Of a stretch of DNA of 64,000 nucleotides, positions 1 to 64,000 are shown piece by piece. The stretch spans positions 5,077,182 to 5,141,181 of the forward strand of contig NC_087384.1 of the NCBI RefSeq assembly GCF_963675165.1, given 5' to 3'. The stretch is from Halichondria panicea (lineage: Eukaryota > Porifera > Demospongiae > Suberitida > Halichondriidae). The notes beneath the pieces are model-generated. The model saw only the letters and a list, made by a program, of their open reading frames with translations, searched no databases and had not been told where the DNA came from. Position 1 is the stretch's first letter. Each line of letters opens with the position of its first letter. A program made the translations under genes and the position numbers.

Positions 1-2795
1 TTTTTTTTGCAGTTGATCGGTGTAACTGGATGGTCCAGTTTAGCCTATACTTAGCATCATTAGTAGAGACTATTGTGAAGCAGTGTGCACTCAAGTTTCA
101 TATATACAGTACACCACATACATACTGCATGCATTTTCTGGGATGGCCTGATCAGGTTAATGTAACTAGAAGGAAGTTAGTCACTACTATAGATATATAC
201 TGGATTTTGAAACAAAAAGTTGGTGGACTTATGATGGATAAGCAGGCCCTGCCCCTCTAGGTGTATGGTTTCCTCTTTGAAACTCATTGTGAATTCGAGG
301 CCACATAACTATTGAAAATGGTCACCCTTCGTTTCCACATACAAAGTTGTTAGCTTGGTTTTATTTTCACATACAGTGACCTTTTAAACGGTGCAAAGTG
401 GACGACATTGCACTTCCTAGCCTGTTACGTACACTGGAACATAAGATCTATACTGGATTGCTTGAAACACTGGTCAAAAACTGATAGTGACAGAATTAAC
501 AGACTCTTCTTCAAAAAGGCAAGTAATATTATAATTATGTCCATAAGTGCGCATGCAGATTAATTGTGATTGTGATTGTGATGTAAAAATAATCCAAGGT
601 ACGTTTGTAGGAACTTTACTTTTGTGGTATTAAAAAACATGTAGACGTCTATGATGTCATTTTGAACATACGCTTGTAACTTTCCCTGTAAGCCTGAAAG
701 AGTTGTGTGTGTTAAGAATAATTTCATGGGTGACTGCATGCTTACCGGAAACACTACCAGGTCACACCTTCCATCTTTGCATATCATGTTATAACAGATA
801 ATTCTAAAGTAACGGGACTCTCGAAATGTTGTGCTGTATATACGTAAATTTTTTACACACACCTATAGTAACCACAGAATTGATGTACACTTTGTATTTC
901 TACAGATTGACTCTAAATCATGAAAATGAAAACTGCTGTTGGTGCATTCATCTTAATAGTCTTTGTCACCTATCAAAATGTTAACGCCGGTCGTTATGAA
1001 AGACTTGAAGTTTTTTCACAGCACTCTTGCCCTGATTTGGTGAAAACTGGAAAGCTCTACAGGGCTCTACGCCCCGATGAAAACTGTGATAAGAATAGCG
1101 GGTTGGTCCCTAAAGATCCTTCTGCCAAACACAGTGTAGACTCTCATGTTAGCGAAAGAGAAAAAGACACTCAGTATATCTCTTTTTCGACATCTAAAGA
1201 CGTTACCAATAGATATATGAATAAGAAGAAACCTAGGATAGTCGAAGTGCTAGTTAAAGATCTTCCTGAATCTTGTAAGATTATAAACCTGAATGATAAG
1301 AACGTTCGTGACGAGGAAAAGCTTAGTAGTCTATCTATTGAAAACGCATTGAGAGATTGCGAAGTGCTGCTTGATAGTAAGTTTCCCATACCCTGTAAAG
1401 AAATAGATCCCGATGAGGACGACAGTCGACGGCAGTTTAATGAGGAGATGATACTTGCGATTAACAATCCAACATGCTTCAAACTGCTCACTGATTTAAA
1501 GCCCTCTGAAAGGTCGATTGAATGGTCTAAGAACGAGATCACGATCCCTAATCTGCTGAACATCATGTTCCCGAGTGACAAAAGCCGCAAACTGCTGAAT
1601 ACCAAGACTGTCTTCAAAATCAGGAAATTTTGTAAGCCGCTCATGAAAAAGGTTGCAAGATTTGGTTGACAGCATGTATTCTAATCAACTTACTAACTAA
1701 TGGTATATAGCCTAGCTCTAAATTGCATATTATGCAATCTGTTGTGTAATGACTCTACTGAGATTTGCCTATCAATGATCAATGATATCTTCTATGTATA
1801 GGTTGTACTCGTGGCTTATATTAGAGGCAATTTAAAAATAGCAGAAAAGAGCAGAAAAATAGGCAATGTCTTGAGCTGCTACCAAGGCCATTGGGGAGAC
1901 TAGAGAGGGAAAGGCCAATAAAAGTACGTACATAATTATCACACTGATTCCAAGCCATTCTTAGGGTCAGGGCAAAGGCGTATACAGAGTAGACGGCATA
2001 CAACTCATAGAATACGCCCTTGGTCAGGGTTATGGTTAATTATATTAAAAACGGTACAAAAATATTATTAAATTTAAACAGCTTTCTACTGCGTTACAAC
2101 AAAAAAACCATACAGGACCATAACACGAAATGATTTCCACTTTTACTTTAATAACTACGTACACGAACAAATATAATTATATATGTCACCGGTAAATCCG
2201 CTAGTGTGTTCTTAGTTTTAAGAGTGCTTCTCCCAGTAGAGCTGTCACTACATCTTGACCATTGCTTTCCACACTACTATGGAACCAGATCACAAACAGC
2301 TGGAGAGGACTGATCTCAACAGAACGAGATCTCTGGGTGAAAGAGAAAAACATGGCTTACTTTGTTGAGTGTGTAAGAGGGTTACTCAACTTAGGGTTAC
2401 TGTCACAAACGATTAGTATCTTGCAGTTTGCATGTACTTACTGGGTATTTTTCGCTCCCAAAGGTCAAGGAACTCCTCACTGAGTCTGCCAATCAAAGCT
2501 GCGCAAAAAAATACATACATGTAACACAGTCAGTTATGTAAGTCGGCTCACTAAAATGCATTCTATTAATGCATGTATAGGGGTGAATATTATACTGTAA
2601 TATATGTAGCTATTTGACTTGTGAGTATATCATCAAGAGTATATATAAAAACTACCGATACCTCTACACAAAAACTGACAGTGTGCACAAAGTAACGAGA
2701 CATCATGTGAGTATATAACTCACAATTGACGTTTGCGCAAGCTTGCGCATACATTACGTAACGCACAGAATTTGTTAACAGTGAGTAAAGTGCAC
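1..2795 (+). repeat. segmental duplication, copy 1
   Basis: This segment is near-identical to 13638-16350, in the same orientation and about 13.6 kb away. It covers the 5' flank, the secreted-protein gene at 920-1669 and its 3' flank. The window begins inside the copy, so its left limit is unknown. Identity fades near 2795/16350. Copy 1 has a few small indels relative to copy 2, for example it lacks most of the TTAGGG-like run. No other gene is seen in 1-900, where homology to copy 2 is continuous. A conserved AAAAAG/GCAAGT sequence near 515 could be a GC-type donor of a 5'UTR exon that joins the acceptor at 905. Confidence 0.9.
920..1669 (+). CDS. small secreted protein, possible ADP-ribosyltransferase-like fold (copy 1)
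   Basis: An intact single-exon reading frame of 249 residues. It starts with a clear signal peptide: Lys at 2 and 4, a hydrophobic core of about residues 7-17, and an Ala-Gly cleavage site near 23-24. A good acceptor (tttctacag) lies 15 bases before the ATG, so a non-coding first exon probably exists upstream. The mature protein has LYRALRP near residue 47, then YISFSTS near 91, followed by a basic-hydrophobic strand (RIVEVLVKDLP) and a later FNEEM near 175. The order Arg strand, Ser-Thr-Ser strand, Glu recalls the R-S-E arrangement of ADP-ribosyltransferases, but the Glu motif is not canonical, so this is a weak inference. Five to six Cys in the mature part suggest disulphides. It is about 90 percent identical to the copy at 14513-15250. 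No enzymatic function is proven. Confidence 0.7.
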   Translation: MKMKTAVGAFILIVFVTYQNVNAGRYERLEVFSQHSCPDLVKTGKLYRALRPDENCDKNSGLVPKDPSAKHSVDSHVSEREKDTQYISFSTSKDVTNRYMNKKKPRIVEVLVKDLPESCKIINLNDKNVRDEEKLSSLSIENALRDCEVLLDSKFPIPCKEIDPDEDDSRRQFNEEMILAINNPTCFKLLTDLKPSERSIEWSKNEITIPNLLNIMFPSDKSRKLLNTKTVFKIRKFCKPLMKKVARFG

Positions 2796-3057
2796 AAAAT
2801 ATTATCAGCCTCAAGTATAAAGTCATCATTGGCGGTCTGTTATCGAGGCTGAAATAATATCACCCACGCATTACGCATTTTGTGGTTTGCTCTAATTGCA
2901 TTCCAACAGGACAACTCTCAACACGGCAACTTGCCAGTCCCCAGAGCGCAGAGCGAAGGGAGTGGTTTCCAGTCTAAATAATTATAAGACATGCACATGT
3001 ACAGAGTACTGGCTGCACCCACGCAAAACATATGCTAGCCCTAACCATGTACTATTA

Positions 3058-3846
3058 CATGGCATTGTGGACCCTATTCAAGAGTTGCATGGCTAAGCTT
3101 GGACTACGATACAAAGTTGGTGTTCACGTGGATTCTTGTTTGGGTGGTTTTGTTGTACCCTTCATGGAAGAAGCTGGCTTTGAAATGGACCCTTTTGACT
3201 TTCGTGTTGAGGGCGTGACGAGTATCTCCGCTGATACGCACAAGTATGGCTTTGCTCCCAAAGGAACTTCTGTCATCATGTATTCGAGTAAATCTATTCG
3301 TCGCATGCAGTATTTCGTGGCTTCTGATTGGACAGGAGGAGTGTATGCCACGCCCTCTATCTGTGGGTAGTAGAGCGGGAAGCCTCATAGCTGCCACGTG
3401 GGCTACTCTACTGTACATGGGACGCAATGGTTACATGGAATCAACCAAAAAGATTGTGACAACCAATCGAAAGATTGCAGCCGAGCTCAGCAGAGTACAT
3501 GTATACGTTCTTGGGAGTCCAAAGGTCAATGTTGTGGGTGTGGCTTCAAAAGAATTTGACATAATTATTTCGCGTGTATGAGAAGTTGATTGAGCGTGGT
3601 TGGCATATCAATGGTCTGCAGTTTCCATCAAGCATTCACTTGTGTGTGACAATGCTACACACTAAAGATGGAGTGGTTGACAAGTCTGTGCGTGATGTGT
3701 CTAAAGTGGTGGCTCAAGTGGCCAGTGACCCCAAGGCTGCGTGTGGAGGTGTGGGGGCCATGTATGGTGTCTCTCAAACCATACCAGATAGATCTGTCAT
3801 CAATGAAATAGCTGAGGGTTTCATTGATATCCTCTACAAGTGCTGA
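3058..3846 (+). pseudogene. SGPL1: sphingosine-1-phosphate lyase retrocopy, 5'-truncated and frameshifted
   Basis: Conceptual translation matches the C-terminal part of SGPL1, a PLP-dependent ER enzyme that cleaves sphingosine-1-phosphate. [10 protein letters not shown], then HVDSCLGGF, then SADTHKYG (the PLP-binding Lys segment), [24 protein letters not shown] and GAMYGVSQT appear in family order. The sequence is intronless, unlike other genes here. It starts abruptly mid-protein and needs three frame changes: near 3088, one extra G near 3369 (giving TAG TAG), and near 3560-3575. Upstream sequence (2990-3057) is an interspersed repeat also seen at 17668-17770, so the N-terminal half is absent. 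A processed, decayed pseudogene explains this best. AT- and A-rich sequence at 3960-4060 might be an old tail, though this is unclear. Confidence 0.88.
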
Positions 3847-4061
3847 AACTAAGTGATAACATTATTTAGAACTATTATTATAGTTATATCCCTGCATTGT
3901 ATAGCTTGCTAGTGTTTCAGCTGATTTATATAAAAGTGTGACAATCATATTATTTAATTATTTATTAGAATAAAATCATAATAATTTATTGTTAATTGCA
4001 TGGCTAAAAAATAATTGGGAGATAATAGTGAAAACAATTAATTTTGAAAAAAAAACTTATA

Positions 4062-7000
4062 CTAAACTTTCACATGACATTCAATGGGCACAGAAATATG
4101 CATACAGTTATTGTCCTTAGTAGGGGAGAATTGCTGCTGCTTAGTGGGTGTGGCTGTGGTAGGTGTGGTCTGTGGGGTGTGGTCTGGTGAGTGTGGGGGC
4201 GGGTGTGAGTGGTGGTGGGCGGGATGGATCACCAGTCTACACAGGGAGAGGATGAATACAGACACATGGTGTATAGTACTGAGGATGAATACAGACACAG
4301 TGGTGTATAATACACTAGTACATAGTGTATAGTACTGAGGATGAATACAGACACAATAGTGTTGTACACTAGTACATAGTGTATAGTACACTAGTATACA
4401 TAGTGTATAGTACACTAGTACATAGTGTATAGTACACTAGTACATAGTGTATAGTACACTAGTACATAGTGTATAGTACACTAGTACATAGTGTATAGTA
4501 GTGAGGATGAATACAGAAACAATGGTGTATAGTACACTAGTACATAGTGCATAGTACTCACATTATGTCATTGGGTTTCAGCTTCGTCTTTGGTGGAGGA
4601 TTTGGCAACACAAACGACTGACTGTTAACAGCTTTGCTCTGCGCTGCTGTGAGTGAGTGTGTGTGATGTGTGGTATATGTGTGGGTGTAGGGGTGTGTGT
4701 GTGAGTGTGTGTAGGGGGAAGGATGAGTTAATAAGAGGAGAGGCTTACTTGGCAAGTCTGAAAGTCCAAGAGCTTCCATTCGAGCATTGAGGAAGCTCGC
4801 CACTCTCTCCCCCATTGCCTCGGGCTCACCACTGGACATTACATCACACTGCACACACAACACAGCTAATACACTCCACACGAAACAACCACATTAAAAC
4901 AACAAATTATGGGCTCTCAAAATGGCTGTAAGCGCTATATATATATATCCAATGCTAACCTTGAGGTATACACAGTGTCCCTCTGGGATGGTCCGGTGGA
5001 TACCGAGGGGAATGTAGCGATGTTGAGAGACCAAGCGTTGGAACACTCTCTCGTACGTCTCCAGACACAGGAGGTCCGGAGTGAGGGGGACATGCCACAG
5101 GTAGCCACTATCCTCCTCTGCCTTGCAACCCAACAACTGCCTCATCAGCTCAACAATGTACGGCTTTACATGAGCCTGTGTGTGATGTGTGTGGAGAGTG
5201 TGTGTGGTGTGTGTGGGAGGGGGTGTACCTGGTACAGGAGCGTGTCCAACATACTGGGACAGAAGACTCTTCCTCCAGCAAACTGAGGCACAAACAGGTA
5301 AGTGAGGTGATCACCTTTACGCAGCTGCAATAAAGGAAGTCAATGTGAGGGGGTACTGACAGTGCGTGTACCAGAGACTTGAAGTTTCCCATGAAGTGAT
5401 GGTCACAATCAGTGAACCTCATGAAGCGAAAATTGTAACGATAATGTAACTCTGTGACAATGCTGACATGAGGGAAGAGGTTGGTCAGTTTCTGCACAGC
5501 CATGATATGACTAGAGTCAGCGTAATGCTCATCATTATCAGAGTTATGCAACACTGGATCACGGAGTATAACAGCAGAGTCTGCTAGAGTGATGCCAGCC
5601 CTCAACCAATGGTTGACACTGTGGGAAGGAGGGTGGCTAAAGAGCTCTGGTTGTCAGTGCACTCACTCTGATACATGTCCTCTGAGATAGTAGACTAGAG
5701 GGAGCCAAGCAATGGTGTCCAGGAACTCTGGCGGCAGTCTACACACACACAGGGTTAGTATGCACACACACACACACAAGAGGGCTTACTGAGAGTTGAC
5801 CATGACCACTAAAGGCTTGAGGCTACTAGAGGGAAGGTTGGCTGCTCTCAAAGGAAGTATGAAGTGATACAAATCATCGGACACACGCGGTGAGTACACT
5901 ATAGACAAACCACGCTCTAGGTCACCAATACCCGCTGCCAAGTCGTCATGGCAACGCTTCTCATGCACAAGATGACACTTCTGAGTCTCAAACCCAAAGT
6001 ACGGAGTGTTAGGTACTTGACCTTTCCAGTACCTGTACACATAAGCAGACATTAATTTTAAGGTGACACTGAATAATTTTGTACGTACACAAAATAATTA
6101 TACCGTATAAAACCACGAATATTTTACCCACGAATGAAGCGACCTTGCCTACCTTTACCTGCAGTGCAAGCTGCAACCACGAAAATATTACCCACGAAAT
6201 GTCTCAATATTGCTGAACCAATATTGCTGAACCACGAATATTTTGTCCCCCGAAAATTACCCGCTATACGGTATATAATTCATGGCACTATAACTACAGT
6301 ATGGACAAATATTCTATACAGTTGAGCCTCGGTTATCCGAACACCTTTGTCCCCGGGCCCATTCGGGTAAGTGAAATATTCGGATAATCAAAACATGCCA
6401 GCTGGCTTCTTTTTGCCAGCCACGTGGGCAATTTCCTACTGCGCATGCTCAGATTGCACTATGCTCTAGCATTCGGATAATCGAGGATTCGGATAACCGG
6501 GATTCGGATAACCGAGGCTCAACTGTATTTAGAGTGTGCATGCATACTTAGGTCTGTTATCATGGTGATGGAGGGGGTTAGGAGAAGGGGAGCGACCTTC
6601 AGAGGAAGCTTCATCACACAATCCATCTTCTAGCTCCTCCAACTCAGCTTCTTCATTAATGTCCGCCAGGTCTAGCTCAACCACCTCTTCCCTCAGACTA
6701 GCCATACTGGTGCGACTTGAAGACCTCCCTAGATGATGAAAGTGTGGGAAGTGGAAGCGTTGGGGGTGAGTGGGCGGGACCTCGGGTACACGGTTCAAAC
6801 GACTTGTGGAATTGACTAGTTCTAGTTCGCTGGAATAGAGCACTTGATCCACTGCTACTGACATGTCGCTATGGGAACGCTTTAATAGTGGTAGTCCAGA
6901 GCTCTCAGATACTGAACGCTCACGAATGATGGGTAGAGCAGGTTTCAACAATCCGTGGTCATGTGATAATCTACGCTGGTCATGTGATAATCGAAAATGG

Positions 7001-7833
7001 GACTTGAAATGAGGTTCAGAAACTTGTTTGTGAAAAGCGTGAGGGTGATGTGATGTCTCCATAGCAACTGGTTCGTGTGTCATGTGATAGCCATGTGAGC
7101 TGACGGAACTGTTGTCGCCAGTCGAATGTTGCAAGTTCGTATCACTAGAGGCTATGTTGATCTTGACTACAGGTATTGCAGTAGGTTCAATATCTGATAA
7201 ATACTTGAATAGATGCAATCCCCTTCTTGTCTCGAGAGTGGTCTTCTGCTGCTCTGTGTTGAGCGACGGTTCACTGGCTTCAGTTATAAAGAAGGTCACA
7301 GGGTCACCATCGATGCTACTATCAGAGTTGAGTGTTTCATTACTAGCGTGGACATCGACAGCTGCTCTCTCGTTGAGTGTGTATGGGTCTATCCCAGCAC
7401 TAATCATGGAATATATGGCCAATTTAGCACATGTTCCTTGAAGGGCGTGGTTTATCGATGTGGCCCCTCCCACCTTACTGTATTCCTCTCTCGTAAAGCC
7501 AATGTAGTAACAGATATCATCTTGATGCATAATATACTCGAGGCTTGGGTTGAGTAGCAGCTCCCCTGTTCCATGACTTCTGACCCCCAGCAAAGTCACA
7601 TTGTATCTGTGTGGGGGGTAATATCACATGTCATGCATCGAGGGGGGGTCTTACTTTCTGAATGCCACCACTGCAGTGTAGAGGAAGTTCTTTCCCTCGA
7701 AGTGATGGAAGTATTTGCTGTCCCCTAACTGACTGTCATAGATCTCACACGGAGCACACTTTGCGTAGAGTTGGTATTCCTCACTAGATAGCCGACGTTG
7801 CTCTGGCTTGAACGTGTGCAATAATAGAGTCAC

Positions 7834-7877
<44 letters not shown>

Positions 7878-10531
7878 CACATACCACACATCACACACCT
7901 CATTAGGTAAAAGCTGGACACAATCATGTGTGGTGGTATATACTGTAAACAAGCCCATTTAAATCAAAGGCTATAATAACTCATGGTATTTCTTGAAAAC
8001 TTGGGGCTAGATCTTGCACAGTGGTCTACTCACTGGCATCACTTGTCAAAGAGCTCTACAGTGGTTTTCAGGAATGCTTCAGAGTGTTAGGTACTCATGC
8101 ATAAGTTATAATTAAATTACTGCTGTACTGTGCTGTATGTACACTTATGAGTAACTCTACCTGAAGCATTCCCTCAACCTACATGTACCTGTACTACATG
8201 TATTACACTACTACACAAGGTGTACACAGCTGCTATATACACAAAATCAAGAGATCAAAGGAATGCTACGTACAGTACAGTACATGCAGCTACTATAGTA
8301 CAGAGTGGTTGTACAGTACACTGTGTGTCTCACTAGAGTGCTGATTCCTGGGCATATGGAATTGGAAGCCAACAAAGCGCTGCGTAGTTCTCCTTCACAC
8401 ACAACAGAATTTGCCACGTCAGCAAGATGCAGTCTATTGTCAGGATGGAGGATTTGTACATACAGTTTGACCTTGGGTGCAAAGTCCTTGATAGCCCAAG
8501 CACACATGATGGAGTGGTGGTCCTAATATGGGCATGAGTATAATGTATATAAAGGTCACTTACTGCCGTCCCCCTGGGGGGGGGGCTAGTACTTACTGCC
8601 TCAATGCCATCACCCTTGTCTCTGGGTGTGTGTATAAAGCAGCTTAGTGACACATGTGCTCGTGCTCTGGCTAGATCTGAACTCTTTAGTGGACTGCCTA
8701 TCAAGACAGTGATGCGTTTAGCCCACACTGGGTGACGCAAATACATCTGAGATATAGAGCTTAACTCCTTCTCCACCATGACAACACAATGCACATCCTA
8801 CATGAGGGTTAAGTAATAATGGGGGGCAAAGGGGTTATATTGCCTCACATAATTGGCAAGGTCAGAGTAAAACTCTGTTAGGAAGTCCCTCAGAACTAAA
8901 GGCCTGAGTGCTTGAGAGCAGATGAGGATATGCCCACGCCCACGATCCTTGAAGCTGACTGTGTTGTGTAGTGTTTGTTGTAATGTGAATGCCTCATACA
9001 CTGCTTGTAACTGAGGGATGAGGAACAGTAGGGCAGACAATACAAAGATGGTGACAAGGAACTGCCCAGTCCAATGTCTAGGGACGATGTCTCCATAGCC
9101 GACTGTGCTCATGGTTACCATGACGAAGTAGTAGGTCTCAAAGAGAGTGTGTTGGGCATCAATACGGAAGAAGTGGTGTAGTATGCATGTCCTGCGTATG
9201 TGTGGTGTGGGCAGGTGTGTGTGTGTGTGTGTGTGGGGGGCTCACCAAGTAAACAAGAAGCAGAGGAACATGGATGTTAGTGTGATCATCTTTAGTCTGA
9301 ATGTGCTTGGTCTGCTCTGAGTGCTGCGTTGCAATGCCTGGAGTATAGCTGTACTGAAGCAAAGCCGGGCAGGAAAACAGTAGAAGAAGGAAGGGATGAA
9401 CAAGTTCCTCAGAATAGGAGGATAGAATAGAGTCAGCAGATATAGCAGTGGGAGGACCAGTGTGAGGGCAATAGAGGGGGACAGTGTGCGCAAGGCAGAC
9501 TGCCAGGTCACTCCCTGGACAGGGGGGTAAGCAACGGGGGGGGGATAAGTAACAGGGGGGTAAGCAACTGTGGGGGGGAATTAGCAACAGGGGGGGTAAG
9601 CACAACTCACTGATGTAACGTAGAGCACGGAGAGAGCATTGCAGAGATTTACAAGTGATACCAGAACCTGTGGAATAGTATTAATGAAATGTTCACTCAG
9701 TGTGAGTATCTCCATACTTGCAGAGCCCATAGAACGTAGGGCTTATCCTCAGTGAGTAGCACCACGGCTCGTGCCCTGTGTACGCATGAGTGAGTAGTAA
9801 TGCATGGCTTCCAATACTCACTGCACTGCGATGATCTCCAGTGTGTCAGTTGTGTTCAGGCTTTCCTGATATAGTCCAGCACCATTAGCAGTGAAGTAAT
9901 CATAGTACACAGTCTCTGCCACATACAGGAGACAGCCTAGGAGCATGAATATTGCCCTCAACAAGAGCATACGTATACCTGTGTATTGAGGTGATGTGTA
10001 CATAGGAAGGTGTTGCTCAGCAAAGAGTTTACCTAACTTGCTGTTGCTCAACGACAATAAGACCAGTCTGTGTCGAAGGCTCTTGTCCTGGATATAGTGT
10101 GTCACATCCACTGGGACCCTATACACACACACACACACACACATCACCCACACAGTGAGACAGCCAGTGGGCACACACACCACCCACACAGTGAGACAGC
10201 CAGTGGCACACACCACACACACACACGTACCCGTGGTCATAGCCAGAGTCTGAATGATGAGAGGTAAACACATCACGAATCCTAAAGTGTGGACCTTCCT
10301 CTGAGGTACCAGGGAAAGGATCATCTTCATCTTCTTGAGCTGTAGTGTGCAGCAACAATAGCTCAGTGCTACTAATAGCTCAGTGCTACTATTAAATAAC
10401 TCAGTGCTACTAGACTACTATAATTATATAGTAAATAATAGATTATCTTCATCTACCTGTTAGGGAGCTAGGGTGGTACACTAGGTCTCACCGATGCCAC
10501 TTTGTGTGTCCCAGTTATCATCCAGATCCAT
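4062..10531 (-). CDS. KCNT-like: Slo2/KCNT-type (sodium-activated, high-conductance) potassium channel
   Basis: Nineteen exons: 10531-10492, 10339-10231, 10118-9822, 9775-9718, 9667-9611, 9514-9246, 9191-8849, 8797-8597, 8522-8334, 7833-7655, 7606-6548, 6032-5790, 5738-5667, 5618-5357, 5324-5229, 5175-4960, 4848-4749, 4646-4562, 4236-4062. Together they give 4,050 nt, 1,349 aa, all phases consistent. It is a plasma-membrane six-helix channel: S1 near residues 113-131, S4 region ILRNLFIP, selectivity filter TVGYGD at 306-311, then S6. Two cytoplasmic RCK gating domains follow. RCK1 has HILICSQALRPLVLRDFL, WAIKDFAP and GDSKYFHHFEGK; RCK2 has FILPLRA, FLDTIAWLPLVYY and MLDTLLYQ. These match KCNT rather than Slo1. 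The exon 11 linker between RCK domains is long, His/Ser/acidic-rich and low complexity. The start (MDLDDNWD) is the only upstream ATG joined in frame, and it is less certain than the body. One donor (after 5357) is weak, GTACCC. Homologues gate on Na+ or Cl-; the ligand here is unknown. Confidence 0.93.
4252..4556 (+). repeat. minisatellite in the last channel intron
   Basis: Tandem copies of a roughly 22-bp unit (tagtacatagtgtatagtacac) are mixed with a longer GAGGATGAATACAGACACA-containing unit. They fill the intron between the last two channel exons. Six or more short units run back to back at about 4365-4500. Confidence 0.85.
6101..6274 (+). repeat. palindromic MITE-like repeat, CCGTATAGCGGG family
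   Basis: The ends read TACCGTATA... and ...CCGCTATACGGTA as inverted copies, with CACGAAAATATTACCCACGA inside. Related copies lie at 33685-33830, 42081-42229, 44447-44733 and 53263-53493, with fragments around 31600-32010. It sits in a channel intron. Confidence 0.75.
6319..6525. mobile_element. pogo/Tigger-like MITE
   Basis: A 207-bp element with terminal inverted repeats CAGTTGAGCCTCGGTTATCC / GGATAACCGAGGCTCAACTG, flanked by TA on both sides. The CAGTTGAGCCTC start and TA target duplication are typical of the pogo/Tigger branch of Tc1-mariner. It has no coding capacity and is inserted in the channel intron between exons 11 and 12. Confidence 0.85.
7837..7875 (+). repeat. (CA)n microsatellite at a splice acceptor
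   Basis: About 19 CA units abut the acceptor of channel exon 10 (exon starts at 7833 on the minus strand), so they form its GT-rich polypyrimidine region. Similar CA/TG tracts lie at acceptors near 10120-10142, 5740-5778 and 57458-57497. Confidence 0.9.
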
Positions 10532-10704
10532 GGCTAGCTATGAATGGGATGATGAATGATGATGAATGATGAATGAATGATGAATGGGATGCTAGTCTGA
10601 GTACATTTGCCACCAGTATACCATACTGCAGTGTTGTGTGTGTGGTAGAAGTGTGAGGTTGTGTGTGAACACAAGTCGAATGTTAATTTGTAAAGTACGT
10701 ACCT

Positions 10705-12650
10705 GTGACATGTTGTCTGTGGTGGCCAATTTAACAGATTGCCCACAGTGAACAAGTTGGCCAGTTTGTGACACAACACCTCCATATCTTTGGACATCAT
10801 CCCGCAGGTTGAAGGTCTCAAGAAGATCCACAGACAGGCCAGTGGGAAGGCTTCCCAGGGTCATCACCTCTCCACCCACCTTAAGCTCAACACTCGAGAG
10901 AGATGCAGGCTGTACTTGTTTCTGTAATTTGTGTCATTTTGTATGCTTTCGTCGACTCAACATAAAAATGTGATAATTACCATTCTGAGTGCTCCTGGCT
11001 GTTTCTGTAATTTGTGTCATTTTGTATGCTTTCGTCGACACAACATAAAAATGTGATAATTACCATTCTGAGTGCTCCTGGCTGGTATATCGCCTTGTGT
11101 TTGGGTGGTGTTGCTCCATTCAGAAACTTTTGGACCGCATTTGAATGGTACATGTGTACCAGTCCTAACCCAATGCTCCTGGATGGTAATATGCATACTG
11201 GTTACGCGGGAAAGGGGGGGGTACGATCACTGTATATACAAGTACATGGCATAAAATGGTACAAAATGGTTGAATAAAAGTATAATAACTGTAGCAAGCC
11301 AACAGCTACCTACCAAAACTGAGTGTCGTTCCCCCGTCACACACAAGCCTGATGTCTTCCAACACGGCAAAGCTGAGAGCAATGTCTCTACTTGACGCAG
11401 CTTTATTAGAGTATACATTGTAGTTTCTCATCTTTGAGTTGAAAGCCTCACACCTGCATGAATAAAATGGATGTACAGTGGACAGTAATTTGTTATACCT
11501 TTCTGTGTTAAAAGATGATGGGGGACCACACTCTTTCATACTTTCCGGAAGATGGAGTAGCAGTTTGTTTTTTCAGCATTTCAGGCATGTTTTCTTTTAC
11601 GGTGGCCACAAAGTGCTGACATATCTGGTCATAGTCGTGTACTTTATCCTCGGTGAATGGTACACAGTAGGCAATTCTGAATACCTACATGTATACATGT
11701 ACACGTACAAGTACACATTTGCATTATAAGGTTATAAGGTCAGTCTGTACCATGTGCTCGAAGCTATATACTTGTAATGCGTACATGTGCATGTACCTTT
11801 GAAAGAGCAAGCCAAACTTTTCTCTCTCCTTCAGATAGGTACGGCCAAAACACAAACAACGCAATCTGAGACAAAGCCTTGTAATCTCTTCCCACAAATG
11901 ACTTGTGATAGCTGACGATATTGCCAAGGACTTTCCCTTTAATGCGTTGAAAGTGTTCATCTTGGCAAGCACCTGGCGTTTCTGAGCTGCTGCATGAGTT
12001 GTGGGATAGGGTCTTGAGGAGGTACTTGTATGGTCCAAGGAGAATTGTGTGTAGTGTCTCCACAGGAGTTGACCTGTCGTGTGTTGGCAAAATTAAGTTT
12101 GTGTACCATAGCTGGATATTATGCGTTTAATGTGAAATCTTAATAATTGTAAAACTAATTGCTCCTCACACGTCCCATTTAAACAATTAACACACGATTG
12201 TTACATGCACTTGACTCGATCCAAAACACGTATCATGTACATGTAACCACCATACACATACATATAGAAACGTTACCTGAAGAGATCTACACTTAGAAGG
12301 AATAGGGGATTATCGATCTCTTTCGATTCATTCTGAAACGCTGCCTTGGATTGTCAGCCAAAGTTGCAATAACGGGAGCAAAGACAAGAACATTTTGTTT
12401 GAGAGTAGAGTCACACATGACAATGCCATCCTCAAGTTTCTTGAGGTCTGACACAATTGCTCCAGACATCTCCATACAATCAACTTTGTTTGAACAAGCG
12501 ATGAAATGGATGTTATGCAGCTGACAGTTTTGATGACGAGGTAGACCAACAAGAAGAAAGCACCAGCAATCAAACTTATTCCACTTTTTAGACTGCGGTT
12601 GCCGCTTGTATCGTCGGTGTACAAAAGAAGAGGAACAGTCATCACCGGGA
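10705..12650 (-). pseudogene. decayed TNP2/CACTA(EnSpm)-like transposase gene, intron-containing
   Basis: Minus-strand blocks appear in family order. About 12645-12283 has YTDDTSGNRS, then KKWNKFDCW, GLPRHQNCQLHNIHFIACSN, EDGI and ADNPR. About 12078-11799 has TPVETLHTILLGPYKYLL, QKRQVLAKMNTFN, SFVGRDYKALSQ and LWLALSK-like sequence. About 11690-11500 and 11460-11310 have KLLLHLPESMKECGPPSSFN, ERCEAFNSKMRN and NKAASSRDIALSF. About 10910-10705 is a C-terminal block. These resemble the TNP2-like proteins common in sponge, cnidarian and mollusc genomes. Plausible GT-AG introns separate blocks (for example donor at 11310). However, at least five frame changes are needed, among them one after GNRS, one after ADNP, two around the QKRQ block, and an A6 run near 11560. 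Segments between blocks are also missing. It is divergent from SRCAP and RAP1GDS1 but co-oriented with, and just upstream of, the channel. Confidence 0.72.
10919..11083 (+). repeat. 83-bp tandem duplication
   Basis: The segment starting ttctgtaatttgtgtcattt and ending gagtgctcctggctg occurs twice in a row with one mismatch. It spans the acceptor side of the last block of the transposase pseudogene, so that splice region is duplicated. Confidence 0.9.
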
Positions 12651-13114
12651 GCCCCCCACATGTCTCCTTGATCAGGGGTGATCGCTGTGATTGTACACTC
12701 TGAAACTATCGGCTTTGTAAAATAATCTGTATACAGCTAAAAGAACTGGTTTTGGTAATTAGTCTCATTTACGTTGATTTCAAAAATGTTGTTAATCTAC
12801 ACACATACAATTCCGGACAAAGCATGCATATGCACTATATAAATTCTACAAAAGGCCTAGCATATTTAAGATTATAGCCTTGTCACTATAAGGTCCTTTA
12901 ATGGAGCGCTTTCTCCCTTCTGTACTAGAAATCGGCCTGGGAAAAAGGCTAGTAGGATGTGCTACTAAGTTAATTGAACATGCGTTTTTCATTTACCATG
13001 CAATGTTTAGCTGTATATAATATACAAATGCTGGGTAATTGTTCTAATAGCGATCGCTGTCTTGCTATATCATAATGTTATTAATTGTCTTCCAGCTCAC
13101 TATTATGTATAGGA

Positions 13115-13324
13115 TATACCACACCTAAGAGGAGGATATGCACCCATATATCCTCCGCTACCGTGGTTACTCCGAGGCGGAGCCGAGGGGTATGTAACCA
13201 CGGTAAACTAAAAAACAACTTGAAAAACTGTGCATGCCTGCGCCTGGGGCTGTATGCTAATATTCTATATATCCTACAGCTGTTGACCAATGAGATCAAT
13301 TTGTAGTGACGTAAGTGTGGTATA
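13115..13324. mobile_element. short inverted-repeat element (MITE-like)
   Basis: The termini TATACCACAC and GTGTGGTATA are inverted copies 210 bp apart. An inner palindrome (ACCGTGGTTAC / GTAACCACGGT) surrounds a GC-rich CGAGGCGGAGCCGAG core. No coding capacity. Superfamily not assigned. The rest of 12.7-13.6 kb shows nothing I can support. Confidence 0.65.
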
Positions 13325-14512
13325 AATATAGCTTTACTTTAAATGTTTTCTCAGCATTAAGATATGTCTCACCCACATTCAACATAAGTTTCATGCATGT
13401 CTGCCTTGCAAGGGTTTCACTGCACTCTTTAGCGAACTTCCCGTCTGTATAGTTAGACAAGACGCTGTATTATTATAATAAGTGTCAATTGTCCGATAAC
13501 AATTCAGACAGCCGGCGAACATGTTCTGAATATTAATATTTTGAGTGCCCTCACCATCACAGAAAATGGTTTCCTCTGATTGCTGATATGCTTATACATC
13601 ATTATTGGTTTGTCATTTCTTAAACAGCCTCGTTAATTTTTTTTTGCAGTTGATCGGTATAACTGGATGGTCCAGTTTAGCCTATACTTAGCATCATTAG
13701 TAGAGACTATTGTGAGGCAATGTGCACTCAAGTCAGTACACCACATACATACTGCATGCATTTTCTGGGATGGCCTGATCAGGTTAATGTAACTAGAAGG
13801 AAATTAGTCAATACTATATTGGATTTTGAAACAAAAAGTTGGTGGACTTATGATGGATAAGCAGGTCCTGGCCCCTCTAGGTGTATGGTTTCCTCTTTGA
13901 AACTCATTGTGAATTCTAGGCCACTTAGCTATTGAAAATGGTCACCCCTCGCTTCCATATACAAAGTTGTTAGCTTGGTTTTATTTTCACATACAGTGGC
14001 CTTTTAAACGGTGCAAAGCGGACGACATTGCATTTCCTAGCCTGCTACGTACACTGGAACATAAGAGATATACGGATTGCTTGAAACACTGGTCAAAAAC
14101 TGATAGTGACAGAACAGACCCTTCTTCAAAAAGGCAAGTAATATACCATAACTTTTAAGTGCAAGATTGTGATTGTCATTGTGATGTAAAAATAATCCAA
14201 GGTACTTGTCTACGGTTGTGGTTTGTAGAATTTTGCTTTTATGGTATCAAAAAACATATGTCATTTTGAACATACGCTTGTAACTGTCCCTGTAAGCCTG
14301 TAAGAGTTGTGTTTGTGTTAAGAATAATTTCATGGCCATGGGTGACTGCATGCTTACCGGAAACACTATCAGGTCATGCATGTTATAACAGAAAGTAACG
14401 GTGGATTGTAAGACTCTCGAAAATGTTGTGCTGTATGTATGGACATTTTTTACGCACAGAGTAACCACAGAATTGATGTACACTTTGTATTTCTACAGAT
14501 TGACTCTAAATC

Positions 14513-15250
14513 ATGAAAATGAAAACTGCTGTTGGTGCATTCATCTTAATAGTCTTTGTCACCTATCAAAGTGTTAACGCCGGTCGTTTTGAAAGTGTTG
14601 AAGTTTTTTCACAGCACTCTTGCCCTGATTTGGTGGAAACTGGAAAGCTCTACAGGGCTCTACGCCCCGATGAAAACTGTGATAAGAATAGCGGGTTGGT
14701 CCCTAAAGATCCTTCTGCCAAACACAGTGTAGACTCTCATGTTAGCGAAAGAGAAAAAGACACTCAGTATATCTCTTTGTCGACGTCTAAAGACGTTACC
14801 AATAGATATAAGAATAAGGAGAAACCTAGGATAGTCGAAGTGCTAGTTAAAGATCTTCCTGAATCTTGTAAGATTATAAACCTAAATGATAAGAACGTTC
14901 GTCTGAAGGAAAATCTTAGTAGTCTATCTATTAAGAACGCATTGAGAGATTGCGAAGTGCTGCTTGATAGTAAGTTTCCCATACCCTGTAAAGAAATAGA
15001 TCCCGATGAGGACGACAGTCAACGGCAGTTTAATGAGGAGATGATACTTGCGATTAACAATCCAACATGCTTCAAACTGCTCACTGATTTAAAGGCCTCT
15101 AAACGCCTTGAATGGTCTAAAAACGAGATCACGATCCCTAAACTGCCGAATATCATGTTCCCGAGTGACAAAAGCCGCAAACTCAAAACCGTCTTCAAAA
15201 TCAGGAAATTTTGTAAGCAGCTCATGAAAAAATTTCCAAAATTTGGTTGA
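14513..15250 (+). CDS. small secreted protein, possible ADP-ribosyltransferase-like fold (copy 2)
   Basis: 245 residues, intact, with the same signal peptide and tttctacag acceptor 15 bases upstream of the ATG as copy 1. It keeps LYRALRP, the Ser-Thr-Ser strand (YISLSTS) and FNEEM. It differs from copy 1 by scattered substitutions and by two short deletions near the C-terminus. Reading frame, Cys positions and signal peptide are preserved in both copies, so both are probably expressed or only recently duplicated. Function is not recognised with confidence; an ADP-ribosyltransferase-like fold is a guess from motif order. Confidence 0.7.
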   Translation: MKMKTAVGAFILIVFVTYQSVNAGRFESVEVFSQHSCPDLVETGKLYRALRPDENCDKNSGLVPKDPSAKHSVDSHVSEREKDTQYISLSTSKDVTNRYKNKEKPRIVEVLVKDLPESCKIINLNDKNVRLKENLSSLSIKNALRDCEVLLDSKFPIPCKEIDPDEDDSQRQFNEEMILAINNPTCFKLLTDLKASKRLEWSKNEITIPKLPNIMFPSDKSRKLKTVFKIRKFCKQLMKKFPKFG

Positions 15251-15531
15251 CAGCATGTATTCTAATCAACTTACTAACTGATGGTATATAGCCTAGCTCT
15301 AAATTGCACATTATTCAATCTGTTGTGTACTGACTCTACTGAGATTTGCCTATCAATGATCAATGATATCTTCTATGTATAGATAGGTTGTACTCGTGGC
15401 TTATATTAGAGGGAATTTGAAAAGAGCAGGCAATGTCTTGAGCTACGTATATACCAAGGCCAGTGGGGAGACTAGAGAGGGAAAGGCCAATAAAAGTACG
15501 TACATAATTATCACACTGATTCCAAGACATT

Positions 15532-15563
15532 CTTAGGGTTAGGGTCAGGGTTAGGGTTAATTA
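15532..15563 (+). repeat. short TTAGGG-like tract
   Basis: ttagggttagggtcagggttagggtta contains about four telomere-like hexamers. The matching place in copy 1 (1960-2035) has only scattered TTAGGG/TCAGGG pieces separated by unrelated sequence. Confidence 0.7.
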
Positions 15564-16380
15564 TACAGTCAATTTAAAAATGGTACACACGAATATTATT
15601 GAACAGATATGAATTTAAACAGCTTTCTACTGCGTTACAATAAAAAAACTATATACAGGACCATAACACGAAATGATTTCCACTTTTACTTAATAATTAC
15701 GTACACGAACAAATATAATTATAATTATGTCACCGATAAATCCGCTAGTGTGTTCTTAGTTTTAAGAGTGCTTCTCCCAGTAGAGCTGTCACTACATCTT
15801 GACCATTGCTTTCCACACTATGGAACCAGATCACAAACAGCTGGAGAGGACTGATCTCAACAGAACGAGATCTCTGGGTGGAAGAGAAAAGCATGACTTA
15901 CTTTAAGTGTGTGGGAGGGTTAGGGTTACAATCTGTTACAAACGATTATTATCTTGCAGTTTGAAACAATTGCATGTACTTACTGGGTACTTTCGCTCCC
16001 AAAGGTCAAGGAACTCCTCACCGAGTCTGCCAAGCAATCGAAGCTGCACACAAAAAATACATACATTTAACACATGCAGTCAGTCATCAGTAAATCGGCT
16101 CACTAAGATGCAATTATAGCATTATAAAGTGAGCTCCACGTCAACTATTTGACTTGTGATTATCATCAAGAGTATAATATAAGAAGAGAAAGTATCGAAC
16201 TACCGATATCTATACACAAAAACTATGCACAAAGTAACGTGACATCCTGTCAATTGCACGTGAGCAACTCGCAATTGACTTTTGCGCAAGCTTGCGTGCA
16301 TACACTACGCAACGCACAGAATTTGTTAACAATGAGTAAAGAGTGCAAATGAAGAGGGTCAACTCGACTATTGTCTCTAT

Positions 16381-19300
16381 TTAGATGATTTTTGTGAAGA
16401 GACCGTCTCCTATATTGTGCGGTGAGCAGCTCTGAATGTTGAATGCAAACAACTGGTAGAATCAGATGTAATTACCACACCCCTAAAAACGTCACGGTTA
16501 GGAGATTACTACAATACTTATCACGTGCGAGTCATGTTACTTTGTGCAAAGTTTTTGTGTAGAGGTAATCGGTAGTTTGACACTCTTATCTTCATCATGA
16601 GCATACACAAACTATACGTATATGTATTACTATAATGATAGAACTTACAGTTATTGCCGTTAACTGATTGTTGAGAGGAGCTAGATGAGAGTTTGGGATA
16701 CTGATAACTCTCGGCTCATCGATGGTGATTGACTCCAGGGTTGTTAGTCCTAGCTGTTTCTGACGTAAGAACTGGAGGATGTTGACTATCAGTTGGCACA
16801 GTTCTTTGGCACCATCAACCAATGTCACAAAGTGACCCACCTCTTGACAAAGAGCAGCCCCTACAAATCAACCAATACAATTAATACACAACCCTGTGCC
16901 TTGTCTTTGCAATGTAAATGCATAAGGTGCTACGATAGGCAGGCACACGCGAACACTATACAGGACTAATTAAATTAATATTGTCAAATCAATAGAAACA
17001 CTAGCCTCGGTGCCATGCAGGCCGTTTTTTCCGCTATGTCGAAAATAGGTGTTAGCACATCATGTGCTGCACAATTAACCAGAATCTGGGTAATCGTACT
17101 ACTACGAACGTAAAAGATTTAGTAAATTATACCATAAACTAACAATTAGTCTGTTCACTATAATATCATGACTGCAGCTGTGGCTTCCATATGCCCTCTA
17201 TTGTGTTGGTTGAGAAGGCTTCAGCCTTGCACACTAGTCCGAAACCAATCATGCAGAAGAGGCTCTCATCTATACCTCAGGCCACGATGGTTGTATGACC
17301 AGGTTGTCTTCACAAGCACCATAAAAAGCACAAAGACTTGCCATAGCCTGACGGAACCAAGCTCAGACATCCCGACCATACAACCATCGTAGAGGTAGAT
17401 GAGAGCCTCTTCTGGCTTTAGACTATAGTGTGTACTAAGCCTTCTAGACCAACGCAATCAAAAGCATAAGCCACATGCAGCTAAGCTTCTTCACCATAAG
17501 ATAGAAAAAAAGAAGAGATTCCCCAGCACGAATAAGCACATGTGCACCATCACCCATGCAGGCCATTATTTTTCTCCCTTTCATTCCTTAGAGATAGGAA
17601 CGAAGCTATGGAAACACATATTATTTGGGTAGTACATGAATTAATATGTTGTCATAATAGAAGACATACATGTACAAAGTACTGGCTGCACCCACTCAGT
17701 CTCACTGTGTGCATACCACAAAAAAATACCTGACCAAAACCTATGCTAACTCTAACACATGTACTACTACATGTACATTTCAATGCACAGTGCTTGAACG
17801 TCTCCTAACGGCTATACCCCTGAATAAATGGCTAACCCCTACTGCACTGGCCATGTATACCCGGCCCAAATAAACAATTGATGTATGTAAAACAACCAGG
17901 CCCTCATAAATTAAATTAAAAGGCACTGCTGTAGCTGAAAGTTTGCTCCCCAAAAGTGTCCGTTCTAAATGTATAGGGGGGGGTTCCCACTCTCTATGCT
18001 CTCAACTCACCATTGCCTTGGCGAATACGAACATCAAAGAAGCACTGATGCAGTCTGTGATTTGTAGCTCCCAATAAACATCCACTCTATGGAAACAATA
18101 GATGTAATTTCACACATTGATAAACGAAGACTTACTTGACCAGTACTGGGGTTACTATCACACACCACAGCTCCAGTGCTTCGTGCTTCATTCTCAGCAC
18201 CAGGACCAAACAATGCCCTGAACAGTTTCGAACCATCACAATCACTGGATGGCGGGCGAATATAGTGGAACATGTAAGTAGGGTTCGTATCAGGATCACT
18301 GGAGGATCTCGAGTGCACAACCATTTCCTATATATGAAAAAACAAATGTACATGTAAAAATCAGTGTACATCAGTATGTATACTGTAACAGTAAATCATT
18401 AACTGATTTGAAGGGTAGGTATAACACAAAGATGTAGCTAGGCAGTGGCGGATCCAGGAAAAATGAAAATCGCATACAGTGCGAACTTTTTTGGGGGTTA
18501 CGCCCACTTCCGGTCATACATGACTAGGCCAGGGGAAGTCCTATAATAGACTTGCGTAGAGTTAGCTAGAGCTAGCTAGCTGCCACGAACAGTCAACTAG
18601 CTAGCCTAGGCTAACCTGAACACTCCTTTGGCAGTTGACACATCAAAACAACAGGTACAATCATTGAATCAAATTACAATAGCTACAAAAACTGATTAAT
18701 AGCTAGCTGGTAGGTAGCTGTAGTAAAGCCGGCCACAATAGCTATAGACTGAAAGGGGGGGGGGATCCGTGGCACCCTGGAATCTCCCCCTGGATCCGCC
18801 ACTGTGGTATACATACAGTACACTCACCGATGGCAGTGACTGGTCAACTATTTGAGTTGGAGCACCATGCAAACAATGGCCATTTATCACTTTTAAAAAC
18901 TAATTATTAAACATAGGGAATGAATTATGCGACTCACATATACCTCTTCAAAATATCCAGGGTAACAGCTGACGAAAGGCTTGTAGACAGATGGCATACC
19001 TTTATCTTCTTCAACTTGTTTGAGTACAACCTGATGAACAATACATTATATGCTGTACTGATACATTTTCACATGAGATCTTTGAGCACCAAAGTCATTA
19101 ACAACTATAGCTGTGTACATTACATTATGGCATACAATACCTTTTTCTGTACATCTTTCCCAGCCAAATTGAGTTTTTCAGGAGGCCGAACCAATTGTGA
19201 TGCAGTAGCATGCCCCGTTGTTCCACATTTCTCTTGAGCTTCGACCAAAGTACATATTCGTTTAGTTTCAAGTGGCACGCGTTCAGGTGGACGTAGTTGG

Positions 19301-22300
19301 TGTGGTAAAATACGATTGCCCACAGAGATTAATATTGTTGCTCTTGCATTCAAAGAGTTTGATAAGTGCAAGCTGTGACCTTCATCTTCTTCATATTGTT
19401 TGTGTTCGGCTGATACGACCTGTATGAACGATACACGAATCATGTACTGATGATATACACATTAATTCTTGCCACATAAATCAATATGAGTTACGGAAAT
19501 AAATAGATATCGCGTGAACAACTAATATTATGCATAATTTATACGATAGTGTTTACTTGCACATATATACAATATGACTTACCTCTCCGTAACAGCTGAC
19601 GAAAGGCTTGTAGACAGAGGGCATACTTTCATCTTCTTCAACTTGTTTGAGTACAACCTGATGAACAATACGTATACCTTATATACTGTACTGATACATT
19701 TTCACATGAGATCTTTGAGCACCAAAGTCATTAATAACTATAGCTGTGTACATTACATTATGGCATACAATACCTTTTTCTGTACATCTTTCCCAGCCAA
19801 ATTGAGTTTTTCAGGAGGCCGAACCAATTGTGATGCAGTGGCATGCCCCGTTGTTCCACATTTCTCTTGAGCTTCGACCAAAGTACATATTCGTTTAGTT
19901 TCAAGTGGCACGCGTTCGGGTGGACGTAGTTGGTGTGGTAAAATACGATTGCCCACAGAGATTAATATTGTTGCTCCTGCATTCAAAGAGTTTGATAAGT
20001 GCAAGCTGTGACCTTCATCTTCTTTATCTTGTTTGTGTTCGGCTGATACGACCTGTATGAACGATACACGAATCATGTACTGATGATATACACATTAATT
20101 CTTGCCACATAAATCAATATGAGTTACGGAAATAAATAGATATCGCGTGAACAACTAATATTATGCATAATTTATACGACAGTGTTTACTTGCACATATA
20201 TACAATATGACTTACCTCTCCGTAACAGCTGACGAAAGGCTTGTAGACAGAGGGCATACTTTCATCTTCTTCAACTTGTTTGAGTACAACCTGATGAACA
20301 ATACGTATACCTTATATACTGTACTGATACATTTTCACATGAGATCTTTGAGCACCAAAGTCATTAATAACTATAGCTGTGTACATTACATTATGGCACC
20401 TTTTTCTGTGCATCTTTCCCAGTCAAATTGAGTTTTTCAGGAGGCCGGACCAATTGTGATGCAGTAGCATGCCCCGTCGGCGTTGTTCCACATTTCTCTT
20501 GAGCTTCGACCAAAGTACATATTCGTTTAGTTTCAAGTGGCACGCGTTCAGGTGGACGTAGTTGGTGTGGTGAAATACGACTGCCCACAGAGATTAATAT
20601 TGTTGCTCCTGCATTCAAAGAGTTTGATAAGTGCAAGCTGTGACCTTTATCTTCTTCATTTTGTTTGTGTTCGGCTGATACGACCTGTATGAACGATACA
20701 CGAATCATGTACTGATACATAATTCTTGCCACATAAATTATGACTTTTGAGTTACGGGAATAACATTGAACGGTGCTTGGATAAATAGATACCGCGTGAA
20801 CATGCAACTAATATTATGCATATACGATAGTGTTTACTTGCACATATACAATGTGACTTACATACCTCTCCGTAACAGCTGACGAAAGGCTTGTAGACAG
20901 AGAGCATACCTTCATCTTCTTTAACTCGTTCGAGTACAACCTGTGATGAATGATACATATACACTGCGTGCATGATCATCAGTAACTATATAATAGTTAG
21001 ACACTGTTTAGGAAGGTTATACATGATTTAGAAGCCCAAAGGGCTGGTTGTAGTATCCCGAACACAGTGAGGGTTCTACTAGCCCTGAGGACTTCTAAAT
21101 CATGTAGAAACTTCCTAAACAGTGTCTAAGCATTTTAGATCATAGCAACCATGAGTATTTAGCCAATCAGATTTGATTGAATGTTCTTATCTAATCTTTG
21201 CTACATGATTTTTTAAGTGAAGTATATGATTTTCTAAGTTGGATAGAACACTTCCTTTAGCCAATCAAATTGCAGTATTTATGGCAAACATTCTAAAGCT
21301 GTATAGCTATAGTTACTGATGTATAGCTATAGTTACTGTTTCCTTACAGTGAAACCAAGTACCTTTTTTTGCACATCTTTGGAGGCTTGTTCATTATCAC
21401 TACACTCATCTTCGGTAGAACTCTCACTTGAAATATAATTGTTTTTATTTTCGTCATCATCTCTTCCTCCGCTACCACCACACCCACTGGCACTTGCACT
21501 GTTTCTATTTGATGAAGATGAGGTAGAGTGAGATCCTGTTTGGGAAGAGGACCCGCCGTCATGTTTACCAGTAGTAGAGTCTTTGTTTCCATTGTTCCCA
21601 TTGTTCCCATTGCAGCTCAGTATTTGGGGGCTACCTTTTTTCCTGCTAAGAGTCTTGATGTGACATAGGGATCGTTCGTTTGTAGACTTCTCCGGGTCGA
21701 CAATTAGTCTCACTCTGTCATCTTCCTCAGCTTGTTTCTCAGTTGATTGTTTCTTTCTTTTTTTTCGGCGCACAGCTAATTGTTCTCCATTATGACTAGA
21801 AGTATCAGAATCGTTATAGTCGAGAGCTACATCACTACCGGTATAACTTTTTTTTCTCTCCTTTTGTTGCCAACTCTGAGTTTTTGTTGTGGGGATGGGT
21901 GCGTGGTTACCTTTGGAAGATTGAGCGGCTTCTTCAACAATAGTGATGTTATTCACAGCCAGCTGCTGCTGACGTTTGTGCCTTGATTTTTGTTTATTGC
22001 GTTGCTTGGGTCGCTGTGGTTGAAAGAAAAACTTACAAAATGCCTAAATCATGCAGGGATGGTGAAGGGGTTAGCATGCAACATTACCTTTTTAAAACAA
22101 GGATAGACACATGGCTTGATGGCAGAGGGCATAACTTTATCTTCTTTAACTAGTTCGCAAGGGGCTGATACGACCTGTGTATCATTTGTGATGAATAATA
22201 CACATGCAGGCTACTCACACAGTGAGATTCCTACTACGTATTAACTTACAGTGATGTCATGTGACTGTTTATCCACATCTTCGGAGGCTTCATCGCTATC

Positions 22301-25300
22301 ACTAGACTCTTCTTCTTCTTCTTCTAGAGAAATATCTACATTTGATATGCGTTTGTTATTATTCTTATCGTCATTATCTCTTCCTCCGCTACCACCACAC
22401 CCACTGGCCATTGTACTGTTTCTATTTGATGAAGATGAGGTAGAGTGAGATTCTGTTTGGGAAGAGGACCCACCGTCATGTTTACCAGTAGTAGAGTCTT
22501 TTTTCTCATTGTTCCCATTGCAGCTCAGTATTTGGGGGCTGCTGCTAGGAGTCTTGATGTGACATAGGGATTGTTCGTTTGTAGGCTTCTCCGGGTCGAC
22601 ATTTTCCTCACTTTGTTTCAGAAGTTTCCCAGTTAATTGTATTTTGTTATGCTTCACATGACAGCTTTTTTCTATACTTGCAGTTGCTTTGCTGCCACAA
22701 GAAGTATCTTGCAGATTTGCATACTTGACAGTGTGAATCCATTTAAGGGTAAATTTCTCACTTGCTGCATGGGTCCGTTTGAAAGTAAGTTCCACATTTA
22801 TAACGTGGGCCCTTTTGGAGGTCAGTTCAGTGCATTTGGGGGTAAGTTCCAGACTCGCAGCGTGGGTCCATTCGAGGGTAAGTTCCAGACTTGCAGCGTG
22901 GGTCCATTTGGGGGTAAGTTCCAGGCTCGCAGCGTGGGTCCATTTAGGGGTAAGTTCCAGGCTCGCAGTGTGGGTCCACCTGGGGGTAAGTTCCAGGCTC
23001 GCAGCGTGGGTCCATTTAGGGGTAAATTCCTCACTCGCAACGTGGGTCCATTTGGGGGTAAGTTCCTCACTCGCAATGTGGGTCCATTTGGGGGTAAATT
23101 CCTCACTCGCAGCGTGGGTCCATTTGGGGGTAAGTTCCTCACTCGCAGTGTGGGTCCATTTAGAGGTAAGTTCTTCACTCGCAGCAGGGGTACATTTAGT
23201 GGTAAGTTCCTCATTCGCAGCTTGGATGCATTTGGGGGTAAGTTTCTCACTCGCAGCGTGGGTCCATTTGGGAGTAAGTTTCTCACTCGCAGCGTGGGTC
23301 CATTTGGGAGTAAGTTTCTCATTCGCAACCTGGTTCGATTTGGGGGTAAGTTCCTCATTCGCAACCTGGTTCGATTTGGGGGTAAGTTCCTCATTCGCAA
23401 CCTGGTTTGATTTGGGGGTAATTTCCTCATTCGCAACCTGGTTCGATTTGGGGGTAAGTTCTTCACTCGCAGCGGGGGTGCCATTGAGGGTAAGTTCCAC
23501 ACTTGCAGCGTGGTTAGACTTGGGGGTAGGTTCCTCACTCGCAGCGTAGTTAGAGTCCACACTCGCACACTTGAAGGTCAGTTCCTCACTTGCAGCTTGA
23601 GTGCATTTGAGGGTAAGTTTCTCAATCGCAACGTGGGTCCATTTGGGGGTAAGTTCCTCACTCGCAGCGTGGGTCCATTTGGGGGTAAGTTTCTCACTTG
23701 CAACGTGGGTCCATTTGGGGGTAAGTTCCTCACTCGCAGTGTGGGTCCATTTGGAGGTAAGTTCCTCACTCACAGCGGGGGTACATTTGGTGGTCAGTTC
23801 CTCATTCGCAGTTTGGGTGCATTTGGGGGTAACTTCCTCACTCGCAACGTGGGTCCATTTGGGGGTAAGCTCCTCACTCGCAACGTGGGTCCATTTGGGG
23901 GTAAGTTCCTCTATTGCAGTGTGGGTCCATTTGGAGGTAAGTTCCTCACTCGCAGCGGGGGTACATTTGGTGGTCAGTTCCTCATTCGCAACTTGGGTGC
24001 ATTTGGAGGTAAGTTTCTCATTCGCAGCGTGGGTCCATTTGGGAGTAAGTTTCTCATTCACAACCTGGTTTGATTTGGGGGTAAATTCCTCACTCGCAAC
24101 GTGGGTCCATTTGGGAGTAAGTTCTTCACTCGCAGCGGTGGTACATTTGGGGGTAGGTTCCTCCCTCGCAGCGTAGTTAGAGTCCACACTCGCACACTTG
24201 AAGGTCAGTTCATCACTCGCAGCTTGGGTGCATTTGGGGGTAAGTTCCTCTCTCGCAACGTGGGTCCATTTGGGGGTAAGTTCCTCACTCACAACGTAGG
24301 TCCATTTGGGGGTAAGTTCCTCACTCGCAGTGTGGGTCCATTTAGAGGTAAGTTCCTCACTCGCAGCGGGGGTACATTTAGTGGTCAGTTCCTCATTCAC
24401 AGCTTGGGTGCATTTGAGGCTAAGTTCCTCACTCGCAGCGTGGTTCCTCTTGGGGGTAGGTTCCTCACTCGCAGCGTAGTTAGAGTCCACACTCGCACAC
24501 TTGGAGGTCAGTTCCTCACTCGCAGGTAGGGTGCATTTGGGGGTAAGGTGCTCACTCGCAACGTGGGTCCATTTCGGGGCAAGTTCCTCATTTGCAGCAT
24601 GGGTCCATTTGGGGGTAAGTTCCTCACTCGCAGCGTGGGTCCATTTAGAGGTAAAGTCATCACTCGCAGCGGGGGTACATTTGGTGGTCAGCTCCTCATT
24701 TGCAGCATGGGTCCATTTAGAGGTAAAGTCATCACTCGCAGCGGGGGTACATTTGGTGGTAAGTTCCTCACTCGCAGCGTGGGTCCAATTAGAGGTAAAT
24801 TCATCACTCGCAGCGGGGGTACATTTGGTGGTCAGTTCCTCATTTGCAGCTTGGGTGCATTTGGGGGTAAGTTTCTCACTCGCAACGTGGGTCCATTTGG
24901 GAGTAAGTTTCTCATTCGCAACCTGGTTCGATTTGGGGGTAAGTTCCTCACTCGCAATGTGGGTACATTTGGAAGTAAGTTCTTCACTTTCAGCGGGGGT
25001 GCATTTGGGGGTAAGTTTCTCACTCGCAGCGTAGTTAGAGTCCACATTCGCACACTTGAGGGTAAGTTTCTCACTCGCAACGTGGGTGCATTTGAGGGTA
25101 AGTTCCTCACTCGCAGCGTGGGTCCATTTGGGGGTAAGTTTCTCACTCGCAGTGTGGGTCCATTTAGAGATAAGTTCCTCACTCTCAGCGGGGGCACATT
25201 TGGTGATCAGTTCCTCATTCGCAGATTGGGTGCATTTGGGGGTAAGGTCGTCACTCGCAACGTGCGTGCAATTGAGGGTAAGTTCCACACTTGCAGCGTG

Positions 25301-28300
25301 GTTAGACTTGGGGGTAGGTTCCTCACTCGCAGCGTAGTTAGAGTCCACACTCGCACACTTGAGGGTAAGTTTCTCACTCGCAACGTGGGTGCATTTGAGG
25401 GTAAGTTCCTCACTCGCAGCGTGGGTCCATTTGGGGGTAAGTTTCTCACTCGCAGTGTGGGTCCATTTAGAGGTCAGTTCCTCACTTGCAGCTTGAGTGC
25501 ATTTGGGGGTAAGGTCGTCACTCGCAACGTGGGTCCATTTGGGGGCAAGTTTCTCACTCGCAGCGTGGGTCCATTTGGAGGTAAGTTCCTCACTCGCAGT
25601 GTGGGTCCATTTAGAGGTAAGTTCCTCACTCGCAGCGAGGGTACATTTGGTGGTCAGTTCCTCATTCGCAGCTTGGATGCATTTGGGGGTAAGTTTCTCA
25701 CTCGCAGCGTGGGTCCATTTGGGAGTAAGTTTCTCACTCGCAGCGTGGGTCCATTTGGGAGTAAGTTTCTCATTCGCAACCTGGTTCGATTTGGGGGTAA
25801 GTTCCTCATTCGCAACCTGGTTCGATTTGGGGGTAAGTTCCTCATTCGCAACCTGGTTTGATTTGGGGGTAAGTTCTTCACTCGCAGCGGGGGTGCCATT
25901 GAGGGTAAGTTCCACACTTGCAGCGTGGTTAGACTTGGGGGTAGGTTCCTCACTCTCAGCGTAGTTAGAGTCCACACTCGCACACTTGAAGGTCAGTTCC
26001 TCACTTGCAGCTTGAGTGCATTTGAGGGTAACTTTCTCAATCGCAACGTGGGTCCATTTGGGGGTAAGTTCCTCACTCACAACGTAGGTCCATTTGGGGG
26101 TAAGTTCCTCACTCGCAGTGTGGGTCCATTTAGAGGTAAGTTCCTCACTCGCAGCGGGGGTACATTTAGTGGTCAGTTCCTCATTCACAGCTTGGGTGCA
26201 TTTGAGGGTAAGTTCCTCATTCGCAGCGTGGTTCCACTTGGGGGTAGGTTCCTCACTCACAGCGTAGTTAGAGTCCACACTCGCACACTTGGAGGTCAGT
26301 TCCTCACTCGCAGGTAGGGTGCATTTGGGGGTAAGGTGCTCACTCGCAACGTGGGTCCATTTCAGGGCAAGTTCCTCATTTGCAGCATGGGTCAATTTGG
26401 GGGTAAGTTCCTCACTCGCAGCGTGGGTCCATTTAGAGGTAAAGTCATCACTCGCAGCGGGGGTACATTTGGTGGTCAGCTCCTCATTTGCAGCATGGGT
26501 CCATTTAGAGGTAAAGTCATCACTCGCAGCGGGGGTACATTTGGTGGTAAGTTCCTCACTCGCAGCGTGGGTCCAATTAGAGGTAAATTCATCACTCGCA
26601 GCGGGGGTACATTTGGTGGTCAGTTCCTCATTTGCAGCTTGGGTGCATTTGGGGGTAAGTTTCTCACTCGCAACGTGGGTCCATTTGGGAGTAAGTTTCT
26701 CATTCGCAACCTGGTTCGATTTGGGGGTAAGTTCCTCACTCGCAATGTGGGTACATTTGGAAGTAAGTTCTTCACTTTCAGCGGGGGTGCATTTGGGGGT
26801 AAGTTTCTCACTCGCAGCGTAGTTAGAGTCCACATTCCCACACTTGAGGGTAAGTTTCTCACTCGCAACGTGGGTGCATTTGAGGGTAAGTTCCTCACTC
26901 GCAGCGTGGGTCCATTTGGGGGTAAGTTTCTCACTCGCAGTGTGGGTCCATTTAGAGGTAAGTTCCTCACTCTCAGCGGGGGCACATTTGGTGATCAGTT
27001 CCTCATTCGCAGCTTGGGTGCATTTGGGGGTAAGGTCGTCACTCGCAACGTGGGTGCAATTGAGGGTAAGTTCCACACTTGCAGCGTGGTTAGACTTGGG
27101 GGTAGGTTCCTCACTCGCAGCGTAGTTAGAGTCCACACTCGCACACTTGAGGGTAAGTTTCTCACTCGCAACGTGGGTGCATTTGAGGGTAAGTTCCTCA
27201 CTCGCAGCGTGGGTCCATTTGGGGGTAAGTTTCTCACTCGCAGTGTGGGTCCATTTAGAGGTCAGTTCCTCACTTGCAGCTTGGGTGCATTTGGGGGTAA
27301 GGTCGTCACTCGCAACGTGGGTCCATTTGGGGGTAAGTTCCCCACTCGCAGCTTGGGTGCATTTAGGGGTAAGGTCGTCACTCGCAACGTGGGTCCATTT
27401 GGGGGCAAGTTTCTCACTCGCAGCGTGGGTCCATTTGGAGGTAAGTTCCCCACTCGCAGCGTGGGTCCATTTGGAGGTAAGTTCCCCACTCACAGCATGG
27501 GTCCATTTGGGGGCAAGTTCTTCACTCGCAGCGTGGGTCAATTTGGGGGAAAGTTCCCCACTCGCAGCGTGGGTCCATTTGGGAGCAAGTTCCCCACTCG
27601 CAGCGTGGGTCCATTTGGGGGCAAGTTCCCAACTTGCAGCGTGGGTCCATTTGGGGGCAAGTTCCCCACTCGCAGCGTGGGTCCATTTGGGGGCAAGTTC
27701 CCCACTCGCAGCGTGGGTCCATTTGGGGGCAAGTTCCCCACTCGCAGCGTGGGTCCATTTGGGGGCAAGTTCCCCACTCGCAGCGTGGGTCCATTTGGGG
27801 GCAAGTTCCCCACTCGCAGCGTGGGTCCATTTGGGGGCAAATTCCTCACTCGCAGCGTGGGTGCATTTGGGGGAAAGTTCCCCACTCGCAGCGTGGGTCC
27901 ATTTGGGGGTAAGTTCCTCATTCGTAGCAGGAAATTTGCCGATAAGGCGGGTCCATTTGTGATTAAGTTCCTCGCTTGCAGTGTAGATCAATTTGGGAGT
28001 AAGTTCCTCATTTGTAGCAGGCAATTTGGTAATAAAGCGGGTCCATTTGTGGTTAAGCTCCTCCTCACCTACAGCAGCATGGGTTGATTTGGCAGTGGGT
28101 CTTCTAGTGACGCTGCTTAGCTCAGCATTTTTAACAAGTTTTTCACAATCTTCAGAGGTTGATTGATGTGTGGGGGCAGTGTTGGAGTTGTCATCAGTAT
28201 ATGTGGCCGTATGTTGCTTTAAGTTCATAACGTAGTTAAAAATAGGCTCCGCAGGGCCCACGTTTGTGTTCATATCTTCTTGCTGATTATCAAAGGGTTC

Positions 28301-30616
28301 TTTGATTTTCTTCGGCTTTAGTTTAGCGTTCCTCGGTAGTTTAGTTTTACTCATTCGTTTGGTGTTGATCATCTCCTACGGTAAAGGAAACATGTTAACA
28401 TCAACCAATAGAAAGACATTAGCTTACCATGAGTTCATTAACGATATTGGTAATGGGATCAGTTTGTAAACTTTTGTTTAGCATGTCCATGATCTGGTTA
28501 GGTGCCCCCTGCAGCTTTTCTAGAAGAGATGGATTATAGATAGTGAGTGTAGACTCTTTTCTTGTATAATAATTCTGTACGCAACTCTGTACACAGGAGG
28601 CGTTTAGCCAGACACAGGAGGTATTCAGCCAGACCTACGTCACAAATACTCATGCACTGGTAGTGATAGTTATTTTCCTAATTTAAGACTTCACAGTTTA
28701 TACAACAGCATGTGGTTTTGACGTAGGCTGGACAGAACTCCTACTATGATTGAACGGTTGTATAAGTGGAGTTGTGTACTCTTCCTAATGAATTCTTAGT
28801 GTTCATACTTAACTTACCAATGATGGATGATACTTCATGAAAAGGCAGTGGATGTTCAGAAAGAGTTGTTCGATCTACAATAATTATTTGTACCACATGT
28901 ATACATACATAATATACGTACCATATGAATGTTTCTTACTTTATTGTCCCAACTAAGGGATCATTAATCATGAATTAGTTTGTATGAATGCAGGCCGAAT
29001 GATAATGTTCATATTCAAGCTATAAAACCGGCTGTCTTTATTTCCTTTGTATACTACATGAAGGGTACAGAATATAGCCAAAGAGATCCGTGGTGGATAC
29101 TATTATTTCTGCATCACTTTTCTACAGCTACAGAGGCCATGGATGCATGGAGATACAAAAGCTCTTAGACTATGACAAGGTCTATACATAACTTAGAGCC
29201 ATAATTATTTAAAGTGATCGAGCACTGCAAACTCTATGAAAATGTTATAGTCCTGCCCCATAGTGATACCTCGTTCAATTTGATCCATGCTTAAATGGGA
29301 CACTATCATCAGCTAAGAAGGTAGAAAAACTGAAGCAGAAGTTGTGTAGCTAGCTTTGCCAAAATTGTTGTACTTTTCTTGCGTGGGCGAAACACTATAT
29401 CCTAATCTTAAGCGGACGTCAGTTTTATACTTACCATAGATGTCCTTGAACAATCCATAGACCAGTGTTAAGTAATCTGTTCGGAACTCTACAGTAATGA
29501 TAATATATATAGTTATCTTACAATGCCAAATGTTGTATTTGTACTGTACATACCTTTATTACTGACATCGACCAAAATACCTGTGTAAGTAATACGTATT
29601 TAAGAATTATCGATAAGGAGTGAAACGTATGTATATACCCTCTGTTAGAGTTAGAAATAATTTTTCAAGACAGTCTCCTTGTATCCAGCCATTACAGTAC
29701 ACACGCATGCATGTACCAACAAAGTCTTACACCATGTTTTAACTTCAACACCAAGATATGTACATGCATGCGCAAGCTTACACAACATGCATCACTATAT
29801 CTTTAATTTGCCAGCGAAACGTACCCTCAGTTTTAGTCTGAGTTCCCAAGTCATTTGTCAAGAAAGTCTCCTTGACTGCATGATAAATAAAATAAAATGT
29901 TAACACAATAGTATCAAAACACCCTCAACAGGGTACATATATACATCCCTATATCTCTGTGAATATTGCCATACGAAAATGATTTATGGAAAGATATGAA
30001 TTTCAAGTGAACACCATGCAGTGGGAGAGGTATATACGAAACAAAAATATTGCCGTCAGCAAATATATACGATGTATACTACGTATGTAATAATGTAGCA
30101 CAAATCTATGACGGTTAGCATGGATGTTATATGTATATATGCGACTTACTGTCAGCACAAGTGTTCTCACTCTCTTGGTGATGTGCCTCTTTCTCTCCTG
30201 AATAACAAATAATGAGTGTATATAGCTGCTTTTAGCTGTATAATGTATATAGTATAATGCATGAGTGCATGGTCATAAGGTTTCTGCTGCTTTTAGCAGG
30301 CTTTCGATTGAGGAAGTGTGGCTTGGGATCGAGCTGTAAACATTGTAGTAAAATCATTATGATAGGACAATTATTCATGAGTGGTCATTTCTGTTGCTCA
30401 ACACATTCCACAAGGTAAGCCATTGTTACTCCTATACTATACGCCTGCATACACACCAATTACCCACTATCCTATATAACCATTAAATTAAAGATAACTT
30501 CTTATACTTTCAACGGCAATTAATGCATGGATTATAGTTAGTAAAGTAAGTAAAAATATTAATCAAGTTCACCTTCCGCGGTAGGATTGAATTCATTACT
30601 TTCTAGGAGCAGGAAA
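16381..30616 (-). CDS. giant 12-residue-repeat protein, 5' end not found
   Basis: Twenty-three phase-compatible exons: 30616-30573, 30197-30150, 29875-29825, 29677-29639, 29580-29554, 29488-29435, 28874-28818, 28519-28428, 28375-22250, 22174-22088, 22013-21363, 20940-20866, 20684-20400, 20290-20216, 20052-19774, 19657-19583, 19419-19141, 19030-18938, 18899-18828, 18327-18136, 18086-18011, 16860-16649, 16452-16381. They read through 9,061 nt, about 3,019 aa to a TAA. The N-terminal part is small phase-1 exons. The 6,126-nt exon 9 holds about 145-150 copies of a 12-residue unit like LTPKWTHAASEE, then a Ser/Gly/Asn-rich and an acidic tail. Exon 11 is basic, with RRKKRKKQ and KQKSRHKRQQQ, likely nuclear-localisation signals. 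A 25-residue and a 93-residue exon alternate three times, then a roughly 200-residue Cys-containing C-terminal region follows. No known domain recognised. Exon 19 uses acceptor attag; the last exon is the least certain. More than one gene is possible, but phase agreement across all joints argues for one. Confidence 0.72.
17204..17456. repeat. imperfect fold-back, about 250 bp
   Basis: Left arm (ttggttgagaaggctt ... cagaagaggctctcatctat ... cgatggttgtatg) recurs inverted on the right (catacaaccatcg ... agatgagagcctcttctg ... aagccttctagaccaa). The spacer is about 80 bp. It lies in the 1.1-kb intron between exons 21 and 22 of the large gene. No coding capacity seen. Confidence 0.75.
18443..18804. 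mobile_element. inverted-repeat element with CAGTGGCGGATCCAGG ends
   Basis: The termini CAGTGGCGGATCCAGG / CCTGGATCCGCCACTG are perfect 16-bp inverted copies, 362 bp apart, in an intron of the large gene. Such CAGTGGCG-type ends are typical of short non-autonomous DNA transposons. No target duplication was evident by eye. Confidence 0.78.
18938..20940 (-). repeat. tandemly multiplied exon pair
   Basis: A genomic unit of about 633 bp is repeated. It contains one 75-nt exon (VVLKQVEEDESMPSVYKP start) and one 279-285-nt exon (VVSAEHKQ start, GKDVQKK end), both in phase 0. Units 19.58-20.05 kb and 20.22-20.68 kb are nearly identical including introns. The 18.94-19.42 kb unit differs more, and a further short exon stands at 20866-20940. 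The exons at 22088-22174 and 21363-22013 look like older, diverged members: same VVSA...KEDK start and same KDVQKK end. Confidence 0.88.
20996..21129. mobile_element. 134-bp hairpin MITE
   Basis: Ends TTAGACACTGTTTAGGAAG and CTTCCTAAACAGTGTCTAA are inverted copies, and the pairing continues through TACATGATTTAGAAG. It lies in an intron of the large gene. Superfamily not assigned. Confidence 0.8.
22740..28090 (-). repeat. 36-bp coding minisatellite with higher-order repeats
   Basis: The unit is 36 bp and in frame with the large gene. On the plus strand it reads tgggtccatttggggg plus taagttcctcactcgcagcg. The 27.4-27.9 kb end is homogeneous (GELAPKWTHAAS over and over), while the rest is diverse. 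Longer blocks repeat at an offset of about 1,788 bp (24.5-25.45 vs 26.29-27.24 kb) and about 2,415 bp (23.1-23.57 vs 25.5-25.98 kb). All units remain open, with no stop or frameshift over 5.3 kb. Confidence 0.93.
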
Positions 30617-30811
30617 CTGTGCAGGAAAAATAAACAATTAGTGGTCACTGATATGTGAGTGCATGGGCATGAGATGGGACAGTCCCTGGGAAATCCCTCA
30701 GAATACACGTAATGTCAAGGTATATATAGTATGAGGTGCGTTTGTCTCAAAACTTCATTCGAATTCACATTGATATAAAACTGCGGGAGACATGCCATTT
30801 CAGGACCCCCT

Positions 30812-31125
30812 CAGGGGCGTAACTAGAAGATTTACAGGAAGGAGGCAGATCAGGTGCTTGCACCCCCGCAAAATGGTTAACCGGAAACCGCACCCACTAT
30901 AATTAACGAATACGGTAGAAGGGCATGTAAAACGCAGTATAAACTGCTATTTACCTGCTCTTCTTCTCTTTTCTTCATCAACAAAACAGTGCATGAGTAG
31001 AGCAGAACTCGTTTTCTGCTCATTCAATTCTATAATACCTATAGTTGGCTAACTATAGCCAGAAGTTAGCTAGTTTGGTGAGTCACATAACAGGAGGCAA
31101 GAGCTCATTGCTAGTTACACCACTG
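30812..31125. mobile_element. inverted-repeat element with CAGGGGCGTAACTAG ends
   Basis: Left end CAGGGGCGTAACTAG and right end CTAGTTACACCACTG are inverted near-copies 314 bp apart, next to a short shared CCCCT on each side. No coding capacity. Probably a non-autonomous DNA transposon. Confidence 0.7.
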
Positions 31126-31807
31126 CCCCTAGATGAAAATGAAGTGAATTATGTTAATCCACGCAATGCATTAGATTTTACCGTAGTTCTTGGCATACAC
31201 CTCTATAATTATAGCAATAACTAATTAAGGCCCCATGATCACAGGATACTGCTTGTCCGACTACAAGTACGTAGCACGCCTAAATTATGCCACGAGTACC
31301 TCGATTAATTAAGGAACTTAAGCTAGACCAAAGATAATTATTAAGCCTGATACATCATTGTGTCTCACTTGAACTTCCCAGCCAAAGACCTAGATCTAGG
31401 TCTATTTAGATTTTCGTTGTATTCCATCATATATCTATGATTCCATAGTCACAATGTAGATATACAGACTAGCTTTAAACTGCACTCGACCACAAATTCT
31501 TTATTCATAGAGTAAATAATAATTATTATTATAATATTAATTATATTCATGGCAGGTACTCCAAGTATACCTCGGTGCGCATGCGCAAGCGATTAGGCAT
31601 GAACCGCGAACATTTATAACCGCGAATTTAATATTTCATGCATGCATGTAGCCTCGATTCCAGGCTGCTCTTCCTCGAAGAGAGGCTAGTGAAGGAGGCT
31701 AGCATGCATGCTGCAAAAAATCCGCTATTCCACGAAAATTAAATCCGCAAAAACCTTTCTAAAGGCACATCCGCGAAAATTTATACCCTCCCGCTATAGT
31801 ATACGTC

Positions 31808-31967
31808 CAGAGGAGGTACGACACGCGTGCCTCGATTAGGCTAATTACCTCTGCAATAACGTTGAACGTGGGCGTAACCACGCCTTGATTATCCGCCCAC
31901 GCTCAACGTTATTGCAGAGGTAATTAGTCTAATCGAGGCACGCGTGTCGTACCTTGTACCTCCTCTG
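31808..31967. mobile_element. 160-bp fold-back element with 9-bp target duplication (MULE-like)
   Basis: Arms of about 65 bp beginning CAGAGGAGGTACGACACGCG are nearly perfectly inverted around a short spacer. The copy is flanked by GTATACGTC at 31799-31807 and again at 31968-31976. A 9-bp duplication with long terminal inverted repeats is typical of Mutator-like elements. It is inserted within an older CCGTATAGCGGG-family fragment. Confidence 0.85.
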
Positions 31968-33539
31968 GTATACGTCGTTGGGGCAAAATATTCGTGGTTT
32001 TCGTGGTTGAAGGTCTGACCGCAGGCCCGGATCTAGAGGGTGCGTTTAAGGGGATAGCTCAACTTGTATTGCTTGTGAACTATGAAGTATTATAGTATCT
32101 GTTGACATGAGTATAAACTTACAAGTCCAGGACAAACTAAGTATAGTAAATACACTTATAATTCCACACATACCATTCACATGTATTATGTATACATGTC
32201 ATTGTAAGTATACTTTGTGCACGTTTACTATAATTATGTCAATTTCAAGTGGGCGTGGTCAAATATATTGCACCCGCGCTTTTGTTTTTTAACCCCCCTA
32301 TGATATTGCACAAGTAACTTCCGCTATGTATGTGCAGGAAAGCTAACTACCTGCATGCTCCATACATTTAGTGGGTGTGATATGAGAGTAAAAACTAAGC
32401 TAATTGTAACCCACTGCCTTTCACCATATGGTTGTGTTTTGTTGACAGTAAGAAAATTCGTGCTCTTGAAACCGCTTTTAATTAACAATAATTATTTTGA
32501 GGAAAATTTGGAGATTGCCTCGTCAATGTCACACAAGAACTCTCCACTGTGTTGCTGGAGTTCAGAGTTTGTTTAATAAAATACCAGATCTCTTTTCTAA
32601 CTTCGTTTCACGTGCTTTAGCATCGAAATCCACCCTCATTAGATCGGTTTTCTCGTGGGCGTCTAGCCATGCATTCACAGCAGTCGGGGCTAACAACGTT
32701 AACCTGATGAAACAGAATTGTATAAAAGTATATAGCAGCTAGTGACGACATGGTTTGTGCGGACTTTGTTCGGGATGTCAGGCTTGGCCCCATTTCATTT
32801 AACTCACGTGAAGATACATCAATGATAATTAACTCTATCTGCTGCGATTGACTTTAAGTTGGACTAACTATTCTTGCACTATATAGTACTACTATTTATC
32901 TTTACACTATACTTGTAATATAATATGTACACCTATCCTGCATGGTGTGTTCAATGATAATAATAATAATAAATTTTTGGCTGGATCCGCGCCCCTGTGA
33001 CCACGAATGAAGCCAGAGGAGACCGGGTACGATATAGGTTGACCTTTTGCTAATGAGCACGGTTACTCCCGTATATAATTCCTGCAGGGGATCGGTACCC
33101 CCGGACCAAATAATTATTATGGCTTTCCTGAATTAATATTTAGCTTGAAATTACAGGTTGCTAAAGAGCCTATAATTGTAATACTCTATCGTTGATCAAG
33201 TATCGGACACGCTTCCAAAGCTCCGCCTTTATATAATATTGACATGGTCACAGCCAAGATGGACAAACTGAACTGTTAACACCATATAATTTCATTCCTT
33301 TATTTTTTATATCTCTAACCCTTCACATGTATAATTATTTAAGAAGGGGCTTCCTCCCCCCCAAGAAAAATCATCTATGCTCGAGCTACTGAGCTCTGGG
33401 CTGTCAGCCATTTTAATCAGAGCCATTGTCTAGCAAGTTACTCAATATAAATAGACACAAGATCAGCTAGGGATCACACACATGAACAGCTAAGTCAACA
33501 ATGAATTTCAGTCTAACACATGAAACATTAGACACTAGT

Positions 33540-36500
33540 TCATAATAATAATTTTGCAGCTATTGAGCTAATATCCTGATTGCTGTGTTTTGTGAGTTCA
33601 CTGAGCGAAGATGCCAGTTCTTTGTTCCCTCTCATCTCCTCCTTCAATTGATCTGCAAAGTAACGCAAACAGATTAATATACAATACGGTATAGAGGGTA
33701 ATTTTCGTGGGGCTAAATATTCGTGGTTTTCGTGGTTGAAGGTCTGACCACGAAAATATTACCCACGAAATGTCTCGATATTGCTAAACCACGAATATTT
33801 TGTTCCCCGAAAATTACCCGCTATACGGTAATAGACAGGGTAGGGTATTGTGTTCACTCATGAATATTCATGAGTTTTATTCTGTCAGCTTTTTCTCTTT
33901 TGCAGGTTCAAAGAAGTCTGATATGCTTATAAAGTAAGAACGCCACGATTATAAAGATGCATGAATGAGACAAGAGGGCATCAAAACCACGAACTTTTTA
34001 ATTGAATAGAGCCCTCAGTTGAAGATTCCTGGGTCTATCCATGCTAAGAATTGACGCAAGAAAACTCCAGTAAAACTTGTCTGATACTCCACTAAAAATA
34101 TAGCGAAAAATATCGCGGCCTAACCTTAAGTCGTTGATGTTATCACATGATAGGGTATATATAATGACAGTGTACCAAACGCATCAAATTATAATATTAT
34201 AATTATACACAGACATAATATATGACACAACTTATATTACCGTGGTCACATGCCGTGAGAATCTCCATCAGACGTAGTGCATTGCTGACAATCTCTGGTG
34301 CTGATGTCATCAGCACTTTGCTGAGCCGGAGTGGTAGGTTAACGTCAGTCACACAAAGGGCGGAGTGAAGAGCATCTAGAAGAAGAAGGGGCATAAGACA
34401 GTGTTGTTTTTATGCCTTGGTGCGCATATATAGTGGTGTATCAATCAGTCTTATACCCTTTCAGCCATGGATACAACCTATACATGTACCCTTTCTCTCA
34501 GGTTTTCCCAGTGCTCAAACGAGAGGTGCAATGAATTTAGATACTCACCATTGTTGAGGGTTGCCAGTAGGTTGAGAGCTATGAGTCCCTCATTGGTCAT
34601 CACGGTGTGCTCAGAGTCGAGCAGTCCACACACCCACGGCACACCACCTTCACTCACCACACAACGCATCACATCTGCACAGATGCTTAGGGTATAGCTA
34701 TAGTGACATCTACGTAGCTACATGTATACCATTAATTTTACATGTAGATCAAACTGCATGCATGGCATGTACATGCATGCACATGTGGCTACTGTACATA
34801 CTGGAGTCAGGACACCTGCTCGTTTCAGTGTCTGCTCAGTACTACGTACGTACCTGCAGATTGGGGACAGCCAGTTTAAGGTTACTATTATACTAATTGC
34901 TCATGAATAGTTCAATGGTGCTAGGAATTGACGCAGAGTGACCATTGCGATAATCACACCCACACCCACACACCCACACACCCACACACACCCACACACA
35001 TGGAGAGCTTCTTTTACTAGCTGAACTGCATTGAACACCGATGCAAATTTGAGCGTAGGTGGAACAGTATACCGTAACCTTAAGGCGTATCCGTATTACA
35101 TGCACCCCGGGAACTCACCGCTGTTGTGACAGTTCTTGACAATGGCTGCCAATAGTCGACTTCCCTCCAGCTGTATGTGGGCAGGACCAACAGCGGAGCA
35201 CACCTCACACACTCTCTTCACCCTCTCTGGCTGGGACACAATGTACGAGCAGGTGGCAGCTACACGGGATAATGATCACATGACTGTAAGTCTACAGAGA
35301 TTAAGTTTAGTAGTCCTGAGACACATAATTATACATGTAAGAAAAGCAAATACCTTGTCCATCTACGAGTAGTCTGAGCACTCCCAGAGCCTTGAACCAG
35401 ACGTGGGCCAGAGAGGAGGTGGTGAGCAAGGACAGGACTCCTTCTACCACTCCACACGAGAAGAAAAATTCCTTGTGGGTAGCTGTATATAGGAGGTACA
35501 CTGTACAGCATACATTTCTTTGTAGCAATAATTATTTATGTATACGGAAGCGCTGTTGCTGAAGAATTATGAATACACTGTAAAACTGTGAAATGAACAA
35601 GCTGTTACAGTAGCAGCTCACCTGGTAATGAAAGGTTTCTGAGAGCACTCAATGCCGAGTGGTGCAGCTTCCCCATCATCTAGTCAAAGGGAGAACATGC
35701 ATGTACACCATACATTAGCTCGAAATAATTCTAGTTAGTTTCTTACATGTACATGTATCATTTTCAGTAAAGCTCGATTGTATATTATTAGACAACTTGT
35801 TTCACCTCTTTGCTCTCTTCTTCCTTAAGCAGTTCCACCAGACGAGGGACCACACCCCTCTCCACGAGTACCTGACAGTTGTTCTCACTTCGTGCCATGT
35901 TGGCTAGTAGTAGTGCCGCGTTGGCCCTCTGTTCTTGAGTGGAGGTGTGGCCCTTCAGACTAGCCAGGGCAGAGGAGAGCACATTTCCAGCCTTGAATAG
36001 AGACTCCAGGCACTGGTCTAACGAGGGAGGGAATACGCTGGGTTTTGTATGTCTATGGTACAATAAACTATTAGAGTGCGTACATGCCTATACATGTACG
36101 TATTTACTAATGTGTATACCAATATCGTTTTAGCTTATACTCCTAATAACCTTATTACAAACTGGCCAGGTATGTTTGCTTCCGACAAATATAGTTGCTC
36201 TTTGCATTTAGCTACGCGTACAATAAACGAATGCGCACCTGACTCTCAGAAATGAAATTCTTATATAAAAGGGATAGTATATAGTAGCCGAATGGACCAA
36301 ATGGAAGGTACATTGTACGTGTACAGATGATGTCATGCGACCAACCTTCGGCTAGTAGAGTGACGATGATGTTGCTTGCCTTCTGTTCTGCCTCTACGTC
36401 CATTGGGACCAGGAGGTGGTCCACACACTCGGCAGCAACCACACCCCTCTTCAGAGAATCTGTGCAGTATATAGCACATTAACAAAGTTGTGAAGAACTT

Positions 36501-39500
36501 AAAATTATGTATAATAAACAAATAAGTAAAGACCGACCAATTACACTGTAAGAGGCATACTCATGCATTCTAACAGCGTACATGTACATGTAAGCTGAGC
36601 ACTATATCCACAGTTATGCATCAGCAGCATGGGCCTACTTATTTATGTTATGATCTTGGAAAAGCTCCCTATGTCGTGCAAGTACGCAAGCTTTTCAAAT
36701 TGAGCTCAATCAATTCTGAATGAGAAAAGAAATCGGTGGAGGCACCAAAACTTCATGTCACTCGAGAAGCTACATGTATACTTACATGTATATACTAAGC
36801 TCACATGTACAATTCAATACTTTTTTACATTTACATACAGGGAATGGTGCAACAGAGTAGTGGGAAATGATATGATGACTGTTACTAAAAAGGATGTTGA
36901 AAGTTTAAGTTCCTATACTGTACATGTAGATCTTATTAATGGCTGCTGCTCTCATAAAACAGAGCAGCTTTTCAGACTCTTGCAGCTATCAATAGCTGGG
37001 GTTATGTGCAGAGCTACTAAGTAGAGTAGCAACACTCAGTGGACAAGTTTTGCTACGCACTCTTCTGAAAATGTGAGTAGAAGCCTAAAACAGCTCTTAC
37101 TTGCACTTCATTGATCATTGAGCAGTATTTAGTAGTCTACACACACAGACACACAAATACACTACTGTATACCTCGCTAATTGCACATGCGCACACTGAG
37201 GCATAATAATGGAACATGCATGGGAATTTTGCATTGTAATTATATTCATAGAACTCTGATAACCACAAACAAGTCAAACACCCTGAAGGACTATTGCTGA
37301 GCACACACAACGTAGCATACCATTCTTGTTGACGAGTACTTCGAGTGTTTCTAGCACATTCTCCAGGAGGTCCACCTCCCCCTGAGAGCAGCGGGGAAGG
37401 AGGATCGCTAGGGCCGAGGGGAGAGGAGAGGGGCCACTCAGTTCAGCTGCATTGGGGGGGGGTACATAAGGGTTAATAAGCAATTCAGGATAACACAAGC
37501 ATTCGTCGATATTCATAGGCAATACATTATACCTGTACATGTACATGTACATGTACTTGTTACACGAGGGTCGTATAAATGTACATGCACCTATACAGTG
37601 ATGGCAAATCCCATAACGCTGGGATGTCACATTGACAACTGAAGCTCAAGCACTTATGCATGCACAGTAAGTCCCACTCAGCTTACTATAATATGCTTTG
37701 AAAAATAGCAGTCAACATGCAGTTAACTGTGCATGGCAGTACAACATTAGTCCCACACCACTTGAAACGACTGCTCAACCATGCACTCATTAACTACAAT
37801 AACACAGGGTATTCGACTTGAGTGGTTATAGTAAATGGGTTAATGGCTTTGATGAGGTGAATCCCACACAGCTATAGCATACTATTTTAATGTTTGTCGG
37901 CTATGTGGGTGACGTACATGCATGTATACATGTACATGTACCTATACAGTGATGGCATAACTCTGGGATGTCACATTGACAGTTAAAGCTCAAGCAATAA
38001 AAAACACTACAGGTGCTTATGCCTCGGTGGATGTGTCAAAGCTATATATAACATAAAGCTACTGATACACATGATATCATGATCGATGAACATTTTTGCT
38101 TGCTGCATGCATGCAGAATCACGTAAACTGGGAAATAATTGACCATGATTGTTGCTAAAAAGGATCGATGCCAAAATGCAAAAATTAATGGCTGCTGCAG
38201 AGCCTTGCAGCTCTTTTCTCACTCTTGCAGCTACAATAGCAAGTGTTTTAGTGTAGAGCTAACTACTAAGTAGAGTATAGCAACACTCCATGGACAAGTT
38301 TTGCTACGCACTCTTCTGAAAAGGCTGCAATGGCATTCCAAGTAAGCAAAACTAGGCGTAACTCGAGAACTAAGCATTATTTTGCAAATCCACAAATTAA
38401 AATCCTAGAAAACATGACTAGAAGCCTATATAGAAACTCTTACTTGCATTTCATTGATTCTTGAGCAGCTGTAGCAGTCTACACAGACAAACACACAAAC
38501 ATGTACACTACACTGTACAAACTTCGCTTGCGCATGCGCACTGAGGCATAATTAAGTGGGAAGTTACACATTAAGTCCCACACATTCTTGTGCTTACTAT
38601 CAGCAATTAATCAGTTACCGTGGCAGTACACAACTTGAAACGACTGCTCATCCATGCACTCCATTAGCTACAACAACACGAAACATACATGTAATGTAGG
38701 GGGGGTTGGGTAGCTAGTGTATTCAACTTGAGTGGTTGTAGTAGATGGGTTAATGGCACTATAGCTTTGATGAGGTGAATCCCACACAGTATACTATTTT
38801 AATGTTTGTCGGGCTACGTATGTGGTTACGATCTGATAAACAGTTTGCAACTATAAAACACAAGATCTCAAGCTACATGAGGTATAAATTATCCACTTGA
38901 ACTTTGAATAAAAAAAAAATGAAGACAACTCTCATTCTCTTCGGTATCATTGTGGCGGCAACCCTTGTGTCAGCTGCACTGCACGACCGTAAGCTAGATA
39001 TATGTAAGCATGATTTGTGTAGCATGTACTAACACTTTTGCAGGAAAGGCACTATCACAGAGGTATGTGAACATGATTCAACAAAAGTGTTGTAGTCATG
39101 GCTGGGCATGTTGCGATGAAACGGCAGAAGTTGAAGCTGACAACACACTGCTCCGCCAAGGTACAGTGCACATGCATCTTACTGATATACAACAGTAACT
39201 ACCGTATTACTAGAATGTTTGGCGAGCATCAAACATACTTATACGAACTTTGCGACCGTTGATTACTTTGTAAAAACGAAATCGCAAAATCTAAACTAGT
39301 ATTGGTAAATAATGTTCGTAAACTAGTATGTACAGTGTACATGTAAGCATGATTTGAGTAGCATGTACTAACACTTTTAGAAAAGGCACTATCACAGAGG
39401 TATGTGAACCTGATTCAACAAAAGTGTTGTAGTCATGGCTGGTCATGTTGCGATGAAACGGCAGAAGTTGAAGCTGACCGTCAACACACTGCTCCGCCAA

Positions 39501-40664
39501 GGTACAGTGCACATGCATCTTACTGATATACAACAGTAACTACCGTATTATTAGAATGTTTGGCGAGCATCAAACACAATTACCGTATATCTTCTAATTT
39601 ATCGGACTTCTAATTACCCTGGACACTCATTTCGGCAATTTTCGTTGTTCTAACACAACGGACACTCCAGTGCTTCATTTGTTCTAAATATCCGGACAAT
39701 ACCTTGAAAAGTTGAGGTACATTCAAAGACGGCAAGTACGACTTAAGAGTGCTGCAGTTATAGACAGCTTTGAGTAGCTAGTTTTAGATAGCTAGTGCAA
39801 CTATTCAGTCGCACACTGTTCTATTAAACTTAGCTAGCTCGCATGCAGCTGCTTGTTTGTTCTAATTATTCCGGACACTTCGCATGCTCTGTTCCAATTA
39901 TACATGGACAATTTCCAAAATAATTATTTTTTGCTGTCCGATAAAATACGGTATTCGAACTTTGTGAACTTGTAAAACAAAATCGCAAAACCTAAACCAG
40001 TACTGGTAAATAACGTTCGTAAACTAGTATGTAAGCATGATTTGTGTTTTTTTATGATTTGTGAATTTGCAGGAAATGCACTATCACAGAGGTATGTGAA
40101 CATGATTCAACAAAAGTGTTGTAGTCATGGCTGGGCATGTTGCGATGAAACGGCAGAAGTTGAAGCTGACAACACACTGCTCCGTCAAGGTACAGTGCAC
40201 ATGCATCTTACTGATATACAACAGTAACTACCGTATTATTAGAATGTTTGGCAAGTATCAAACATAATTATGCGAACTTTGCGACAGGGAAACTCAAAGA
40301 GTGGGTAACGATCGACGATGGTTGGTGTTAAAAACGATCTATGCCAAAAGTTCAGGTGTAAAATTAATGGCTGCAAGTCAGCAGAGCTTCGCAGCTCTCT
40401 TCTCACTCTTGCAGCTACCAATAGCTAGCGTTCTAGTGCAGAGCTAACTACTAAGTAGAGTAGCAACATTCGGTAAACAAGTTTGGCTACGTGCTCTTCT
40501 GAAAAGGCTGCAATGACATTCCAAGTAAGCAAAACTAGGCATAACTCGAGAACGAAGCTTTATTTTGCAAATCCACGAATAAAAATCCAAAAGAACATGA
40601 CTAGAAGCCTATAGAAACTCTTACTTGCCACTTCATTGATCCTTGAGCAGCTGTAGCAGCCTGA

Positions 40665-40710
<46 letters not shown>

Positions 40711-43700
40711 CCGTATATCTCGCTTGAGCATGCACACCGAGGCATAACTATATAGACTGGCCTCTCTTAGAGCTATATACAGAACCTAAGATACAAAATA
40801 CGTATTTATGGGTATTCCTAAGGTACAATGCATATATATCCTTATTAAATACCGACCTTTAGTCCCACACTAGAGTTGTTACTGGTTGGGAAATTTGAGT
40901 ACATGTACATGTAGGGTTAATGGACTTCTTCTGAGATGTAGCTAAAATAGGCCAATAGGATGGTTTACGTTGCCATAAATTAAAATGTGTGGGACAATAC
41001 GTGTTATATATCCACTGGAATGAAAATGGCTTGTTACCTAAGCTACCTCACTTTAGGTACAACTATAGCTAACAGTCTCAAAACTATTGAAAACGAACGG
41101 CAAACTTGTCGGTATAGCTAATTGTATCCAGTGCTATATAAGCTTCTTGCTGCATGTACGTACTAAAACTTGTCAAAGCAGTGAGCCCCATCCATCTGTC
41201 GTGCCCTAGCTTGTTAACAAGTGTCTAGCTTCTTTTTGGCTGTGTAGATCTAGTGTAGATCTAGTACAAAAACAGTTCACCCTCAAGGCAAGGGAACACA
41301 GTAAAAACATATTCATTACAGTACCATAAAACATGTTCAATAAAACGCATCTTTTGAACATACATTTCTACCATTTTTAACACTAAAATACGATGATGCA
41401 TCTCATACAACATGCATAAGTGTTTTTGCTGTGAGTGTAGGGTATTAAACCCCACTCACGCAGTTGCAAGTACTATACACACGGAGTACGTTTGACTGCA
41501 AAATGTCTCATACATACATATACATAAGACGTTCTAAAGCAGAGAGTGAAACTGACTTTGTTCTAATTTACAGATACAGCAGACATCGCTAAGGAGTTAG
41601 ACATGGAAACAGTTCGTTGCTGTGAGGACGGTACCAAGGCTTGCTGTGACGCACTTTGGGCCGTAATACGCACTTGGCACTGACACTAATGTACATTTTA
41701 TTGACATTATTTTATAGCTATAGTAGACGATTATGAGTTTATGCATGCATGAGGACTTTTTTAACTGATTATTATGCTAGCAATCAATATATCAATCGAC
41801 TCTGCACGAAGCTAAAAGTGGCACACACAGTTTGTTATGAAAACTACAGACTGGTCTCTCTTAGAGCTATACAGAGCTTATAAGATACAGAGTGCATATT
41901 TAGGCATTCCTGGGGTGTATCCTTGTTAACGACCTTCAGTCTCACACCGGAATTGTTACTGGTTGGGCAATTTGAGTACATGTACGTGTAAGCTTTTTCT
42001 GAGATCTATAGGCCAAGAATGGTTTACGTTACCATAAATTCGGGTGTACAATGTAGTGGAACGGTAAGTGGTGTGATTTATACCCTATAGCGGGTTATTT
42101 TCGTATGATGGAAATTTTCGTATAATTTGTATCAAAGAGCATCGTACGGAAACAGGGTTATTCTACCTTCTACCGCAGTGGATTCGACGTCACTATCCTG
42201 AGCTGTACGAAAATTAAAAATACGAAATACAGTAGAACCTCCCATAACGAACCCTCCTACTAGAGTACAACCTAGCTGTGGTACGGATTGAAATCACTAT
42301 CTACATGTAAGTACACAAAAGCAAACTATCACAAGCGGACCTTCTTGATTCTGGACAGAGGACAGACTTCGTGCTCAATTGACCAATTCTGTGCAAAACT
42401 GCCTATTTTAACGGACAAACAGGAAATCACACCCACATTTTATGTCCAATATGGTATAGAGGTCGTTTGTAATGTTATTGCTAATCATACTGCTATACTA
42501 GCATACTGCAAAAAATGAAAGCCAGTTCCTTAGCTTCTTGAACTAGAAATACAGACCATAATTTTATGAACATACTATATCTAGATAATTTTTATGGCTC
42601 TAAATAGTAGTTTGAATGAACCTCCCACCGGAGGACAAAGCTCTGCTCCCAAACTGTCCTTTATTCGGAGGCTCCACTATATTCAAATGGGTCGTTTGTA
42701 GAAAAATTTTCACATATACAGTATCCACTGGAATGAAAACGGCTTGTTACCTAAGCTACCTCACCTTGGATACAACTAGCTAACAATCTCAACAACTATT
42801 GGAAACGAACAGCAAGCTTGTCGGTATACCTTGTATAGCCAGTGTGCTAGACTTCTTGCTGTACATACTAAAACTGTGTCCTTGTCCAAGCAGTGAGCCC
42901 CACCCTTTTTCCAGCCTTCTTGGTGTTTAGTGAGCCCCACCCATCTGCATGTCTTGCCTTTGTCAACTAGTGTCTGTAGCTTCTTTTCGGCTGTGTATAG
43001 ATCTAGTATAAAATAGTGTGCCCTCAAGGCAAGGGAGTTTATAAGGAATGCGGAGTTTATGGTAGTTAAACCTCACCCAGTTGCTATGATAATTATACAG
43101 ACCCCGCGTGGGATATATTATAGCTACAGGATAGGGTGAGTCCCTGCGTATACTATAATTTTGTCAACTATGTACGTATAGTCACATCTATGACAAACAA
43201 ACAATGGGAGGGAGCACTCGGTTCAGCTGCATTGCGTGAGGAAGTACATGAACCATCCATCACAAATATTACTCCATATATAATAATAGAGATACAGTGT
43301 ATGTAAGCTAACTTAAACTATTATGAGCGCATGGAAGCTGGCCAAGCAGCAAGCAACAGTAGCAAATACAATTAAAGTAGACAAGAGGCATGCTGAACTT
43401 CTGAGATGCACTGTAGACTATAGGACCACTAGAAACTTGGCTCCTGGTATGTTCTGGGACTAGGGGCAAAGAAGCAACAACTTCACAATCATAATTCTAG
43501 CTTTCTACTTTAGTGACCCTTTTCCATTGTTCCTGGTATGGGTTCACTTTAGCTGTAAATAAAGGCCGTGTGTAGCAACTAGCAATATCCCATGCAGCCA
43601 ACATGCAAGTTCAAGCTTATTCGACAACAAATTAACTCTGTCACTATTAAAACTACACAACTATTAAAACAATAACGTGTTGTGTGAAAGCTGTAAACGC

Positions 43701-46233
43701 AGTGCTATGGCATCCAGGGACTAAGCAGACTCAGAAATTACAAACAGACAAACAAACTAGAGCACTGAAGTGTGTGACGTTCATCAGATACGGTTAGTAC
43801 TAGTGATGAGCCTATTAAAACTCATGGTGAAAATGACTTAATTGCTAACTGGGACAGTTTTTTTGTGCCTACGTGTACTATTATTAACTAACTTTTACGA
43901 TCAAATGATTTGTTGTTCTTTGGTGATTGAAAAAATTAATAGTGTGTCCTATCAATTTTAGCTAATGGTCAACCAAAGTGTTGTTTGCCCAAATATAATT
44001 ATGGCTGAACCTTTACAAATGTGTACACTGTAATACCTGCACCAAGGCAGGCTCACCTTGTTCGAGTAGCACGGAGACAGCCTGTAGTGCCATGTCCAGT
44101 ACACTCTCCTCCTGGTCGGGTACGGACAGCACAGAGGAGAGACCGGCCAGAGCATCCAGGGAGTTTAACTCATTCTGCAGCTTCTCTAGGGGCGGGGGGG
44201 AGGAGGGGATAAGCAATATCTTCCTGGAGACAGGTGACTATGAAAGGACGCTCTCAATTGAATAGACTGTCAAGAATCTTTTAAAGGGTTGCCAGAAAGA
44301 TTTTTGAAAAGACGGCCTCACAATAATTCAGTGAGGTTAAGATTAGAGCATATAACATAGACTTTTTTAGTGCTAGAAATTTTTGCTGATGTGTGATACA
44401 AAGCTATAATGCTAGTTATAAATTAAGCTGCCCTTATAATACAGAATACCGTATAGCAGATTATTTTCGAGGCTCCAAATTTTAGCGGTTTTCGCAGATT
44501 GACCAGATATCGAACATTTGGGAATCATTGTTTACAAATTTTACAAAGTTATATTCATGAGCAGGCCCATTCCGTGCTTTCAGGACACATTATTACTTCT
44601 GTATTGAAAGACCTCTCTACTATAATAGGCGTGTGGTCATTTCAACCTCTATCCTCGAAATTAAATGCGCAGAGTGTTTAGTTTGCAATCTGCGAACATT
44701 TAGTGCCTCGAAAATAACCTGCTATATACGGTAGAGGCTCAACTCATACTAACCATTGTCATTGGCGAGGTTCAAGATGCATCCACATGTCACACACTTG
44801 ACTTTGACGGACTGACTGTCAGCTGTAGTGGTATCCGCACACCTTGTCAGCTGAGCAATCAGGAAGGGGCATCCCCCAGTGACCAGAACCGCCTCTCGGT
44901 TGGAGTCTAAAATAAAGGCACAGATTTCATGCAGTTACTTTAAATGCATCAAAGGAGTTTGATCACGATTTACACAGCGCAGCGAAACGTGCTTTGCAGA
45001 TAGTGTTGGCCTCGAATTTGCCTTCAACCTGCTGAGTAAGCACTTTTATATCACTCTTGCATTCTTGAGCGTTTGTACTACATTTCCTTTTAGTATTATG
45101 AATCGTAGTAGTTTAAAAACTTCATTGCTGTACCTGCTGTATTAAGACAGGAGTAAAAGAAACAAGGAAAGTGCAGCAACAACTGGAAGTTTGTGACTAT
45201 AAATCTTAGTTTCTGGCTCATTGCTTCGAGTATGACTATGCTACTCACTTTCTAGTGCCACCGAGTATTGACCGACCTTTGACAATGTACATGCATAATG
45301 GTGCCCAATAATAATAATTACATGTATATTACACAAGTATAATTATTATTATTACTACCGTCAACTCACCATGGTCAATGCAAAGGTTGCCCACGGCTCT
45401 CATGGCCTGCAGTCTCACATCTGATTGATCGGAAGATAGTAGAGGGACGATCGATGGGAACACTGTGCACGTCTCAGCAACACTTCGAAACTCAGCTAAG
45501 GAAAAGAAGACACTATTCATTTCGTGCTATTACATTTCGAAAATTAAGTAGTTATAGCCAGCATTAAATGTGCAGGGTTTGAGTTTCCCACACTTTCATG
45601 GAAATAATAAGTCAAATGGAGTCTGAACCATTCACATGTACAGTACAACAGATTGTTAAAACTATGATTATACTTAAGTTACACGACCTATCCTACAAGA
45701 AGTTTTCTTGAACCGAGTACAAAGCAAAAAGTAAAAATGTTACCACTTTAATACAAAACGCTCAGTGTAAAAACAAATTAACATGTATAATTATATGCAG
45801 TCAAATAATAATTACCTTTTCTTCCTAGTGTTGCAAACACTTCACATATCTTGGCGGCCAGTTCGACGTGTTTGTCCAGCGCTGAGAGTAGCGACCTGCA
45901 CAGAGTGGCCTCATCATCGTCAAGACTCTCAGCATCTGTGAACGAGATCGAGAGGAAGATGAAGTAATCCTAAACCAGCACACTCGCTAGCTTCTTAACG
46001 TACGTCTTCGAAACAAAACGTTATGCCATTCTAAATATGCGCCACTTGGAAATTTTGCCAATAATTTATATAGTAACGTAATTATTTTGTATTAACATTA
46101 ACATGGGACGCCTTTTATTGTTATGGTATTACACGTACACATAGCCTCATAATAGATAAATGCTGAACTCACCGATTTTCTCTAAAGTAGACTCCAATAT
46201 TCTCTCCACAGTTGCTCTATCTGCAGACTCCAT
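33540..46233 (-). CDS. RAP1GDS1: RAP1GDS1 / SmgGDS, armadillo-repeat regulator of small GTPases
   Basis: Fourteen exons: 46233-46173, 45935-45816, 45495-45370, 44906-44754, 44185-44057, 37446-37321, 36459-36346, 36017-35797, 35679-35622, 35482-35354, 35259-35119, 34674-34549, 34375-34241, 33652-33540. Total 1,752 nt, 583 aa, close to the vertebrate length of about 560-607. The protein is an all-helical armadillo array in the cytosol and nucleus. The family binds prenylated or pre-prenylated Rho/Rap GTPases as chaperone and exchange factor. Diagnostic stretches include QAMRAVGNLCIDHG, ANAALLLANMARSENNCQ, HHSALSALRNLSLP, FKALGVLRLLVDGQ and NEGLIALNLLATLNN, in the same order as in RAP1GDS1. Most introns are phase 1 and cut between repeats. 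The start MESADRAT is 61 nt before a clear donor. The 6.6-kb intron 5 contains a nested plus-strand gene. Confidence 0.93.
33685..33830. repeat. palindromic MITE-like repeat, CCGTATAGCGGG family
   Basis: The cleanest copy of the family. TACGGTATAGAGGGTAATTT at one end and AAATTACCCGCTATACGGTA at the other are inverted, and the interior CGTGGTTTTCGTGGTT pairs with AACCACGAA. It lies between the last exons of RAP1GDS1. Confidence 0.8.
36885..40747 (+). repeat. three dispersed copies of a ~350-bp repeat
   Basis: Related segments at about 36885-37205, 38150-38552 and 40325-40747 share CTACTAAGTAGAGTA, GACAAGTTTTGCTACG and CTTCATTGAT...TTGAGCAG, followed by a CA tract and GCACACTGAGGCATAA. Two lie within RAP1GDS1 intron 5 and flank the nested cysteine-rich gene's exon copies. 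The first lies mostly in the preceding intron. Short open frames inside them look non-coding. Confidence 0.8.
38919..41683 (+). CDS. secreted cysteine-rich peptide nested in RAP1GDS1 intron 5, triplicated middle exon
   Basis: Exon 1 is 38919-38988: MKTTLILFGIIVAATLVSA signal peptide, then a phase-1 donor. Exon 2 exists as three copies: 39044-39160, 39381-39501 and 40073-40189. The last exon is 41574-41683, ending TGA. Joining exon 1, one intact exon 2 and the last exon gives 98 aa; using the first and third copies gives 137 aa, because the exon is phase 1 at both ends. Exon 2 encodes KCCSHGWACCDE and the last exon RCCEDGTKACCD, two CC-x5/6-CC motifs suggesting a compact disulphide-bonded peptide. 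The middle copy carries a 4-nt insertion (CGTC) near its end, which changes its donor phase, so it is probably skipped or dead. No family recognised. Function unknown; a defence, signalling or structural peptide are all possible. Confidence 0.75.
40671..40708 (+). repeat. (CA)n microsatellite
   Basis: About 19 CA units at the end of the third dispersed repeat copy in RAP1GDS1 intron 5. Confidence 0.92.
42081..42229. repeat. palindromic MITE-like repeat, CCGTATAGCGGG family (degenerate)
   Basis: TACCCTATAGCGGGTTATTT at the left and several TACGAAAAT blocks inside are related to the cleaner family copies. The right end is eroded or cut by the adjacent element. Confidence 0.6.
42230..42679. mobile_element. 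pogo/Tigger-like MITE, degenerate
   Basis: Ends ACAGTAGAACCTCC and GGAGGCTCCACTA are inverted near-copies resembling the CAGTTGAGCCTC ends of 6319-6525. It interrupts the duplicated segment 41849-43080. The short open frame at 42288-42518 inside it has no recognised similarity. Confidence 0.6.
44447..44733. repeat. palindromic MITE-like repeat, CCGTATAGCGGG family (diverged)
   Basis: Ends TACCGTATAGCAGATTATTT and AAAATAACCTGCTATATACG are inverted, with TTCGAGGCT / GCCTCGAAA just inside. It lies in RAP1GDS1 intron 4. Confidence 0.72.
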
Positions 46234-46947
46234 CTCTGGCTAGGCTAGGCTCTGTAAACTGTAACTGTATGATACACATGTACGTGATAGGAGAGGTTGT
46301 GTGTGGAGCTAGCTAGCTAGCTCGGGAGGGGCATACTAATTAGCAGGAAAGTGTGTGGGTGGTAGGCATGTCATTAACCAATGAGACCCAGCCTTCGAAA
46401 CCATGCTCTCATTTAAGATGGCGGACGGTCCACTGCTGTGATGAGAAGACATTTTGCAGTGTATCTCCTCGCAAAGACGTTTGGATCGGTCGCCAGTGGC
46501 TGTTTGGAGCATATTTGAGCACTCTGTATGTCGTATGGTGATTGACATTGACTTTTAGCAACATTTGGAGCTTAAAAATTGGCAAAACTAATTGCTATGG
46601 ATTTTTGTTGCTGATTTATTTGCAGGTAAGCTTTTAAGCTTGATTACATGCATACTACATACTGTATGCTTTGAAAAAGCCTTGCGTCAGTGAATTGATG
46701 ATATTTTTTGCACTGCATAATTTTTGACAAAGCCCCATATTTTTGCTGGTTAGACTTTCCTTATTGTGTGTGCATCTACTTAACAATATTATTATTGCGC
46801 AGTGCACATGTCTTGTGAAGGATGTGTATGTAGCTGCAAATGTGTCGATTTTATGTTTTGTAATTTGCCACTGCAATGTGATGTGCACTAAATGGAAATC
46901 ATTCATATTTTCATACACACACCACACACAGTATTTAGATTTGAATT
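46234..46947. promoter_or_regulatory. putative bidirectional promoter, RAP1GDS1 / SRCAP
   Basis: The two start codons are divergent and 714 bp apart. A donor at about 46626 (tttgcag/gtaagc) and the acceptor before 46931 (cacacag) mark a non-coding first exon and short first intron of SRCAP. This leaves under 400 bp for both transcription starts. No TATA box is obvious. A CTAGCTAGCTAGCT tract lies at 46309-46323. This is inferred from geometry; no promoter motif was proven. Confidence 0.55.
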
Positions 46948-63629
<16,682 letters not shown>

Positions 63630-64000
63630 GTGAGTTAATTAAGACTCTGAATGTACATGTAAGGTACAGTGCTTAACACCATGAACGCATATAATTGTTC
63701 GTCTATTGTTTTCTCGAATATCACTATGTTGCTATGGTGAGCATGAAGCGGATATCTTGGGAGCTCTTCTCTTTATATGTAGGAGAGTGTTTAGATTACA
63801 GGTTACAGTTCGTTCTGCTCTTTTTTTTATCGTCACTGAAAAAACAAAGAAAAAACAAAGGAAACAATTACTGGCCAGAATATACATTTAAACATAATTA
63901 TTGGAACAGCTAGAGCTTAACTTCTCTAACTGAACCCTGTAGTCACATGATTTTATACGCAACGTCTACTTAACTTCTCTAACTAAACCCTGTAGTCACA

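What the first reader, a model, noticed from the sequence alone, without database searches (positions are those of the whole stretch)
16381..30616. A ~3,000-residue repeat protein gene with no recognised domain
Twenty-three exons across 14 kb join in phase into one frame of 3,019 codons. A multi-kilobase minisatellite exon sits between small unique exons. Two basic NLS-like stretches, Ser/Gly/Asn-rich and acidic tails, multiplied exons and a Cys-containing C-terminal region make an architecture I cannot match to any family. It is the strongest candidate here for something undescribed.
Basis: partly seen in the sequence, partly recalled or inferred. Interest (0 to 1): 0.85.

Follow-up and report, generated by a model that had tools for sequence, protein, structure and literature searches.

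The report
Giant repeat-expanded gene, lineage-specific family
This is very probably a real multi-exon animal gene for a protein of about 3,000 residues with a stretched 12-residue repeat and no known domain, and it belongs to a small, fast-changing gene family whose other members lie in a cluster on another contig and have grown different repeats.

Summary
On the minus strand, 22 exons with 21 GT-AG introns join into one frame of 3,019 codons plus a stop. Two details change. The 3' end is at 15745, not 16381: the last exons (16043-15984, 15873-15745) are conserved in paralogs. The 5' end is open: no in-frame ATG before residue 104.

The gene has relatives. Two close paralogs on contig C6 keep the C-terminal exons and, at exons 18-21, the splice sites. 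Four more distant loci in the same cluster carry a related last exon; their link to this gene is weaker. One C6 locus holds the equivalent of the giant exon as a 270-residue open frame, so roughly 1,750 residues were gained here (or, less likely, lost there). Neighbouring frames grew a 48-bp repeat, a 33-bp repeat or a seven-fold exon. C-terminal dN/dS is 0.40 and 0.64. The array's frame has 0 stops in 1,778 codons, an equally vulnerable frame 33.

Pfam and PDB give no credible domain. Best reading: a lineage-specific family of long, probably disordered and nuclear proteins with a constant C-terminal module and an expanding middle. Function is inferred, not shown.

The parts
30573..30616 (-). 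Exon 1 of the chain (5' boundary is a splice acceptor; not the true start of the gene)
   Evidence: frame FLLLESNEFNPTAE joins onward; first in-frame Met is residue 104; no upstream ATG exon with a good donor in 6 kb
28428..30197 (-). Exons 2-7 (30197-30150, 29875-29825, 29580-29554, 29488-29435, 28874-28818, 28519-28428): short N-terminal exons, exons 2-6 all phase 1-1
   Evidence: matches to exon 3 (40%) and exon 7 (56%) on C6 upstream of the exon 8 equivalent; exon 7 acceptor kept there, donor not clear; exons 1, 2 and 4-6 had no match recognised as a counterpart
22250..28375 (-). Exon 8, 6,126 nt: unique head, about 145 units of a 12-residue repeat (LTPKWTHAASEE type), Ser/Gly/Asn-rich and acidic tail
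   Evidence: equivalent at C6:4836004-4835195, a 270-residue frame with head and tail and no 36-bp array, with AG before and GT after it
22729..28061 (-). 36-bp coding minisatellite (approximate limits), with a 1,788-bp offset duplication 99.7% identical over its best 600 bp
   Evidence: 28 of 28 matches in the genome search lie in this exon (E <= 0.001, search may miss repeats)
21363..22174 (-). Exon 9 (22174-22088) and exon 10 (22013-21363; basic NLS-like stretches, Ser/Gly/Asn-rich, acidic)
   Evidence: exon 10 matches C6 at 4857318-4856860, 4856505-4856245, 4835761-4835246, 4831533-4831228 and 4830912-4830709, and the tail of exon 8 at 69%
18944..20940 (-). Exons 11-17: three tandem copies of an exon pair plus a seventh exon, all phase 0-0; exons 12, 14 and 16 carry six RPPE motifs
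18136..18327 (-). Exon 18 (FHYIRPPS)
   Evidence: 44-56% identical in paralogs A and B, same splice sites
18011..18086 (-). Exon 19
   Evidence: 63% identical in both close paralogs, same splice sites
16649..16860 (-). Exon 20, best conserved exon of the C-terminal module
   Evidence: 71-75% identical in paralogs, same splice sites, dN/dS 0.25 and 0.46
15984..16043 (-).
   Evidence: 70-77% identical in two paralogs; acceptor and donor conserved in both
15745..15873 (-).
   Evidence: 66-72% identical in A and B with the stop codon at the same place; related last exons at four more C6 loci
2204..2335 (-). Second copy of the last exon, inside a segmental duplication (window 1-2798 against 13638-16349)

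Best explanation
It is one real protein-coding gene, a member, away from the main cluster, of a small family whose other copies lie on one strand of contig C6. The protein has three zones: short N-terminal exons, a middle that changes by duplication of phase-symmetric exons and by coding minisatellites, and a constant C-terminal module of 222 residues encoded by exons 18-22. Shown by sequence: open gene structure, two close paralogs with the same splice sites at exons 18-21, a C6 equivalent of exon 8 without the array, dN/dS below 1 in the C-terminal module. Inferred: the protein is mostly disordered, enters the nucleus through its basic stretches, and works as a long multivalent tether or scaffold. 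In that picture the C-terminal module and the repeated RPPE motifs bind partners, and the 12-residue array is a length-variable spacer with little constraint on its own sequence.
For: Structure: 22 exons, 21 GT-AG introns, 3,019 codons. Family: last-exon copies at C6 4826983 and 4854037 and, more distant, at 4844031, 4819288, 4810383 and 4789515, all on the minus strand. Splice sites of exons 18, 19, 20 and 21 and the stop of exon 22 kept in paralogs A and B. Selection: dN/dS 0.40 (A) and 0.64 (B) over 201 codons of exons 18, 19, 20 and 22, and 0.41 between A and B over 203 codons; no significance test was made. Expansion: a 270-residue C6 frame matches head and tail of exon 8; the array was found nowhere else. 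Frame open: 0 stops against 33. Other repeats in the cluster: five copies of a 48-bp unit and seven of a 33-bp unit, seven copies of one exon. RPPE-type motifs: 7 in this protein, 8 in loci A and B, 1 elsewhere on the C6 minus strand, 0 in plus-strand frames (the pattern was written after seeing the motifs, so the control is weak).
Against: No transcript, no true start codon, no evidence on localisation. Exon limits were set by hand. In the array non-synonymous changes are as common as synonymous ones (48 of 80 possible types against 13 of 23). dN/dS against paralog B is only mildly below 1 for exon 22 (0.85) and exon 18 (0.79). The four distant members are tied to this gene only through member 4844 kb, which matches exons 21 and 22 at 46% and 39% (E 0.006 and 1e-4); its exon 20 was aligned by me (19% identical). 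That the 270-residue frame belongs to the same gene as the C-terminal exons of member A, 8 kb away, is assumed. The single-sequence fold of exon 20 is poor (mean pLDDT 57.7). Disorder, nuclear role and scaffold rest on composition.
Confidence: 0.5

Rival explanations
1. Real gene, but the array is a neutral passenger: a replication or recombination accident in a tolerant exon, with no function of its own; the working part is the C-terminal module only.
For: Synonymous and non-synonymous variant types occur in the same proportion in the array; a recent duplication is 99.7% identical over 600 bp; neighbouring family frames expanded unrelated units.
Against: The frame is free of stops over 1,778 codons while an equally vulnerable frame has 33, so at least the frame seems to be kept.
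Confidence: 0.3
2. The 15.7-30.6 kb stretch holds two genes, or alternative transcripts, split near 22 kb or 19 kb, and the single 3,019-codon frame is a product of joining. (Odds raised from 0.12 to 0.15 on checking, because the exon limits were set by hand and the C6 equivalent of exon 8 is assigned to member A only by position.)
For: No RNA data; exon 10 and the tail of exon 8 are copies of one another, which could mark an old gene duplication; the start is not found.
Against: Same order of the matching exons in paralog A (7, 8, 10, 18-22) and paralog B (tail of 8, 9 or 17 type, 10, 18-22), same splice sites at exons 18-21.
Confidence: 0.15
3. It is a secreted or matrix protein, and the array is an extracellular structural repeat.
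For: Long low-complexity repeats are common in such proteins (recalled); the 5' end, where a signal peptide would be, is unknown; the array holds 54 Cys.
Against: Basic NLS-like stretches at residues 146, 2195 and 2277 and acidic runs.
Confidence: 0.12
4. Non-coding minisatellite in an intron; the long open frame is a by-product of a unit without stop codons.
For: Other frames of the array are also open over long stretches, up to 582 codons antisense.
Against: Head and tail of the same open frame are joined in one open frame at C6; the 12-residue unit is read in one frame from end to end; 0 stops against 33.
Confidence: 0.04

Closest known systems
Coding minisatellites in genes, such as the Prdm9 zinc-finger array (PMC3890296; seen only as title and start of abstract in the listing)
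   Same: A tandem array of a unit that is a whole number of codons inside one exon, fast changing.
   Different: There each unit folds into a zinc finger; here the 12-residue unit has no known fold and the array is about 145 units long.
Long repeat proteins with length-variable spacers (mucins, involucrin, filaggrin; recalled, no call)
   Same: A long low-complexity repeat between unique ends.
   Different: No signal peptide shown; basic and acidic stretches and RPPE motifs; different ends.
Paralogs A (4827 kb) and B (4854 kb) on contig C6 of the same genome
   Same: C-terminal exons 18-22, splice sites of exons 18-21, Ser/Gly/Asn-rich exons, multiplied exons, RPPE-type motifs.
   Different: No 36-bp array; other expanded repeats or exons.

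Membership tests
INO2 bHLH domain (PF23179), the best Pfam match of exon 8 | The 74-position helix-loop-helix domain | tested here: not met
   whole-protein score 73.7 (cut-off 23.4) comes with 4 short stretches; the best covers 23 residues (profile 8-30 of 74). Taken as a repeat artefact.
Death-domain-like adaptor (my own early idea for exons 20-22) | Match to a death-fold profile or structure | tested here: not met
   no death-fold family or structure among the matches listed up to E 10; a distant fold could be missed by sequence search
Coding minisatellite (kind, not a homology family) | Tandem array inside a coding exon, unit a multiple of three, frame open | tested here: met
   (coding is inferred from frame and paralogs, no RNA)
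Coding minisatellite (kind, not a homology family) | Copy number differs between individuals | not testable with these tools
   only one assembly is held
C6 cluster family | C-terminal exons 18-22 with the same intron positions | tested here: met
   paralogs A and B:
C6 cluster family, distant branch (4844, 4819, 4810, 4789 kb) | Same C-terminal module | tested here: inconclusive
   member 4844 kb matches exons 21 and 22 only weakly; three other loci match member 4844 kb, two of them in exon 20 and 22 types, the 4789 kb locus in the last exons only
Any family of bacteria, archaea or viruses | A relative of the C-terminal module | tested here: not met
   (profile A3): 91 and 160 pattern matches, none confirmed at E <= 1e-3

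The most novel reading that the evidence does not exclude
A previously undescribed animal gene family of giant multivalent nuclear scaffold proteins, in which an unknown C-terminal fold is kept constant while each copy independently builds a different spacer from minisatellites or phase-symmetric exon duplications.
Probability: 0.2. Interest if true: 0.6.

Novelty: new member of a known kind. Interest (0 to 1): 0.38.

Why it matters
The genome holds what looks like the same exon with and without the expansion, and neighbouring family members with unrelated repeats. That would let one test whether long repeats in lineage-specific proteins are selected for length or are tolerated accidents. If the C-terminal module proves to have a new fold, it would also add a family to the unannotated part of animal proteomes.

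Tried and rejected
Death-domain idea for the C-terminal exons: no support in Pfam or PDB. INO2 bHLH and tRNA ligase kinase matches of the array (both above their cut-offs) are taken as repeat artefacts: best stretches of 23 and 22 residues. Weak Pfam matches below the cut-offs (ApeI-like, AVR-Pik_HID, PH_19; Nup54_C, Hint, PAP2_C, cut-offs not shown there; THP2, DUF7595, MDN1_4th) were not used. Structure prediction of exon 20 alone gave mean pLDDT 57.7, too low for a fold search, so none was run. Upstream first exon: none found. In one search the flanks I had set for exon 8 of member A, exon 7 of member A and exon 22 of member B were not at splice sites; on a second look AG lies a few bases away for exon 8 and exon 22 and inside the stretch for exon 7, whose donor stays unclear. 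Literature: four searches gave nothing on this family; I saw listings and starts of abstracts only and read no paper. A codon test of the array showed no excess of synonymous changes. A hypergeometric test for avoided stop-making variant types in the array was not significant (P 0.34 and 0.21). The species was not determined; neighbouring frames (two galectin-like, SNF2, HSA, ion channel) fit an animal.

Full report
What is there. The window lies at contig C8:5077182-5141181 of a 131-Mb genome in 39 contigs. On the minus strand between 30616 and 15745 I joined 22 exons with 21 GT-AG introns into one frame of 3,019 codons and a stop. I set the limits by hand so that splice dinucleotides and phase agree, so the agreement of phases is partly built in. 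The 5' end is not settled: exon 1 starts at an acceptor, the first in-frame Met is residue 104, and a scan of 6 kb upstream found no ATG exon in the right phase with a donor matching at least 8 of 9 consensus positions.

The array. Exon 8 is 6,126 nt long. Its repeat part is 1,778 codons with 145 recognisable core positions; of 144 intervals, measured on the translated frame, 131 are 12 residues, the others 17 (9), 7 (2), 11 (1) and 18 (1). The sense frame holds no stop. The +1 frame offers the same number of one-step routes to a stop per codon (0.366 against 0.363) and holds 33 stops; the third frame holds 166, the antisense frames 5, 17 and 172. The frame therefore seems to be kept, with the caution that units are copies and stops are not independent events. 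Against this, a test on variant types showed no significant avoidance of stop-making changes (2 of 5 types seen, P 0.34; 1 of 5 with types seen at least twice, P 0.21), and 48 of 80 possible non-synonymous and 13 of 23 possible synonymous changes from the consensus unit occur, so no selection on the repeat sequence itself is visible. Part of the array is a recent duplication at an offset of 1,788 bp, 99.7% identical over its best 600 bp. A hand-made query of repeat units found 28 matches in the genome at E <= 0.001, all in this exon; that search can miss repeats.

The family. Two C6 loci, here called A (4827 kb) and B (4854 kb), match the C-terminal exons. They keep the splice sites of exons 18, 19 and 20 and the stop of exon 22 and the splice sites of exon 21. 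Over 201 codons of exons 18, 19, 20 and 22 dN/dS is 0.40 against A and 0.64 against B, and 0.41 between A and B over 203 codons; against this gene single exons range from 0.25 to 0.85; no significance test was made. Four more C6 loci carry a last exon related to that of the 4844 kb member: that member itself and 4819, 4810 and 4789 kb. The tie between this branch and the window gene is weaker: exons 21 and 22 match at 46% and 39% (E 0.006 and 1e-4), and exon 20 only in my own alignment (19%). The last exons of these six loci, of the window gene and of a fragment at window 2204-2335 are all on the minus strand.

With and without the array. A C6 frame of 270 residues at 4836004-4835195 matches the head of exon 8 (40% over query residues 2-153) and its tail (40%) and has no 36-bp array, only a few degenerate repeat-like stretches between them. 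AG precedes and GT follows it. It lies 8 kb upstream of the C-terminal exons of A, on the same strand, and I take it as the same gene; this is not shown. It is the only C6 place that matches the head at E <= 0.05; tail-like frames occur also at 4831 kb and 4857 kb. Other parts of the cluster expanded other things: a frame in A has five copies of a 16-residue unit, a frame near 4822 kb has seven copies of an 11-residue unit, A has five copies of another exon-like unit, and B has seven copies of one exon plus a weak partial eighth. That these frames are exons is likely but was not tested one by one. In the window gene an exon pair is present three times; successive copies are 98.6% and 94.9% identical over aligned columns, introns included.

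What it may be. Pfam gives nothing credible for the N-terminal part, the multiplied exons or the C-terminal module. The matches of the array to a bHLH and a tRNA ligase model exceed their cut-offs, but their best stretches are 23 and 22 residues of much longer profiles, and I take them as repeat artefacts. PDB searches by sequence and by profile gave no match better than E 0.12. Scans of viral contigs and of bacterial and archaeal genomes found no confirmed relative. A single-sequence model of exon 20 shows two helices and a small hairpin at low confidence. The protein has NLS-like stretches at residues 146, 2195 and 2277, six RPPE motifs and one RPPS. With a pattern written after the motifs were seen, the C6 minus strand has nine matches, eight of them in loci A and B, and the plus strand none. 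A paper search for the words RPPE motif found nothing.

Reading. The gene and its two close paralogs are well supported; function is not. I commit to a long, mostly disordered, probably nuclear scaffold with a constant C-terminal module and a spacer that changes length, at about even odds for the whole statement. The main rival is that the array is a tolerated accident. On checking I raised the two-gene rival from 0.12 to 0.15. The finding is unusual in size and useful as a natural comparison, but coding minisatellites and genes with multiplied exons are a known kind. I could not search other animal genomes, so I make no claim that the family is confined to this species; lineage-specific is an inference from the lack of Pfam, PDB, prokaryote and viral matches.

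Noticed in passing
window 1-2798 and 13638-16349: Segmental duplication, 84.5% identical, that carries two copies of a small frame, by eye with a signal-peptide-like start (917-1669 and 14510-15250), and the 3' end of the giant gene. The second copy has a weak match to DUF7587 below the cut-off, the first none at E <= 0.01.
   Followed up: partly
window 29680-29620 (minus strand): By eye, a decayed-looking extra copy of the exon-3 type sequence between exons 3 and 4; similar frames occur several times at C6 4836.4-4838.2 kb.
   Followed up: no
window 54013-60117 (minus strand): Several galectin-like frames in a row; two were tested and both match Gal-bind_lectin.
   Followed up: partly
window 46945-53059 (plus strand): Frames with an HSA domain and an SNF2 domain, perhaps one large chromatin-remodelling gene.
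   Followed up: partly
C6:4838967-4840195 (L003): Two very long dinucleotide runs upstream of the exon-8 equivalent of member A.
   Followed up: no
C6:4843998-4849703 (L004) and 4819255-4823083 (L009): A more distant branch in the same cluster with basic stretches, Ser/Thr/Asp-rich frames and, in the 4819 kb member, an acidic C-terminal end.
   Followed up: partly
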